64,000 nt of DNA, from positions 2,170,501 through 2,234,500 of the forward strand of contig JANPZY010000001.1 of the NCBI GenBank assembly GCA_024707325.1. Direction: 5' to 3'. Of this stretch, positions 1-64,000 are shown one piece after another; position 1 is the stretch's first letter; the number at the start of each line of letters is the position of its first letter. Position numbers and translations under genes: made by a program. The DNA comes from Opitutus sp. GTDB taxonomy: Bacteria; Verrucomicrobiota; Verrucomicrobiia; Opitutales; Opitutaceae. Under the pieces are notes generated by a model. The model worked only from the letters and a program-made list of their open reading frames with translations, had not been told where the DNA came from and made no database searches.

Positions 1-248
1 GTGCCTTCCGCAGACGCGATAATGTCCGGCCCGCCGATCTCGATCTGGCCGGTCGCCGTGTAGTGGCGCGTGGTGCCCATCTTCTGATCGCTGTGGAGCC
101 GCACGTTGATGCGGATGATCCATGGATTGTGCTGGAGAAGCACATCGAACTTTTCACGGATCACGTCCTGCATCGCGGGCGTGAGGTCCACGTGGATGCC
201 TTGCATGAGGATCTTCGGAGCGTCTTCGGGGATATTGGGCTTGCTCAT
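1..248 (-). CDS. hpf: Ribosome hibernation promoting factor (HPF/RaiA family), partial
   Basis: The N-terminal ~82 residues are present; the gene runs off the left edge. The protein begins MSKPNIPEDAPKILMQG and continues with a helix/strand pattern (LTPAMQDVIREKF, then INVRLHSDQKMG) typical of the ribosome-associated sigma-54 modulation domain. Family members bind the 30S decoding region and help form inactive 100S ribosomes in slow growth. The start is the ATG complementary to 246-248. The 104 bp to the Crp/Fnr gene show no obvious hairpin. HPF versus a longer RaiA-like form cannot be decided because the C-terminus is missing. Confidence 0.75.
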   Translation of the reverse strand, partial: MSKPNIPEDAPKILMQGIHVDLTPAMQDVIREKFDVLLQHNPWIIRINVRLHSDQKMGTTRHYTATGQIEIGGPDIIASAEG

Positions 249-352
249 GCCGGCACAGACCCACGGCCGCTGTAATTTGTGCCGACCGCGCGCGCCGATC
301 GGGCTCCGCGAACTCCCGTCTTTGGTGTGGTGAAATTCCCCAAGCCGGCGGC

Positions 353-1093
353 TCAACTCTCGCCCAGCAGACGCCGGAAACGCTGTTCGAGCGCAGACAC
401 GCTTTCGACCTGGAGCACGCTTCCCTTCACCGTGAGCAGACCGTCGCCGCGCAACCGCGCGAACGTGCGCGAGAGCGTCTCGCTGCTCGTGCCGAGTTCG
501 GCGGCGAGCACGCGTTTCGTCGAGCCGAGCTCCACCGTGGCTGTATCCACTTTTCGGGTGCGGCCGCAGCGTTTGAGCAGCCAGTTGAGAAAACGCGTTT
601 CCACGTCCTTGAGCGTCATGTCCTCGACGAGCCCAACGAGCACGCGCAGATGCTGGCTCATCGAGCCGAGCATGCGCAGCGCGAGTTCAGGGCGGCGTCC
701 GAGAAACGCCAGAAACGGGGACTTGGGAATCAATACCACCGCCGACGGCTCGACCGCGCGCGCGTTGGCGGGATAACCCTGCGGCGTCGCGAGCGCGGCC
801 TCGGCGAACGATTCACCCGGGCGAAAAACATAGATCACCTGTTCCTTGCCGGTGGGGCTGACGCGATGGACGCTGATCGCGCCGCGCTGCGCGACGTAGA
901 ATCCTTCCGCCGGATCGCCTTCGCGAAACAGATACGCGCCTTTCGCGACGTTGCGCAGCACCGAGAAGCTCGCGATTGCCTCGAGTTCGTCCGCCGGCAG
1001 GCCGGAAAAGAGCTGGCACGAGCGTAGGGTCGCGCCGATGGCGGCGGTGCGGAGCGAGGCGACGTCGGTGGGCACGGCGTGGTTCAACTCCAT
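353..1093 (-). CDS. Crp/Fnr-family regulator, probably NO/anaerobiosis responsive (DNR/NnrR-like)
   Basis: 246 residues. An N-terminal cyclic-nucleotide-binding-like barrel (about 20-150, with FREGDPAEGFYVAQRG) is followed by a long dimer helix and a C-terminal winged helix. The recognition helix contains SETLSRTFARL, that is the E-x-x-S-R pattern which in FNR reads TTGAT half-sites; boxes of that kind lie upstream of nirK, ywiC and the cupin gene. The N-terminal cysteine cluster that holds the FNR iron-sulfur cluster is absent, so a haem/NO-sensing DNR/NnrR type is more likely than an oxygen sensor. It is the last gene of the nirK-side operon, 9 bp after the DUF2249 gene. The family call is firm and the ligand is inferred. 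Confidence 0.85.
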   Translation of the reverse strand: MELNHAVPTDVASLRTAAIGATLRSCQLFSGLPADELEAIASFSVLRNVAKGAYLFREGDPAEGFYVAQRGAISVHRVSPTGKEQVIYVFRPGESFAEAALATPQGYPANARAVEPSAVVLIPKSPFLAFLGRRPELALRMLGSMSQHLRVLVGLVEDMTLKDVETRFLNWLLKRCGRTRKVDTATVELGSTKRVLAAELGTSSETLSRTFARLRGDGLLTVKGSVLQVESVSALEQRFRRLLGES

Positions 1094-1102
1094 CCGCAGC
1101 GC

Positions 1103-1348
1103 CTAGTCGCGCCAAAAAAATGTGCGCCAGCTCCCGTCGCTTTGCCGTTCGGGGCGCGATTGAAATCCGTCGGCCTGCAAACGCTCGATCAGCGGCGACG
1201 GCAGAAATGGCGTGAGAAGCGCGAGACCCTCGCCGGGCGCGAGTTGCGCGACGGCTTCCATGATCTCGCGAAACGGATGCTCGCCGCGCTCCAACTTGGG
1301 GCGCACGTCGAGCACCTTGAACTTCGGACCTGCGCCGCGCTTGTTCAT
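1103..1348 (-). CDS. DUF2249 protein
   Basis: 81 residues, a single DUF2249 domain (KFKVLDVRPKLERGEHPF ... GSWRTFFWRD). These small proteins are frequent beside nitrite- and NO-reductase genes, but their biochemical role is not established. The start codon overlaps the stop of the SCO1-like gene (1345-1348, ATGA), so translation is probably coupled. The same fold occurs twice in the protein at 5875-6420 on the divergent side of this cluster. No cofactor motif is visible beyond conserved polar residues. Confidence 0.75.
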   Translation of the reverse strand: MNKRGAGPKFKVLDVRPKLERGEHPFREIMEAVAQLAPGEGLALLTPFLPSPLIERLQADGFQSRPERQSDGSWRTFFWRD

Positions 1349-1955
1349 CGTGAGACCAGCGTGAGCGCCTTGGCGGCGGTCGCAACCTCGCCCTGCAGAC
1401 CGGGGCGCTGATGCACGATCTCGCCCTGTTCATTGAGAATCGTGATCACGTTGGAGTGCGCGTAATCGCCTGCGGGCGTTCGGCGAAATTTGATGCCGAG
1501 CAACATCGCGAGCTCCTGGATGTTTTCCGGTTCGCCGTGCAGCAGCGTCCAGTATTCCGGATCGAGGCCCACGCGCTCGCGATACGCTGCCAGAGCGGCG
1601 GGCGTGTCGCGCTCGTGATCGAAACTCACGAGCACGAACTGCGCGCGCTCGCGCACCTCGTCAGGCAACGCCGCGCGGAGTCGCTGCATGTCGTTCACGA
1701 GAATCGGACACGCATAGCTGCAGTTCGCAAAAACCATCGCGAGCACCACCGGGCGGCCCTGCAGCGAACCGAGTGTGAGCGCATTTCCGCGATCATCGGT
1801 CCACGTGGCGTCGAGCTGGTAGAGCGATTTTTCGGAGAACGCAGCGGCCTCGTGTTCCGGAGCCGGCGCGTGGCAGCACGCAGCCGCTCGAGCGAGCGGC
1901 GCCGATAGCAGCGCGGCGGAAAGCGTGAGAGCGAGAAGGGCGGGGAGCGTTTCAT
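1345..1955 (-). CDS. SCO1/SenC-like copper chaperone, secreted; apparent 1-base frameshift just after the start
   Basis: Thioredoxin-fold protein with the copper-binding CxxxC motif (ANCSYACPI) and a downstream conserved His (DYAHSNVIT). SCO proteins deliver copper or reduce cysteines for CuA and other copper enzymes, which fits its place after nirK. A good signal peptide (LPALLALTLSAALLSAPLARA) is in frame with the domain, but the only plausible ATG (1953-1955) is one base out of frame. Adding one base near 1947-1949 gives M-K-R-x-LPALL. The sequence therefore carries either a real -1 frameshift or a base-calling error. It ends in a 4-bp overlap with the DUF2249 gene. Confidence 0.75.
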
Positions 1956-1992
1956 GGCGAAAGGAAAAGATGGGTTCTGGGTTTCTTGGAGC

Positions 1993-2086
1993 GTCATTCT
2001 GAGCGCAGCGAAGAATCCAGTGAGCGATTTGCCGCGATATCCGGCTGCGAAACGCCGAGTGGATTCTTCGCTGCGCTCAGAATGAC
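1993..2086. repeat. REP-like inverted pair, copy 1
   Basis: Two arms (GTCATTCTGAGC-GCAGCGAAGAATCC and its reverse complement) flank about 40 bp, so RNA from either strand could fold into a long hairpin. Other full copies lie at 19911-20010 and 34115-34208, and a collapsed copy at 42807-42833. The GTCATTCTGAGCG core is a widespread bacterial intergenic repeat. Here it overlaps the 3' end of nirV and supplies that gene's stop codon. Confidence 0.85.
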
Positions 2087-2925
2087 AGAGGCGGAAGCCT
2101 CCGAGGCAGGATCGATTGCGGTCGGCTCAACGGGCAGATCGCGCGCGCAGCGAAAACCCAGGTTGGGGACGGCGTAGCGCGCCTGGAGCGAGCTGCGGAA
2201 ACCGGCCCGCATGAACGCCGGATAGTTCGTGAGATCACGTGCGCCGCCCGCTGCGCCGCCGCAGAACAGCGTGCGATCGAGTCCGGTGTCGCCGCGCGAT
2301 TCGCCGGTGACGAGCGCGGTGTTGAAATCGCTCACCCATTCCCAAACGAGGGTGTTGAGATCGCGCAGACCGTGGAGATTGGCGGGCGTCTGTCCGACCG
2401 CGGGCAGCGGCCATGGTGTCGGGCGCGCGAACCACGCAAGCACGGCGTTGCGATACGCAGGTTCGGTCGAGCCGTCGGTGGTCGTGTAGCCGGGCGTCGC
2501 GGCGAGTTCCCATTCGGCAGTCGTGGGCAGCCGCTTGCCGCGCCACGCAGCGTAGGCGCGCGCGGCAAACCACGACACGCGCACGACGGGAGCGTCGGCG
2601 GGCGAGGACGGGCCGAGCTCGAGATCGCCCGCCCAGTCGGCGAGATAACCAATATCCGAAAACAAGCGGCTGATGCGCGAGCGCTGCCACTTGGGATTGG
2701 CAGTGACGAACTCCAGAAACTCCGCGTTGGTGACGGGGCGTTCGTCGATTTCGAACGCGGCCACCGCGACGCTCGCGGGCTCGTCCACCGCACGAATGAG
2801 CGGTTTGAACTCGCCCGCGGGAATCGTGCGCATCGCGACCTCGCCACGCGCGCCACGAACGGCGCCGCCGCGAGCACGGCCGCGAGGGCGGCGAAACGAA
2901 GTGCTCGGGCGGCGATGAGGTTCAT
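1994..2925 (-). CDS. nirV: NirV-like formylglycine-generating-enzyme family protein; apparent frameshift between signal peptide and domain
   Basis: SUMF1/FGE-sulfatase domain (RTIPAGEFKPL, PVTNAEFLEFV, VSWFAARAYAAWRGKRLPTTAEWE, NLGFRCARD). Proteins of this type next to nirK are called NirV; their exact role in nitrite reduction is unknown. A signal peptide starting at 2925 (MNLIAARALRFAALAAV...) is one base out of frame with the domain. Inserting one G near 2841 joins them as VARVAEVAMRTIPAGEF. A shorter start at 2833 would avoid the shift but lose export. About 35 extra C-terminal residues and the stop codon are encoded by the REP-like repeat at 1993-2086. It lies 26 bp after nirK. Confidence 0.7.
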
Positions 2926-2951
2926 GGCGGGAGAGTGCGTTGAATGTTCGG

Positions 2952-4451
2952 TTACTTCTGCGTGCGCACGGCCTTCACTTCGGCCTCGGTCACGGAGCCG
3001 AGATCGTTGCCCCAGCTGTTCATCACATACGTGAGCACGTCGGCAGCCTGCGCGTCGGTGAGATCCTGCGGCGGCATGAGGTTGTTGTAGTTCTTGCCGT
3101 TCACGGTGACGGGACCGGAGAGCCCCTTGATCACGGCGCGGATCGCCTGCTCCTTGTTCTTGAGATAGTCGGAACCGGCGAGCGGCGGGAAGATGTTGGG
3201 CAAACCGGTGCCGTCAGCCTGGTGGCATGCGAAGCACGAAGAGAGGTAGGTCTTCTTGCCGCGCTCGATCTGAATTTCCTTCGTGATACCTGCGATCTGC
3301 GGATTCTGCGCGATGGCTTCCTTCTTCGCAGCGACGAGCTCGGCTTCGCGTTTGCTGGCGGCCGAACCAGCGTCGGACTGCTCGCCGAGATACACTTCGT
3401 CGATTTCCTTGCCCGAGTAGATCACGCGATCTTCGTCGCCGGTGACTTTCAACATGCCGAGCGCACCCTTGTTGAACGCGCGCGACAGCGAGTGGTCGAC
3501 GAGGATGAAGGTGCCGGGCACCTCGACCTTGAAGTCCACGGCGACCGAGCCACCTGCCGGCACGAGCGTGGTCTGCACATTTTCCTGCACGAGCTTCGTG
3601 CCGCCTTCGACGTAAACGCGGTCGAAGATCTCGCCGATCACGTGAAACGACGACGTGAGATTCGGACCGCCCACACCGAAGTAGATGCGCACCGTCTCAC
3701 CGACTTTCGCCTGCAGCGCGCGATCGCCGACGAGCGAGCCGACCTGACCGTTGAACACCACATACGGTGCGCGCTCATCGATCGCTTTTTCGGGATCGAA
3801 AGACTGCAACCCTTCCTCGCCGTAGCGACCGGCGGTGTAGAACTCGCCCTGCATCACGTAGAACTCGCGATCGACCTTCGGCAGACCGTCCTTCGGCTCG
3901 ACGAGGATCAAACCATACATGCCGTTCGCGACGTGCATCGGCACCGGCGCGACCGCGCAGTGATAAACATAGAGGCCGGGATTCAGCGCCGTGAACGTGA
4001 ACTGCGACGAGTGGCCCGGTGCGGTGAACGATGACGACGCGCCGCCGCCCGGTCCCGTGACCGCGTGCAGATCGATGTTGTGCGGCATCTTCGAGCTCGG
4101 GTGATTGTCGAGGTGGAACTCGACCACATCGCCCTGCCGCACGCGGATGAACGAGCCCGGCACGTTTCCGCCGAACGTCCAAAACGTATACTCCACGCCG
4201 TCCGCGAGACGCTTGATCACCTCGCGCACCTCGAGACGCACGACGACGCGTGCTTTGTGCTGACGCGTGATCGGCGGCGGGACAAACGGCGCCTCGGTCA
4301 ACACCGCCTGCTCGACGGGCAGGTCCGGCGTCGCGACAGGGCCGCGCGCTTCCGTCGGGCCTTCGTTGGCGAGGAGATTGGGGGCGATCGCGCCGGCGAC
4401 GAGCGCCGCCAGCAAGCGAACGATGGAGCGAGGCGAGTGGGAGTTATTCAT
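2952..4451 (-). CDS. nirK: Copper nitrite reductase with C-terminal cytochrome c domain (NirK)
   Basis: 499 residues, exported by an N-terminal signal peptide (about 1-29). Two cupredoxin domains carry the NirK ligands: type 1 copper H124, C165, H173 and M178 ([11 protein letters not shown]); type 2 copper H129, H164 and H320 (VDHSLSRAF); active-site D127 and H270 (SFHVIG). After residue ~390 a class I cytochrome c domain follows, with CFACH at 406-410 and a likely axial Met459 (NLMPPQ). It reduces nitrite to NO in the periplasm, and the fused haem domain probably takes electrons directly. An FNR/DNR-type box lies 47-60 bp upstream of the start. First catalytic gene of a probable operon with nirV, SCO1, DUF2249 and the regulator. 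Confidence 0.95.
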
Positions 4452-4497
4452 GGTGAAAGCGGATGAGAGGAGTTTAGCGTTTTGGCGGAGACGGGCC

Positions 4498-4511
4498 TTG
4501 AGCCGGATCAA
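4498..4511. promoter_or_regulatory. FNR/DNR-type box upstream of nirK
   Basis: TTGAGCCGGATCAA differs from TTGAT-N4-ATCAA at one position. Its centre is 53.5 bp upstream of the nirK ATG, and it overlaps the last codons of ywiC. The Crp/Fnr regulator at 353-1093 has the matching E-x-x-S-R recognition helix. Confidence 0.65.
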
Positions 4512-5326
4512 GGTTGTGGCGATTCGAGCAGCCACGCGGCCGACACGGTCGCGACGAAGACGAGGCCGATTCCGAGTTCGCAGAAGCCGATCGTGCGCGC
4601 GCGGAAACCTCGCGCGACCGGCGTGCAGTAGAAAATCGCGCGCACGAACAGCGCGCCGATCGCGATTGCGGCGAGTGTGGGAGCCATCCCGCGCAACGCC
4701 GCCACGCCCGCGAACGCCGCCCCGGCGAAACTTGGCAGGAGCGCCGAGAGCGGCACAGCGCGTCCGAGCTTCTTGCTGCGGATGACGAGTCGCACCAGCC
4801 ACACGGTCGGCAACGCGCGCGCGAGCATCGTGAGTCCGAGCGCGATCGCTAAGAACGGCGCACCCCCGCCCACGACGACGAACAAACCCGGCACGCATGC
4901 AAACGCGCTGGCGCCGGCGACCTCGGCGGCTGCCTCGCGTCCGGAGTTCGACAAATCGCAGACGAGAAAAACGCCGCCGAGCAGCGCGGGCAAAAGCAGC
5001 CACGGCCACAGCGGCGCGGGACTCAGCGCGGCCGAAGTGAGCAGCGCTGCGAGCGCGAAAATTCCTCCGACGAAAACGACGTTGCGTGCCCGCGTGCGCC
5101 GCGCGGGCGAGGTTTCGCGCCATGCGAGTTTCATCGGTCGCCGCAGCAGAAAACCCGTGATCACCGCGGCGCTGAGCGCGAGACCGGCAGGAGAGGGCGC
5201 GACGAGCAAACCGAGTGCGACGGGCTCAAGTGCGAGCGACCAGCTGCCGTGTTCCTTGGGTTGGATTACATCGCGCCAGAGCGAAGGCGATTCACGAAAA
5301 ACGCATGCGGCGGCACTCGAGTTCAT
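4508..5326 (-). CDS. YwiC-like membrane protein
   Basis: About 272 residues with the YwiC family signature [13 protein letters not shown] near the N-terminus, then roughly eight hydrophobic segments. The family is found beside nitrate/nitrite respiration genes, but its substrate is unknown. The ATG at 5326 was chosen because upstream codons run into the repeat array and a perfect TTGAT-N4-ATCAA box lies exactly 41.5 bp (box centre) before it. The gene ends 57 bp before nirK, and the nirK box overlaps its stop, so nirK can be transcribed from its own promoter or by read-through. Confidence 0.75.
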
Positions 5327-5360
5327 GCGCTCATGATCGTCCTTTGTCCCGACTCGCGCC

Positions 5361-5374
5361 TTGATGCGGATCAA
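5361..5374. promoter_or_regulatory. FNR/DNR-type box upstream of ywiC
   Basis: TTGATGCGGATCAA is a perfect TTGAT-N4-ATCAA dyad. Its centre is 41.5 bp upstream of the A of the ywiC ATG. It is built into the first unit of the 22-bp array, so part of the match may be inherited from the repeat. Confidence 0.7.
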
Positions 5375-5470
5375 GTCCCGCGACGATCCGCATCATGGCT
5401 CGACCGTGTCCGCACCTTGTCCCGACCCGGTCCGCACTTCGTCCCGACTCGGGACGAACCTTGGCTCGGC

Positions 5471-5484
5471 TTGATCCGCATCAA
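5471..5484. promoter_or_regulatory. FNR/DNR-type box upstream of the cupin gene
   Basis: TTGATCCGCATCAA is a perfect TTGAT-N4-ATCAA dyad. Its centre is 41.5 bp upstream of the A of the cupin ATG, the mirror image of the ywiC arrangement. It occupies the second half of unit six of the 22-bp array. Confidence 0.7.
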
Positions 5485-5518
5485 GGCGCGACGCGGCGCG
5501 CGCTGCTACGCTGCGGGC

Positions 5519-5860
5519 ATGTCCTCCACCGCACTTCTCGATTCCAACCTCGCCGCGGTCGCTTCGCTCGACGGTGGCGACGCGTCCGAGGCGAGCATCG
5601 TGTCCCGCACGCTGCTGCAAACGCCGGGGCTGCGCGTGACGTTGTTTCGTTTCGCGACCGGCCAGGAACTGAGCCCGCACACGAATCGTCGGCGCGCGCT
5701 CGTGCAGGTGATCGAGGGCCGCTGTGAATTTCACTTCAACGACGCGTGGCACGTGCTCGAGGCCGGCGCGCTGCTGCACCTGCCGCCGAATCATCCGCAC
5801 GCGGTGCGGGCGACGACCGAGCCTTTCACGATGCTGCTCACGCTGGGCGATGAGAGCTGA
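5519..5860 (+). CDS. Small single-domain cupin protein
   Basis: 113 residues forming one cupin barrel (TGQELSPHTNRR, VIEGRCEFHF, AGALLHLPPNHPHAV). The usual metal ligands are partly visible (H in SPHTN, E in IEGRC, H in NHPHAV). Such cupins often accompany DUF2249 genes in NO- or oxygen-regulated clusters; the reaction is unknown. The ATG at 5519 has no clear Shine-Dalgarno sequence, and the FNR box sits at -41.5 from it, which suggests a leaderless message. First gene of a plus-strand operon of four. Confidence 0.75.
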   Translation: MSSTALLDSNLAAVASLDGGDASEASIVSRTLLQTPGLRVTLFRFATGQELSPHTNRRRALVQVIEGRCEFHFNDAWHVLEAGALLHLPPNHPHAVRATTEPFTMLLTLGDES

Positions 5861-5874
5861 GCCGACTTTCCTCC

Positions 5875-6420
5875 ATGAATAACACCACTGAACAAATCGA
5901 TGACTCCGCGCGCTTCGACGTGCGGGAAATTTCCTGCCGCGAAAAGCACGCGCGCATTTTCCAGCGTTGGAACGAGCTGCCGGTCGGCGGCTATTTCGTG
6001 CTCGTGAACGATCACGATCCGGTGCCGCTGTATTACCAGTTCGACGCGCAGTTTCCGGACGCGTTTACCTGGGAATATCTCGAGCGCGGTCCCGAGGAGT
6101 TTCAGGTGAAGATCACGCGTATCCGGGAAACGGAGACACCCGCGGTCGGTGCGGCGCCGGTTCCCGGCGGCTGTGGTCACCATCACGGAAAGGCGGAAGC
6201 GGCCTCGAGTCCGCTCCTCGACGTGCGCGGACTGCAACCCCCGGAGCCGATGATGCATATTTTTGCGGCGCTCGAAGTGCTGCCGCGCGGACGCGAGCTG
6301 CGTGCGCTGACGGATCGCAAGCCGGTGCATCTGCTCGTGGAGCTCGATCAGCGTGGCGTCCAGCACACCTCGGTCGAACAGCCTGACGGAAGCTGGCTCA
6401 ATACGCTGCGTCGCGGGTGA
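5875..6420 (+). CDS. Tandem DUF2249 protein with His-rich linker
   Basis: 181 residues. The first DUF2249 domain is at about 13-85 (FDVREISCREKHARIF, GGYFVLVNDHDPVPLYYQ). A Gly/His linker with CGHHHG follows, then a second divergent domain (LDVRGLQPPEPMMHIFAAL ... DGSWLNTLRRG). The HHH linker could bind a metal, but this is a guess. It follows the cupin gene by 14 bp and its stop overlaps the GTG start of the next gene. Likely part of the NO/nitrite response; no enzymatic function is known. Confidence 0.75.
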   Translation: MNNTTEQIDDSARFDVREISCREKHARIFQRWNELPVGGYFVLVNDHDPVPLYYQFDAQFPDAFTWEYLERGPEEFQVKITRIRETETPAVGAAPVPGGCGHHHGKAEAASSPLLDVRGLQPPEPMMHIFAALEVLPRGRELRALTDRKPVHLLVELDQRGVQHTSVEQPDGSWLNTLRRG

Positions 6421-7748
6421 ACGCCGTGCAGCCCGTTGCGACCAAATCGATTCCGACCAGCCCGCCACCGGCCAGTCCGCTGGCGGCGGGTGCGTCGGTG
6501 CCGCTCGCGTTTATCGGCGCCGGGATGGCGGGCGCGGTGCTCGGCACCGTTTGCCTCGTGCGCTCGCCCGCCGTGCTCGCGCTACCGCACGTGCATCCGC
6601 AGGTCGTGGCGTGGACGCATCTGTGGTTGCTCGGCTGTTTGCTGACGGTCTGCGCGGGTGCGATCTATCAATTGCTGCCCGTGCTCGCGAACACGGGGTT
6701 TCGCGGCCAGCGGCTCGCGTGGGTGCACTTCGCGGTGCATCTCGCGGGCGTGGCGGCGATGGTGGCGGCGTTCGAAGCGAGTGACATGAAATGGGTCGGC
6801 ATCGGCGGTCTCGCGGTTTCGGTCGGTGTCGTGCTGATGGCGCACCACGTTGTGAAAATGCTGCGCGAGGCGACGCGGATGGATCCGGTGCTGGCGGCGT
6901 TTGGGCTCGCGACGGCGTGGCTGCTTTTGACGGTGATGATCGGCGTGCTGCTCGCGGGGAATCTGCACTTCGGCTGGTGGAACGTGGACGTGCTCGCGGT
7001 GCTGCGGGCGCACGCGCACATGGGTGTGGCCGGGTTTTTCGTGACGCTGATCCAAGGTGCGATGTTTCGCCTCGTGCCGATGTTTACGATGGGGCAGGCG
7101 GGCGCGCTGCGGCGCGTCGGCTGGGCGATTGCGGTTGCGCAAGGCGCGCTGATCGTCGCGGCTGTTTCGCTCGGTCTCGAACTGGCGGCGGGACGCCTGA
7201 TCGCGGTGCTGTTGTTCGCGATCGCGTTTGGACTCACGGCGCTCGAATTGCGGCGCGTGTGGCGCACGCGAAAGAAGCAGCACGCGGAACCGGGCATCCG
7301 CGGATTTTTGGTCGGGCTCGGCTGGTTCGTGATCGCGCTCGTGGGTGGCGGCGCGTTGGCATTCGGTGCGGGCGATTGGCGCAGCGCGCTGGCCTACGGC
7401 GTGATCGCGGTGCTCGGCGGCGTGCTCATGTCGGTCGAAGGTTTCTTGTGCAAGATCGTGCCCTTCCTCGTGTGGATGCGCGTGTATGGTCCGCGCATGG
7501 GCCGACAAGTGACGCCGCAAGCCGCCACGCTCGGCCACGCGCGCGCGGAAGCAGGATGGGTGTGGGTGCACGCGAGCGCGGTGGCGTTGCTCGGAGTGGG
7601 AGCGGCGATCGGAAACGAGGCGTTGCTGATCGCGGGCGCGGGTGCGTTTGCGCTGGGGCAGGGACTTTTGCTCGCGAGTCTTTTGAAGTCCGCGTCGCAC
7701 CTTTGGCGACCGGTGGAGGGGGCAGCCGCTCGCGCGGCGAGTTTTTGA
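6417..7748 (+). CDS. NnrS-like / haem-copper-oxidase-subunit-I-like polytopic membrane protein
   Basis: 443 residues with about twelve hydrophobic segments and conserved His in the membrane (VVAWTHLWLLGC, RAHAHMGVAGF), as in the NnrS and cbb3-subunit-I-like families of denitrification clusters. NnrS proteins are haem/copper membrane proteins that protect against NO stress; whether this one binds both metals is not shown. The start is the GTG at 6417 overlapping the upstream TGA, giving MNAVQPVATK. The alternative of a catalytic oxidase is unlikely because no other oxidase subunits are adjacent. Confidence 0.7.
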   Translation: MNAVQPVATKSIPTSPPPASPLAAGASVPLAFIGAGMAGAVLGTVCLVRSPAVLALPHVHPQVVAWTHLWLLGCLLTVCAGAIYQLLPVLANTGFRGQRLAWVHFAVHLAGVAAMVAAFEASDMKWVGIGGLAVSVGVVLMAHHVVKMLREATRMDPVLAAFGLATAWLLLTVMIGVLLAGNLHFGWWNVDVLAVLRAHAHMGVAGFFVTLIQGAMFRLVPMFTMGQAGALRRVGWAIAVAQGALIVAAVSLGLELAAGRLIAVLLFAIAFGLTALELRRVWRTRKKQHAEPGIRGFLVGLGWFVIALVGGGALAFGAGDWRSALAYGVIAVLGGVLMSVEGFLCKIVPFLVWMRVYGPRMGRQVTPQAATLGHARAEAGWVWVHASAVALLGVGAAIGNEALLIAGAGAFALGQGLLLASLLKSASHLWRPVEGAAARAASF

Positions 7749-7757
7749 GGTTAAAGC

Positions 7758-8069
7758 ATGAACAACGAACTAACGACGGACCGCGTGTGGAGCGTGTTAA
7801 CGACGGTGCTCGATCCGGAATTCGGCGTGAACATCGTGGATCTCGGCTTGATCTACGACGTGGCGATCGAGGGCGCGATCGTGAAGGTCGCGATGACGCT
7901 GACCTCGCAGGCGTGTCCGGCGGGCGAGATGCTCGTGGGCGGCGTGCACGCCGCGGTGAACGAGATGCCCGGCGTGGACGACGTGCGCGTGGAACTCGTG
8001 TGGGAGCCGCGCTGGACGCCTGACATGCTCACGGACGCGGGCCGCGAGCAGCTGAATTTCCAACGATAG
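7758..8069 (+). CDS. MIP18/DUF59-family (PaaD/SufT-like) protein
   Basis: 103 residues. The typical N-terminus DRVWSVLTTVLDPEFGVNIVDLGLIYD and the single conserved Cys in LTSQACPAGEML place it in the MIP18 family, involved in iron-sulfur cluster assembly. It is the last gene of the operon that begins with the cupin, 9 bp after the NnrS-like gene. In this setting it may help mature Fe-S proteins under NO stress, which is inference from position. Confidence 0.8.
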   Translation: MNNELTTDRVWSVLTTVLDPEFGVNIVDLGLIYDVAIEGAIVKVAMTLTSQACPAGEMLVGGVHAAVNEMPGVDDVRVELVWEPRWTPDMLTDAGREQLNFQR

Positions 8070-8076
8070 GATGGAA

Positions 8077-8168
8077 CCACAGAGGCACAGAGTTCACAGA
8101 GGACGGATTGAGGAAGCTATGTTGTGGCTTCCGTGATCCTGCTCGGTGAACTCTGTGTCTCTGTGGTG
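8077..8168. repeat. CCACAGAG-type inverted repeat, copy 1
   Basis: Arms CCACAGAGGCACAGAG and CTCTGTGTCTCTGTGG flank about 50 bp. The sequence forms a long imperfect hairpin between two convergent genes. Related copies lie at 33024-33066 (one arm), 39149-39247 and 43928-44009. This is a common intergenic repeat type in several bacterial phyla. Confidence 0.8.
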
Positions 8169-8175
8169 CTAAGTA

Positions 8176-9066
8176 TCAGACCGAGCAGATCTGAATCGCC
8201 TCGCGCAGCGCGGTGGCGGGATCGCGTGTGGGGAGGAATTCCTGTCCGACGAAACCTTTGAAGCCGGTGGCTTTGATCGCGCGCATGATCGCGGGGTAGT
8301 TGAGCTCCTGCACGTCGGACGGACCGAACTCGTTGCGACCCGGATTGCCCGCGGTGTGGTAGTGGCCGATGTAGGCGTGGTTCTGTTGAATCGTGCGGAT
8401 CACGTCGCCCTCCATGATCTGCATGTGGTAGATGTCGTAGAGGAGCTTGAAACGCTCGGAGCCGACGCGCTTCACGAGCTCGACGCCCCACGCGGTGTGA
8501 TCGCACATGTAGTCGGGGTGGTTCACGCGGGAGTTGAGCAACTCCATGCACACGGTGACGCCGTGTTTTTCCGCGGCGCTGACGATCTGCTTGATGCCAA
8601 CGACGCAGTTTTCGAGACCCTGCTCGTCAGGCATGCCGTCGCGGTTGCCGGAAAATACGATCACGTTTTCGATGCCGGCGTTGGCGCACTGCTTGATGCG
8701 CTCGATCATGCCCGGCACGTATTTCGCGTGGAGCTCGAGTCGGTTGAAACCGTGCGGGATCGTCGTGACGCCGTTGGCCATGCCGCAGGTCAGTCCGTAT
8801 TTTTGAACGACCGGCCATTCCTGCGGATCGAGCAGCTCGATGGAGTCGAGCCCGAGGCTGCGACCCTGTTTCGCGAAGTCTTCGAGATCCCACTTCGAGT
8901 AGCACCATTTGCAGACCGAGTGGCGAAACGATCCGGTCGAAGTCTGCGCTGGCGCGGCGGGCGTGGCGGCCGAAGCGGAGGTGGCGGAGAAACGAGCAAG
9001 CGTGGCGGCAGCGGCGGCGCCGGCCAGCGTGCGCACGGCATCGCGGCGGGAGATGGAGTGGGGCAT
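8176..9066 (-). CDS. Hydroxypyruvate isomerase-like TIM-barrel protein with Tat-type signal
   Basis: 296 residues. The N-terminus SRRDAVRTLAGAAAAATLA is a twin-arginine signal. The remainder is a xylose-isomerase-like barrel of the Hyi type (SVCKWCYSKWDLEDF, VCMELLNSRVNHPDYMCD, LYDIYHMQIMEGD, GHYHTAGNPGRNE, GFVGQEFLPTRD) with the metal-binding Glu/Asp/His set. It probably isomerises or epimerises a small sugar acid, in the periplasm given the signal. It is convergent with the MIP18 gene and divergent from the SOD gene. Confidence 0.8.
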   Translation of the reverse strand: MPHSISRRDAVRTLAGAAAAATLARFSATSASAATPAAPAQTSTGSFRHSVCKWCYSKWDLEDFAKQGRSLGLDSIELLDPQEWPVVQKYGLTCGMANGVTTIPHGFNRLELHAKYVPGMIERIKQCANAGIENVIVFSGNRDGMPDEQGLENCVVGIKQIVSAAEKHGVTVCMELLNSRVNHPDYMCDHTAWGVELVKRVGSERFKLLYDIYHMQIMEGDVIRTIQQNHAYIGHYHTAGNPGRNEFGPSDVQELNYPAIMRAIKATGFKGFVGQEFLPTRDPATALREAIQICSV

Positions 9067-9160
9067 GGGCGCAAATTCGTGATGCGGCGCGGTCTTGGCA
9101 AGCGTGTCATGGACCGCGCTCCGTTACTTGCGCGTGAGGTTCAGGGTGTTAGCTTCGGGC

Positions 9161-9934
9161 ATGAATTCCCCACAGGCACTTTCCCGTCGCGATATGTTGA
9201 AAACCCTCGGCGCCGGCGCGGCGCTCGTCAGTCTGGCGCAGCTGCCGGCGGCGAAGCTCTTCGCCGAGAGCGCGCCTCGCTCGGTCGGCGCTGGTCTGAG
9301 CGCGACGCCGCAGCCGCTCACGTTGCCGAAGCTCGCCTATGCCTACGATGCGCTCGAGCCGCATATCGACGCGCGCACGATGGAAATTCACCACACGAAG
9401 CACCATCAGGCTTACATCAATAACGCGAACAAGGCGCTGGAGTCGCACGACGCGCTGAAGGCGAAGACCGCCGAAGCGCTGCTCGCCAACCTCTCGAGCG
9501 TGCCCGAGTCGATCCGCACGACCGTGCGCAACAACGTCGGTGGTCATGTGAATCACTCGCTCTTCTGGCGCGTGATCGGGCCCAACGGCGGCGGCACGCC
9601 GCGCGGCGAACTCGGTGATGCGATCACGCAGGCGTTTGGCTCGTTCGATGCGTTCAAGACGAAGTTCGCCGAGGCGGGCGCGAAGCAATTTGGCAGCGGC
9701 TGGGCCTGGCTGAGCCTGAAGGGCGGCGTGCTCACCGTGCACTCGACCGCTAATCAGGATTCGCCGCTGATCGACGGCGCGACCCCGCTCGTCGGTCTCG
9801 ATGTGTGGGAACACGCCTACTATCTGAAATACCAGAATCGCCGCGCCGACTACATCTCGGCTTTCTGGGAGATCGTGAACTGGGACGAAGTCTCGGCCAA
9901 TTACCGCGCGGCCCTCGGCACCGCGCGGGCTTGA
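9161..9934 (+). CDS. Superoxide dismutase (Fe/Mn family), exported
   Basis: 257 residues. A Tat-like N-terminus ([19 protein letters not shown]) precedes a complete Fe/Mn SOD. Metal ligands are H77 ([11 protein letters not shown]), H132 ([10 protein letters not shown]), D214 and H218 (DVWEHAYY). The Gln in ANQDSPL resembles the manganese type. It converts superoxide to H2O2 and oxygen, probably outside the cytoplasm. The ATG at 9161 gives the signal peptide. It is followed by a bidirectional terminator and a convergent Fur-family gene. Confidence 0.92.
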
Positions 9935-10000
9935 GGAAAGCGCAGGGTGGGGGCGAGGCGTTTCTTGGCGTCGCCCGGACTCCTGCCGCTCCTGACCAAC

Positions 10001-10033
10001 AAAAAACGCGGACCGTCATCGGTCCGCGTTTTT
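10001..10033. terminator. Bidirectional terminator between SOD and Fur-like genes
   Basis: A perfect hairpin (CGCGGACCG / CGGTCCGCG) is flanked by A6 on one side and T5 on the other, so it can terminate transcription from both directions. Confidence 0.9.
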
Positions 10034-10060
10034 CGTATTCAGAAAAAGACTACGCTTTGC

Positions 10061-10558
10061 TTAGCGGGTCTTGGGCGCGACGGCGAAGAACTCGACGACG
10101 TGCGTGACCTCGGTGTAGCCGCGCTCTTTCAGCACCTGTTCGACGGACTCCACGGCGGCGCGCAGTTGCGCGGTCGTGTCGGCGTCGATCGCGGTGACCT
10201 GGTTGGTCTCCTTGCAGATGACGTGGTAGGCGTTGGAAGCACCGAGGTTGATCGCGTAAAGCGCCGTGCCGTTGTGGTAGAACGAGCGCTTCACCAGCCC
10301 GATCTGTTCGAACGCCGCGAGGCAGCGGTAAACAGTCACGAGATCGCAGGCACCGTCTTTGAGGTCGGCGTGCAAGTTCTCGATGCTCGTGGGCTGGCCG
10401 CGCGCGATCAGGGCGCCAAGGATGGCGATGCGCGGCTGCGTGATACGCAGACCCGCGGACTTAAGGCGCGCGCAGGCGAGGTTGAGCGGTGAATCTGATG
10501 CGGTGCTTTGAGCAGCCTCATCGCTCACCGGGTGAGCTGTATGATTGGAAGCGACCAT
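10061..10558 (-). CDS. Fur-family transcriptional regulator lacking the usual CxxC zinc motifs
   Basis: 165 residues. The winged-helix Fur domain is clear (LKSAGLRITQPRIAILGAL, DLVTVYRCLAAFEQIGLVKR). In the dimerisation half the His-rich segment and Cys-x-x-Cys pair are replaced by AYHVICKETNQVTAIDAD, with one Cys and one His, so the structural zinc site is not conserved. It may be a divergent Fur, Zur or PerR. The ATG at 10558 was chosen; an in-frame ATG at 10615 would add 19 residues with no domain content. It is convergent with SOD. Confidence 0.85.
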   Translation of the reverse strand: MVASNHTAHPVSDEAAQSTASDSPLNLACARLKSAGLRITQPRIAILGALIARGQPTSIENLHADLKDGACDLVTVYRCLAAFEQIGLVKRSFYHNGTALYAINLGASNAYHVICKETNQVTAIDADTTAQLRAAVESVEQVLKERGYTEVTHVVEFFAVAPKTR

Positions 10559-10708
10559 GAATTGATGGTGTTCAGCGCCTCCGGATTGCACGAGGCAATA
10601 AGCAGTAATTTGCATCAGGTAATACCCTGAAAGGTCTGAAGTTGATGCCTGCGCTCGGCTTGCTAGTTGCGCGTGTCCGGCTCGTGTGTTTACTCGCCGG
10701 AACCAACT

Positions 10709-11146
10709 ATGCAGGACCCGGATTTCGACGGCATCGTAGAGCTCATTTGCAAAGAGGACTCTCGCTTCGATCGCAAAGCCTACGACTTCATCCGGCTCGG
10801 TCTCGACCACACGGTGAAAGAGCTGAAGAAGAAGGATGGCACGCGCGCCGGACGTTCGCGCCATGTCTCCGGCCCCGAGTTGCTCGAAGGCCTGCGCATC
10901 TACGCGCTCGATCAGTTCGGCCCGCTCGCGAAGACGGTGCTCAACGCCTGGGGCGTGCGCCGCTGCTCGGATTTCGGCGACATCGTTTTCAATCTGATCG
11001 AGTATAATGTCTTCAGCAAAACCGAGAACGACCGCCGCGAAGACTTCGCGGACATCTACTCGTTCGAGGATGCGTTCGTGAAACCGTTTCTCCCGGCGCA
11101 TCCGCGCCGCGGTCCGTCCAGCACCGAAATCGTCGGCTCCGCCTGA
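10709..11146 (+). CDS. Minf_1886-family conserved protein
   Basis: 145 residues, soluble, with the family features DSRFDRKAYDFIRLGLDHT, VSGPELLEGLRIYALDQFG, LNAWGVRRCSDFGDIVFN and EDFADIYSFEDAF. The family is conserved in Verrucomicrobia and Planctomycetes and its function is unknown. It is divergent from the Fur-like gene and 24 bp ahead of the M16 protease gene, so it may be co-transcribed with it. Confidence 0.75.
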   Translation: MQDPDFDGIVELICKEDSRFDRKAYDFIRLGLDHTVKELKKKDGTRAGRSRHVSGPELLEGLRIYALDQFGPLAKTVLNAWGVRRCSDFGDIVFNLIEYNVFSKTENDRREDFADIYSFEDAFVKPFLPAHPRRGPSSTEIVGSA

Positions 11147-11170
11147 GCGCGCCGACGCCGTCTCCGCTTC

Positions 11171-13741
11171 ATGTCCAAAGCCGCTTCCGCCTCGGCGGAC
11201 CTCCGTTTGCTCGAAGCCTTCTGGCGCGAGCCCGTCCAACGCACCGTTCTGCCCAACGGCCTCACGGTCATTCTCAAGCCCGACCGCTCCGCCGCGCTCG
11301 CGTCCGTGCAGGTGTGGGTGAAAACCGGCAGCGTGCACGAGGGCTCGCACCTCGGCGCCGGTCTTTCGCATTACCTCGAACACATGTTGTTCAAGGGCAC
11401 CGAGCGCCGTGCCGGTCGCGACATCTCCGCGACGGTCCAGGCGCACGGCGGTTACATCAACGCCTACACGACGTTCGACCGCACGGTTTACTACATCGAT
11501 CTGCCGAGCGAACACACCGCCGTCGCGATCGATCTGCTCGCCGACGCGGTGCTGCACTCCACGCTGCCGGCCGACGAATGCGCGAAGGAAAAGGACGTCA
11601 TCCTGCGCGAGATCGCGATGACGCAGGATGATCCTGACAACCGGCTTTGGGATACACTCTTTGCCACCGCGTTTCGCGAGCATCCGTATCGCCAGCCGAT
11701 CATCGGACACCGCGATGTGTTTTCCGCGATCACGCGTGACGATCTGGTGAACTACTACCGCGCGCGTTATGTGCCCAACAATCTCGTGGTCGTCATTGTC
11801 GGCGACATCGATCCGGAGCAAACGCTCGCTGCGATCAACGAGCACTTCGGCCGTGCCCCGCGCGTGCGACTCGCTCCCGTGCTCGTGCCGGAGGAACCGC
11901 TGCAACTGGCACCGCGCCACGAGCACCGCTACGAGGACGTCGAGATCACCCGCGCCGCGCTCACGTGGCCGATCCCCGGACTCACGCACGACGACGCGCC
12001 GGTGCTCGACTTGCTCGCGACGATTCTCGGCAGCGGCGATAGCTCCGTCCTCTGGCAGGAGATTCGTGAGAAGGCCGGACTCGTGCACACGATCGACGCC
12101 TCGAGCTGGAATCCCGGCTCGAGTGGTTTGTTCTTCATCGGCTTCAACTCCGATGCCGACAAACGCGACGCCGCCACTGCGCTCATCCAGCGCACGATCG
12201 AGCGCGCCGCGACGCGCGGCTTCACGCCCGCGCAACTCAAGAAGGCGATCCGCCAACTCGTCGTTAGCGAGATCAACTCCCGCAAGACCATGAGCGGCCA
12301 GGCCTCGCGCCTCGGAGCCGCCGAAGTCGTCGTCGGCGATCTCGATCACAGCCGTGCGTATTTCGAGCGTCTGAGCCGCGTCACGCTGGCGGAACTCCGC
12401 CGCGTCGCAAAACAGTATCTCGTGCCCTCGCGGCTCACGTCGGTCTCGCTCAACCCCTCGTCCGCGGCGCCGAAAGCGTCGTCGTCTGCGATCCGCACCT
12501 CGTCCGCGAAAGACTTCGAGCAAATCACGCTCTCCAACGGCGCGCGCCTTCTGCTCCAGCGCGAACCGCGCTTGCCGAATGTCCACCTCCGCGTGGTCCT
12601 GCAGGCCGGTCCGCTCTTCGAGCCCGCGGGCAAACGCGGCGCCACCACGCTGCTCGCCACGATGCTCACGAAGGACACGCGTCGCCGCAGCGCTGCAGCC
12701 GTGGCGGAATACATCGAGAGCGTCGGCGGAGCGTTCCAACCGTTCTCGGGCAACAACAGCCTCGGCTTCGCCGTCGAGGTGCTGCCGCCCAATCTCGATC
12801 GCGCCCTCTCCGTGATCTCCGAAGCGCTGCACGCGCCGGCGTTCAAGCCCGCCACGTTCGCGCTCGAACGCGACGCGCAGCTTGCCGGACTCAAGCAGGA
12901 CGACGACGATGTCGTCACCTACGCGCGAAAACTGCTTCGAAAGAAATTCTTTGGCGCGTATCCACTCGCCTTGGACGCCAATGGCGATGAGGCCGGCGTC
13001 GCCGCGCTGGCCGTCAAGGATCTCGCCGCGCTGCACCGCACGCTCATGGTCGGGTCCAATGTCGTGCTGGCGGTCGCCGGCGATTTCGACCCGAAGAAGC
13101 TCGCACCGAAGCTGAAGGCGATTCTGCAAAAACTTCCGAAGCGCGCCGCGCCGTCGCCTTCCGCCACCGCGGAGCAGGCGACGTTGCCGGCCGAAGTGGG
13201 GGACTTCATCGAGAAGCAGCCGCGCGAGCAGGCGGTCGTGGCGCAGGCGTTTCCCGGCACGGCCGTTGCCGCCGAGGATTTCTACGTCGGCGAAATGGCC
13301 GACGAACTTTTCAGCGGCATGGCCTCGCGGCTCTTCGAGCGCGTGCGCGAGGAAAAGGGCCTGGCCTACTTCGTGCGCTCCGGCCGCATCATCGGACTTC
13401 AGACGGGCATGTTCTACTTCTTCGCCGGCACGCAACCGGGCCGAGAAAACGAAGTGCTCGCGGAGATCGATGCCGAGATCGAGCGCGTGCAGCGCGGCGA
13501 AGTCGAGCCGGTCGAAATCGCGCGTTGCGCGGCGCGACTCAAGGCCGCACGACGCCAGAGCCTGCAAACCAACTCGGCCCGCGCCATGCAGGCCGCGCTC
13601 AACGTGCTGCAGGGCCAGCCGCTCAACGACTGGAAAAACTACGACGCGCGGATCGACGCGGTGACGATCGCGGACCTTGCCGCGTTCGCGCAGCGCTATT
13701 TTAGAAAAGAGCAGCGCACGCAACTCGTGGTTCGCCCGTAA
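11171..13741 (+). CDS. Double-domain M16 (pitrilysin/insulinase) zinc protease
   Basis: 856 residues made of two M16 halves. The first carries the inverted zinc motif HYLEH with a downstream Glu (AKEKDVILREIAM). The second half (from about 450, LSNGARLLLQREPRLP) lacks it and is the usual inactive partner. No clear signal peptide is seen, so a cytoplasmic location is possible. These enzymes degrade peptides in a closed chamber formed by the two halves. Two bases separate it from the next gene, so the two are probably an operon. Confidence 0.9.
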   Translation: MSKAASASADLRLLEAFWREPVQRTVLPNGLTVILKPDRSAALASVQVWVKTGSVHEGSHLGAGLSHYLEHMLFKGTERRAGRDISATVQAHGGYINAYTTFDRTVYYIDLPSEHTAVAIDLLADAVLHSTLPADECAKEKDVILREIAMTQDDPDNRLWDTLFATAFREHPYRQPIIGHRDVFSAITRDDLVNYYRARYVPNNLVVVIVGDIDPEQTLAAINEHFGRAPRVRLAPVLVPEEPLQLAPRHEHRYEDVEITRAALTWPIPGLTHDDAPVLDLLATILGSGDSSVLWQEIREKAGLVHTIDASSWNPGSSGLFFIGFNSDADKRDAATALIQRTIERAATRGFTPAQLKKAIRQLVVSEINSRKTMSGQASRLGAAEVVVGDLDHSRAYFERLSRVTLAELRRVAKQYLVPSRLTSVSLNPSSAAPKASSSAIRTSSAKDFEQITLSNGARLLLQREPRLPNVHLRVVLQAGPLFEPAGKRGATTLLATMLTKDTRRRSAAAVAEYIESVGGAFQPFSGNNSLGFAVEVLPPNLDRALSVISEALHAPAFKPATFALERDAQLAGLKQDDDDVVTYARKLLRKKFFGAYPLALDANGDEAGVAALAVKDLAALHRTLMVGSNVVLAVAGDFDPKKLAPKLKAILQKLPKRAAPSPSATAEQATLPAEVGDFIEKQPREQAVVAQAFPGTAVAAEDFYVGEMADELFSGMASRLFERVREEKGLAYFVRSGRIIGLQTGMFYFFAGTQPGRENEVLAEIDAEIERVQRGEVEPVEIARCAARLKAARRQSLQTNSARAMQAALNVLQGQPLNDWKNYDARIDAVTIADLAAFAQRYFRKEQRTQLVVRP

Positions 13742-13743
13742 AC

Positions 13744-14565
13744 ATGACGACCTCCTCGCTCGCGAGTCTCTTCCCCGACGAGGATTATCGTTTTCATCTC
13801 ACGCTCCAACGCGGCGACGCACGTGAGTTCTTCCTCCGTCGCTCGCCCGATGGCGAAGATCTTCTCCGGGAGCGTGTGCACTGGCTCGCGGAAAACCCTG
13901 CGCGCTACGCTGCCCTGCTGCCCGAGGGCGAGCCGGTCGTCGCGGAGTTCGCCGCGCTCGTGCGCTCATGGACGACCCTCGGCGATGCGACTTCGCCACG
14001 CGAACAACTCGATCACATCGGCCGCGCGCTCGAGCCGGACATCGTGTTTCTCTCCGCGGATGCCAACGGCCAGTTTCGGCTGTGCGCAGGCGTGCTGTGT
14101 TTTCCGACCGGCTGGGCGCTCGAGGAAAAACTCGGGCACACGATGGATTTCATTCACGGCGTCGTGCCCGGACTCAACGCCGCGCTCGCATCGCCCATCC
14201 ATCAGTTTCTCTCGAAACTGAAACCGGGCGTCGCGTTTTTCCGCGACAACTGGGGACTCGCCGCCAACGAAGAACGCAACCACCACCCGGCGCGCCAGGT
14301 GCCGGCGCCCGCGCTGCCGGTCGCACTCGATCGTCTCTGGTTGCGGGTGGAGTATCAGGTGTTGCTCGCGCTGCCGGAAACGCGCGGCGTGGTGTTTGGC
14401 CTCCGTATCGTGAATCACCGTCTTGACGAAGTCGCTCGCGATGGCGCCGCGGCGCGCGGGCTCGCGCGTGCGCTCCGCTCGATGCCCGAAGCCATGCTGC
14501 GCTACAAACGCCTCGACCAAATCGCACCCGAGCTCGTGCGCATCCTCGATGCGGTGCGCACCTGA
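13744..14565 (+). CDS. DUF3445 / haem-dependent oxidative N-demethylase family protein
   Basis: 273 residues with the family pattern: LENPARYAALLPE-like start, FLSADANGQFRLCAGVLCFPTGW, EKLGHTMDFIHGVVPGLN, FFRDNWGLAANEE, and RLWLRVEYQVLLALPETRGVVFGLR. Characterised members bind haem and demethylate secondary or tertiary amines; the substrate here is unknown. It starts 2 bp after the M16 gene. Its last eight codons lie inside a unit of the 22-bp repeat family (14542-14563), an unusual case of the repeat reaching into a coding region. Confidence 0.75.
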   Translation: MTTSSLASLFPDEDYRFHLTLQRGDAREFFLRRSPDGEDLLRERVHWLAENPARYAALLPEGEPVVAEFAALVRSWTTLGDATSPREQLDHIGRALEPDIVFLSADANGQFRLCAGVLCFPTGWALEEKLGHTMDFIHGVVPGLNAALASPIHQFLSKLKPGVAFFRDNWGLAANEERNHHPARQVPAPALPVALDRLWLRVEYQVLLALPETRGVVFGLRIVNHRLDEVARDGAAARGLARALRSMPEAMLRYKRLDQIAPELVRILDAVRT

Positions 14566-14695
14566 GCGCGAGTCGAGCCGCACCTTGTCGCGACCGTGTC
14601 CGGACTTTGGCTCGACCCGGTCCGCACCTTGTCCCGACTCGGTGCGGACGGAGGCGCGAAGCGTGTCATACATTGGCTCGACGCGGTTCGCATTT
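14542..14695 (+). repeat. 22-bp degenerate tandem array B (7 units)
   Basis: Units start at 14542, 14564, 14586, 14608, 14630, 14652 and 14674. The first lies inside the 3' end of the DUF3445 gene, and the second begins on its stop codon. The unit at 14608 is identical to those at 34006 and 41256 (halves TGGCTCGACCC and GGTCCGCACCT). From 14696 to 14811 there is no gene, only short imperfect inverted repeats such as CTTACA...TGTAAG at 14761-14786. Confidence 0.85.
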
Positions 14696-14811
14696 GGGCA
14701 CGTTTGCGTTGGGAAACGTGTCAGTTTTGACCGGACACAGCACGAGGGAAGACGGCCGTGCTTACATCGCAAATGTCCAGTGTAAGTGAACGCTCGAAAC
14801 CGTTCGATGGC

Positions 14812-14829
14812 TACCGTCCGCGGACGGTA
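14812..14829. promoter_or_regulatory. 18-bp perfect palindrome upstream of the EF-hand gene
   Basis: TACCGTCCGCGGACGGTA is a perfect 18-bp palindrome 65 bp upstream of the EF-hand protein start. It has operator-like size and symmetry; no regulator can be assigned. Confidence 0.4.
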
Positions 14830-14894
14830 AATGCCCGACAATGCCTGGCTTCTGGCTCGTCAACGACGACCTGCGGGCCATGCTCGGCGCGTCC

Positions 14895-15218
14895 ATGAAG
14901 ACTTCACGCATCATCCTCACTGTCTGCCTGCTCGCGCTCGCTTGCGCGTTTGCAGTTCCCTCCACGATCGCCGCGGAAAAAGCCGAGAAGCCGAAGAAGG
15001 AAAAGAAAGTCGGTCCGCGTATCCTGAAAAAATTCGATAAGGACGGCGACGGTCAGTTGAACGACGAAGAGCGCGCCGAGTGGGAAGCGGACAAGGCGCG
15101 GAAGCGCGAGGAACGCAAAGCCAAGAAAGCCGCGGAGCAGAAGGCCGGCGAGCAAGACGACGACGACGAGGATGAGGACGCTCCGTCGGCCAACGGCGCG
15201 GCGGAGAAAGCGAACTGA
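14895..15218 (+). CDS. Small secreted acidic protein with EF-hand loop
   Basis: 107 residues. A signal peptide (MKTSRIILTVCLLALACAFAVPSTIAA) is followed by a Lys-rich segment, one canonical EF-hand loop (FDKDGDGQLNDEE, D positions 1, 3 and 5, E at 12) and a charged tail ending in a D/E run. It probably binds calcium in the periplasm or outside the cell. The ATG at 14895 gives the signal peptide. A strong terminator follows. Similar short EF-hand proteins are common in Verrucomicrobia and Planctomycetes; the role is unknown. Confidence 0.75.
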   Translation: MKTSRIILTVCLLALACAFAVPSTIAAEKAEKPKKEKKVGPRILKKFDKDGDGQLNDEERAEWEADKARKREERKAKKAAEQKAGEQDDDDEDEDAPSANGAAEKAN

Positions 15219-15247
15219 GTTTTCGCGAACGCTCCGATCAAACTCTC

Positions 15248-15275
15248 AGCCCCGGTGAATTCACCGGGGCTTTTT
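15248..15275 (+). terminator. Rho-independent terminator after the EF-hand gene
   Basis: AGCCCCGGTGAATTCACCGG continues to GGCT as a perfect stem and is followed by T5. It lies 30 bp after the EF-hand stop, between convergent genes. Confidence 0.9.
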
Positions 15276-15298
15276 CGTTTCCGCTCCGAGGCGCGCGC

Positions 15299-16141
15299 TC
15301 AGAACGAAGGCTGCGTGAGACCGCCGCTCCACTTCAGTTTCGTGCGGACGACGGAGAAGTGCGAGTAGTCGAGGCGCTGCGCGAGCGGCAGCGTGAGATC
15401 GGAGATGGTGATCTCGATCGGAGAGCCGACGCCGACCTTGAGATTGCGTTGTCCGTCGATCGCGACGAGTAGCCGACTTTCGTCAGAGCAATTGGAAACG
15501 CGGAGGCACACGTCGGAGCGGAAAATGATCGAGCGGTTGCTCAGCGTGTGCGGGCAGATCGGCGTCATCGCGATCACCGCAGCCTTCGGGTGGATAAGCG
15601 GTCCGCCAGCGGAGAGATTGTAGGCGGTCGAGCCGGTGGGCGTGGAGAAGATGAGGCCGTCGCAGCTGTAATCGGTCACGAGCTCGTCGTCGGCGTGCAC
15701 CTCGAGGTGGATGAGTCGCGAGTTGGCCTCGTTTTTGATGAGGATGTCGTTCAGCGCGAGATCGCACGAGCGCGGGCCGGTGGAGCACTCGAGCAGCGAG
15801 CGGTGCGCGATGTGGAAGCGACCTTCGATGAGCTCGTGGAAATGCGCGCGTGCTTCGTCGGCGGAGAACGTGGTGAGAAAACCGAGGCTGCCGCGATTCA
15901 CACCGATGATCGGCACCTGATGCTCCGCCGCTTCGCGAGCGACGCCGAGCAGGGTGCCGTCGCCGCCGATCACGCAGCATGCATCGAAGCCTTTGAGAAA
16001 GTTTTTCGGCAGCGGGAAACGAGCGCTGCGTTTGAGACCCACGCCGGCGTTTTTCGCGACTGTCATCAGTTCGGCGGCGAGTTCGGGCGCGCCGGCTTTG
16101 TCCTCGTTGACGACGAAGGCGATTTTGCGAAGGGGCTGCAT
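15299..16141 (-). CDS. nadK: NAD kinase
   Basis: 280 residues with the NAD kinase signatures GGDGTLLGVAREA (GGDG motif), GVNRGSLGFLT, ALNDILIKN, and TPTGSTAYNLSAGGPLIHP. It phosphorylates NAD to NADP in the cytoplasm. The ATG at 16141 (MQPLRKIAFVVNED) is the natural start because upstream codons show no conserved sequence. It is divergent from the adenylation-domain gene, with 125 bp between the starts. Confidence 0.95.
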   Translation of the reverse strand: MQPLRKIAFVVNEDKAGAPELAAELMTVAKNAGVGLKRSARFPLPKNFLKGFDACCVIGGDGTLLGVAREAAEHQVPIIGVNRGSLGFLTTFSADEARAHFHELIEGRFHIAHRSLLECSTGPRSCDLALNDILIKNEANSRLIHLEVHADDELVTDYSCDGLIFSTPTGSTAYNLSAGGPLIHPKAAVIAMTPICPHTLSNRSIIFRSDVCLRVSNCSDESRLLVAIDGQRNLKVGVGSPIEITISDLTLPLAQRLDYSHFSVVRTKLKWSGGLTQPSF

Positions 16142-16266
16142 GTGGGGTGGATTGAAACGACGATTGGCCGGGAATCGACTCGAATATCCGCAGCCGCGCG
16201 AGCTTGCCGGAAGCATTCCGCCTATCGCTAATAAGATGTATCGAAGAGAGCACACACAGTCGATTG

Positions 16267-18879
16267 ATGCCTGATACGGAGTCGCTGGCGGCCATACGTC
16301 GGCAGACTCACCGGAGTGTCTTCGAGGTGTTTGCCGAGGTCGTTGATGCGCATCCGTCGCGACCTGCGATCGTCACCCCCGTCGGGGAAGTCACCTATGC
16401 CGAACTCGCCCGGCGCGCCGCTCAGGTGCACGCGGTGCTGATGGAGAAACTGCCGCGCGAGGGCGGAGTGGGGCTGCTCTTTGCGGATCCACGCGATGCG
16501 ATCGCCGCGATGCTCGGCGTGCTGCGGGCGGGACAATTCTATGTGATCCTCGATCCCACGTTTCCGCCCGGACGCCTGAGCGACATCGCGCAAGACGGCG
16601 CGATTTCGGTGGTGTTGACGGACGCTGCGGGCGAAGCGATGGCGCGCACGCTGAGCGCAGCGCCGGTCGTCTCGATCGCGCGGACGCCTGATTACGATGC
16701 TGCGGACTCGCTGTCGCCGGTGGCGGTGCGCGCGGAGGATCTCGCTTACATCAGCTATACGTCTGGCAGCACGGGGCGTCCGAAAGGTGTGATGCAGCCG
16801 CACGCGAATCTTCTGCACGAGGTCGCGGTGCATCGCTGGGCGTTGCAACTCGGCCCGGAGGACCGCTCGTCGCTGATGTATTCGCCGGGTGTGGTCGGAT
16901 CGGTGCGCGATATTTATGGGATGCTGCTGACAGGAGGAGCGGTGTGCGCGTTTCCCTTCAAAGTGCTTGGTTTCCGGGCGCTTGCCGACTGGCTGAGCAG
17001 GCAACGCGTGACGCAATTTCACTCCGTTCCCGTCCTGTTTCGCGAACTCATGCGCACACTGAGACCTGACGAGGTTCTTGATTCGGTGCGCACGGTGTTT
17101 TTGGCCGGTGACAAAGTGGAGCGCGGCGACGTGGCGCTGTTTGCCCGACATTTCTCGGGTGATGCGATGTTCTACACCGGTATCGGCGCGTCCGAGGCGA
17201 ACTCGATCTACACGCACCGTTTCGTCAATCGGGCGGAAGCCGGCGGCGCAGGGCCGCTGCCGACAGGTTGGCCGCTGCCAGACAAGTCCGTGCTCATCCT
17301 CGATCGCGACGGACGCGAGCAAACAGCAGGCACGCGCGGCGAGATCGCGGTGAGGAGTCGGTATCTGGCCACTGGATACTGGCGGCGGCTGGAGCTGGCA
17401 GAAAAAGTCTTCCGCGCGAGCGCGGAGTTTCCAGACGAACGAGTTTATCTAACCGGCGACCACGGTTTCATCGATGCGCAGGGGCGGCTGATTCATCTCG
17501 GTCGCGGAGACCGGCAGCTGAAGATCAACGGCGAGCGAATCGAACTTGGTGAAATCGAGGCGGTGCTACGTGAGGACGAGGCTGTGCGCGCAGCGCGTGT
17601 GCGCGTAATCGAACGCGAGGGCGCGCGCCCGCGGTTGATCGCCTACGTGGAGGCCAGCGAGGATGGCTTCGAGAAAGCGCGTTTGCGCGAGCGTCTCGCG
17701 GGGCGCCTTTCGCCGGCGGCGCGGCCGACGGAGATTTTTCGGCTGGATGCGTTTCCGCTCAACGCGAACGGAAAACTGGACGAAGCGGTGCTGCCCTTGC
17801 CGAGAGATGGAGCGACGGTGACCGGTGAAGGTGTGGCGGGCAAAAACGGCGAAACGGTCGCCGTGCTTTGGCGTGAACTTTTCCCCGAAGCGACCGGGCA
17901 CATCGCGTGGGACGTGACGCTCGAGCGAGCCGGAGGCGACTCGCTGCACGCCGTGCGGCTCGCGGGTTTGTTGAAAGAGCGGGTTGGGATCGACTGGCCC
18001 GCGGCGCTCGCTCCGCGCGACGTCACGCCGCGACGTCTCGCTGAGCTGATCGAAACGCAAAGCGCCGCGCCGGCCGATCCTGCGCTGGCGGTGATCGCGG
18101 GGGCGTTTGCGCTGTGGCGTCTTGCGGACGAAGGCGAGTTCGTCGCACCGGGTCTGCCCGTGGTGCGAACCGGACCGGACGGTGGCGGCCGACCGATTCT
18201 CTGGGTGGGGCAACGCGAACGCGCTCTCGAGATCGGGCTCGCACTCGCGGCCCGCCGTCGGGTTTACCTCATTCCGGCGCTCGTGGCGATGGACCGGGAC
18301 GAGGCGAAGGAAATCGCCGCATCCTATCGCGTGCTGGCCGAAAAACTCGCGCAGCATTTGCCCGCCGAGGTTGATCTTGGCGGCTGCTGCAACAGCGGAT
18401 GGCTGGCGATGATCGTCGCGCGCGAGTTGCAGCGGCGCGGCGCGCGAGTCGGCCACGTCTTTGTGTTCGATGCCTTCGGCTCCCGCCTCGCATATCAGTT
18501 TTTCTATCAAATGACTCGCGTGCAGATCCACTCACAAAGAGGCGTGAAAGTGTTCGCGGCCCGCGTGTGGTCGCTGCTGCAGGCGCGATTGAGGCGTAAC
18601 ATCGGCACCGCGCCTGCGGAGGGTGGTGCGGCGTGCCCCCGCACGCGCGTCTCGGCGGTGCTGTTGGGCGAGGTATCGGCCGAGGGGCTGCCGTTGCGGA
18701 TCGGTCTTTCGCGAGGAACGAGCTGGCTGCGTTTTATCTTTCCGCGCCTCGGCTGGCCGAATCTTCCGCGAGACCACGGCGTGCCGCACGTCATTCCCGG
18801 ATGCCACGAGGACCTTTGGAAACTCGAAGGAACACGTCGGATCGTGGCTTGGATCGAGGAAATTTCCGCCCGCGGATGA
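16267..18879 (+). CDS. NRPS-like protein: adenylation - carrier - thioesterase, with Cys at the thioesterase nucleophile position
   Basis: 870 residues. An adenylation domain spans about 20-510 (A3 YTSGSTGRPKG at 164-174, D398 in TGDHGF, A10 Lys503 in NANGKLD). A carrier domain has the phosphopantetheine Ser559 in GGDSL. The last ~250 residues resemble an alpha/beta thioesterase, but the usual GHSFG motif reads GGCCNSG with Cys708 where the Ser should be. There is no condensation domain, so the protein should activate one acid, hold it as a thioester and release or transfer it. A UroD-like gene follows 20 bp later. The product is unknown. Confidence 0.8.
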   Translation: MPDTESLAAIRRQTHRSVFEVFAEVVDAHPSRPAIVTPVGEVTYAELARRAAQVHAVLMEKLPREGGVGLLFADPRDAIAAMLGVLRAGQFYVILDPTFPPGRLSDIAQDGAISVVLTDAAGEAMARTLSAAPVVSIARTPDYDAADSLSPVAVRAEDLAYISYTSGSTGRPKGVMQPHANLLHEVAVHRWALQLGPEDRSSLMYSPGVVGSVRDIYGMLLTGGAVCAFPFKVLGFRALADWLSRQRVTQFHSVPVLFRELMRTLRPDEVLDSVRTVFLAGDKVERGDVALFARHFSGDAMFYTGIGASEANSIYTHRFVNRAEAGGAGPLPTGWPLPDKSVLILDRDGREQTAGTRGEIAVRSRYLATGYWRRLELAEKVFRASAEFPDERVYLTGDHGFIDAQGRLIHLGRGDRQLKINGERIELGEIEAVLREDEAVRAARVRVIEREGARPRLIAYVEASEDGFEKARLRERLAGRLSPAARPTEIFRLDAFPLNANGKLDEAVLPLPRDGATVTGEGVAGKNGETVAVLWRELFPEATGHIAWDVTLERAGGDSLHAVRLAGLLKERVGIDWPAALAPRDVTPRRLAELIETQSAAPADPALAVIAGAFALWRLADEGEFVAPGLPVVRTGPDGGGRPILWVGQRERALEIGLALAARRRVYLIPALVAMDRDEAKEIAASYRVLAEKLAQHLPAEVDLGGCCNSGWLAMIVARELQRRGARVGHVFVFDAFGSRLAYQFFYQMTRVQIHSQRGVKVFAARVWSLLQARLRRNIGTAPAEGGAACPRTRVSAVLLGEVSAEGLPLRIGLSRGTSWLRFIFPRLGWPNLPRDHGVPHVIPGCHEDLWKLEGTRRIVAWIEEISARG

Positions 18880-18899
18880 TCCGCGTCCAGCGATACCCC

Positions 18900-19866
18900 A
18901 TGACGAAAAAGAGAACTCTTTGAACACGCGCTCGCGGGCCGCACGACGCCTCGCGTGCTGCGCGCGCTCTGGCGACATTTTCCCTCTGCCGACTACAACG
19001 CGCAGGAGTTCGTCCGAGCGACGGTGGCGTTCTACACCCGGCACGATCTCGATCTGGTGAAGATCGGACCGCGCTCGTCGTTTTGCCTTCGCGACTACGG
19101 TGCGAAGGACGAGTTCGAAGGCGATTATCTCGGGCGGCCACGCTATCTGAACCAGGTGGTGCAAGCGCCCGACGACTGGCGAAAACTCCGTCCACTGGAT
19201 CCCGCGCAGGGCTGGCTCGCGCACACGGCGGGCTGCGTGCGGGGAATTTGCGCCCGCACGTCCGCCGACCGACCGCGCGTCCTCACGATCTTCAGTCCAG
19301 CGACGCAGGCGAAGAACCTCGCCGGGGCGGCGAGATTCGCCGAACACTGGCGCACCCATCCGGCCGAGTTGCGTGCGGGATTGGAAACATTGACCGAATC
19401 GACGGTGGCGTTTCTCCTCTCGCTGCGCGATGTGCCGCTCGATGGGATTTTCTTCGCGATTCAAGAGTGCGGATTGCGAGACGTGGAGCCGGGATATCTC
19501 GCGATGTGTGGCGATCTCGACCGGGCGATCCTCACCGCCGGCAACTACTGGCTGAACGTGCTGCACCTCCACGGCGAAGTCGTCGGATTCGAGTGCTACG
19601 CGCGCTATCCGGTGAGCGTGCTGCATTGGGACGAGGCCGAGGCGGGCGCATCGCTCGCGCAGGTGCGTCAGCAATTCGGTGGAATCGTAAGTGGTGGTGT
19701 GGATTGGCCCGGGAATGGGTGGAGCGATTCCGCGGCGGTGAAACAAGCGGCACGTGCCGTCGTGGAACGTGCGGGCTCCGAACGCCTGATGGTGAGCGCG
19801 GGCTGCGTGATGCCCTGGCAAACGCCCGCGGAGCATGTCGACGCGTTCTGCGCCTTCGATCGCTAG
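18900..19866 (+). CDS. Uroporphyrinogen-decarboxylase-like (UroD/methyltransferase fold) protein; apparent frameshift near the start
   Basis: About 320 residues. From 18955 the sequence reads as a UroD-fold protein (RALWRHFPSADYNAQEFVRA, GYLAMCGDLDRAILTAGNYW, SVLHWDEAEAG, MVSAGCVMPWQTPAEHVDAF). True haem-pathway UroD motifs are missing, so it belongs to the broad family that includes corrinoid methyltransferases and decarboxylases of unknown substrate. The ATG at 18900 reads into a TGA. Removing one A from the A5 run at 18906-18910 gives MTKRELFEHALAGRTTPRV, a typical UroD-family start, so the shift is probably a homopolymer error. Possibly an operon with the adenylation gene. Confidence 0.75.
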
Positions 19867-19910
19867 AGCGGTTCAAATAACGGTGTGGCCATTTTCATCC
19901 TTTGAACTGC

Positions 19911-20010
19911 GTTGTCATTCTGAACGCAGCGAAGAATCCAGTTTGAGATGCGCAGCCGCCAGCAGCGACGAAGCCCTCATTGGATTCTTCGCTGCGCTCA
20001 GAATGACAAC
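19911..20010. repeat. REP-like inverted pair, copy 2
   Basis: Arms GTTGTCATTCTGAAC...GAAGAATCC and GGATTCTTC...CAGAATGACAAC flank about 45 bp, between the convergent UroD-like and tlyA genes. Same family as the copy at 1993-2086. Confidence 0.85.
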
Positions 20011-20043
20011 GAGGGGATGGTTATCGTTGCTGGAGCTCTGCGC

Positions 20044-20787
20044 TTAGCTGCGGCGCAGCACCAACAAGAACTCGCGGTTGCCATCGGCGCCGGTGATCGG
20101 GGAATCGATCGTGCCGATGAGCATGGCTCCGGGAAGCTCGGCGAGCGCGAAATCGCGCACGCTGGCGAGCGTGGCTTCCTGCACCGCGGCGTCACGGATC
20201 ACGCCCCGGCCTTTGTCGACCTCGGCCTTGCCCGCTTCGAACTGCGGTTTCACGAGCGCCACGAGCACGCCGCCGGTGCGCAGGAGCGGCCAGACCGCGG
20301 GCAGCACAGATTTTAGCGAGATAAACGAGAGATCCATCACGATCGCGTCGAACTCGCTGCGTGGAAGATCGGCGGCTTTGAGGTGGCGGGCATTGATCTT
20401 CTCGAGATTGGTGACGCGTTGATCGGCACGGAGTTTGGCGTGAAGCTGCGCGCGACCGACATCCACGCACACGACGTCCGCAGCGCCCGCCTGCAGCGAG
20501 CAGTCGGTGAAACCACCGGTGGAGGCCCCGACGTCGAGCACGTGCGCGCCGCGGAGATCGAGCGCGAAGGCTTCGAGGGCGGCCGCGAGCTTTTCTCCGC
20601 CACGTGAGACGAAACGCGGCGGCTGCTCGACGGTGAGCTCGATGTCCTCCGGAAAGTCCTTGCCAGGTTTGTCGAGCCGCTCGGTGCCGCGCAGGACGCG
20701 CCCGCTCATGATCAGCGCCTTGGCCTGCGCGCGCGATTCGGCGAGACCGCGGAGAACGAGAAGTTCGTCGAGACGGATTTTTTTCAT
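20044..20787 (-). CDS. tlyA: TlyA-family rRNA 2'-O-methyltransferase (S4 domain + FtsJ-like)
   Basis: 247 residues. An N-terminal S4 RNA-binding domain ([20 protein letters not shown]) is followed by an FtsJ-type methyltransferase ([48 protein letters not shown]). Family members methylate ribose in 16S/23S rRNA, and some are called haemolysin A. The start at 20787 overlaps the stop of mutM by 4 bp, so the two genes are translationally coupled. Confidence 0.9.
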
Positions 20788-21632
20788 TTCGCGTGAGCTT
20801 TCCTGCCCGGGTCTTTCTGCCGGCCGGGCGACCAGCAGGTCGTGCGGCCGCCGATTTCCTCGCGAATGAGCGGGACGCCGGTCTTTGGGCAGCGTCCGCC
20901 GTCCTCCCAGCGGTGATGGAAAAGCCACGTATCCGGAATGTGGATATTCAGGTCCGGCGGAAGCTTGCCGCCGACGCCGGCGATCTTCTCAAGTGCGGCG
21001 CGCGCGACGTGACGGCACTCGCGCCAGAGCGTTTTTGTTTCGGCGGGCGTGAGCGAACCGGCTTCGCGTCGCGGATGAATCCCGGCGCGCCAGAGGATTT
21101 CATCGGCCATCCAGTTGCCGATGCCGGGAAAACGCTCCTGCATCAGGAGCACGGCCTTCATCGGCGCGCGACGGCGGCGCGCGAGAAACGCGGCGACGGC
21201 TTTCCCGGTGAACTCGGGACCGAGAACGGGCGGAGCGATTTCAGACCACCAGGCGGGCGCGTCCTTGCCCTCGTGAAACTGCACGCGGCCGAACATGCGG
21301 TGATCGCTGAACACGAGCGCGTGTTTCGTGGTGACGACCACGAGGTGGTCGTGCTTCGCCGGGGCGTGTGTTGGAGGTTGCACCGTCAGCTCACCTGTCA
21401 TGCCCAAGTGGATACCGAGCCACAGATCTCCACTGAAACGAAACAGCATCTGTTTCGCGGCGGCTTCGGAGTTGAGAAGGCGTTTGCCCGGTAGGGCGTG
21501 CGCGATCACGTCAGGATCGCTGCCGCGGAAGATCTTCGCCTTGGCGTGAAGCGCGACGGATACGACCCGCTGACCGTGGGCGGCATCGGCCCAACGGCGG
21601 CGGAAGAATTCGACTTCAGCGAGCTCAGGCAC
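20784..21632 (-). CDS. mutM: Formamidopyrimidine-DNA glycosylase (Fpg/MutM), degenerate zinc finger
   Basis: 282 residues. The N-terminal PELAEVEFF contains the catalytic Pro and Glu of the Fpg/Nei family. The helix-two-turn-helix core is present ([24 protein letters not shown]). The C-terminal finger reads [10 protein letters not shown] ... [11 protein letters not shown], with only one Cys of each CxxC pair, so zinc is probably not bound and the site may be a zincless finger. It excises oxidised purines in base excision repair. It lies downstream of the M24 peptidase gene, by 16 bp. Confidence 0.88.
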
Positions 21633-21648
21633 GGCGAAAGCAAGGCAT

Positions 21649-22795
21649 TCAGCCGAGATACCACTCGTAACTGTGACTCGAAAGCATCTTGGGCGCGCGA
21701 TCGGTGACCTGCACGACGTCCTCGATACGACAGCCGCCGAGTCCGGGATAGTAGAGCCCGGGTTCGACGGTCACGACGGTGCCCTTTTTGAGCGCCATCG
21801 ACGAGGCGCCGCCCATCCGCGGCGCCTCGTGCACCGCGAGACCGAGTCCGTGCCCCGTGCCGTGGAAGAAACCGACGGCGCCTTTTTTCGTGTGCCACGT
21901 TCCGAAACCGACGGCTTCGAACACCTCGACCACGCGGCGATGCACGCTGCGCCCATCCACACCCGCACGGATCTTCTCGAATGCGGCGAGCTGCGCTTCG
22001 CGCACGGTGGCGACAAGCGCGTGCTGATCGTCGTTGGCTTTGCCGCGCAGATAGGTGCGCGTCATGTCGCCAAAATAGCCGGTCTTCGCGACGCGCGGGG
22101 AAAATATCGATGATGATGAGCTCGTGAGGACGCAGCGGGCCCGAGCCGCGCTCGTGCGGATCGCAGGCCTGATCGCCGCCCGCGACAATTGTCGTGCCAT
22201 TGGCCTGTCCGCCTTCGGCCATGATCGCCGACTCGATCGCGAACCGCAGCGATTCGGAGGTGAGCATGCGACCGTTGTGACGCAGTTCGCGACCGCGGAT
22301 CGTGGATTCGCGCAGGATCTTTTCGGCGACGGAAAATCCGACCGAGCACAGGCGGTTGCCTTCGCGAATGGCCGCGGCTTCACGCGCGGTTTTGATTTCG
22401 CGTTCGGGAAAGAGCGGACCTGACGCGAGCTCGAGCCGCAGCCCGAGTTCCTGCAGGCGCACGAAGAGCCCCGCGGGAAAATCGTCCGCCACGCGAAACG
22501 CCTTCACACGATAATGGCGCGCGAGCTCGGCAATCACCTCGGCTGCATTGATCGTGGCGCCGCGGTAGCGACGTGCAGCGCGATAACGCCATTCCTCGAG
22601 CGGTGTGACGACGTCGAACGTCCGCGCCTTCTTGATCCGCCCGAACTCGAGTGCGCTCTGCGCGGTCACACGTTTGCCTGACGGCGTGGCGAACGCGATG
22701 AACGGATCGTGCACATCGACGCGACTGAAATAGAGCTGATCGGCGCTCGTGTGCGTATCGGCGTAGAGCAGGGGAGGGAGCGGTTTCTTGGACAC
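21649..22795 (-). CDS. M24-family aminopeptidase P-like peptidase; frameshift near 22098
   Basis: About 381 residues when joined. The N-terminal half (MSKKPLPPLLYADTHTSADQ to HELIIIDIFP) and the catalytic half (RVAKTGYFGDMTRTYLRG, FHGTGHGLGLAVHEAPRM, VVTVEPGLYYPGLGG, CRIEDVVQVT) are in different frames. The pita-bread metal ligands Asp, Asp, His, Glu, Glu are all present. Removing one G from the GGGG at 22097-22100 (C4 in the coding sense) restores the frame exactly at IDIFP-RVAKTG. It removes N-terminal residues next to proline. Probably a sequencing indel rather than a dead gene. Confidence 0.85.
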
Positions 22796-22807
22796 GGTGA
22801 AACGATG

Positions 22808-23652
22808 TCAGGGTTTGGCCGGCGTGGCACGCGGTTTGAGGCGCACCTCAAAAAGTTTTGGCCAGTTCTTGCCAGTGACAAAAAGCCGGTCGCCCGCGGC
22901 GTCGTAGGCGATGCCGTTCATCACGTCGGTGTCGGGCCGGCGATCGGCGGGGAGAGCAGACTGCGAAAATCGATCACGCCGAGCAGGCGGCCGTCCGCCG
23001 GATCGATGCGCACGACGTAGGGCGTCTGCCAGACGTTGGCGTAGATTTCGCCGCGAACGAACTCGAGCTCGTTGAGATGCTTGAGCGGTTTGCCGGCGAG
23101 GTCGCGCACGCTGATCGTGCGCTGCACGGCGAACGTCTCCGGATCGAGAAACCGCAGCTCGTGCGAACCATCGCTCAAGATGAGCGAGGAACCGTCGGTC
23201 GTGAGGCCCCAGCCTTCACCCGCGTAGGAAAACTCCCGCTCCTTCGCCAGCGTGCGCAGATCGTAGACGAAGCCTTTTTCGTTCTGCCAGGTGAGCTGGT
23301 AGATTTTATCGCCGAGCACCGCGAGGCCTTCGCCGAAAAACTCCGTCGCGAGCGAAACCGACTGACGCACGCGGCCGGTTTCGAGGTCAACCTTGCGCAC
23401 CGTCGAGCGGCCGTGAAGCCCGGTGCCCTCAATCAGGATGCCTTTGTGGAAAACAAGTCCCTGCGTGAACGCCGTGCGGTCGTGCGGCCACGTGTGCACG
23501 ATCTCGTAGTCGTAGATCGCGACCGGCGCCGGTTCGGTGCGTGAAGTTGGTGCAGACGCCGCCGATTCTTCGGCTCGCGCGAGCGAAAATGCTCCCGCGA
23601 AAACCAACACGGCGCACGCGCGGGCGAGTGCGATCCTGCGAACTCGGAGCAT
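22808..23652 (-). CDS. Secreted glutaminyl-peptide cyclotransferase (plant/bacterial beta-propeller type); frameshift near 22950
   Basis: About 282 residues. Signal peptide [27 protein letters not shown], then a five-bladed propeller ([70 protein letters not shown]). The enzyme cyclises N-terminal Gln to pyroglutamate in the periplasm. The reading frame stops early after LLSPPIAG. One additional base near 22949-22952 continues it to [19 protein letters not shown] and a normal C-terminus ([13 protein letters not shown]). The ATG at 23652 is preferred over an upstream GTG at 23697. Confidence 0.82.
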
Positions 23653-23728
23653 CCCGCGCGACGAGCGGGCGGTGACGGCGACGAGCGGCGTGGTCACGGC
23701 AAAACTCCGATCTTCGCCGCGCGGCGAA

Positions 23729-24166
23729 TCAATCCTTCGGGATTTCGTTGTCGGTGCGCAGCATCAGCACCGGCGTCTTTGTTTTCACCCACAGCTCCGC
23801 TTCCTTGAAGTGCTTGGCCGGCACGTTCTCGAGCGCCTCGCCCACGGTTTTCGCGGGGTAGAGCTTTCCCTTGCGCGAGCGGTTGTAGTCGTAGGTAGCC
23901 TTGAAAATCCGCTCCTGCGTCGTCACCACGCTCTCGTTTTCCGGGATCTGCATCACCCAGCCGGCGAAGTCTGTCTTCGGCAACTTGTCCTCGGGATCGG
24001 AGATGAGGATCACCCATTGCTTCTTCAAGGGCGGCACTTTCTCGCCCTCGCCGGGATCGGGCTGCGCGGCGAGATTGAGCTCCTCGATGACGCGGCGCAG
24101 GACGACGGGATCGAGCTCGTTGTTCTTCAGGATCTCGGCGACTTTGTTGACGTCGATTTTCGGCAT
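23729..24166 (-). CDS. Conserved-looking small cytoplasmic protein, function unknown
   Basis: 145 residues, not recognised. It starts MPKIDVNKVAEILKNNELDP, has a middle segment KKQWVILISDPEDKLP-KTDFAGWVMQIPENE and ends VLMLRTDNEIPKD. There is no signal peptide, membrane segment or Cys. The mix of an N-terminal helical stretch and a strand-rich core (WVILISD, GWVMQIP) suggests a small two-part fold. It is divergent from the NUDIX gene, with 33 bp between starts. Coding is supported by length, codon use and the ATG, not by homology. Confidence 0.6.
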   Translation of the reverse strand: MPKIDVNKVAEILKNNELDPVVLRRVIEELNLAAQPDPGEGEKVPPLKKQWVILISDPEDKLPKTDFAGWVMQIPENESVVTTQERIFKATYDYNRSRKGKLYPAKTVGEALENVPAKHFKEAELWVKTKTPVLMLRTDNEIPKD

Positions 24167-24199
24167 GGTGTTCTCGGTGAAACTAACGAGAGGACACGA

Positions 24200-24745
24200 A
24201 TGATTCCCAAAGTAAAGCCGCGCGTCGCCGATGAACTTTTCGATGTGGTCGACGAGCAGGACCGCGTGATTCGCCAAGCTCCGCGCGGCGAAGTGCATGC
24301 CCACGGCTGGCTGCATCGCGCGGTGCACGTGCTGATTCGAAATCAGAAGGGCGAAGTCTTTTTGCAGAAGCGCTCGATGCTGAAGGACAAGTCGCCCGGC
24401 CTCTGGGATTCTTCGTGCTCCGGACACGTCGACGCCGGCGAAGATTACGACCAAGCCGTCGTGCGCGAACTCGGCGAAGAACTCGGCTTGCACGTCGCAG
24501 CCGCTCCCTCGCGCTGGTTCCGCATCGAAGCCTGCGAGGAAACCGGTCAGGAATTCGTCTGGGTGTATCAGCTAAATGGAGACGGTCCGTTCGTGCTGCA
24601 GCCCGAGGAAATCGACCGTGGCGAATGGCTCGCGCCCGCGGAGATCGACCGCCTCGTGGCCGAGCGCCCGGAGGAGTATTGTCCGGCGTTCAAACTCATC
24701 TGGCGCCTCGTCCAGCAACGCCGCGTCGCCGGCGAAAGTTTGTAA
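24200..24745 (+). CDS. NUDIX hydrolase (isopentenyl-diphosphate isomerase-like)
   Basis: 181 residues. The NUDIX box is GHVDAGEDYDQAVVRELGEE followed by LG. The flanks ELFDVVDEQDRVIRQAPRGEVHAHGWLHRAVHVL and FLQKRSMLKDKSPGLWD resemble both the YfcD-type NUDIX proteins and type 1 IPP isomerase. The exact substrate is undecided. It ends five bases before the 22-bp array that abuts the CRISPR. Confidence 0.82.
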   Translation: MIPKVKPRVADELFDVVDEQDRVIRQAPRGEVHAHGWLHRAVHVLIRNQKGEVFLQKRSMLKDKSPGLWDSSCSGHVDAGEDYDQAVVRELGEELGLHVAAAPSRWFRIEACEETGQEFVWVYQLNGDGPFVLQPEEIDRGEWLAPAEIDRLVAERPEEYCPAFKLIWRLVQQRRVAGESL

Positions 24746-24750
24746 TAGGC

Positions 24751-24838
24751 AACCAACACCCGAGTCGTGCCTGTGTGCGCACCGACTCGGGACCGAGTGC
24801 GGACCATGTCGAGCCAAGGTGCTACGGCCGTGTTGCCA
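24751..24838 (-). repeat. 22-bp degenerate tandem array C (4 units, reverse orientation), abutting the CRISPR array
   Basis: On the minus strand the units occupy 24817-24838, 24795-24816, 24773-24794 and 24751-24772. The best unit (24795-24816) reads TGGCTCGACAT then GGTCCGCACTC. The unit next to the CRISPR is the most diverged (12 of 22 identical to the typical unit). The array starts 5 bp after the NUDIX stop codon and ends one base before the first CRISPR repeat, leaving no other sequence for a leader at that end. Confidence 0.75.
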
Positions 24839-25813
24839 GCTTTGCCTTGATTCCAATTTCGCGGAGCGGAAGCTCCGCCCGGCTGTGCTGGCACCGCCGC
24901 GATGTGCTTTGCCTTGATTCCAATTTCGCGGAGCGGAAGCTCTCGAACTCGCGCGCGCCAACGGCATGACGGCTTTGCCTTGATTCCAATTTCGCGGAGC
25001 GGAAGCTCGGTTCGGACGGCGTCACCTCCGGCGTCAATGCTTTGCCTTGATTCCAATTTCGCGGAGCGGAAGCTCAACGCGATCCAGACGGTGCACCAGT
25101 TCTGTGCTTTGCCTTGATTCCAATTTCGCGGAGCGGAAGCTCCCGCGCCGGGTCGAACGTCATGAAGTCCGGGCTTTGCCTTGATTCCAATTTCGCGGAG
25201 CGGAAGCTCCGGGCGCGTCAAACACGACGCCGGCCCCGGCTTTGCCTTGATTCCAATTTCGCGGAGCGGAAGCTCGCCCTGCCACTGGAGTGTCGAGATC
25301 GCCTCGCTTTGCCTTGATTCCAATTTCGCGGAGCGGAAGCTCGGTGCCGAAGCCACCGAGGAAAGCGACGTTGCTTTGCCTTGATTCCAATTTCGCGGAG
25401 CGGAAGCTCTGCTCGACGGCGTGCAGGAGGAGGAGGTCAGCTTTGCCTTGATTCCAATTTCGCGGAGCGGAAGCTCGCGCGTTGCGATCAATTTCCCGTC
25501 TTGGTAGCTTTGCCTTGATTCCAATTTCGCGGAGCGGAAGCTCCCATCGAGGGCCACTCGCCGTCGGTGTCGCAGCTTTGCCTTGATTCCAATTTCGCGG
25601 AGCGGAAGCTCCTTGGGCTGCAGCTCGGAGCGGTGGCGCTCTGCTTTGCCTTGATTCCAATTTCGCGGAGCGGAAGCTCCTTCGACGCCGGGAGGTGATG
25701 CAGCGGTTAGCTTTGCCTTGATTCCAATTTCGCGGAGCGGAAGCTCTGCGCGCTGGTATCACGGCGAAGAGCCACAGCTTTGCCTTGATTCCAATTTCGC
25801 GGAGCGGAAGCTC
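24839..25813 (+). CRISPR. Type II-C CRISPR array, 15 repeats of 37 bp, 14 spacers
   Basis: Repeats start at 24839, 24906, 24972, 25039, 25106, 25173, 25239, 25306, 25373, 25440, 25507, 25575, 25643, 25710 and 25777, and all appear identical. Each begins GCTTTGCCTTGATTCC, has AATTTCGCGGAGC in the middle and ends GGAAGCTC. Spacers are 29-31 bp and GC-rich. The plus strand is given because the tracrRNA at 30321-30444 is complementary to the 5' half of the plus-strand repeat, so crRNAs should be read opposite to cas genes. The terminal repeat continues into a hairpin (25794-25825). Spacer targets were not identified. Confidence 0.97.
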
Positions 25814-25825
25814 CGCCCGCGAAAT
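25794..25825 (+). other. 14-bp hairpin joining the last CRISPR repeat to its flank
   Basis: The 3' part of repeat 15 (ATTTCGCGG, A, GCGGA) and the flanking 3' sequence (TCCGC, CCGCGAAAT) form a 14-bp stem with one bulged A and a 3-nt AGC loop. No T-run follows (GACCTTTCC). It could be an array-end structure or processing block. Confidence 0.7.
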
Positions 25826-25850
25826 GACCTTTCCTTGAATAACTTAGCTC

Positions 25851-26186
25851 TTACCAGAGCTGGATTTGCTCTGGCATTTTCTCGGGCGAAACCTCTTTGG
25901 CCGGAGAGCCGTAGATCACAAAAGCGCGTTCCCATTGGGCTCGAGTCACGAAAAAGGCGCGGACTTTGCCTTCCGGTGGGATGCCTTTCCGAACACGGTC
26001 GAGGTGCGTTTCCTGTCGCGCGAAACTCACGCATGGCCGCGCATAGACGCTGAACTGGATCATCTGAAATCCATCATCGATGAGAAACTCTCGAAAGGCT
26101 GTGGCAGCTTTCCGTTGAGCCCGGGTGACGACCGGCAGATCGAATGCGACGACAAGCCAGCCCATTTTCAGCTTTTCGACATCCAT
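25851..26186 (-). CDS. cas2: CRISPR-associated endoribonuclease/integration protein Cas2
   Basis: 111 residues. It opens with the ferredoxin-like first strand GWLVVAFDLPVVTRAQRKAA, whose Asp (FDLP) is the conserved Cas2 residue, and continues with FREFLIDDGFQMIQFSVYARP and GKVRAFFVTRAQWERA, a typical type II Cas2. With Cas1 it captures and integrates spacers. The start overlaps the cas1 3' end by 19 bp. It ends 37 bp before the array. Confidence 0.95.
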   Translation of the reverse strand: MDVEKLKMGWLVVAFDLPVVTRAQRKAATAFREFLIDDGFQMIQFSVYARPCVSFARQETHLDRVRKGIPPEGKVRAFFVTRAQWERAFVIYGSPAKEVSPEKMPEQIQLW

Positions 26187-27070
26187 GGCCGATAGTGTCG
26201 AGAGGTGCTGGCGATCACCGCCTGGCGGAAGCCGCGGACCACACCTTCAATACAGCCGCGAATATCGAGTTCGAGGCCCAGGTAGTCGACGCGCTCCAGC
26301 GAAAAGCCCGTCACCCATTTTCGGAACTCTCCGGTGACAGCGAAAGCCTCGGCCTGAGGACGGTCCTTCACCCATTGATAAACACGCCAATCGACGCAGG
26401 GGCGAAATGGCTCCATCAAATCGTAGGCCAACGGCGCACTACGTTCGCGGATGGCGTGCGAGATGCCGACCATCGGATCGAGTCCCACCGCATAGAGCTT
26501 TTGCAGGACGGTCGAGAGAAGGACCGCGTAGCCGTAGTTAAGGAGATCGTTTAGACCGCGGAGTTTTCGTCCGCGCGAGAAGCCTTCGATGCGTAGTCCT
26601 TCGGTGATGACTTCCCAAAACAGTTTGGCGCACCCACCTTCCTTGCGGGCGCTACGCGCCCGAGCGGCATCGGCGAGCCTGTGAGTGGTTTGAGCGTCTG
26701 GTAGAATCCGCCGGGCGACTTGAAGCTGGTTCGCACACTTTGCGTCAATGGTCTTCTCCCAGAGGCGTGAGCGCACGTGTTCCGGAAGCGTGAGATGTCT
26801 GCGAGTGAGGAGCGTGTCGGCGGAGCGACATGCAGGAAGCAGCAACGAGACGGGTTGAAACCGCTCGCAGATAACGAGAGCTACGCCGTGTTTGGCGGCT
26901 TCGAGAAACAAGTGGCTGTGAATGCGCGCGGAGAAGCTGGTGACGATGATTGAGGCAACGTCTTCCAGCGGCACGCGCTTCGAGCCTTGGTCCGTGCTAC
27001 AGACCAGTTGCCCGTCCCGACATGTCAGATCGGCTCGAGGAGCATCGATACTGACGATGTGGTAGGACAT
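26168..27070 (-). CDS. cas1: CRISPR integrase Cas1 (type II)
   Basis: 300 residues with the Cas1 active-site residues E144 (ARKEGG), H205 (GISHAIRE) and D217 (AYDLMEPFRP). The N-terminal strand domain (MSYHIVSIDAPRADLTCRDG) is followed by the helical catalytic domain. It integrates spacers as a complex with Cas2. It lies 10 bp after the cas9 stop. No csn2 or cas4 is nearby, which supports subtype II-C. Confidence 0.96.
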   Translation of the reverse strand: MSYHIVSIDAPRADLTCRDGQLVCSTDQGSKRVPLEDVASIIVTSFSARIHSHLFLEAAKHGVALVICERFQPVSLLLPACRSADTLLTRRHLTLPEHVRSRLWEKTIDAKCANQLQVARRILPDAQTTHRLADAARARSARKEGGCAKLFWEVITEGLRIEGFSRGRKLRGLNDLLNYGYAVLLSTVLQKLYAVGLDPMVGISHAIRERSAPLAYDLMEPFRPCVDWRVYQWVKDRPQAEAFAVTGEFRKWVTGFSLERVDYLGLELDIRGCIEGVVRGFRQAVIASTSRHYRPWMSKS

Positions 27071-27080
27071 CGGAGAGTTC

Positions 27081-30000
27081 TCAGTCTTGCGGGAACGCGC
27101 GACCGGTTAAGTCGGTGTCCAGACGGAGCGCTCCGTCTCGAAGTAGACTCTTCAGGAGGACGTTGATCCAACTTGGTCTCACCGTCTCGACTGTGCCTAG
27201 GTCCAAGGCCATGCCGCTTGCATTGTTCTTGATCGAGAAGATCCGCCACAGTCCGGCACGTGGCCCGGCTGGGATCTTAAGCACCTGCCCATTTCGCCAA
27301 ATCAGCGGAGGCTTCCCTCCATTGCGCTGTTTGAGCGCTCCCAATTGCGCCCAAACTCGCGCGAAGGGGATGATGACCAAGCGCTCGGCTGGAGGGATTT
27401 CGGGGTTATCGAGAATAGCTACGCCGAAGTTGTCAGCGATCACTCGAACGCCCCGAACTTTGCTCAGTTTGCCGTCCGTGTTCAGGCCGATGACTTTGGT
27501 TTCGAGTTCGGTCGTGCAGTTGGTGACGATTTTACCGTCGGCGTTTTTCTTTCGCTGCCGCAGGGTGACTCGTCCGTTCTCGCGGCTGATCACACCACGG
27601 GTGTTTTCTTCAACTCGGATGCCGCTCATGTCGGCCGGCACATGTTGAACAACGCGCCGTTCGGCCAGCCGGTCTCGGATCTGTTGTTTCAAGTCGCCCG
27701 GAAGGTCGCGGAGGCGAAAACCGCCATTTGCGTCGAAGTCTCCCAAGTTGAGTTTTTCCAACGCGCCGCGTTGTTCACTGTTCAAGCGTCGTTCCAACAG
27801 CAGACGCCAAACGTCGCCTTGGTTGGGGATCAACGCGGCGGCCAGCCCCAGCACGCACGCATCGAGGGCATGGTGAAGATGAGTGATTTGTCGGATCTCG
27901 GTTTTGTTTTTTACGACGATCCTTTCCTTGCCCTCGGTATCGACGGACTTCTCCAGCACGGCGGGAGCTGCTTCGGCGAGGCAGCCAAGAACGTCCCAAG
28001 CCGCGCGAACGCGAGCAGTGACAGGTCCAGGCAGAGCGACGAAGGTAGGGGGCGAAGGCAGGTGGGCAAACGGAGCTCGCAGCACTTGTTGCCCGAGGCG
28101 CGTGAGTTGGGAGGTCTGGGTTAGCTGGCCGGGAGTGAAGCCGCCGGCTTTTTTCTTCGTAGCGTTCGAGCAGCAGCTTTTCGACGCGGCGCTTCTTCCG
28201 TCGCTGATCATCCAAGTGCCCTCGTTTATCGAGCGCTTCAACGTCCTGTTTATAGCGGCTGAGCTGCTTGATTTGCAGATTGGGCAATCCGGGAACGGTC
28301 TTCGTCTCCTCGGCGCGAACGAACTCCCATGCGGTGCGTTTGCCCTTCCATTTGTTAATCTCCGAAAACGTGACCACCAGCGAATCGAGTGAGTCCGACG
28401 GGCGCTGCGAGCGGGGAATGATGTGATCCAAATCTACTCTACGAGTGATAAGGTCGATCGGCTCAAAGTCGTGGCCAGTATAGGGGCAGCGCCAACCAAG
28501 GTCGTCGGCGATGCGGGCTTTGCGGATCAACGAGGCGTTGATCTTGGTTCCCTGCGGTAATTCAGCCAGCAAGCGTTTCGAAACCTGCGCATGATTCCGG
28601 AGGCGCTCATTCATCTCCTTGGCGATCTCTTGAGCGGTCAGTCCAGCCATCGCTCTGAGATCGCGATTCACTTCGAGGGTGATGCGTTGCACGCACGAGG
28701 CATCCCCACCTGCATAATCTGCAATCAAATGCTGAAAGAGGCGTCCGAGGATTTGAAGACGATGTCGGACGAGGTGGTTATTGGTTTGCTGATCAAGTGG
28801 ACGGTTATCCCGAGCCCGGCGGAGCTCGGGCGTTTCAAACAAACACCCACCTTCGCTGCGGGGATGCACTGTGCCGCTCATCACTTGTTGATAAGCGGAG
28901 ACTAGCAGTGGGCGCGCATAGGGAGCGCGACCGCCGAGAGGTGGGACAGTAAAGGAAGTCGTCAGGATTTGTGCGACGGTAGGAGGGGGTGTCGGAGTTT
29001 TTTTCCGGGAGGGTTTCTCCGGCACAGAACAGAGTTGAGCGACCGCGGTATTGAACGCGTTGATGTCGGCACCTGTTCGAATGGCTTCGTCGCGCAATTT
29101 GCCGAGCGTCTGGGATCGACCTCGACGCCAGCGGTTGAGGGCGTGGCGTTGAACGATCTCGGGGAGATGGGGCCACACAGCGGCGATCCATCGATTGGTC
29201 GAAACCAGTCTGAGCGCAGGATCGAGCACGAGGTTTTCCGCCGCTGTCGCGTCCATGAACATCTGGTCGAGATTGTCGCGGACAGACCCAGTTAACGCGC
29301 GCACGGTTTTCCTAAACTCGCCAGGCGTGAAGTAGCCCTCTGTGGTCGCCTGCTGCGTCAATGCGCTCCGTTCCTCTTTGCTTAACGGACGCAGCGGTTG
29401 GTCGCTTGCCGAGGCCACATTGATATTAGCCAGCAGCATTGCCCAACGGAAACGAAGAAACTCGGGGCAGTCCTTGAGCGGGAGTTTCTCACCGGAAATG
29501 GGGCACCGACCGATGATGCGGTTGTGGTAGCGAGTCGCTAGGCGCCCGAAAAGTAGACCGCCTCTATAACGTCGAGGGAGGCGAATGTCGGGACAGACAA
29601 TCGCGTGAGCGTCCTCCAGCAGCGCGCGAACGAACGCGTCGTCCACGCCTGGTAGTTTGCCTGTGTGATGTGCGAGAACTTGCCGGACTTCATCCACCAC
29701 CACTGCGCGATCGAAAGCGGCGTCTTTCGCTTTGTAGCTTTCCGTGGTCCCGCTGCGTGGAGCGAGAGGATCCTGCCCCAACCATGCACAAATCGTCTCG
29801 GCCATGGTGTTTTTCCCAAACCGCTCCATGGCTTCACGAGCGTGAGCGCGTTTCTCCTTGTTCTCCGCCTCATCTTCATCTGCTCCGATCGCTTCGTAAC
29901 CGCGGTTATGAGCATACCAACGGAGAACATCCCACAGTTCACTCCACGTCAGCGCGTGCTCCCCGTTGCTTGCGAGCACGCGTGCTGCGAGCAACCACGG

Positions 30001-30303
30001 CGTGGCGCTGCCTCCGTTGGCGCGGTGTTTACGGGCGAGCTCTTCGGAGGAGAACGCTCCCAAGTGCACAAGCAACTTTTCGAGTCGCGCGATGCGTTGG
30101 CGAGTGGCGCGCACATGCCTCCGCTGTTGTCGATGCACGCGCCGGGACTTCGCCAAGGCACTGTCCTTTTCAAAGATGACAGAGCCGCATCCGAGGACGG
30201 AGGGAGCGGAGTTTTGAGCAGCTGACAAAACAGCCCAACCGATCGAGCTGTGACCGACGTCGAAGGCGAGTTCGAGAGGAGATGAGTTCGTGCTTGCAAC
30301 CAT
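27081..30303 (-). CDS. cas9: Cas9 (type II-C), about 1073 aa, split by a +1 indel in an A6 run
   Basis: RNA-guided DNA endonuclease. Counting from the ATG at 30303: RuvC-I D15 (LAFDVGHSSIGWA); an Arg-rich bridge helix (about 53-80, RRVHRQQRRHVRATRQR); a recognition lobe; RuvC-II E544 (TLEVNRDL); HNH D626/H627 (DLDHIIPRS) and N650; RuvC-III HH810-811 and D814 (LHHALDACV). The C-terminal PAM-reading part follows. The frame breaks after about residue 718 at the T6 run 28149-28154. Removing one base joins RYEEK to AGGFTPGQL and gives a complete protein of normal II-C length. All nuclease residues are intact. An upstream TTG (30336) was rejected as start because it runs into the tracrRNA anti-repeat. 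Confidence 0.93.
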
Positions 30304-30320
30304 GGCGCTGGACGGGGTTG

Positions 30321-30444
30321 ATGGCTGCGGAATCAAGTCAAAGTCAGTGAGCGCAGCCCGTTAAAACTAACTGCCAAGCAGTTACACCGTGGTAAACAGC
30401 GCTTCTAGAAGAAAGCCCGGGAAAATATCCCGGGTTTTTCTTTT
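30321..30444 (+). ncRNA. tracrRNA gene, divergent from cas9
   Basis: An anti-repeat GGAATCAAGTCAAAG at 30329-30343 is complementary to CTTTGCCTTGATTCC of the CRISPR repeat at 14 of 15 positions (one C-U mismatch). It is followed by a 7-bp hairpin TAACTGC-CAA-GCAGTTA (30368-30384), a CTTCTAGAAG dyad, and a terminator stem CCCGGGA/TCCCGGG with a T-run (30416-30444). The order anti-repeat, hairpins, terminator is that of a tracrRNA on the plus strand. The minus strand has no terminator and runs straight into cas9. The 5' end is estimated. Confidence 0.88.
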
Positions 30445-30486
30445 GGTTTTGGAATGGTGACGTGATCGGCAGCTTGCCGCCCCAGC

Positions 30487-30781
30487 TCACTCGGGGCCGG
30501 GGGGACGGTTGCGGATGCCGGAGAGGGCGCCGGGGCCTTCGCGGGTGGCGAGGCGTTTGATTTCCTCAAACTGCTTTTTGCGTGATCAGGCGGCGCGGGA
30601 TGCGGCGGCTCGCTTCGTCGACGAGGCGTTCACGATCGTCCTCGGTGGGCGTGTGCGGTTCCCACCGTTGATGGTGACCGTGTTTGCGGGTCCACTCGAT
30701 GTTTCCGCCGTGGACCGAGACGGAGACCTGATACTTGCCCAGCTCAGGGTCGCGGGTCCACCAACCGAAAGTGATGCTCAT
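30487..30781 (-). CDS. Small protein of unknown function; frameshift near 30577
   Basis: About 97 residues when joined. It begins MSITFGWWTRDPELGKYQVS and has a charged middle (HGGNIEWTRKHGHHQRWEPH, TEDDRERLVDEASRRIPRR). After LITQK the frame stops. Removing one base in the T5 run 30575-30579 continues it with QFEEIKRLATREGPGALSGI to a stop at 30487. The start overlaps the stop of the metallophosphoesterase gene by 4 bp, so it is likely co-expressed. No family was recognised. Confidence 0.6.
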
Positions 30782-31629
30782 GCGGCGAGTGTCACGGTCA
30801 CCGGTTCCGCCGCCAGCGAAAATTCCGCGCGCGTGGATCCGATCCGATAGACGCCGCGGCGGCGCTCGACTTCACGGACAACGAGTTTTTCCGCGCTCAC
30901 GTCGACCACGCACGCGCGGGTGGGCGGGCAGAAGGCGCCGGTGTTGATCAGCCATTTGCCGCCGCCGATCTGACGCACGCCGGCGCGGTGGGTGTGACCC
31001 ATTACAAACACGCGGGCGTCGGGGCGGTGTTGCGCGAGGAGTGCGGCGGCGAGACGAGGTGTGTCGCGCCACGCCTGCACGACGCGGAGCACGCGCGTGG
31101 GCGGCCAGCACATGTCGGTGAACAAACCGATCGCGTGTTTGAGCGCGTCGGATTCGGTGTGGTGGCGCTGCGGAATCTGGGCGGCCGCGTGCCGCATCGC
31201 GCGGAGCCGCGCGGCGAGGGTGGCGCGTTCGCTTTCGGAAAAGGTGGCGAGCGCCTCGCGCATGAGCCGGCCCATCTGTGTGGCCTCGCGGCTCCACGGC
31301 ACGAGGTCGTCGAAGATCACGTCGCCGTGCGAAACGAGCACTTCGCCTTCGGCGAGTTCGAGTGCGTGGACGTCGGAGATGTCGGGATCGTGATTGCCCG
31401 TGATCAACGTCGCGGGCGGCGCGTGGTGTTGCACGAAGTCGAGCACGCTGCCGCGCAGTTCGGCGACGCGCTCGGGGTGGCGGCTCGGGCGCGTGTCGAG
31501 TGTGTCACCGTTGAAGATCACCCGGTCCGGTCCGTCGAGCAGCGGGCGAAGACTCGCGAGCTCGCGAAGCGTGCTCGAGCGATCGCCGTAGTGCAGGTCG
31601 GAAAAGATGCGGGTGAACGTGGAAGCCAC
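30778..31629 (-). CDS. Calcineurin-like metallophosphoesterase
   Basis: 283 residues with the complete motif series FSDLHYGD (DxH), FNGDTLD (GDxxD), LITGNHD (GNHD), SHGD and VMGHTHRAG (GHxH). The layout resembles UDP-2,3-diacylglucosamine hydrolase-type phosphoesterases, but LpxH-specific features cannot be confirmed. It is probably a cytoplasmic two-metal phosphoesterase. It is coupled to the small gene downstream by a 4-bp overlap. Confidence 0.85.
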   Translation of the reverse strand: MASTFTRIFSDLHYGDRSSTLRELASLRPLLDGPDRVIFNGDTLDTRPSRHPERVAELRGSVLDFVQHHAPPATLITGNHDPDISDVHALELAEGEVLVSHGDVIFDDLVPWSREATQMGRLMREALATFSESERATLAARLRAMRHAAAQIPQRHHTESDALKHAIGLFTDMCWPPTRVLRVVQAWRDTPRLAAALLAQHRPDARVFVMGHTHRAGVRQIGGGKWLINTGAFCPPTRACVVDVSAEKLVVREVERRRGVYRIGSTRAEFSLAAEPVTVTLAA

Positions 31630-31661
31630 AGTGTGTTTGAAAACGGAAGCAGGATGCGGGC

Positions 31662-32357
31662 TCAGCCGCCGAAGCCCTGCATCATCGCGCCCATGTCGAA
31701 TTTCTTGAAGCTGGCGGGGGGCGCGAATTCAGAGTCGGGGAGGGATTGCTTGTTGATCGAGACGACGTCGAGGCGGAACTCCTCCTTGTTGCGCTTGCCG
31801 CGGCTGACGATGCGGAGCGGGAAAAACTCTTTGCCCATGAGCGCCTTTTCCCAGGCGGCGGGAGCTTTCGGGCGGCCGCCCATCGGATTGGCGTTGGCGC
31901 TGGCGTCCAAGCCCATGAACGAGCCGAGTTCCTCGGTGAGCCACATGTCGGTGACGCCTTCCTTCGAGGTCGCGATGTATTTCGTGGCGGTGTAGCCGAG
32001 GATTTTTTCGGTCTCGGACGTCTTTTCGAGCTTCACGTCGTCGGCGCCATCGTCAGCACCGGCGAGTTCGTTCATCGCGGGCATCGGGCGGACCATATAC
32101 ATCTTCTGCTCGGGCATCAGGATGATCATTTCCCGCTTCGCGTGGTTCATGATCATCGCGAAACTCTCGCCGCCTTTGCCGTCGATCTCAGTGCGGAGCA
32201 GACCGGCCTTGCTGCTGTAGGTCATCTCCTGCGCCGACTTGCTGCCGGCGGCGGTGATCTTCATCCGGACTTTGCCTTCAAACGCAGCGGCATGGACGAC
32301 CGCGGGCAACACCAGCGCGGTGACGAGGAGGAACAGGGAACGGAGTGGGGTTTTCAT
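31662..32357 (-). CDS. Secreted DUF4412 protein
   Basis: 231 residues. Signal peptide MKTPLRSLFLLVTALVLPAVVHAA, then a lipoprotein-localisation-like beta domain (FEGKVRMKITAAGSKSAQ, MTYSSKAGLLRTEID, MIILMPEQKMYMV, ILGYTATKYIATSKEGVTDMW) that fits DUF4412. Met-rich patches and a C-terminal MGAMMQGFGG are visible. The role is unknown; the fold is related to LolA/LolB-type lipid-binding proteins. The ATG at 32357 gives the signal peptide. It lies 32 bp before the phosphoesterase. Confidence 0.75.
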   Translation of the reverse strand: MKTPLRSLFLLVTALVLPAVVHAAAFEGKVRMKITAAGSKSAQEMTYSSKAGLLRTEIDGKGGESFAMIMNHAKREMIILMPEQKMYMVRPMPAMNELAGADDGADDVKLEKTSETEKILGYTATKYIATSKEGVTDMWLTEELGSFMGLDASANANPMGGRPKAPAAWEKALMGKEFFPLRIVSRGKRNKEEFRLDVVSINKQSLPDSEFAPPASFKKFDMGAMMQGFGG

Positions 32358-32500
32358 GGGGAAAGCAGGTTTGGTGTCAGCGATTTGCGACGCAAGCATT
32401 CGGCATATCGGGGAACTGCCGAGCTGCGCGCGACGCGTCGCAGTGCGCGGCGGCAGGTTTCGGCGCTTGCCAGCCCCGCGGCCCGGCGAAAAGTGGGCCG

Positions 32501-33001
32501 ATGGCTCTCCTCGGCAGCATCGCCACCTTGCGCGCGCAAGTTCCTGACCGCGATCAGTTCGCGGCGGCGTTCGCGTATCTTGCGGATCTCGATCGCGCGG
32601 ACTCGGCGATTCGCCGCCGACTCGCAGCGATGGCCGCGGGCGTGACCGAGCGCGTGGAGTTGCCGGGCGGATCGTTTGCGCTCGAACAAGTCTATGAAGC
32701 GCGTCGCCGGACCGATGGGTTTTTCGAATCGCACCGCCGCTACATCGACGTGCAGGTGATCGTCGAAGGCGAAGAGCTGATGGAAGTCGTGGAGCTGTCG
32801 CGCGCGACCGTGAGCGAGCCTTACGTCGAAGAGCGCGACTTCATCAAATACGCGGACCTCGCCGGTGCGTCGGTGCTGCGCGTCCGGGCGGGTGAGGCGG
32901 CGATCTTTTTTCCGGTGGATGTGCATATGCCGGCGCTCCGGGTGCCGGACGGCTCCGCGATGGTCCGCAAAACCGTCATCAAGGTTCCCGTCGCGGGCTG
33001 A
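32501..33001 (+). CDS. YhcH/YjgK/YiaL-family protein
   Basis: 166 residues. Matches the DUF386 family: ALEQVYEARRRTDGFFESHRRYIDVQVIVEGEELMEV, DFIKYADL, and the cupin-like AAIFFPVDVHMPALRV with metal-binding His/Glu. Members are linked to sialic-acid and other sugar catabolism (possible anomerase/mutarotase). The ATG at 32501 precedes GSIATL. It is divergent from the DUF4412 gene and no sugar genes are adjacent. Confidence 0.8.
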   Translation: MALLGSIATLRAQVPDRDQFAAAFAYLADLDRADSAIRRRLAAMAAGVTERVELPGGSFALEQVYEARRRTDGFFESHRRYIDVQVIVEGEELMEVVELSRATVSEPYVEERDFIKYADLAGASVLRVRAGEAAIFFPVDVHMPALRVPDGSAMVRKTVIKVPVAG

Positions 33002-33023
33002 GTTGGGGAATCGTCCAAATATG

Positions 33024-33066
33024 AGCCACAGAGAACACAGAGCGCTGACCCAGAGTGCACAGAGTT
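33024..33066. repeat. CCACAGAG-type repeat, single arm
   Basis: GAGCCACAGAGAACACAGAG, then a diverged CCCAGAGTGCACAGAG. Only one arm of the inverted repeat family at 8077-8168 is present, so it is a truncated copy between two plus-strand genes. Confidence 0.65.
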
Positions 33067-33114
33067 CGGGCCCAGGTCTTTCAATGGCCGCCTATTTGTG
33101 GGGCTAAGTCGCGG

Positions 33115-33984
33115 ATGAACTACCGGCACCATTTTCACGCGGGCAACTTCGCCGACGTGTTCAAGCACGTCCTTTTGCTCGAGCTACTTCGCGGCCTGCA
33201 GAAGAAGGAGAAACCGTTTCTCTATCTTGACACCCACGCTGGCCGCGGACGCTACGATCTGGAGACAGCTGCGCGCGGCGATTCGCTCGAGCGCAAACCC
33301 GAGTGGCCCGACGGCATCGGCCGTCTCGTCGCGACGGACGAACCGCTCACGCCGCTGCTCGCGGATTACGTGGAGCGCATCCGCACGTTTGATCGCAATC
33401 AGGGCAACGTCGCGGACGAGCTGCGCTTCTATCCAGGCTCGCCGCACATCGCGCGTTCGCTCGTGCGTCCGCAGGACCGGCTCGCGCTTTGTGAGAAACA
33501 TCCCGCGGAGAGCGCGGCGCTGCGCGCGGAGTTTCAGTTCACCGATCGCTGCTCCGTGCACGAGATGGACGGCTATGTGGCGCTCCGCGCGATGCTGCCC
33601 CCGCCCGAGCGGCGCGCGCTCGTGCTGATCGATCCGCCGTTCGAGGCTCAGGATGAATTTGCACAAATCGTCGAGGGGCTGCGCGGTGGGCTGCAGCGTT
33701 TCCCGAGCGGTGTGTTCGCGATCTGGTATCCGCTGACGAGTCGCGCGAAAATCGATGCGTTTTACGACGAACTCATCGCGCTCAAACCGCCGCCGACACT
33801 CGCGGTGGAAATCGCCATCGCCGGAGAAAACTCCCCGCTGAAAATGCGCGGCTGCGGCCTCGCGGTCATCAATCCGCCGTGGCGCTTCGACGAAGCGGTG
33901 AAGCCCACACTGGAAAGTCTCGCGCGGCTGCTCGCGCAAGGTCCCGGCGCGGACTTCAATCTGGCTTGGGCCGTGCCGGAGTAA
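33115..33984 (+). CDS. rlmJ: 23S rRNA (adenine-N6)-methyltransferase RlmJ
   Basis: 289 residues. Begins MNYRHHFHAGNFADVFKHVLLL, the diagnostic RlmJ/YhiR start. It has the SAM site (LYLDTHAGRGRYDL) and the N6-adenine catalytic DPPF-type motif (LIDPPFEAQDEF). In E. coli RlmJ modifies A2030 of 23S rRNA. The stop codon is immediately followed by 22-bp array D. Confidence 0.93.
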   Translation: MNYRHHFHAGNFADVFKHVLLLELLRGLQKKEKPFLYLDTHAGRGRYDLETAARGDSLERKPEWPDGIGRLVATDEPLTPLLADYVERIRTFDRNQGNVADELRFYPGSPHIARSLVRPQDRLALCEKHPAESAALRAEFQFTDRCSVHEMDGYVALRAMLPPPERRALVLIDPPFEAQDEFAQIVEGLRGGLQRFPSGVFAIWYPLTSRAKIDAFYDELIALKPPPTLAVEIAIAGENSPLKMRGCGLAVINPPWRFDEAVKPTLESLARLLAQGPGADFNLAWAVPE

Positions 33985-34093
33985 GGCGCGAGTCGAGCCG
34001 GACTGTGGCTCGACCCGGTCCGCACCTAGTCCCGACTCGGGACGGACCTTGGCTCGACTCGGGACGCAACGTGGCGCGGTCGTGACCGCAATG
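33984..34093 (+). repeat. 22-bp degenerate tandem array D (5 units)
   Basis: Units start at 33984, 34006, 34028, 34050 and 34072. The first starts on the last base of the rlmJ stop codon. The unit at 34006 is identical to those at 14608 and 41256. A REP-like repeat follows at 34115. Confidence 0.85.
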
Positions 34094-34114
34094 GGGCGCG
34101 GCTCAGCCTGGTTT

Positions 34115-34208
34115 GTCATTCTGAGCGGAGCGAAGAATCCACTTGGACCATCGCGTGCTGAACCGGCGGCGAAGCGCCCACTGGATTCTTCGCCGCGCTC
34201 AGAATGAC
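34115..34208. repeat. REP-like inverted pair, copy 3
   Basis: Arms GTCATTCTGAGCGGAGCG and CGCCGCGCTCAGAATGAC flank about 40 bp, between convergent rlmJ and lipA. Together with array D it fills the whole intergenic region; nothing else is recognised there. Confidence 0.85.
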
Positions 34209-34263
34209 AGAATGATAGGGACTTTCGCGATTCGGTCGGCGATGTCGCGCCCCGCGAACCAAC

Positions 34264-35163
34264 TCAGGCGCTGGCGAGGGCGTTCTCGTTGTTGAGATGC
34301 TCGACGCCGGTGTATTTCTGCGACTGCTCGTCGGCGTGGTAGCTGGAGCGCACGAGCGCGCCGCTCTCGACGACGCCGAGGCCGACGGACAGACCGAATT
34401 GTTTCCAGTGCAGAAACTCCTCAGGCGTGGCCCAGCGGGCGACGGGGAGGTGTTGCGGCGTCGGTTGGAGATACTGGCCGATCGTGAGGATGTCGGTCTT
34501 GTCGGACGCGATGTCGCGGATCGTCTGCTCGATCTCTTCCTTGGTTTCGCCGAGGCCGAGCATGATGCCGGTCTTGGTCACGAAACCGCGGCTCTTGGCG
34601 TGACGGAGCACGCCGCGCGAACGGTCGTAGCGGGCTTGCACGCGAACGGGTTTTTGCAGGCGTTCGACCGTCTCGACGTTGTGGTTGAAAATGTCGGGCT
34701 TGGCATCGAGCACGATGTCGATGTGCGCGGTGTTGCCCTTGAAGTCGGGCACGAGCACTTCGATCGCGGTGTTCGGATTGCGGTAGCGGATGGCTCGGAT
34801 CGTCGCGGCCCAGACGCTGGCGCCGCCGTCGTTGAGTTCGTCGCGGGCGACGCTGGTGACGACGCAGTGTTTGAGATTCATCTTGGCCACGGCGTCAGCC
34901 ACGCGGGCGGGTTCGCCGAGATCGAGTTCGGTGGGGCGGCCGGTGGCGATCGCGCAGAAGTTGCAGGAGCGCGTGCAGATGTTGCCGAGGATCATTACGG
35001 TCGCGGTGCCGCGGGACCAGCACTCGCCGAGATTGGGGCACTGCGCGCTCTGGCAGACGGTGTGGAGCTTGTTGTCGTCCACGAGGCGGCGGGTGGCCGC
35101 GTAGCCGGGACCGCTGGGCAGCTTGGCACGGAGCCAGGAAGGTTTGCGCGTCGTCGTATCCAT
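34264..35163 (-). CDS. lipA: Lipoyl synthase
   Basis: 299 residues. Both iron-sulfur clusters are signed: the auxiliary CxxxxCxxxxxC (CQSAQCPNLGEC) and the radical-SAM CxxxCxxC (CTRSCNFC). It inserts sulfur into protein-bound octanoyl groups. The ATG at 35163 (MDTTTRKPSWLRAKLP) is the natural start. With lipB it forms a minus-strand pair, 102 bp apart. It supports the 2-oxoglutarate dehydrogenase encoded at 50310-55885, whose E2 carries lipoate. Confidence 0.96.
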   Translation of the reverse strand: MDTTTRKPSWLRAKLPSGPGYAATRRLVDDNKLHTVCQSAQCPNLGECWSRGTATVMILGNICTRSCNFCAIATGRPTELDLGEPARVADAVAKMNLKHCVVTSVARDELNDGGASVWAATIRAIRYRNPNTAIEVLVPDFKGNTAHIDIVLDAKPDIFNHNVETVERLQKPVRVQARYDRSRGVLRHAKSRGFVTKTGIMLGLGETKEEIEQTIRDIASDKTDILTIGQYLQPTPQHLPVARWATPEEFLHWKQFGLSVGLGVVESGALVRSSYHADEQSQKYTGVEHLNNENALASA

Positions 35164-35265
35164 GAAGTCAGGTATGGCCGCAAATAGGCGAAAAAAGCGC
35201 AAAAGAAAAACAGGCGCGGATTTTGGCCGAAAAAAGTGAGCTGTGCGGCGAGTGGGTGCGGAAAG

Positions 35266-35949
35266 TTATGCGTCGCGGCCGGCGAGAAACGCGGGCCAGA
35301 GCGTGGCGAATTCGCGGGCGATCACGGCTTTGACCTCGGCAAGGTCGAGCGGACGACCGAGTTCGGCCTGAAGCGAAGTGACGGTGCCCTCGGTGGCGCT
35401 GATGCCGCAGGGCACGATGCCGCCGAAGTGGGCGAGGTTGGCGTTCACGTTGAGCGCGAAGCCGTGGTAGGCGACCCAGCGTTTCACGGCGACGCCAATC
35501 GCGGCGACTTTGCGCGGTCCGAGCCAGATGCCGGTGAGACCCGGACGGCGGGCGGCGGCGAGGCCGAGCGCGCCGACGGAGTTAATCAGCACTTGTTCGA
35601 GAAAGCGCAGGTAAGCGTGGAGATCCTTGCGCGGAGCGAGCGAGACGATCGGGTAGCCGACGATCTGGCCGGGGCCGTGGTAAGTGATGTCGCCGCCGCG
35701 ATTCGTTTTCAGGACCTCGACGCCTTCGCGAGAGAGTTGCTCGGCGTTCCACACGAGGTGCGACTCGGCGCCGCTGCGCATGCCGACGGTGAAAACGGCT
35801 TCATGTTCGGTGAACACGAGCACGTCGTCGGTTTCGCCCGCGATGCGGCGGGCGACGGCTTCTTCCTGACGCGCAAAGGCATCGGCATAGCGCGTGCGGC
35901 CCCAATCCTCGGTGCGAAGCGGCGCAGGTGCGGTGGTGCTGGAAGACAT
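35266..35949 (-). CDS. lipB: Lipoyl(octanoyl) transferase
   Basis: 227 residues with the LipB signatures GGDITYHGPGQIVGYPI and GIWLGPRKVAAIGVAVKRWV-AYHGFALNVN, followed by the active-site Cys in GIVPCGIS. It transfers octanoate from acyl carrier protein to the lipoyl domains, which lipA then sulfurates. The ATG at 35949 is chosen. It is upstream of lipA in the same orientation. Confidence 0.96.
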   Translation of the reverse strand: MSSSTTAPAPLRTEDWGRTRYADAFARQEEAVARRIAGETDDVLVFTEHEAVFTVGMRSGAESHLVWNAEQLSREGVEVLKTNRGGDITYHGPGQIVGYPIVSLAPRKDLHAYLRFLEQVLINSVGALGLAAARRPGLTGIWLGPRKVAAIGVAVKRWVAYHGFALNVNANLAHFGGIVPCGISATEGTVTSLQAELGRPLDLAEVKAVIAREFATLWPAFLAGRDA

Positions 35950-36135
35950 CGCCGGTAACGATGGCGTGTGTGCGCTGCGCTGCAACTCCGCCGCGAGCGA
36001 TTAAGGCTGAAGGAAAGGACCCGCGACAGACGCTAATGAACGCGAATTAAAAATTATGATCGGCGACTGCGTGCTCTCAGCGTCTCGCGAGGTCACTTCA
36101 GGAGTCGCGTTTTATTCGCGTCCCTTCGCGGGCGG

Positions 36136-37404
36136 TTAAGCCGGAGCAAAGAGCATCGCGATGCCACCGCCGACGGCGGTGAGTCCGAGCACGAGGGCGG
36201 TGAGTTTGCGCAAAGCGGGCGAGCCGAGCCCGATCGCGAGACCGGCTTTGAGCAGCGAGTTGGAAATGGCGGCGAGCACGATCGCGTGCGTGGCGAGACG
36301 CAGCGGGATGGATTGATCGGCCGCGTTGCTCGCCATCGAGAGGGCGATCGCCGCCATGTCGGTGAGACCGGAGACGAAGCTCAACGGGAGCGTGCCGCCG
36401 GCGTTGCCGGACTCGGTCAGGGCTTTCACGCCGAAGGCGATCGCGGAGTAGAGCAGGGCGAACTTGATCGCGGTGGAGAGTTGGAGCGGGTTGCTTACGA
36501 CGGGCGTGCCATTGTCGGCCTGAGTGCGATGGCGGCGCGCGAACCACCACCAAACGATGAAGGCAAGGCCCGGCACCGCAGTGATCGCGACGGGCAGAAG
36601 AAGTGCTTTTGCGAGGGCGGGCGAAATCACCGCGACAATTACGAGCGTGCGCGGGAGCATCACCGTCGAGGCGGTGACGACTGCCATCGAGTAGTCGAGC
36701 GATTGCGACGGGTCCTCTTTGCTGCGGCGTGAGAAGGTGAGCGTCGTCGCGGTCGACGATGCCACGCCGCCCAGCACGCTTGTGAGCAGCAACCCCGCAC
36801 CCGCGCCGAGGAGCCGCACGGCGATGTAGCCGGCGAATCCCACACCCGAGATCAACACGACCATGAGCCAGGTGCCGTAGGGATTGAATGCCGCATACGG
36901 CCCCATGTCGCGGTTGGGCACGAGCGGCAGGATCACGCCGGTGATCGCGACGAATTGCAGCGTCGCCCGGATGTCCGCGGCGGTGAAGGCCCGCGTCCAT
37001 GAGTGCAGTGGCTGTTTCACGCCGATCAGCACCATCGTGGCGGCGGCGAGCACGATCGCGACTTCGCGCTGTTGCCAGAAGACGAGCGCGCCCACGAACA
37101 CCGTGATCAGCGCCGACGCGAAACTCGTCGACCCGGTGCGCTGCGCGGCTGCGCGCATGACGCTCGCGATCTGCTGCACGCCGACCAGCACGAGCACGAC
37201 AGCGAAAACAGGCAGGAAAAACTGCCGGCTCGCGTAGGCCGAAAGGCAGCCGAGCAAGGCCCACATCGTGTAGGTGCGCACGCCGCCCAGATCGACGTCC
37301 GTCTCCGTGAGCGCTTGTTCGCGCCATTGACGAACGAGACCGATGAGCGCGCCGAGGCAGGCGCTGACCAGAAGCGAGATGAGCAGGGGCGGCACGCCCG
37401 TCAC
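36136..37404 (-). CDS. MgtC/DUF4010 integral membrane protein
   Basis: 422 residues and about a dozen membrane segments. The N-terminal third is MgtC/SapB-like (LLVSACLGALIGLVRQWREQ, GGVRTYTMWALLGCLSAY); the rest matches DUF4010 (GVILPLVPNRDMGPYAAFNPYGTW, GGVASSTATTLTFSRRSKED, DMAAIALSMA). The transported substrate is unknown. The GTG at 37404 is the most likely start because the preceding codons lack hydrophobic or conserved sequence. It is divergent from lysS, 186 bp apart. Confidence 0.8.
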   Translation of the reverse strand: MTGVPPLLISLLVSACLGALIGLVRQWREQALTETDVDLGGVRTYTMWALLGCLSAYASRQFFLPVFAVVLVLVGVQQIASVMRAAAQRTGSTSFASALITVFVGALVFWQQREVAIVLAAATMVLIGVKQPLHSWTRAFTAADIRATLQFVAITGVILPLVPNRDMGPYAAFNPYGTWLMVVLISGVGFAGYIAVRLLGAGAGLLLTSVLGGVASSTATTLTFSRRSKEDPSQSLDYSMAVVTASTVMLPRTLVIVAVISPALAKALLLPVAITAVPGLAFIVWWWFARRHRTQADNGTPVVSNPLQLSTAIKFALLYSAIAFGVKALTESGNAGGTLPLSFVSGLTDMAAIALSMASNAADQSIPLRLATHAIVLAAISNSLLKAGLAIGLGSPALRKLTALVLGLTAVGGGIAMLFAPA

Positions 37405-37590
37405 GATGTGAACGCGGCGAAGGCTCGCAACTGTTTCTCCGCCACGCGCCGGCCGCGAGGGCGCAGACTTTAAAGTCAACCAATAGTTGACATGGTGCGA
37501 GGGCCGGGAGGGGTGGGATTCGAGAGGGCGGAGCGGGCGCACAAAATCCGTTTGCCCCGAGAGCGGGCGGGCCACAGCGTGCACGGTTCC

Positions 37591-39075
37591 ATGAGCGATA
37601 TTCCCGCCGATATCTCCCACGACCAGGTCGCCGTGCGGCGTCAAAAGCTGCAGGACATGCGCGCGGGCGGATTCGATCCGTTCCAAGCCAACGCCGCGCA
37701 GACGCATTTTTCGCAGGACGCAAAAGCGCTCTACGTCGATGGCCAGGACTACGCTGTGACCGTGTCGGTCGCCGGACGTCTCGTGACGTTTCGCGTGCAG
37801 GGCGGCAGCTCGTTCGTGAAGATCCAGGATCAGCAGGGGCAGATCCAACTCTACTTCCGCAAGGACGTGCTCGGCGAGGAACGCTACACGTTCTTCAAGA
37901 AGTCGCTCGATCTCGGCGACATCATCGGCGTCACGGGCACGCTCTTCAAAACGAAGACCGGCGAAATCACCGTGCGCGTGGACTCCTTCACGCTCGTCTC
38001 GAAGGCGCTGCGCCCGCTGCCCGAAAAGTGGCACGGCCTTACCGATCCTGAGCAGGTTTACCGGCAACGTTATCTCGATCTGATCGTGAACGCCGAGTCG
38101 CGTCAGCGTCTCATGCTGCGCAGCAAGATCGTCTCGAGCATTCGCTCCACGCTCGCAAAGCGCAGCTTTTTCGAGGTCGAGACGCCGGTGCTCGAAGGCG
38201 TCGCGGGCGGCGCGGCGGCGCGTCCGTTCACGACTCACCACAATGCGCTCGGCGCCGATTTCTTCCTGCGCATCGCGCTCGAGCTGCGCCTGAAGCGTCT
38301 GCTCGTTGGCGGTTACGATCGCGTGTTCGAGATCGGCCGCGTGTTCCGCAACGAAGGCGTTTCGCGCAAGCACAACCCCGAGTTCACGATGCTCGAGGTG
38401 TATCAGGCGTATTCGGATTTCCGCGGCATGATGGAGTTGCTGCAGGCGATCTTCGACGACCTCTGCCGCGACGTGATCGGCACGACCGAGATCAAGCACG
38501 CCGCGAGCGGGCAGATGATCAACTTCGCCGGCGAGTGGCGCAGCGTTCGCTATTTTGAACTGATCGACGAAGCCGCGGGCTTCGCGCTCAGCGCCCACCG
38601 CAATCAGCCCGACTATCGCGAGAAGGCGATCGAAGCCTGCACGAAGCTCGGCCTCGAAGTTCACCCCGGCTGGGAAACGCACGAGATCGTCAACGAGATC
38701 TTCGGCAAGCGCATCGAGCCTACGCTGATTCAGCCGACGTTCGTCACGCATCTCCCGAAGGAGCTTTGCCCGCTCGCGAAGCTCAACGCCGCGGACCCCG
38801 GTCTCATCGATGTCTTCGAGTGCATCATCGGCGGCATGGAAGTCGCGCCCGCCTACTCGGAGCAGAACGATCCGTTCGTGCAGCGCGAAATGTTCGAGAA
38901 GCAGGTCGGCGAGGAGACGCAGAAGATGGACACCGATTTCCTTCTCGCGCTCGAGCACGGCATGCCGCCGGCCGGTGGCATGGGCGTCGGCATCGATCGC
39001 CTCTGCATCCTCCTGACCGGCGCCGAAAGCATTCGCGACGTGATCCTGTTCCCGTCGCTGCGTCCGGGCGCGTGA
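37591..39075 (+). CDS. lysS: Lysyl-tRNA synthetase (class II)
   Basis: 494 residues. OB-fold anticodon domain (VSVAGRLVTFRVQGGSSFVKIQDQQG), then the class II core with motif 1 (KRSFFEVETPVLEG), motif 2 (FEIGRVFRNEGVSRKHNPEFTMLEVYQAY) and motif 3 (GMGVGIDRLCILL). It charges tRNA-Lys. The ATG at 37591 (MSDIPADISHDQ) follows the preceding sequence better than an upstream ATG at 37492. A CCACAGAG-type repeat lies after it. Confidence 0.96.
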   Translation: MSDIPADISHDQVAVRRQKLQDMRAGGFDPFQANAAQTHFSQDAKALYVDGQDYAVTVSVAGRLVTFRVQGGSSFVKIQDQQGQIQLYFRKDVLGEERYTFFKKSLDLGDIIGVTGTLFKTKTGEITVRVDSFTLVSKALRPLPEKWHGLTDPEQVYRQRYLDLIVNAESRQRLMLRSKIVSSIRSTLAKRSFFEVETPVLEGVAGGAAARPFTTHHNALGADFFLRIALELRLKRLLVGGYDRVFEIGRVFRNEGVSRKHNPEFTMLEVYQAYSDFRGMMELLQAIFDDLCRDVIGTTEIKHAASGQMINFAGEWRSVRYFELIDEAAGFALSAHRNQPDYREKAIEACTKLGLEVHPGWETHEIVNEIFGKRIEPTLIQPTFVTHLPKELCPLAKLNAADPGLIDVFECIIGGMEVAPAYSEQNDPFVQREMFEKQVGEETQKMDTDFLLALEHGMPPAGGMGVGIDRLCILLTGAESIRDVILFPSLRPGA

Positions 39076-39148
39076 GGAAATTGCGGATTGCGGATTTCGA
39101 ACGGCGGATTGCTCTAACATCCTCGAATTCGAAGCGATCCGATCATGA

Positions 39149-39247
39149 GTCACAGAGAACACAGCGCTCGGACACAGAGTTCACTGAGCCGAATTTCGGT
39201 TTCATTCTCCGTGTCCTCTGTGTCGGCGCTCCGCGATCTCTGTGGCG
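39149..39247. repeat. CCACAGAG-type inverted repeat, copy 3
   Basis: Arms GTCACAGAGAACACAG and TGTGTCGGCGCT...CTCTGTGGCG flank about 60 bp, between lysS and the LolC/E gene. The 39076-39334 gap contains this repeat and nothing else recognised. Confidence 0.75.
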
Positions 39248-39334
39248 AAATGCACACTGAAAAGCAGATGAACCGCACGGAGTAGACCGGCCCGTCACTC
39301 CGCATTCCGCACTCACACACTCCGCATTCACCCC

Positions 39335-40570
39335 GTGCCCTGGTATCTCTACCTCGCGCTGAAACAACTTTTCCCGACCGGGAAACGTTTTCCGTTTTTC
39401 ACCGCGATCTCGATGCTCGGCGTGGCGCTGGGTGTCGCGCTGCTCATCATCTCGACGAGCGTGATGGGCGGCTTCGGCCACGAGATCCGGCGCATGATCG
39501 TCGAAGTGCAGGGCGACGTGCAGGTGCGTGCGAACGGCTTGATGCAGGATCCCGCGGGACTGCAGGCGCGCATTCTCAAAGTCCCCGGCGTCATCGCCAC
39601 CACGCCGTTCGCCGAGGGCGTCGTGATGCTCCAGCATCAGGACAAGCCTGCGTTTCCCGCGATCCAGGGCGTGGACGTCAACCGCGTCTCGCGCGTCGTG
39701 CCGCTCGATTATTACGTGCGCATCGGTTCGCTGAACCAGCTCGACGACGACTCGATTATCTTGAGCGCGCAGCTCGCATATTCGCTCGGCGCGCGAATGG
39801 GCTCCACGGTTGAAATCTATTCCCCGCTGCTGCTCGAGAAACTGAAGAACGACGAAGTGATGCTCCCGCGCTCGCTCACCGTCGCGGGCATTTTCGAAGT
39901 CGGCCACCAGCAACTCGACAGCTCCACGGTGATCGTGACGCTGCGCACGATGCAGGATCTCTACGGGCTCGGACGCTCCGTGCACGGCATCAACGTGAAG
40001 ATCCAAAACGGCCTCGATGCCGACGTCGCCGCCGCGCGCATCAACGCCGCGCTGCCGCCCGATTCCGGCGCCCGCGCTCGCTCGTGGATCGAGGCCAACG
40101 AGGACTTCCTCTTCGTCCTCTCGCTGGAGAAGAACATGATCTTCTTCCTGCTCACGTTCATCATCGTCGTCGCCGCATTTTCCGTCACCAGCTCGCTGCT
40201 CATCTCGGTCGTGCGCAAAACCCGCGAGATCGGTCTGCTCGGAGCGCTTGGCGGCAAACCGCGTCACGTCGCGGCATGTTTCTGTTTTCAAGGTCTCTTC
40301 ATCGGCGTGGCCGGCACCGCGCTCGGACTCGTGCTCGGTTTCAGCGCGCTCTGGTTGCGCAACGACATGGTTGCGTTCTTCACGAAACTCACCGGCAGCC
40401 AGGAAGTGCTCGCGCGCTTTTACCAGTTCAGCCGTCTGCCCGCCTACACCGCGACGAGTGATGTCGTGATGATCGTGGTCTGCTCGATCGTGATCTCGAC
40501 GCTCGCCGGCCTGCTGCCTGCGTGGCGCGCCGCGCGACTCAAACCTGTGGAGGCCCTGCGCAGTGAGTGA
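39335..40570 (+). CDS. LolC/LolE-type lipoprotein-releasing ABC permease
   Basis: 411 residues. One N-terminal membrane segment, a large periplasmic domain (about 45-265), then three C-terminal segments, the FtsX/LolE topology. The segment SVVRKTREIGLLGALGGKPRHV is the family's cytoplasmic coupling loop. It releases lipoproteins from the inner membrane. The start is GTG at 39335 (VPWYLYLALKQLFP). It overlaps lolD by 8 bp, so the transporter is an operon. Confidence 0.9.
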   Translation: MPWYLYLALKQLFPTGKRFPFFTAISMLGVALGVALLIISTSVMGGFGHEIRRMIVEVQGDVQVRANGLMQDPAGLQARILKVPGVIATTPFAEGVVMLQHQDKPAFPAIQGVDVNRVSRVVPLDYYVRIGSLNQLDDDSIILSAQLAYSLGARMGSTVEIYSPLLLEKLKNDEVMLPRSLTVAGIFEVGHQQLDSSTVIVTLRTMQDLYGLGRSVHGINVKIQNGLDADVAAARINAALPPDSGARARSWIEANEDFLFVLSLEKNMIFFLLTFIIVVAAFSVTSSLLISVVRKTREIGLLGALGGKPRHVAACFCFQGLFIGVAGTALGLVLGFSALWLRNDMVAFFTKLTGSQEVLARFYQFSRLPAYTATSDVVMIVVCSIVISTLAGLLPAWRAARLKPVEALRSE

Positions 40571-41228
40571 CGCACCGAACAACGTCCTGAGCGCACGCGC
40601 GCTCACCAAAACGTTTCTGAGCGGCGATGGCCGCATCGAAGTCTTGCGCGGCGTCGATCTCGATGTCGTCGCGGGCGAAAGTGTCTCTGTGCGCGGCGAG
40701 TCCGGCTCGGGCAAATCCACGCTGCTCAATCTGCTCGCGGGACTCGACGCGCCCGACAGCGGCACACTCGAGTGGGAAGGCTCGCGCGAAATCACGACGG
40801 AGCGCCGTGCCACGTTTTTGGGCATCGTGTTTCAGTCGTTCTACCTGATCCCGGAAGTCGACGCGTTGCAGAACGTGCTCATGGCACGCCGCATTCTCGG
40901 CAAAGTTGGAAAACCCGAGCGCGAACGCGCGCGACAACTGCTCGATCGCGTAGGCCTCGGCGCGCGCGCGACGCATCTGCCCGCGCAACTTTCCGGCGGC
41001 GAACGTCAGCGCGTGGCCGTCGCCCGTGCGCTCATGAATTCACCGCGCCTGCTGCTCGCCGATGAGCCGACCGGCAATCTCGACGAACACACCGGCGATT
41101 CCGTGATCGAGCTCTTGTTGAATCTCTGCGCGGAAACGAAAACCGCGCTCGTGCTCGTGACGCACAACGCTGCGCACGCAAAGCGCACCGCGCGTCAGCT
41201 CTTCCTCCACGAAGGCCGTTTCGCCTGA
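40563..41228 (+). CDS. lolD: LolD-type lipoprotein-releasing ABC ATPase
   Basis: 221 residues. Walker A GESGSGKST, Q-loop FQSFYLIPEVDALQNV, signature LSGGERQRVAVARAL, Walker B LLLADEPTGNLDE and H-loop LVTHN are all present. It powers the LolC/E permease with which its start overlaps. The stop is followed 5 bp later by 22-bp array E. Confidence 0.93.
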   Translation: MSDAPNNVLSARALTKTFLSGDGRIEVLRGVDLDVVAGESVSVRGESGSGKSTLLNLLAGLDAPDSGTLEWEGSREITTERRATFLGIVFQSFYLIPEVDALQNVLMARRILGKVGKPERERARQLLDRVGLGARATHLPAQLSGGERQRVAVARALMNSPRLLLADEPTGNLDEHTGDSVIELLLNLCAETKTALVLVTHNAAHAKRTARQLFLHEGRFA

Positions 41229-41233
41229 ACTGC

Positions 41234-41387
41234 GATGCATCATGGTGCGCACCGTGGCTCGACCCGGTCCGCACCTGCGCTCGACCGTGTTCGAACCTTT
41301 GCTCAACCATGTGCGGACGTTCGGTCGACCATGTCCGGACATTGTCGCGACCGTGTTCGCACCTTTGATCGACCGTGTCCCGATCGT
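41234..41387 (+). repeat. 22-bp degenerate tandem array E (7 units)
   Basis: Units start at 41234 (diverged), 41256, 41278, 41300, 41322, 41344 and 41366. The array starts 5 bp after the lolD stop and ends 101 bp before the DUF885 gene. It is one of the two longest arrays whose units all keep the 22-bp spacing without an indel. Confidence 0.85.
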
Positions 41388-41488
41388 TCTCGCGTGAGGG
41401 GTTCGAGAACGAGAATGAAGAACGAGAACGATTTTGGGGAGGCCGGGTTCCACCTTGTGACCTCGGATCTTCCGCGCGAGGGTGGGGC

Positions 41489-42791
41489 ATGAACGTTTTT
41501 GTCCGTTGGTTCGCCGCGATGGTTTTCGCGTTGCAGGCGCAGTTGAGTTTTTCCGCGACGCAGAATTCTTCGGAAATGCTCGATCCGCTCGCCCAAGATT
41601 ACGTGAAACTCGTGCTCGCGCTCGGGGTGCACGATGCCGACGCGGTCGATGCCTACTACGGTCCGGCGCAATGGCGCACGGAGGCGGAACAGCAGAAGCT
41701 TCCGCTCGAGGAGATTCGTGCACGCTCGGAGGCGCTGCGCGAACGCGTGCGTGCGCTCGATCTCGCGGACGCGGAGGAGATCGTGCGGCTGCGTCAGAGC
41801 TATCTCGATCATCAACTCGGCGCGATCGTCACGCGGGTGGATTTGTTGCGCGGCGTGGCGATGCGTTTCGACGAGGAGTCGCGTCGCACCTACGACGCGG
41901 GTGGCGCCGCAGTTCGACGATGAGCATTTCGCGGCGATCCTGCGCGAACTCGACGCGGCGATTTCCGGCGAAGGAACGCTCAGCGAGCGCGTGGAGCTTT
42001 TTCGGAAACGTTTTCAGATTCCAGCGGAGCGCGTGGCGGCGGTGTTCGACGCCGCGATCGCGGAAGCACGTAAGCGCACGCAACAGCACATCGCGCTGCC
42101 GGCGGGTGAAAGTTTCACGGTCGAGTATGTGACCGACAAACCGTGGGCCGCCTACAACTGGTATCAGGGCGGTTATCACAGCGTGATCCAGGTCAATGTG
42201 TCGCAACCGATCACGATCGATCGCGCGATCGATCTGGCGTGCCACGAGGGCTATCCGGGGCACCACGTTTATAACGCGCTGCTCGAGGAAAAACTCCTGC
42301 GCGAGCGCGGCTGGGTGGAGTTCTCGGTGTATCCGTTGTTCAGCCCGCAGTCGCTGATCGCGGAGGGCACGGCGAACTACGGGATCGAAGTGGCATTTCC
42401 CGGCGACGAGAAGCTGGCGTTCGAGCGCGACGTGTTGTTTCCGCTCGCGGGATTCGATCCGACGAGCGCCGAGGAGTATGCGCGCGTGTTCGGTCTGCTG
42501 GAGCGTTTGAAATACGCGAGCAACGAGGCCGCCCGGCGGCTCGTGGATGGCGAAATCGACGACGCTCGGGCGGCGGTGTGGCTGGAGAACTTCTCGCTGA
42601 AGTCGCCTGAACTCGCGGCACGGCAGGTGCGATTTATCCGCAAATACCGGAGCTACGTGATCAACTACAACCACGGCCTCGATCTCGTGCGCGCTTACAT
42701 GGAGCGTCGCACGCACGGCGATGACGGTGAACGGTGGCGGGTCTTTGCGGAGCTGATTTCGTCGCCGCGTTTGCCGTCGGGATTGGAGTAG
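41489..42791 (+). CDS. DUF885 secreted metallopeptidase-like protein; frameshift near 41900
   Basis: About 433 residues when joined. Signal peptide MNVFVRWFAAMVFALQAQLSFSA, then the helical DUF885 domain. The zinc-type motif CHEGYPGHH with a downstream Glu (LIAEGTANYG) is present; a carboxypeptidase-like activity is plausible but unproven. The frame breaks after RTYDAG. Removing one G from the GGG at 41899-41901 gives YDAVAPQFDDEHF and restores the whole domain. Probably an indel error rather than a pseudogene. Confidence 0.82.
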
Positions 42792-42806
42792 GTGGCAAAC
42801 GTTTCT

Positions 42807-42833
42807 GTCATTCTTCGCGCTGCTCAGAATGAC
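42807..42833. repeat. Collapsed REP-like repeat remnant
   Basis: GTCATTCTTCGCGCTGC then TCAGAATGAC: the two outer arms of the REP-like family joined with the centre deleted, leaving a short palindrome 15 bp after the DUF885 stop. Confidence 0.6.
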
Positions 42834-42921
42834 GGGGTGCGAGAAGATGCAATAGGACGCGAAGACGCGGTGTTTTTCCTGTCGCGGTGCGGCGCGGTGT
42901 CGGTAACGTTCGGCTTCTTCT

Positions 42922-43905
42922 ATGGCAGCTTCCAAGATCAAGTGCGGCGTCGTCGGTGTGGGCTCGCTGGGTCAGCATCACGCGCGGATTTACGCGTCGC
43001 TTCCCGGAGCCGAACTCGCGGGCATCTACGAGACGAGTGACGCGCGCGCCGCGGAGATTTGCGGCAAGTTCAACTGCCGACGCTTCACGACGCTCGAAGA
43101 GTTGGGCGCGGCGTGTCAGGCGGTGTCCGTGGTGGTGCCGACCGACAAGCACGCGGACGTCGCGATCCCGCTGCTCGAGCAGGGCTGCCATTTGCTGATC
43201 GAGAAACCGCTGTGCGCCTCGCTCGAGGAAGCGGAGCGCGTGCTGGCCGCGGCGCAAAAGGCCAACCGCCTCGTGCAGGTGGGGCACATCGAACACTTCA
43301 ATCCGGTGATGAGTTTTCTGGAGAAACACATCGACCGACCCGGCTACATCACGACCGAACGACTCGCGCCGTATCAGACGCGCGGCACGGAAGTCGGCGT
43401 GGTGCTCGACCTGATGATTCACGACATCGGCATCGTGCTCGCGCTCGTGAAATCGCCGATCAAGAAGATCGATAGCGTCGGCATGCACGTCCTCTCGAAG
43501 ACCGAGGACATCGCGAATGTCCGCATCGAGTTCGAGAGCGGCTGCGTGGCCAATCTGAGCGCGAGCCGTCTGAGCCTGAAAAAGAATCGCGAGATCCGCG
43601 TGTTTCAGGACAACGCCTATCTCTCGCTCGATTTCATGAACCAGAAGGGCCATCTGGTGAAAAAGAGCGATCTGATCGCCTACGGCCTGAAGTTGAAGAT
43701 CGGCCTCGCGAAGGCCGGTGACGCGAGCTCCATCCCGGTGAACGACATCCCGATTGAGAAAGGCGAACCGCTCGCGATCGAACTCGCGCACTTCATCGAC
43801 AGCGTGGCGAAGCTCCAGCAACCGAAAGTCGGCGCGGCGCTCGGCAAATCCGCGCTCGAGGTGGCGATCGCGATCACCGATCAGATTCGCAACGCGAAGC
43901 GCTGA
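42922..43905 (+). CDS. Gfo/Idh/MocA-family oxidoreductase
   Basis: 327 residues. N-terminal Rossmann NAD(P) site (KCGVVGVGSLGQHHARIYAS), the family EKP motif (LIEKPLCAS), and a C-terminal alpha/beta domain with QVGHIEHFNPV and the catalytic-type DLMIHDIGIVLAL. It precedes lpxB, separated by a CCACAGAG-type repeat, and in several phyla this pairing is seen in lipid A regions where the enzyme acts on UDP-sugars (GnnA-like). That substrate is inference. Confidence 0.82.
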   Translation: MAASKIKCGVVGVGSLGQHHARIYASLPGAELAGIYETSDARAAEICGKFNCRRFTTLEELGAACQAVSVVVPTDKHADVAIPLLEQGCHLLIEKPLCASLEEAERVLAAAQKANRLVQVGHIEHFNPVMSFLEKHIDRPGYITTERLAPYQTRGTEVGVVLDLMIHDIGIVLALVKSPIKKIDSVGMHVLSKTEDIANVRIEFESGCVANLSASRLSLKKNREIRVFQDNAYLSLDFMNQKGHLVKKSDLIAYGLKLKIGLAKAGDASSIPVNDIPIEKGEPLAIELAHFIDSVAKLQQPKVGAALGKSALEVAIAITDQIRNAKR

Positions 43906-43927
43906 GCAACTCTTCGCCTTTTTGATG

Positions 43928-44009
43928 AACCACAGAGACGCAGAGGGCACAGAGAAGAATACAGAAGCAACGGCTTGATCGGCTCTGTGCTGTCTGTGCC
44001 TCTGTGGTT
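43928..44009. repeat. CCACAGAG-type inverted repeat, copy 4
   Basis: Arms AACCACAGAGACGCAGAG and GTGCCTCTGTGGTT flank about 50 bp. It ends 5 bp before the lpxB ATG, so the ribosome-binding region of lpxB lies in the repeat arm. Confidence 0.8.
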
Positions 44010-44014
44010 TCAAA

Positions 44015-45202
44015 ATGAGCGCTTCTTCCGGTATCCAGCTTTCGCCGCCATCGCGCGGTCGCGTCGATTTGCTGATCGTTGCGGGCGAACACTCGGGCGA
44101 TGAGCACGCGTCGCGGATGTTGCGCGGCTTGCTGCACGGACAACCGAATCTGAGCGTGTGCGCGCTCGGCGGGCCGAAGCTCGCGGCGGCGGGTGCGCAG
44201 TTGCTCTACGACCTGACGGCGCAGTCTTCGATCGGTTTCGAAGTGCTGAAAAAGATCTCGTTTTATCGGGCGCTGATCGCGGAGGTCGTGCGCTGGGTGG
44301 GCGAACACCGACCGCGCGCGGTGTGCTTTGTCGATTCGTCGGGTCTGAATCTGCGCATCGCGAAAGGTCTGTTCGAACGCGGTTTTTCGGCGAAAGCCGG
44401 AGGGCCGACAAAGACGCTTTACTACATCAGTCCGCAGATCTGGGCATCGCGTGCAGGGCGTCGATTCAAGATGGCCGCGCACCTCGATGCGCTCGCGGCG
44501 ATTTTCCCGTTCGAGCCGGATCGCTACGCGGACACGTCTCTGCCGGTGACGTTTGTCGGACATCCGTTCGTCGCGCCCGATTACGCGCCGCCGGTGAGCT
44601 TCGACGCGAATGGACCGGTGATGCTTTTGCCCGGCAGTCGACGTCAAGCGGTGGGGCGGATTTTCCCGGTGTTTCTCGCGGCTTATGCGAAGACTCACGC
44701 GGAGCTCCGTCGTCGCGCGGTCGTGCTTTATCCGAGCGACGGCATTCGCGCGGAGCTGGAGCGCGTCCTCGCTAACGATGAGTTTGGGGATGTGCGTGGC
44801 GGCGTGGAGTTGCGACACGTGGGCGAGGGCGGTCCGGAGACCACGGCGATCGGCGCGTCCGCCGTGCTCACGTCCAGCGGCACGATGTCGATGCACTGCG
44901 CGCTCGCGGGCATTCCGGGCGCGGTCGCGTATCGCACGGATGGACTCACGTATTTTCTCGGTCGTTTCCTCGTGAAAGTGCCGTATCTCGGAATCGCAAA
45001 CCTGCTGCTCAACGAGCCGATGTATCCCGAGTTCATCCAACACGCGGCAACGCCCGAGGTGCTCGCGGCGGAGTTGCGGTCTTGTGTGAACGATCCGAAG
45101 CGGCGCGAGCGAACGGCCGCCGATGCGCAGCGCCTGCACGCGATGCTGGCCCATACGGGCGGACAATCGGCGTCGGAGTGGCTCGCGCGACAGCTGGCCT
45201 GA
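44015..45202 (+). CDS. lpxB: Lipid-A-disaccharide synthase
   Basis: 395 residues, GT19 family: IVAGEHSGDEHASRML, CALGGPKLAAAGAQLLYDL, VCFVDSSGLNLRIAKGL, LYYISPQIWASRAGR, TFVGHPFV, LLPGSRRQ and the donor-site TSSGTMSMHCALAGIPGAVAY. It condenses UDP-diacylglucosamine with lipid X in the inner membrane leaflet. The ATG at 44015 lies just after the repeat. Its presence shows an LPS-type outer membrane. Confidence 0.94.
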   Translation: MSASSGIQLSPPSRGRVDLLIVAGEHSGDEHASRMLRGLLHGQPNLSVCALGGPKLAAAGAQLLYDLTAQSSIGFEVLKKISFYRALIAEVVRWVGEHRPRAVCFVDSSGLNLRIAKGLFERGFSAKAGGPTKTLYYISPQIWASRAGRRFKMAAHLDALAAIFPFEPDRYADTSLPVTFVGHPFVAPDYAPPVSFDANGPVMLLPGSRRQAVGRIFPVFLAAYAKTHAELRRRAVVLYPSDGIRAELERVLANDEFGDVRGGVELRHVGEGGPETTAIGASAVLTSSGTMSMHCALAGIPGAVAYRTDGLTYFLGRFLVKVPYLGIANLLLNEPMYPEFIQHAATPEVLAAELRSCVNDPKRRERTAADAQRLHAMLAHTGGQSASEWLARQLA

Positions 45203-45236
45203 CGCGCTTGAGCCGAAGTGAAGGCGGACCAAGCGC

Positions 45237-45267
45237 AAAAAAAAAGGCGCCGTCCGAAGACGGCGCC
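45237..45267 (-). terminator. Terminator downstream of katA
   Basis: On the minus strand, GGCGCCGTC-TTCG-GACGGCGCC is a 9-bp stem with a UUCG tetraloop followed by T9, a strong intrinsic terminator for katA. Confidence 0.9.
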
Positions 45268-45363
45268 GGTGAAGTAGGCTGGTTTAGACTCCCAACAGGA
45301 TCCAGAGCGGCCCGCTGGTCACGAGCTCATCACTCGTGACGCGGGTGCGGGGTGAGGGCGTGT

Positions 45364-46848
45364 TCATTTCGCGGCACCGTGGGCGGCCGCCTTCTCCACG
45401 AACTCGCGGATGTCGAGCCCGAGCGCTTGCGCGACACCTGCGCCATAAGCCGGATCGGCGCGGAAGAAGTGGCAGATGGCGCGGAGCTGAATCTCCTGCG
45501 GCACGCCGGCCATGTGGCGGGCGATGTTGCCGCAGAGGCGCTCCCTTTTCGTCGGCTTTGAGCAGACGAAGAGATTGCCCGGTTGCGTGTAGTCATCGTT
45601 GCCGTCGCGGTGATTGTAGCGGGCGGCATCGCCTTCGAGCTTGAGCGCGGGCTCGTTGAAGGCGGGGCACTCTTTCGGTCCGTTGAAGGAGTTGGGCTCG
45701 TAGTTCGGCGAAACGTCCTTCGAGAAGTCGAAGCGCATGGCGCCGTCGCGCTGATAGTTGAACACCGGGCAACGCGGCGCGTTGACGGGCAGTTGCTGGT
45801 AGTTTCCGCCAATGCGGTAGCGCTGGGCGTCCGCGTAGGAGAAGATGCGCGCCTGGAGCATCTTGTCGGGCGAGAAGCTGATGCCGGGAACGATGTTCGA
45901 GGGAGCGAGCGCTGCCTGTTCGACTTCGGCGTGGTAGTTCTGCGGGTTGCGATTGAGCTCGAGAATGCCGACCTCGATGAGCGGGAACTCGCCGTGCGGC
46001 CAGACCTTGGTGAGATCGAAGGGATTGAAGCGCCAGTTGCGGGCCTGCTCCTCGGTCATCACCTGGATGCAGAAACGCCAGCGCGGGAAATTGCCATCGG
46101 CGATCGCGTGGAAGAGATCGCGCTGCGAGGACTCGCGGTCCGTGCCGACGACCGCGGCGGCCTCGGCGTCGGTGTAGTTGGCGATGCCCTGCATGGACTT
46201 GAAGTGGAACTTCACCCAGTGGCGCTCGCCGATCGCGTTGATGAACGAGTAAGTGTGCGAGCCGAAGCCGTGCATCTGGCGCAGGTTCTTCGGAATACCG
46301 CGATCGCTCATGAGGATCGTGACCTGGTGCAGCGACTCCGGCGACAGCGACCAGAAATCCCAAGCGGCGGTGTTGTTGCGGAGATTCGTCTGCGGGTCGC
46401 GCTTCTGGGTGTGGATGAAGTCCGGGAACTTCAGGGGATCGCGGAGGAAGAAGACCGGCGTGTTGTTGCCGACGATGTCCCAGTTGCCCTGTTCGGTGTA
46501 GAAGCGAACGGCGAAACCGCGGACGTCGCGCTCGGTGTCGGCTGCGCCGCGCTCGCCGGCGACGGTCGAGAAGCGGAGGAACGTTTCGCAGGTGTTGCCG
46601 ACCTTGGAGAACAGCTTCGCGGACGTGTATTTGGTGATGTCGTGCGTGACGGTGAACTTGCCGTAGGCGGCGGAGCCCTTCGCGTGCACGACGCGCTCCG
46701 GAATGCGCTCGCGGTTGAAGTGCGCGAGCTTCTCAAGCAGGTGAAAATCCTGGAGAAGGACAGGGCCGCGCGGACCGGCGGTGAGCGAGTTCTGGTTATC
46801 GCCGACGGGGATGCCGGAGGCGGTAGTGAGCTGAGGTGCAGTGGACAT
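45364..46848 (-). CDS. katA: Monofunctional haem catalase
   Basis: 494 residues, clade 3-size catalase. Catalytic His in [13 protein letters not shown], Asn in [14 protein letters not shown], haem ligand Tyr in [16 protein letters not shown]. It decomposes H2O2 in the cytoplasm. It is divergent from oxyR with 116 bp between, the usual OxyR-controlled arrangement. Confidence 0.95.
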
Positions 46849-46964
46849 GAAGTAACGAGTGGTTGGCCCTGGACGCGGAACCTCCCGCGGGGCGACCGGT
46901 AGATTATCAACTGGCGGGAAAAATGAGAAAGACTAAGTTCCGCTATCAGTAATAGGAGAAACCT

Positions 46965-47837
46965 ATGGAGCTGCATCAACTTCGCTACTTCGTTGCCGTA
47001 GCGCGCACGCGGAATTTCAGCCGCGCGGCGGAGCGCTGCCGTGTGGCTCAGCCCTCGCTGAGCCAGCAGATCATCAAGCTCGAAGAGGAGCTCGGGGAGA
47101 GATTGTTCGAGCGCACGAAGCGGACGGTGGCGCTCACGCCGGCGGGCGAAATCTTTCGTGCGCACGCGGAGCGCGTGCTCGACGAGGTGGAGCTGGCGGG
47201 CGAGAGCGTGCGTGAAGTGAGCGGCATGCAGCGAGGTCGCGTCGTGCTCGGCGCGCTGCCAACGGTCGCGCCTTATTATCTACCGGCTCGACTGCGGGCC
47301 TTTTCGGAAGCGTTTCCCGGGACCGAGGTCGTCGTGCACGAGGACACCACCGATGCGCTCGTGCGTGCGACGATGGGCAAGGAAATCGATCTCGCGCTCC
47401 TCAGTCTGCCGGTCGAACGCGCGGGACTGGCCACGGAGGAGTTTTTCGAGGAGCCGCTGCTCGTCGCCATGCCGGCGGGTCATCGGCTGGCGTCGCGCCG
47501 CGCATTGACGCTGGACGACCTCGCGGAGGAACCGTTCATCCTGATGCAGGAAGGGCACTGCCTCGCCGGACAGGCACTGCAGTTCTGCCGACTCAATGGC
47601 TTCGCGCCGCGGGTGAGTTTTCGCAGCGCGCAGATCGAGACCGTGCTGGCGTTTGTCGCGGAAGGCTGGGGCGTGTCGATCGTTCCCGAAATGGCGCGTA
47701 AACCGGACGTGCAGGGCGTGCGCTACCGCGCGCTCGGCGGCATGAAGCGCTCGATTGGCATCGTGCATCGCGAGGCGCGGCCGCTCAGTCGCGCGGCACG
47801 GACGCTGGTGGAGTTTTTGCGCGGGCGGAAGAAGTAG
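46965..47837 (+). CDS. oxyR: OxyR, hydrogen-peroxide-sensing LysR regulator
   Basis: 290 residues. LysR winged helix at 1-60 (MELHQLRYFVAVARTRNFSRAAE) and a periplasmic-binding-fold sensor. The two redox cysteines are C199 and C208 (EGHCLAGQALQFC), at the same numbers as in E. coli OxyR. Peroxide oxidises them to a disulfide and activates transcription. It is divergent from katA, which it likely controls. An AGGAG ribosome-binding site precedes the ATG. Confidence 0.94.
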   Translation: MELHQLRYFVAVARTRNFSRAAERCRVAQPSLSQQIIKLEEELGERLFERTKRTVALTPAGEIFRAHAERVLDEVELAGESVREVSGMQRGRVVLGALPTVAPYYLPARLRAFSEAFPGTEVVVHEDTTDALVRATMGKEIDLALLSLPVERAGLATEEFFEEPLLVAMPAGHRLASRRALTLDDLAEEPFILMQEGHCLAGQALQFCRLNGFAPRVSFRSAQIETVLAFVAEGWGVSIVPEMARKPDVQGVRYRALGGMKRSIGIVHREARPLSRAARTLVEFLRGRKK

Positions 47838-48001
47838 AGGGATTTTCGATTTTGGATGACCGACTGTCGCTTTGCTCGCGACTCGATTTTCGATTTCGAG
47901 TGGCGCGAGGGCCGGTCGGGACGTGCAATCGGCGCGCGGTTGTGTAGCTTCGAAGCACGCGCGGCTGTGCTGCGATGAAGCGGCGGATGCGCGGCAAATT
48001 T

Positions 48002-48274
48002 ATGGCTACTGCAATCGTGCTCTTGAAGATCGATCACCGGAAGGTGACGGGAACGGCGGAGAAGCTCCTGGAGATCCGCGATATCACCGATGTGTATTCG
48101 GTGTCGGGACGCTGGGATCTGATGGCGATCATCAAGTGCGATTCGATCGACAAGATCGAATACGTGATCACCGACGAGCTGCTCCGCACCGAAGGCATCG
48201 TCGAAAGCGAAACGATGTTTGCCTTCCGCAGCCTCGAAAAACGAGAAGCCGGCCGCGCGATCGACGTGGACTAG
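48002..48274 (+). CDS. Stand-alone Lrp/AsnC ligand-binding (RAM) domain protein
   Basis: 90 residues: ATAIVLLKIDHRKVTGTAEKLL, DITDVYSVSGRWDLMAIIK, DKIEYVITDELLRTEGIVES. This is the C-terminal RAM domain of Lrp-family regulators without a DNA-binding domain. Such proteins form rings and bind amino acids or act as partners. The ATG at 48002 excludes a nine-residue upstream extension (MKRRMRGKF) that lacks conservation. Confidence 0.82.
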   Translation: MATAIVLLKIDHRKVTGTAEKLLEIRDITDVYSVSGRWDLMAIIKCDSIDKIEYVITDELLRTEGIVESETMFAFRSLEKREAGRAIDVD

Positions 48275-48314
48275 CTGAGCACGTCGATGGTGGGAATGAA
48301 GGTTTGGCTCGCGA

Positions 48315-50186
48315 TCAGGCCGCGGGTTTGCGGCGACGGACAATGACCCATCCGAGGACCGCGACGCCCGCGAACGCCGCGTAGGTTGAGGGCTCTGGAA
48401 TCGCAGTGACGCTCAATGTGCCGGTGGTGTAGAGTTGCGAGATATCCCAGGTCAGACCTTCGTCGAGTTCGGGCAGGTCGAGGCTGCTGAAAGTGTCAGT
48501 GGACGTGCCCCAATCGAATAGATCGAAGGAATCGCCCAAGCTCGCGGTGAAGTCGTCGAGAAACTCGATGATGAGTTCACCGCCGAAGGTGAGCAGGCCT
48601 GAAACAACCAACGCATCGTAGTCCGTGCCGCGCCCGAGGCCCCCGATTTCCATGAAGAGATCATTGGTGGAGCCGAAGGTGAGATCTCCGGCGACCGTGA
48701 CGAGCGCGGGGCTGTCGCCAGGAGAATAGCCGCCGTAGAAGACCGCCAAGCCGCTGCCGGTGAAATTACCTCCGCCGCTGACAAGTCCGTTGAAGGTCAC
48801 AGACCCGGCGATCGCGACGCTCGAGCCGGCCGCGGAGTGCAAATCGCCGTTCACGATGGTGTCGACGAGCGTGAGCGTGCCGTAGTTTTGCAGGCCGTCG
48901 CCGTTCTTCAGGCCGTCGCCCGCAAACGTCAGCGTGGCCGCGGTGGCGTAGAGGGTGGCGCCGCTGTTATTCGTGAACGTGCCCCGCTCGCTCTTCAGCG
49001 TGCCACCGGTCACGAAAAACGTGCCGGAGTTCGAGCCGCCGTTCGTGTCGAGCGTGGCGGTCGAAGTGATGGTGACGAACTTGCCCGCTGTGATCGTGGT
49101 CGCGCCCGACAACTCGAGTGTCTGACCGGGACCGAGCGTGGGGTTGGCGCCAAGGAAGGACGAACCGTCGGTGGTGAGCCCGCTGTCGGTGAGTTGGATC
49201 GTGCCGCCGGTCCAATCGAGGAATCCTCCGGGCGTGATGTTGGTCACGTTCAGCGTGCCGCCGGTGATGCGCAGACTGCCGTTGTTGGTGAGATCGCTGG
49301 TGATCGAAACTACGCCGTCGGCGAGCGTGAAAGTGCCATCGTTATCCAACGAGGTCAGCGAGAGTGTTCCCGCCTGCCAGTTCACGGTTCCTCCGTTGGT
49401 AAGATCGCCGTAGGAAAGATCCCCGCCGCTGCCTTTCAAGGTGCCGAGGTTGGTCAGGCTGTCGATCGAGCTGTGTGAGCCCGACTGCACGTCGAGGGTT
49501 GCGCCAGATTGATTGGTGAGACTGGCCACAGCGAACGTGCCGCCGCGCAGTTCGATCGTGCCGGCATTGGTGAATTCGTCTGTGACGGACAACGTGCTGT
49601 CGGTCACGCGGACGGTGGAAGTGGCATTGGTCGTGAGCGTGGCCGTGGAGAATGAACCGCCGTTGACGTGGAGGAGCGCCCCTGCATCCAGCGACGCGGT
49701 GTTCGCCGCGGCGAAGCTGCCGCCGGTCAGCGTGTAGCTGGAGTTCGCTTTGCCGTGGTAGATCGGAAATGTGTGGGCGTCACTCGTCTGCGTGAAGCTG
49801 GCGTCAGTATCGACGTAGGCGGTGGCTTCGGATTTTCTGGCGACTACGTTTCCCACGCCGAGAGTCCACGACAAGGTGTCAAACTGCGCGGTCGATTGAC
49901 GGACGGTGAAAACATTGTGGTGCGTGCCGAACAGATAATAGGTCGGCTGTCCCTTATTGATCGGACCCGGGATGAAGAAATTTGCGCCGCCAAGCGGGAC
50001 AACTTGGTCTTGGTATTCGTTGATGTAACCGAAGGTCACGACGAGCTCGTTGGTCGCGAGGTCGAATTCGTTCCGGTCCAGCGTTGGTGTCATGTCAGCG
50101 CCTTGGGCGCGAAGCGCGGGGCTGCTCCCGAGCAAGGCAAACGTTGAAACGAGAACAGCGAAGGCGCGAAGGGGAGGGCGATGCAT
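48315..50186 (-). CDS. PEP-CTERM-anchored secreted beta-helix/autotransporter-type repeat protein
   Basis: 623 residues. Signal peptide MHRPPLRAFAVLVSTFALL-, then many short repeats (for example NNGSLRITGGTLNVTN, TNGGTVNWQAGTLS, SGATLYATAATLTF) typical of a parallel beta-helix. The C-terminus is a PEP-CTERM sorting signal (IPEPSTYAAFAGVAVLGWVIVRRRKPAA: PEP, membrane segment, Arg cluster). It should be processed by an exosortase and exposed outside; exosortase genes are not in this window. The ATG at 50186 is preferred over 50204. Confidence 0.8.
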   Translation of the reverse strand: MHRPPLRAFAVLVSTFALLGSSPALRAQGADMTPTLDRNEFDLATNELVVTFGYINEYQDQVVPLGGANFFIPGPINKGQPTYYLFGTHHNVFTVRQSTAQFDTLSWTLGVGNVVARKSEATAYVDTDASFTQTSDAHTFPIYHGKANSSYTLTGGSFAAANTASLDAGALLHVNGGSFSTATLTTNATSTVRVTDSTLSVTDEFTNAGTIELRGGTFAVASLTNQSGATLDVQSGSHSSIDSLTNLGTLKGSGGDLSYGDLTNGGTVNWQAGTLSLTSLDNDGTFTLADGVVSITSDLTNNGSLRITGGTLNVTNITPGGFLDWTGGTIQLTDSGLTTDGSSFLGANPTLGPGQTLELSGATTITAGKFVTITSTATLDTNGGSNSGTFFVTGGTLKSERGTFTNNSGATLYATAATLTFAGDGLKNGDGLQNYGTLTLVDTIVNGDLHSAAGSSVAIAGSVTFNGLVSGGGNFTGSGLAVFYGGYSPGDSPALVTVAGDLTFGSTNDLFMEIGGLGRGTDYDALVVSGLLTFGGELIIEFLDDFTASLGDSFDLFDWGTSTDTFSSLDLPELDEGLTWDISQLYTTGTLSVTAIPEPSTYAAFAGVAVLGWVIVRRRKPAA

Positions 50187-50309
50187 GGAAATGTGGCCAT
50201 GCAAAAAAGTTTACAACGCCGCCGCCGGCAAGGCCTTTGGCAGCAAGTGGCTTGCGATAGGCAACCACTTGTTGCGAAAGCGCCGATGCTCGGGCGCTTT
50301 CGGTGAAAT

Positions 50310-51720
50310 TTAAAGCGCGTGAATCGCGCTCTTGCTCACGGCGAGCGGCTTCCTTGACCGCTTCGCTCATCGTCGGGTGTGCGTGGATCGTGCGGGCGAG
50401 GTCTTCAGCGCTGCCGCCGTATTCCATGTGCGTGACGATTTCGCTGATGAGTTCGCCGGCGTTTTTGCCGAGGATCTGCGCGCCGAGAATTTTATCGGTC
50501 GCGGCATCGGCGATGATCTTTACGAAACCGTCCGCGCCATCGTTGGCATGGGCGCGCGCGTTGGCGGCGAAGTTGAATTTGCCGACGTTGACCTTGATGC
50601 CCTTCGCCTTGGCGGCGTCTTCGCCGAGGCCGACCGTCGCGATTTCGGGATCGGTGTAGATGATCGCGGGCATGAGGTCCCAGTTGATGTGACCGGCCTT
50701 GCCGGCGATCCACTCGGCGACGGCGGCGCCGTCTTCCTCGGCCTTGTGGGCGAGCATGGGACCGTCGATCACGTCGCCGATAGCGTAGATAGTGGGCGCG
50801 GTCGTCTTGAGCTTGGCGTCGACCTTGATGCGTTTCTTCTCGGTGAGTTCGACGCCGGCTTTTTCGAGGCCGAGACCGTCGGTAAACGGACGGCGGCCGA
50901 CGGAGACGAGCACTTTGTCGGCTGCAAATTCGAGCACCTTGCCGTCGCGCTCGGCGGTGAGCTTGCCGTTCTTAAAGCCGGTGACCTTCGCGTTGACCTC
51001 AATCTTGAGGCCCTGCTTTTGCAGAAGGCGCGTGAAGTTGCGCACGACGTCAGCGTCGGCGGCGCCGGCGATCTGCGGGAGAAATTCGACGATGGTTACG
51101 TCGGCACCGAGGCGGGCCCAGACGGAGCCGAGTTCGAGACCGATGGCACCGCCGCCCACGACGACGAGTTTCTTCGGCACTTCGGTAAACGCGATGGCGT
51201 GATCGGAAGAAACGATGGTTTTACCGTCGAACTTCAGGAACGGCAGCTCGACCGGCGCGGAGCCGGTGGCGATGACGATGTTACGCGCCTGAAGGCGCGT
51301 GGAATTTTCGATTTTCGATTCGGGATTTTCGACGGGGCGGACTTCGATCTCGTTGGCCGAGATGAGGGACGCTTCACCGGTGACGACGGTGACCTTGCGG
51401 GCTTTGGCGAGAGCGGCGAGGCCGCCGGTCATCTTGCCGACGATGTCTTCCTTCTTCTTGAGCATGGCGGCGACGTCGATCGACAAGCCGTCGATCTTGA
51501 TGCCGTGCTCCGCAGCGTGGTGCTTGTTGAACGCAAAGTGCTCGGACGAGGCGAGGAGAGCCTTGCTCGGGATGCAGCCGACATTGAGGCACGTGCCGCC
51601 GAGGGTGGAGCGCTTGTCCACGAGAGCGACCTTGAGGCCGAGCTGAGCCGCGCGAAACGCGCACACGTAACCGCCAGGGCCGGCGCCGATGACGATGAGG
51701 TCGAAGGAAGTGACAGGCAT
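50310..51720 (-). CDS. lpdA: Dihydrolipoyl dehydrogenase (E3); C-terminal frameshift near 50340
   Basis: 469 residues when corrected. FAD-binding GAGPGGYVCAFRAAQLG, redox disulfide GGTCLNVGCIPSK, NAD-binding VVGGGAIGLELGSVW, and the C-terminal His-Glu pair in HAHPTMSEAV. Without correction the C-terminus runs on into unrelated sequence. Deleting one G of the GG at 50340-50341 gives EAVKEAARVSKSAIHAL and a stop at 50310, the normal end. It reoxidises lipoate of the 2-oxoglutarate dehydrogenase complex; it is third in the sucA-sucB-lpd operon. Confidence 0.92.
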
Positions 51721-51816
51721 GAGTGGAGAGTTGAGGGCTGAGAGTTGAGAGCGTCGGGCCGCTTGGAGTCTCTCAACTCTCAGCTTTCAGCTTCAACTCG
51801 CGCGGCGCGCCGCGTG

Positions 51817-53070
51817 TCAGACCGCGAGCAACAGGCGCGTCGGATCTTCGATCGCCTGTTTCACCTTCACGAGGAAGGTCACGGCTTCCTTGCCGTCGAT
51901 CAGGCGGTGATCGTAGCTCAACGCGAGATACATCATCGGGCGGATGACGACCTGGCCGTTGACCGCGACCGGACGCTCGTTGATTGCGTGTAGACCGAGG
52001 ATGGCGCTCTGCGGCGGATTGATGATTGGCGTGGAAAGCATCGAGCCGAAGATGCCGCCGTTCGTGATCGTGAAGACGCCGCCTTCGAGATCGTTGAGCG
52101 TGATCTTGCCGTCACGGGCGCGCTTGGCGGAGTCGGCGATCGCCTTCTCGATTTCGGCCATGCCGAGCGTGTCGCAATTGCGCACGACCGGCACCATCAG
52201 GCCCTTCTCGGTCGAGACGGCGATGCCGATGTCGTAGTAGTGATTCTGGACGATGGAGTCGCCGTCGATCTGCGCGTTGACGCCGGGCACTTCCTTGAGC
52301 GCGTGCACGACGGCTTTCGTGAAGAACGACATGAAGCCGAGCTTGAGCCCGTTCTTCTTCACAAAGTCGTCCTGATACTTTTTCCGCAGCTCCATGACCG
52401 CGGACATGTCGACCTCGTTGAACGTGGTCAGCATCGCGGCGTTTTGCTGCGCGGCGACGAGACGCTGTGCGATTTTCTGGCGCAGCGGCGTCATCTTCTT
52501 GCGCGTCTGGCGTTCGCCAGCGGAAACGGCGGCGGCCGGAGCGGACTTCGGCGAGATCACCGGAGGCGTGGACGGCGTGAGCAGCGGCGGCACTTCCTTG
52601 GTCGGTTTGGCTTCGGCCGCGGCGAGCATGTCGCCTTTGGTGACGCGGCCGCCCTTGCCGCTGCCGGTGACGGTTTTCGGATCGACGCCGGTTTCCTCCG
52701 CGAGACGGCGCACGGCGGGCGACTGCGCGGTGGCAGCAGCGGCCTGCGCGCTGGCGGGCGGAGCGTAGGGATTGGGAAGCGCGGAGGTCGCCGTGGCGTT
52801 TTCGCCGGTGGAAACCGTCGGGAGCGCGGCGGCATCGGTGTCGATCGTCGCGACCACGTCGCCGATTTTCACTTCGGCGCCTTCCTCGACCTTCAGCGTG
52901 ATTTTACCGGCGCTCTCGGCCGTGCCTTCCGACGTGATCTTGTCCGTCTCGAGCTCAAAGAGCGGCTGGTCCTTTTTGACCACGTCGCCGTTTTGGACGT
53001 GCCACTTGGCGAGCACGCCGGAGCTGATGGACTCGCCCATGGGCGGAATTTTGACGTCGAGGAGGGGCAT
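51817..53070 (-). CDS. sucB: Dihydrolipoyl succinyltransferase (E2 of 2-oxoglutarate dehydrogenase)
   Basis: 417 residues. N-terminal lipoyl domain with the lipoylated Lys in [10 protein letters not shown], an Ala/Pro linker, the E1/E3-binding domain ([20 protein letters not shown]), and the acyltransferase core with the catalytic [15 protein letters not shown]. It transfers succinyl to CoA. It is 55 bp after sucA. The lipA/lipB genes in this window would provide its cofactor. Confidence 0.95.
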
Positions 53071-53125
53071 GAGGAAAAGGCGCCGATGGCGCAGGGATGG
53101 AAATCGTTGGTGGAGAAAAACAGCC

Positions 53126-55885
53126 TCAGATGTTGAACGCGTCCTGCAGGAAAGCCGCGAGTTCGAACTTGTGCAACGCCAGCGCGCCGACAGCCGGCGA
53201 AGCGGCGGCGTCGCGTCCCGCGTAAAGCGGAACGAAGCCGAAGATCTTCTGGAGGTGCGGGGCGATGAAGGACCACGCGCCCATGTTCTGCGGCTCTTCC
53301 TGGCACCAGACGATGCGGGCGCCCTTGTAGTCGTCGGCGATCTGGAACAGGCGATCGGTGTGGAGCGGATAGAGCTGCTCGACGCGCACGATCGCTGTAT
53401 TCGAAATCTTCCTACGCGCGCGGTGGTCGATGAGGTCGTAGTAAACCTTGCCCGAGCAGAGAATCAGGCGCTCGGCTTTCTCCGGCGCTTCCGGATCGTC
53501 GAGCACCTCTTGGAACGAGCCAGAGGTGAACTCCTCGATGCGCGACGTGGCGGCGGGGTGACGCAGCAGCGACTTGGGCGACATGACGACGAGCGGCTTC
53601 TGGAAATCGCGCTTCATCTGGCGCCGCAGCAGGTGGAAGAACTGCGCCGGCGTGGTCGCGTTGACGACCTGGATGTTGTCCTCGGCGCAGAGTTGCAGGA
53701 AACGCTCGAGACGCGCGGATGAGTGCTCCGGTCCCTGACCTTCGTAACCATGGGGCAGGAGGAGCACGATGCCGCTCGTGCGTTGCCACTTCGATTCGCC
53801 GCTGGCGATGAACTGGTCGATCACGACCTGCGCGCCGTTGGCGAAGTCGCCGAACTGCGCTTCCCAGATGCAGAGCATGTTGGGGTAGTCGAGCGAGTAG
53901 CCGTAGTCGAAGCCGAGCACGGCGGCTTCGGAGAGCAGTGAATTGTAGACGCAGAACTTCGCTTGTTTCTCGGCGAGGTTGATCAACGGCACGTATTTCT
54001 CGCGCGTTTCAGAATCGTAGAGGACCGCGTGGCGATGGCTGAACGTGCCACGCTCGCAGTCCTGTCCGCTCAGGCGCACGGGCGTGCCTTCGAGGAGCAG
54101 CGTGCCGAACGCGAGCGCTTCACCGAAGCCCCAGTCGATCGGGCCGCCTTCCTTGTGTGCCTGCACGCGGTTCTCGAGGAAGCGTTTGATCTTCGGGTTG
54201 ATCTTGAAGTTGGCCGGAACGCGGGTGAGACCGGCGACGACCTGGTCGATCACTTCCTGGCTCACGCCGGTCGGCACCGGATGGTGTTTGTAACTCGGCT
54301 GGAAGATCGCGGTGGAGCCCTCGAATTTGCCGGCTTCGATCGCGGCGGAGCGGGCTTTCGACTTCACCACTTCATTGCTCTTCGCGCGCTCGAAATTCGC
54401 TTCCAGCGCCGCGGAATACTCCATCTTGATGGCCTCGGCTTCCTCGGGAGCGATCGTGCCTTCGCGGACGAGTTTCTCCGTGAGGATCGTGGAGACCTGC
54501 GGGTGCTTCGCGATTTTGCGATAGAGCGTGGGCTGCGTGAACGCCGGTTCGTCGCTCTCGTTGTGGCCATGCTTGCGGTAGCAGACCATGTCGATGACGA
54601 CGTCGCGCTTGAACTTCACGCGAAACTCCAGCGCGAGTTGCGCGATCATGCACACGGCTTCGGCGTCGTCGCCGTTCACGTGGAAAACCGGCGCCTCGAT
54701 CATCTTCGCGACGTCGGTGCAGTAGCGCGTCGAACGCGCATCCGCCGGCTGCGTGGTGAAACCGATCTGGTTGTTGATCACCAGGTGCAGCGTGCCGCCC
54801 GTGCGATAGCCGGGGAGCTGGGAGAAATTGAGCGTCTCGGCCACGATGCCCTGACCGGCGAACGCCGCGTCGCCGTGGATGAGCAGCGGGAGCACGCGGC
54901 GGCGTTCGTCGTTGTCGCCGCGGATGCGCTGGCGTGCGCGGGCCTTGCCCTCGACGACGGGGTTGACGATCTCGAGGTGCGACGGGTTGGCTGCGAGACG
55001 CACTTCGACCTTTTTGCCCGAGGTCGTGTCGAGCACGGCTTCGTAGCCGAGGTGGTATTTCACGTCGCCGTCGCCGCCGACGGACTCGGGGATGTAGTTT
55101 TCCGAGAACTGCTCGAACAACAACTCGAACGGCTTGCGCAGAATCGAGGTGAGGACGTTCAGACGGCCGCGGTGGGCCATGCCCATCACGATCTCTTCCA
55201 CGCCGAGCTCCGGGCACTTTTCGATGACCGAATCGAGCGCCGCGATGAACGTCTCGGCGCCTTCACCCGAGAAGCGCTTCTGGCCGACGTATTTCGTGTG
55301 GAGAAACTTTTCGAAGAGCTCGGCTTTCTGGAGGCGGCGCAGGATGCGCACTCTTTGTTTGGCCGTGAAGCTCGGCTGGTTGTCGGTCGCTTCCATCCGG
55401 GCCTGGAGCCACTCGCGCGCGTCGTGATCCTGCACGTGCATGTATTCCACGCCGATGTGGCCGCTGTAGATTTTCTGCAGCGCATCGAGGATGTCGCGCA
55501 GCTTCATCTGGCCGCCGCCTTTGAAATTCGTGAGCGTGAACGATTCGTCGAGATCCGCCTCGTCCAAACCGAAGTGGGCGAGCGCGAGTCGCGGATGAGC
55601 CGGCGGCGGTTCGCCGAGCGGATCGATGTGGGCCTGCAAATGGCCGTGTGAGCGGTAGGCGTTGATCAGTCGGCCGACCTGCGCCTGCTTGTAGCTGTCG
55701 ACGATGCGCACTCCCGACGCCTGCGCCTGGGCGCCGCTGAACGGCGCCCCGCTGTTGCCCAAGGTGAAACCTTGGAAGAAGGCGCGCCACGTGGCGTCGA
55801 CCGATTCAGGGTTCTGCCGCCAAGCCTCGTAAGCCGCTTCAATGTAGGCGGCGTTCGCATTGGCGGAAAGATTCAATGAATTCAT
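53126..55885 (-). CDS. sucA: 2-oxoglutarate dehydrogenase E1
   Basis: 919 residues, with ThDP-binding segments ([30 protein letters not shown]) and the E1o conserved stretches ([73 protein letters not shown]). It decarboxylates 2-oxoglutarate in the TCA cycle. First gene of sucA-sucB-lpd on the minus strand. Confidence 0.96.
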
Positions 55886-56081
55886 GGAGGGTGAGGGAGC
55901 GCTGGCGGAGCGAGAGTCCCGGAGCTGGACGCCACGGAATCCCGAGCCGCCTCAAACAGAAAATGAGGTCGAATAATCCAGCATGGCTTCGACGCGGACT
56001 CAAGTCCGCCTGTGCGGAGTCGCGGGGTTGCAATCGCGCTTAACGTCAGTAACACCCTCATTAGCTACACCGTCCCTCCCG

Positions 56082-56330
56082 ATGGAATCCGAGGTAAAAG
56101 CCGCACTCATCACTTTGTTGGATGGTATAAAAGCCACTGATGCTTCCGCTGTTTCGCGGGGCATGGCTCGTCTCGACGAAATCGTCGCCGATCCCGGCGT
56201 GCGGCTGCATCCGCAACTTGCTCATTTCCTTCAGAATAGAAGCTACGCCAAGGCGCTCGCCTGGCTGGGCGGCGACTCCGTCCCGGCTGGCCGTTGCGGG
56301 GGTGGGGCCACTCACATCTCTCGCGGCTAA
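56082..56330 (+). CDS. Small soluble protein of unknown function
   Basis: 82 residues: MESEVKAALITLLDGIKATD, then MARLDEIVADPGVRLHPQLAHFLQNRSYAKALAWLGG and a Gly/Cys-rich tail GRCGGGATH. The helical body looks like a compact small helical domain. Not assigned to a family. It is three bases ahead of the SUI1 gene, which suggests co-translation. Confidence 0.65.
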   Translation: MESEVKAALITLLDGIKATDASAVSRGMARLDEIVADPGVRLHPQLAHFLQNRSYAKALAWLGGDSVPAGRCGGGATHISRG

Positions 56331-56333
56331 ATC

Positions 56334-56738
56334 ATGGCGAAGAATCAGAAAATCTCCACCGACGGCGGCCACGGCCTCGCGCAAAATCCGTTCGGGGCGC
56401 TTCAGGGACTTTCGCTACCAACTGGCGTTGGTTCAGCATCTAGCTCGCAATCGGTCGCCCCAAAACCGGCTCCCGCTGCTCCCGCGTCGCGCAACCGCGG
56501 TCGGGTCGATATCAAGCGCGAGACCGGCGGCCGCGGTGGCAAAACCGTCACCGTCGTTTCCGGTTTCACGGGCATCGGTCTCCCCGAAAAGGAAGACCTC
56601 GCGAAGAAAATGCGCGCCGCGTGCGGCTGTGGCGGAACGGTGAAAGACGGCCAGATCGAAATCCAAGGCGACCAACGCGAGACCGTCGCCCGCATTCTTA
56701 CCGAGGCTGGTTTTCGGCCTGTTTTTGCCGGAGGTTGA
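56334..56738 (+). CDS. SUI1/YciH-type translation initiation factor homologue
   Basis: 134 residues. A disordered N-terminal part precedes the SUI1 domain (VDIKRETGGRGGKTVTVVSGFTGIG, MRAACGCGGTVKDGQIEIQGDQRETV). The CGCGGTVKDG motif is the family core. Bacterial YciH homologues affect start-codon selection and stress translation. It is between two small genes in the same orientation. Confidence 0.88.
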   Translation: MAKNQKISTDGGHGLAQNPFGALQGLSLPTGVGSASSSQSVAPKPAPAAPASRNRGRVDIKRETGGRGGKTVTVVSGFTGIGLPEKEDLAKKMRAACGCGGTVKDGQIEIQGDQRETVARILTEAGFRPVFAGG

Positions 56739-56744
56739 TTCAGC

Positions 56745-57101
56745 ATGGAGCCCGCCGCCGCCTATCTGCTCGTTTTGCCGATCTGGCTTTTCGTCGAGGC
56801 CGTGCTCGCGGTGCTGTGGTTCATGTCGCGACCGGAGCAGCAACTCTGGCGGCTCTATCTCCGCTCGATTCTCTTCTGGTCCTCGCTCGGTTTCATCGTC
56901 GCCAACCTCTGCTACGCGACGAGCGCCGGTTGGGCGATGCACGAGTTCGATTCGCCCGCGTTCAAGACCTGGATCACCGCGTGGCTGCTGCTCGGCCCGG
57001 TGCTATGCAGCGCCGCCGGGTTCACGGGCGGCACGCTCACGGGAATCTTCCGCGCGGGTCGTCGCGCCCGGCGCGAAGAGTGGGACGAACTCGAGCACTG
57101 A
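56745..57101 (+). CDS. Small membrane protein of unknown function
   Basis: 118 residues with three hydrophobic segments (AYLLVLPIWLFVEAVLAVLWFM, SILFWSSLGFIVANLCYAT, ITAWLLLGPVLCSAAGFTGG) and a charged C-terminus. No family recognised. It lies 6 bp after the SUI1 gene and is convergent with metF, 27 bp apart. Confidence 0.65.
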   Translation: MEPAAAYLLVLPIWLFVEAVLAVLWFMSRPEQQLWRLYLRSILFWSSLGFIVANLCYATSAGWAMHEFDSPAFKTWITAWLLLGPVLCSAAGFTGGTLTGIFRAGRRARREEWDELEH

Positions 57102-57128
57102 AAACGCAGCCCGCTGCGGCGCGTCGCC

Positions 57129-58006
57129 CTACGCCGCCAGACCGGCCGCGAGCGCGAGCGCGCCCTTGGCTCGATTGAGAATATACAGGTGGTAGCCCGG
57201 CGCGCCGTTCGCGAGCAGATCGCGGATCTGTGTGAGCGCCCAGTCGATGCCGATCATTTCCACGACCTCGGTGTTCTCGGCCGCGACTTCGAGCCGCGTG
57301 ATTAACTTCGCCGGGAGCGACGCGCCGCACATCGAGGTGAAACGCTGGATCTGCTTCAGCGACAGCACCGGCATGATGCCCGGCACGATCGGCACGTTGA
57401 TGCCGGCCGCGCGGCAGCGCTCCACGAAGCGATAGTAGATCGCGTTGTCGAAGAAGAGCTGCGTCGTCACGAAGCTCGCGCCCGCATCGACCTTGCGCCG
57501 CAGGTTTTCCAAATCGCTCTCCAGCGACGCCGCCTCGGGATGTTTTTCGGGATACCCCGCCACGCCGAGACAGAAGTCCGCATGCCGCGCCTTGAGCAGC
57601 GTCACCAAATCCGAGGCGTAACGCAGCCCGTCTTTGTAGGGCGTAAAGGTCGTTTCACCCTTCGGCGGATCGCCGCGCAGCGTCATGATATTGCGGAAGC
57701 CGCCCTCGTGGATGCGATCGGCGACGGCTTCCAGCTCCGAACGCGAGTGCCCCACGCACGTGAGGTGCGGCATCACGGTGAAACCAAACTCGCGCCGCAA
57801 AATATCGCTCACCTGCGCCGTGCGCTCGCGCGTGCGCCGCCGGCGCCGTAGGTCACCGAGACGAAATCCGGCTCCATGCGCTTCAGCGCCGTCGCCGTCG
57901 CGCGCAGCGATTCCACGCCCGCATCGTCCTTCGGCGGAAAAAATTCCAGGGAACGCAGCGGACGCTTCTGCGCGAACAAGGCTGAGACCGGACGATCGGG
58001 CGACAT
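57129..58006 (-). CDS. metF: 5,10-methylenetetrahydrofolate reductase; frameshift near 57838
   Basis: About 292 residues when joined. N-terminus SLEFFPPKDDAGVESL and FVSVTYGAGG, then in another frame TRERTAQVSDILRREFG, FCLGVAGYPEKHPEA, DAGASFVTTQLFFDN and VPGIMPVLSLKQI: the complete MetF barrel. One inserted base near 57833-57842 gives YGAGGGTRERT, the conserved FAD-site motif. It makes 5-methyl-THF for methionine synthesis. The ATG at 58006 is chosen. Probably an indel error. Confidence 0.9.
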
Positions 58007-58094
58007 GGACCCACAAAGCCGCGAGAAATCGCCCGCCCTGTAAAGCGCGGAGTGCGTGCACCGCTCTGCCATAATCAGGCACCGACACGGTTTT

Positions 58095-58216
58095 AGTCCC
58101 GACGTGATCCGCACGTTGGCACGAGCCGGTCCGCACCGTGTGGCGACCTTGGACGGACCTTGGCGCGACGTGGGACGCACCTCGTCCCGATTCGGTCCGC
58201 ACACAGGCGCGACTCA
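58095..58216 (+). repeat. 22-bp degenerate tandem array F (5 full units plus a partial)
   Basis: Units start at 58095, 58117, 58139, 58161 and 58183, with a partial unit from 58205 that overlaps the rlmN stop codon (58214-58216). It fills the gap between rlmN and metF. Relative to rlmN the array is in reverse orientation, as is array C relative to the NUDIX gene. Confidence 0.82.
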
Positions 58217-59329
58217 CGCCACGGTGAGTTCGCGTTCCTTTTCGGTTTTCAGGCGCAACTGGCCGCACGCGGCTTCGATGTCGTGACCTTTTTCGCGTCT
58301 CAGCGTAACGGATACACGCGCGGCGCGGAGCACATCGGCGAAGCGTTCCTGACGCGTGATCGAGGGGCGCTTCCACGGCAGACCTTCGACGGTGTTGTAA
58401 GGGATGAGGTTTACGTGCGCGTGGAGATCGAGCGCGATGTCGCGGAGTTTCTCGGCCTGCTCGAGAGAGTCGTTGATGCCTTCGATCAGAATGAACTCGA
58501 GCGTGACCATGCGGCCGTGCTTTTCCGAAAACGTTTTCACCGCCGGCAGCAGTTTCGCGAGCGGGTAGGCTTTGTTCACGGGCATGATCTGCTCGCGCAC
58601 TTCGTCGGTCGCCCCGTGCAGGGAAATCGCGAGGCGAATCCCGAGCGGCTCCTCGGCGAGCTGAAGGATTTTGGGGACGAGGCCCGAAGTCGAAAGGGTA
58701 ATGCGGCGCGCGCCGAAGCCCAGGCCCCACTCGGCGTTGACGATCGTGAGCGCGCGGATGATCGCGTCGTAGTTGGCGAGCGGTTCGCCCATGCCCATGA
58801 CGACGATGTTGTCGAACGACGCGAGCTCCTCGCGAGCGCGCTGCGTGCGTGCGTCCTCGCGGTAGCAAACCTGGAGAAGCTGGGCGACGATCTCGCCGGC
58901 GTTGAGATCGCGCTTGAGGCCCAGCAGGCCGGACGCGCAGAACTTGCAGCCCATCGCGCAGCCGACCTGCGTCGAGATGCAGATCGTCTTGCGCGAATGT
59001 TCGAGGCCCACGCCTTCCTGCGGTGCGCGGATGATCACCGTCTCGATGAGCGAGCGATCGCCGAGTTCGAGCAGAAGTTTGTCCGTGACGTCGAGCGACT
59101 GTTTGCCGTGGACCAATGTGGCGGGGAGCAGCTCGAACGTGTCCGCGAGCCACGCGCGAAGCGTTTTGGGGAGATTGGTCATCTCGTCCCACGAGCGCGC
59201 GCGTTTCTTGTAGAGCCACTCGAGGATCTGCTTCGCGCGAAACGTCGGTTCGCCGCGCGCGCGGAGCTTTTCCGTGAGCGAGTCGAGCGTTTCCCCCGTC
59301 AGGGGCGGTTTGGCCGGCGTGTATTTCAT
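58214..59329 (-). CDS. rlmN: 23S rRNA (A2503-C2)/tRNA methyltransferase RlmN
   Basis: 371 residues. Radical-SAM CxxxCxxC (CAMGCKFC) with the family Cys residues, VVMGMGEPLANYD, LSTSGLVPKI, RLAISLHGATDEVR and a C-terminal catalytic Cys (EAACGQL). It methylates A2503 of 23S rRNA. The ATG at 59329 (MKYTPAKPPLTGETL) is chosen over an upstream ATG. Its last codons abut 22-bp array F. Confidence 0.95.
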   Translation of the reverse strand: MKYTPAKPPLTGETLDSLTEKLRARGEPTFRAKQILEWLYKKRARSWDEMTNLPKTLRAWLADTFELLPATLVHGKQSLDVTDKLLLELGDRSLIETVIIRAPQEGVGLEHSRKTICISTQVGCAMGCKFCASGLLGLKRDLNAGEIVAQLLQVCYREDARTQRAREELASFDNIVVMGMGEPLANYDAIIRALTIVNAEWGLGFGARRITLSTSGLVPKILQLAEEPLGIRLAISLHGATDEVREQIMPVNKAYPLAKLLPAVKTFSEKHGRMVTLEFILIEGINDSLEQAEKLRDIALDLHAHVNLIPYNTVEGLPWKRPSITRQERFADVLRAARVSVTLRREKGHDIEAACGQLRLKTEKERELTVA

Positions 59330-59446
59330 GAAACGGCCGACGATGGTGCGGCTCGCAATACGGTGCAAGAGCAGCCAATCTTCGCGGCGTCGCTGTCATA
59401 TCCGCAACGTCCTCCGTGCGAGTCCGTCAGCGCCTCTACACACCCC

Positions 59447-60442
59447 ATGAAACCCTTGCTCCTGAACACTGTGGCGGCGCTCGCGTGCGCCGTTGTCCTT
59501 CCCGCCAGCGTCTCTGCGGCGGGGCACGTCGAAAGTTTCGATCCGTCGTTTGCGCGGCTCGTGGCGGCCGATGCGAAGATCGAAAAACTCACCGAAGGCT
59601 ACACGTGGTCCGAGGGGCCACTGTGGTATCAGGGTGGAGTGATTTTCTCGGATGTGCCGGAGAACGTCGCCTATCGGTGGACGGAGGGCATGGCGAAAGC
59701 CGAAGTCTTTCTGAAGCCGAGCGGACTGTTGAAACCGACGCCCGGCATCCGCGAACCGGGCAGCAATGGTTGGACCGTCGATCGCGAGGGCCGCCTCCTG
59801 GTTTGCCAGCACGGCGAGCGTCGCGTGGCACGTTACGAGAACGGGGAATTCGTCGTGCTCGCCGACCGCTACGACGGCAAGCGCTTCAACAGCCCCAACG
59901 ATCTCGTGGTGCACAGCGACGGTTCGATTTACTTCACCGATCCGCCGTATGCCCTCGAAGGCATCGAGAACTCGCCGTTGCGCGAACTGCCCTTCGCGGG
60001 CGTGTATCGCCTTTCCTTGGACGGCACGGTGACGCTCCTTTCTAAGTCGCTGGCATTTCCCAACGGCATCGCGTTTTCGCCGGACGAAAAAACGCTCTAC
60101 ATCGGCGTCAGCGAATGGAACGCCGCGCGCATCGTCGCCTACGACGTCCAGCCCGACGGCTCACTGGTCAACGAGCGCGTCTTCTTCGATGCGCAGCCGC
60201 TCGCGAGCGAAAAAACGCCGGGCTCGTGCGATGGCCTGAAAGTCGACCGTGACGGCAATCTTTGGTCGAGCGGTCCGGGGGGAATTCTGGTGATCAATCC
60301 CGCGGGTAAGTTGATCGGTCGCATCAACACCGGCGTGCCCACCGCGAACTGCGCGTGGGGCGACGACGGCAGCGTGCTCTACATTACCGCCAACAAAGCG
60401 CTCGTCCGCGTGAAGACGCTCACGAAGGGCGCGGGCTGGTAA
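59447..60442 (+). CDS. Secreted SMP-30/gluconolactonase-family protein
   Basis: 331 residues. Signal peptide MKPLLLNTVAALACAVVLPASVSAA, then a six-bladed propeller with metal ligands in YTWSEGPLWYQGG (Glu), SPNDLVVHSDGSIYFTDPPY (Asn/Asp) and NGIAFSPDEKTLYI and CDGLKVDRDGNLW (Asp). It hydrolyses sugar lactones or related esters in the periplasm; substrate unknown. A terminator follows. It is divergent from rlmN, 117 bp apart. Confidence 0.88.
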   Translation: MKPLLLNTVAALACAVVLPASVSAAGHVESFDPSFARLVAADAKIEKLTEGYTWSEGPLWYQGGVIFSDVPENVAYRWTEGMAKAEVFLKPSGLLKPTPGIREPGSNGWTVDREGRLLVCQHGERRVARYENGEFVVLADRYDGKRFNSPNDLVVHSDGSIYFTDPPYALEGIENSPLRELPFAGVYRLSLDGTVTLLSKSLAFPNGIAFSPDEKTLYIGVSEWNAARIVAYDVQPDGSLVNERVFFDAQPLASEKTPGSCDGLKVDRDGNLWSSGPGGILVINPAGKLIGRINTGVPTANCAWGDDGSVLYITANKALVRVKTLTKGAGW

Positions 60443-60458
60443 GCCGAGCAATAAACAA

Positions 60459-60492
60459 GTAGCACGGCCGAAGAACGGCCGTGCTACGTTTT
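60459..60492. terminator. Terminator between SMP-30 gene and leuA
   Basis: GTAGCACGGCCG-AAGAA-CGGCCGTGCTAC is a 12-bp perfect stem followed by GTTTT. It serves the SMP-30 gene; leuA is convergent, so its transcripts also end here. Confidence 0.8.
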
Positions 60493-60522
60493 GCGCGAAA
60501 ACGAACTGTGGTGCGCAGGGGA

Positions 60523-62189
60523 TTACCGCGCGAGGGTGCGGTTCAGCGCGCTGACGATCGCCTTGATCGACGCGAGCTCGATGTTCGTGTCGACGCCCGC
60601 ACCGAAGAGCGTGAGGCCGCGCTCGGTCTTGATCTGGATATACGAGACCGCGCGGGCTTCCGCGCCCTGGCCGAGCGAGTGCTCGGCGTAGGAGAGGACT
60701 TCGAACTTCGGCAGTGACGTCGTGGCGAGCGCGCGGACAAACGCGTCGATGGGGCCGTTGCCCTCGGCGACGAGTTTTTGCGCGACGCCGTCGATCGTGA
60801 GCTTGGCCTCGCACTTCACGGTGCTGTTGCGCTCCGAGCTCTTGAACTGCTCCAGCGAGAGCGGCGTCTTGCGCTCAAGATACTCGCGGCGAAACACGTC
60901 GTGGATGTCCGCAGCGGTGAGCTCGGTGCCTTTCGCATCGGCCACATCGTTCACGATCTTGCCGATCTCCTTGTGCATGAGCTTGGGCAGCGAGAATCCG
61001 AACTCGTGCTCGAGGATGTAGGCGACGCCGCCTTTGCCCGATTGGCTGTTGATGCGGATGATCGCCTTGTAGCTGCGGCCGATGTCGGCCGGATCGATCG
61101 GGATGTAGAGGACGTCCCAGGGTTGCTCGGGCTTCTGCACCGCCCACGACTTCTTGATCGCGTCCTGGTGCGAGCCGCTGAACGCGGTGAACACCAGCTC
61201 GCCCACGTAGGGCTGGCGCGGATACACCTCGAGCTTCGTGCAGCGCTCGTAGACTTCGCGCACGTGGTTGATGTCGGAAAAATCCAGATTCGGATGGATG
61301 CCGTGCGTGTAGAGGTTCAACGCGACATTCACGATATCGAGATTGCCGGTGCGCTCGCCGTTGCCGAAGAGCGTGCCCTCGACGCGGTCCGCGCCAGCGA
61401 GCAGCGCCAACTCGGTCGCGGCCACGCCGGTGCCGCGGTCGTTGTGCGTGTGCAGCGAGACGATCGTCGCATCGCGACGCGTCAGGTGTGTGCACATCCA
61501 CTCGATCTGGTCGGCGTGGACGTTGGGCGTCGCGTATTCGACCGTGGCGGGCAGGTTGAGGATGATTTTTTTCTCCGGTGTCGGAGCCCAGACATCGGAG
61601 ACCGCTTCGCAGATTTCCAAGGCGAACTCCAGTTCGGTGCTCGTGAAGCTCTCCGGCGAATACTCCAGGCGCAGATTTGTGCCCTCCGCGACGAGCGGCT
61701 GCATCTTTTTCTTTCAGGAAACCAACCGCGTGCGTGGCGATACGCACGATGTCGGCTTTTTCCGCGTTGAAGACGTAGCGTCGCTGCGCGGGCGAGGGTG
61801 GAGTTGTAGAGGTGAAAAATGACGTTCTTCGCGCCGCGCAGTGCTTCGAGCGAACGCGTGATCAAATCCTCGCGGCACTGGCAGAGGATCTGGATGGCGA
61901 CGTCGTCGGGAATGCGGTTTTCCTCGATCAGGCGGCGGCAGAAATCGAATTCGATCTGCGACGCGGACGGGAAGCCGACCTCGATTTCCTTGAAGCCGAT
62001 CTTCACGAGCAGGTCGAAATACTCGAGCTTCTCCTCGACGCTCATCGGCTGGGCGAGCGCTTGATTGCCATCGCGGAGATCCACGCTGCACCAGATCGGG
62101 GCACTGGAGAGCGTGCGGTTGGGCCATTGCCGGTTGGGCAGATCGACGGGCGGGAACGGTCGGTATTTCGTTACGGGAGCGGACTGCAT
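60523..62189 (-). CDS. leuA: 2-isopropylmalate synthase; two frameshifts near 61797 and 61708
   Basis: About 555 residues when joined. N-terminal part: [40 protein letters not shown]. After correction: [20 protein letters not shown] and [15 protein letters not shown], then [42 protein letters not shown] and the C-terminal leucine-binding domain ([19 protein letters not shown]). The first break needs one G fewer in GGG 61796-61798, the second one T fewer in T5 61706-61710. It makes 2-isopropylmalate, the first step of leucine synthesis. Both breaks are in homopolymers, so error is likely. Confidence 0.93.
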
Positions 62190-62491
62190 GGTGCGAAAGA
62201 GTTTGAAGACGAATTTTTGGAAAAAGGGAAACTCACACGCCGCAAACGGGGCGGCGGACTGACCTCAGGCAAAAGACGCACGATCGGCCGCTACGCGGCG
62301 ATTTAGAGATCGTGCGCGGACGTAAGTCGAAGGAGAGCCTGGGCGACAATTCGCATCCGAGTCGGTGGTGATATCGGCACGACGCGCGCGAAGTCAAGGC
62401 GCAGGTCGGACATAGCACTCGTGCTCGTGCTCCTGCAGATCGGGCGGGAGAGGCGGATCACGATTATGAGCAAGAGCACGAGCGCGGATAT
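62190..62491. other. Intergenic stretch without recognised gene
   Basis: The 444 bp between divergent leuA and the sigma factor gene hold 22-bp array G near the sigma end. In the remaining 302 bp I see no convincing coding, hairpin or promoter signal. A leucine attenuator was looked for at the leuA end and not seen. Confidence 0.6.
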
Positions 62492-62579
62492 GGTCCCGAC
62501 GTAATCCGCACCGTGTTCCGACCCTGTCCGCACCTTGGCGCGACGTGGTGCGCACACGGGCTCGACGCGGGACGTAACC
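62492..62579 (+). repeat. 22-bp degenerate tandem array G (4 units)
   Basis: Units start at 62492, 62514, 62536 and 62558, with halves such as TGTTCCGACCC and TGTCCGCACCT. It lies 55-142 bp upstream of the ECF sigma start, in divergent intergenic DNA rather than after a stop codon. Confidence 0.82.
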
Positions 62580-62633
62580 GGACGCGGGGCGGGGCGTCTT
62601 GCGAGGTGTGGTTGATCATGACATCGAATTCTT

Positions 62634-63224
62634 ATGCCCGACGACGAGACGTTTGACCTCGCCGGTTGCTTGCAACGGGTCCGCGAGCGCGACCAGATCG
62701 CGGCGCGTGAGCTGGTGGAGCACCTTTACCCCCTCGTGTCGCGCATCGTTCGCGGACGATTGCCACGGCGCGTCGCCGAAGAAGACCTCGCCCAGGAGAT
62801 TTTCCTAAAGATGTTTTCGCGTTTGGAACAGTATCAAGGCTCGGTGCCTTTCACGCACTGGGTATCGCGCATCGCGGTGACGACGTGCATCGATCACCTG
62901 CGTGCGCAACAGCGGCGACCGGAGTTTCGCTGGGCGGATCTTTCGCAGGGCGAAGCCGACGTGCTCGACGCGGTGCTGACCAACGAACGCGATGTGACGC
63001 CGGACGATGCGCTGTCGGCGCGCGAGCTTTTGGGCAAGTTGATGGATCAATTGAAACCTGATGACCGGTTGGTGCTGCAGATGCTCGATCTGGAGCAGCG
63101 CTCGATCGCGGAGATCAGCGCGGAGACTGGTTGGAGTCAGGCGTTGGTGAAAGTGCGTGCTTTCCGCGCGCGCCGAAAACTACAGAAACTGTTTAAAACA
63201 CTGGAGCGAAAGGAGCGGGTATGA
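62634..63224 (+). CDS. ECF-type RNA polymerase sigma factor
   Basis: 196 residues. Region 2 (LYPLVSRIVRGRLPRRVAEEDLAQEIFLKMFSRL, FTHWVSRIAVTTCIDHLR) and region 4 (DRLVLQMLDLEQRSIAEISAETGWSQALVKVRAFRARRKL) are both clear. It directs RNA polymerase to its own promoter set. The start overlaps nothing upstream; its stop overlaps the next gene (ATGA at 63221-63224), as in sigma/anti-sigma pairs. Confidence 0.93.
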   Translation: MPDDETFDLAGCLQRVRERDQIAARELVEHLYPLVSRIVRGRLPRRVAEEDLAQEIFLKMFSRLEQYQGSVPFTHWVSRIAVTTCIDHLRAQQRRPEFRWADLSQGEADVLDAVLTNERDVTPDDALSARELLGKLMDQLKPDDRLVLQMLDLEQRSIAEISAETGWSQALVKVRAFRARRKLQKLFKTLERKERV

Positions 63225-63529
63225 ACTCGTCGAACAAGGCATGGGAGCGCCTCGTAAATGCGGCGCAGGTGCGCGGCGGGCGTGAAGAGGGCGGCGTGGC
63301 GCCTTCGGGTTTCGCGACGCGCGTGGTCGCGCTCGCGTGGAGTGCGCAGCGCGAGAGCGAGTCGCTGTTTGAGCGTTTCTCGTGGCGCGCGCTCGGCACG
63401 GCGTGCGCGGTGGCCTTGGTGTGCGTGAGCCTCAACGTCAGCACGACGGCGACGGCCGGCACGACGCCGGGCGAGGAAGAATTGCTGCAGACCGACGCGG
63501 TCGTGGCGCAACTTTTGGAGAATTCCTGA
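63221..63529 (+). CDS. Putative membrane-anchored anti-sigma-like protein
   Basis: 102 residues. A cytoplasmic N-terminal part (WERLVNAAQVRGGREEGGVAP), then one membrane segment (ALGTACAVALVCVSLNVST) and a short periplasmic tail. The position right after the ECF sigma gene with a 4-bp overlap, and the one-pass topology, suggest an anti-sigma role; no zinc-binding HxxxCxxC is present. Family not recognised. Confidence 0.65.
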   Translation: MNSSNKAWERLVNAAQVRGGREEGGVAPSGFATRVVALAWSAQRESESLFERFSWRALGTACAVALVCVSLNVSTTATAGTTPGEEELLQTDAVVAQLLENS

Positions 63530-64000
63530 TGACGACGAAAACGTGGAAAGTCGTGTTGGTGTTTGCCGGTGTGTTTGCGGCCGGTGCGGTCACGGGCGCG
63601 GCTTGGTCGTGGCGTTTCGGACGCCCGGGGCCGGAGGAGCGTCCGCGCTGGGCGGGGCCGGGCTTCGGCAACCGCATGATGGAGCGGATGAGTGAGGAAC
63701 TGGACCTTACCGACGAACAGAAGGCGCGGCTCGGGCCGATCGTCCAACGCTCCGACGAGGAGTTGCAGACGCTGCGTCGCGGCCAGCTGCAGGAAGTCGC
63801 GCAGATCATGGATCGTGTGCACGCGGAAGTCGCCGCCGTGCTCACACCCGATCAGCGGACGAAGCTGGAGGAGATGCGCGAACGTTTCCGCCAACGGGCG
63901 GAGAGAATGCGCCGCGAATTTCGCGAACATCGCGAGGGCAGAGGGTTTGGCGAAGGTCATCCCGGTTTCGGGCCACCGCCGGAGCTCGAGCCGCCGCCGC
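63529..64000 (+). CDS. Periplasmic Spy/CnrR-like heavy-metal resistance protein, partial
   Basis: At least 157 residues, continuing past the window. N-terminal membrane segment (VVLVFAGVFAAGAVTGAA), then a helical, Arg/Glu-rich region (MERMSEELDLTDEQKARLGPI, VLTPDQRTKLEEMRERF) with the LTxEQ pattern of Spy/CpxP and CnrR/NccX proteins, ending in a Gly/Pro-rich tail. It probably senses metal or envelope stress with the preceding sigma and membrane protein. The start overlaps the upstream TGA by one base. Confidence 0.8.
   Translation, partial: MTTKTWKVVLVFAGVFAAGAVTGAAWSWRFGRPGPEERPRWAGPGFGNRMMERMSEELDLTDEQKARLGPIVQRSDEELQTLRRGQLQEVAQIMDRVHAEVAAVLTPDQRTKLEEMRERFRQRAERMRREFREHREGRGFGEGHPGFGPPPELEPPP

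Follow-up and report, generated by a model that had tools for sequence, protein, structure and literature searches.

The window, the 64,000-nucleotide stretch of DNA analysed here, belongs to contig C3 in an assembly of 4.04 Mb (4 contigs, 93.6% complete). Identification of the Cas9, Cas1 and Cas2 proteins, combined with array detection, established that cas9, cas1, cas2 and a CRISPR array adjoin one another. The array (24839–25813) consists of 15 identical 37-nt repeats, GCTTTGCCTTGATTCCAATTTCGCGGAGCGGAAGCTC, and 14 spacers of 29–31 nt, with the crRNA sense on the plus strand. The cas2 gene (25851–26186), a cas1 gene of type II / NMENI (26168–27070) and cas9 (27081–30303, start codon at 30303) all lie on the minus strand. 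The space between the cas genes and the array is too small for any further gene. With the order cas9-cas1-cas2, and with csn2 and cas4 absent at the locus itself, the locus is type II-C-like. Head-to-head with cas9, on the plus strand, sits a stretch of around 110 nt (30329–~30442) that we assign as the tracrRNA gene, tracrRNA being the small RNA on which Cas9 depends for making use of its guide RNAs. None of the spacers was matched when the array was compared with phage records, and no relative of the Cas9 was found among viral contigs. By eye, the repeat end GAAGCTC is unlike the −10-like ends (GTACAAT, GCATAAT) of some relatives' repeats, thus the array may depend on a leader promoter.

The anti-repeat, GGAATCAAGTCAAAGT, occupies 30329–30344 (+), some 26 nt upstream from the start codon of cas9, and pairs with nt 1–16 of the repeat. 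The duplex comprises 14 Watson–Crick pairs, a terminal G·U at nt 16 and one C·U mismatch at anti-repeat nt 10 (crRNA nt 7). Co-folding of the tracrRNA with the repeat gives a 6-bp stem, the one mismatch and a 9-bp stem. An earlier sequence-only reading had placed a 15-nt anti-repeat with one mismatch here, which is correct (16 nt when the terminal G·U is counted). It had also seen no pairing past nt 16 of the repeat, and both the co-folding and a comparison of repeat pairing across loci agree. Within the window the anti-repeat is the sole match outside the array at ≤3 mismatches, where shuffles give 0.48 expected for all matches. Our search of the genome itself was made both by sequence pattern and by covariance model. 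The model, built from 8 sequences, finds a single place in the whole 4.04-Mb assembly, the tracrRNA site (E 5.5e-20). The sequence-only reading had named a better anti-repeat at another genomic site as evidence that would count against it; such a site was looked for assembly-wide and none was found. In the whole assembly just one further match outside the array has ≤2 mismatches (C1:124565), and it was rejected; it looks coding by eye and the covariance model has no match there. When the full 37-nt repeat was paired with every 40-nt stretch of the window, bare duplex energy did not place the anti-repeat site among the best, because GC-rich sequence wins in a GC-rich window.

Relatives of the Cas9 were located in 27 of 373 genomes of the order and in 15 of 388 of the phylum, as well as in named genome contigs; the named records of close relatives are mostly Verrucomicrobia, including Opitutia, Spartobacteria and Akkermansia. 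The 16-nt anti-repeat motif is present upstream of cas9 in nearly all of them and almost always on the opposite strand, one locus (L058) having it on the cas9 strand. The first complementarity scan used 20 nt, and some true sites, that of the window included, escaped it or were given a low rank; the 16-nt form was used later. The covariance model adds four loci that the motif search had missed. In two of these model finds (L083 and L088) the repeats differ and the anti-repeats bear the matching changes. A covariance search in relatives had been proposed with the sequence-only reading, and by this means the same RNA is recovered next to cas9 in about 40 of them. A set of 33 loci having an array as well as an anti-repeat shows pairing over 15 of 16 positions (30 loci) or 14 of 16 (3 loci). 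The anti-repeat follows its own repeat across this set, none of 20000 permutations reaching the observed total. Both the mismatch at anti-repeat nt 10, opposite crRNA nt 7, and the G·U at nt 16 are found in 33/33 loci. One further locus (L064) was excluded from this count; its repeat is changed at nt 7 and the opposing base is absent from the anti-repeat, so that the position is still unpaired. The duplex had been regarded as unusually short, but 16 nt is the norm of the family.

Downstream of the anti-repeat, fold and covariation together define three helices on the plus strand. P1 pairs GAGCGC (30349–30354) with GCGCTT (30399–30404), and P2 pairs GCCCG (30356–30360) with CGTGGT (30388–30393), leaving one bulged T. 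P3 (30368–30384), a 7-bp hairpin TAACTGC-CAA-GCAGTTA, forms the tip of the nested stem. The single-strand fold from anti-repeat to terminator has an energy of −36 kcal/mol (z = −3.73) and leaves the anti-repeat unpaired. The 7-bp hairpin had thus been identified correctly from the sequence, but not its serial arrangement; it is nested inside a longer stem closed by AGCGC/GCGCT. The strong plus-strand intrinsic terminator, which had likewise been predicted, is indeed there (30411–30444 with its U tract), its hairpin (30411–30439) having 12 pairs, 6 of them G-C, followed by the U tail. No Rfam family matches anywhere in the window at gathering score.

Across 39 distinct sequences 92.2% of the cells of the scaffold are paired and two-sided changes are seen at 16 of the 18 pairs, in an alignment that is model-fitted and so leans towards the model. 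None of 500 shuffles reaches this pairing and slid controls fall far lower. A MAFFT alignment of 8 sequences, which is independent of the model, has two-sided changes at 7 of 18 pairs. Covariation was scored on these two alignments because a 37-sequence MAFFT alignment misplaced P1, shifting its 3′ strand by one column. P1 is fully complementary in 43/43 sequences in a search that chooses the best partner for each sequence. Sequence and covariation thereby establish the anti-repeat, the scaffold, the terminator and the link to cas9 and the array. As the anti-repeat involves 16 nt only, one could imagine that a coding or intergenic stretch merely resembles the repeat by chance. Taken together, the uniqueness in window and genome, the finds of the covariance model, the anti-repeat/repeat permutations and the scaffold covariation exclude this, and we regard it as vanishingly improbable.

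The cas9 frame is split by a one-base indel at a T6 run (28149–28154). What are two halves in the window's cas9 lie end to end in a single frame in a relative (L046). The essential gene rpoB is split in the same way in this genome. We note that a nearby peptidase M24 gene (21506–22795, minus strand) is likewise broken into two frames, again probably through an assembly indel. Since rpoB and the peptidase gene are both affected, the cas9 frameshift is probably an assembly error. Taken at face value, the split would instead make the RNA a relic, formerly functional in a system now dead, and orphan tracrRNA relics do occur in relatives. Two were found as tracrRNA hits, at L106:9356-9434 (G090) and L107:9247-9326 (G041). 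Neither genome has a cas9 or an array near the relic, nor any Cas9-family match above the cut-off genome-wide. Around the relic G041 is syntenic with another genome (G071), whose cas9-cas1-cas2-array block appears to have been lost from G041 by deletion. At the locus studied here, however, the anti-repeat, scaffold and terminator are intact, 15/15 array repeats are identical and the indels of the assembly seem to be mostly errors; a relic is therefore unlikely. The search for a gene of RNase III, the host enzyme expected to carry out processing, gave no match in this assembly (G000), and none in two others (G350 and G156), while the enzyme was found in 22 of the 25 genomes searched, the congener G135 included. 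As the assembly is 93.6% complete, the missing match is not evidence of true absence.

A putative promoter (30294–30322, +) can be placed ahead of the anti-repeat, with TTGCAA as −35 element inside the first cas9 codons and GTTGAT at −12 to −7 relative to the anti-repeat. Besides the motif, the only upstream conservation is T/TTG near −35 and T at −12, −11 and −7, and this spacing recurs in 37 loci. It is promoter-like, as expected if transcription were to begin at the anti-repeat itself. A strict sigma-70 promoter scan at the tracrRNA gave no consensus match. A start at the anti-repeat, where the promoter-like signal puts it, would account for the shortness of the duplex and the end of pairing at nt 16.

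The overlap of the tracrRNA gene with the start of cas9 raises the idea of a regulatory RNA that bears an anti-repeat, such as the long-form tracrRNA by which S. pyogenes represses its cas genes (PMC11417352), in place of a tracrRNA of immunity. The conserved promoter spacing, however, leaves no 5′ extension that could be used as a guide, and the covariance model finds no other tracrRNA in the genome. The longest match of a spacer end to the region is 9 nt and GC-rich, which by our own estimate is about chance over 14 spacers. We consider such a role in place of immunity very unlikely. A related idea is that the tracrRNA may bind the leader of the cas9 mRNA as a built-in non-canonical crRNA and so throttle cas9. 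Because the tracrRNA promoter lies in the first cas9 codons, any cas9 mRNA whose 5′ end lies more than ~40 nt upstream of the start codon would carry a leader complementary to the anti-repeat at 16/16 positions. This putative leader would pair with the anti-repeat better than the real repeat does. At L058 the tracrRNA is on the cas9 strand and yet the mismatch is kept, which argues against leader pairing as the reason for the mismatch. Such throttling is, in our judgement, distinctly unlikely.

A published definition of the scaRNA is given in PMC6199352. In two relatives, L048 (G117) and L057 (G028), the tracrRNA is ~340 nt from cas9. Between the two lies a lone 16-nt element resembling the crRNA repeat with a terminator, reading in the cas9 direction 65–72 nt upstream of cas9. 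The guide ends of these elements match 9 and 10 nt of their own intergenic regions, respectively, as do 62 and 23 of 20000 guide shuffles. Both fit the published definition and are scaRNA-like candidates for the autoregulation of cas9. The guide end of a third candidate, L066, has no such match in the guide-shuffle comparison. In this locus (G202) an incomplete second copy of the 5′ end of cas9 also lies between tracrRNA and cas9.

The identity of 30329–~30442 (+) as a tracrRNA divergent from cas9, as first read from the sequence, is supported by its position, its complementarity to the repeat, the anti-repeat/repeat covariation, the covarying scaffold and its uniqueness in the genome. Transcription and its start site, processing, the loading of Cas9 and immunity are inferred. 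Expression of the ~110-nt tracrRNA would be driven by a promoter that overlaps the start codon of cas9, and the RNA would begin at the anti-repeat or no more than a base or two from it. The 16-nt anti-repeat would then hybridise with the 5′ portion of every repeat carried by the plus-strand array transcript. In the resulting duplex a lower stem of 6 bp that opens with G·U and an upper stem of 9 bp would be separated by the one-by-one mismatch at crRNA nt 7. The single nested stem P1-P2-P3 that follows the duplex is the predicted Cas9-binding scaffold, and the terminator ends the RNA. Cas9 would load the duplex and use the spacer to locate DNA. That the gene works in this way is, on this evidence, highly probable.

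A tracrRNA beside cas9 is expected, and this one, though real, is not surprising. What is new is a phylum-wide family, absent from Rfam, with an invariant mismatch and a nested scaffold. Our partial literature search found no paper joining Opitutus-type organisms, Cas9 and tracrRNA, and a prior description is possible; neither Akkermansia nor Verrucomicrobia nor Opitutus is mentioned in the main text of one Cas9 catalogue (PMC7606464). The tracrRNA completes a II-C-like locus in a little-studied phylum. The covariance-supported family fixes the direction of the array and the boundaries of the tracrRNA, and supplies the dual-guide structure that is needed for testing these Cas9s.

Type II tracrRNAs in general follow a plan of lower stem, bulge, upper stem, nexus or hairpins, and terminator. 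They share with this one an anti-repeat complementary to the repeat's 5′ portion, a duplex with an unpaired position, a structured 3′ tail, an intrinsic terminator and cas9 as neighbour. The window's duplex also begins with a G·U pair, in line with a rule reported for II-A dual guides, as cited in PMC6882279. Within the phylum, an Akkermansia sp. MAG (L015) and two loci of the same class as the window (L086 and L087) belong to the same covariance family and have the same mismatch and the same upstream, opposite-strand placement. They differ in their AAAAC/AAAAT ends, against AAAGC/AAAGT in the window, and P3 is shorter in L015. The II-C gene set is shared with Neisseria meningitidis, whose repeats end in a −10 box, as those of several relatives here seem to do. 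In the Neisseria tracrRNA two serial hairpins follow the duplex; the tail in the window, by contrast with type II tracrRNAs in general, is one nested stem and a terminator. The family differs from them, too, in the unpaired position, which in each of the 33 loci is one-by-one and lies at crRNA nt 7, a specific feature to compare with Cas9 structures.
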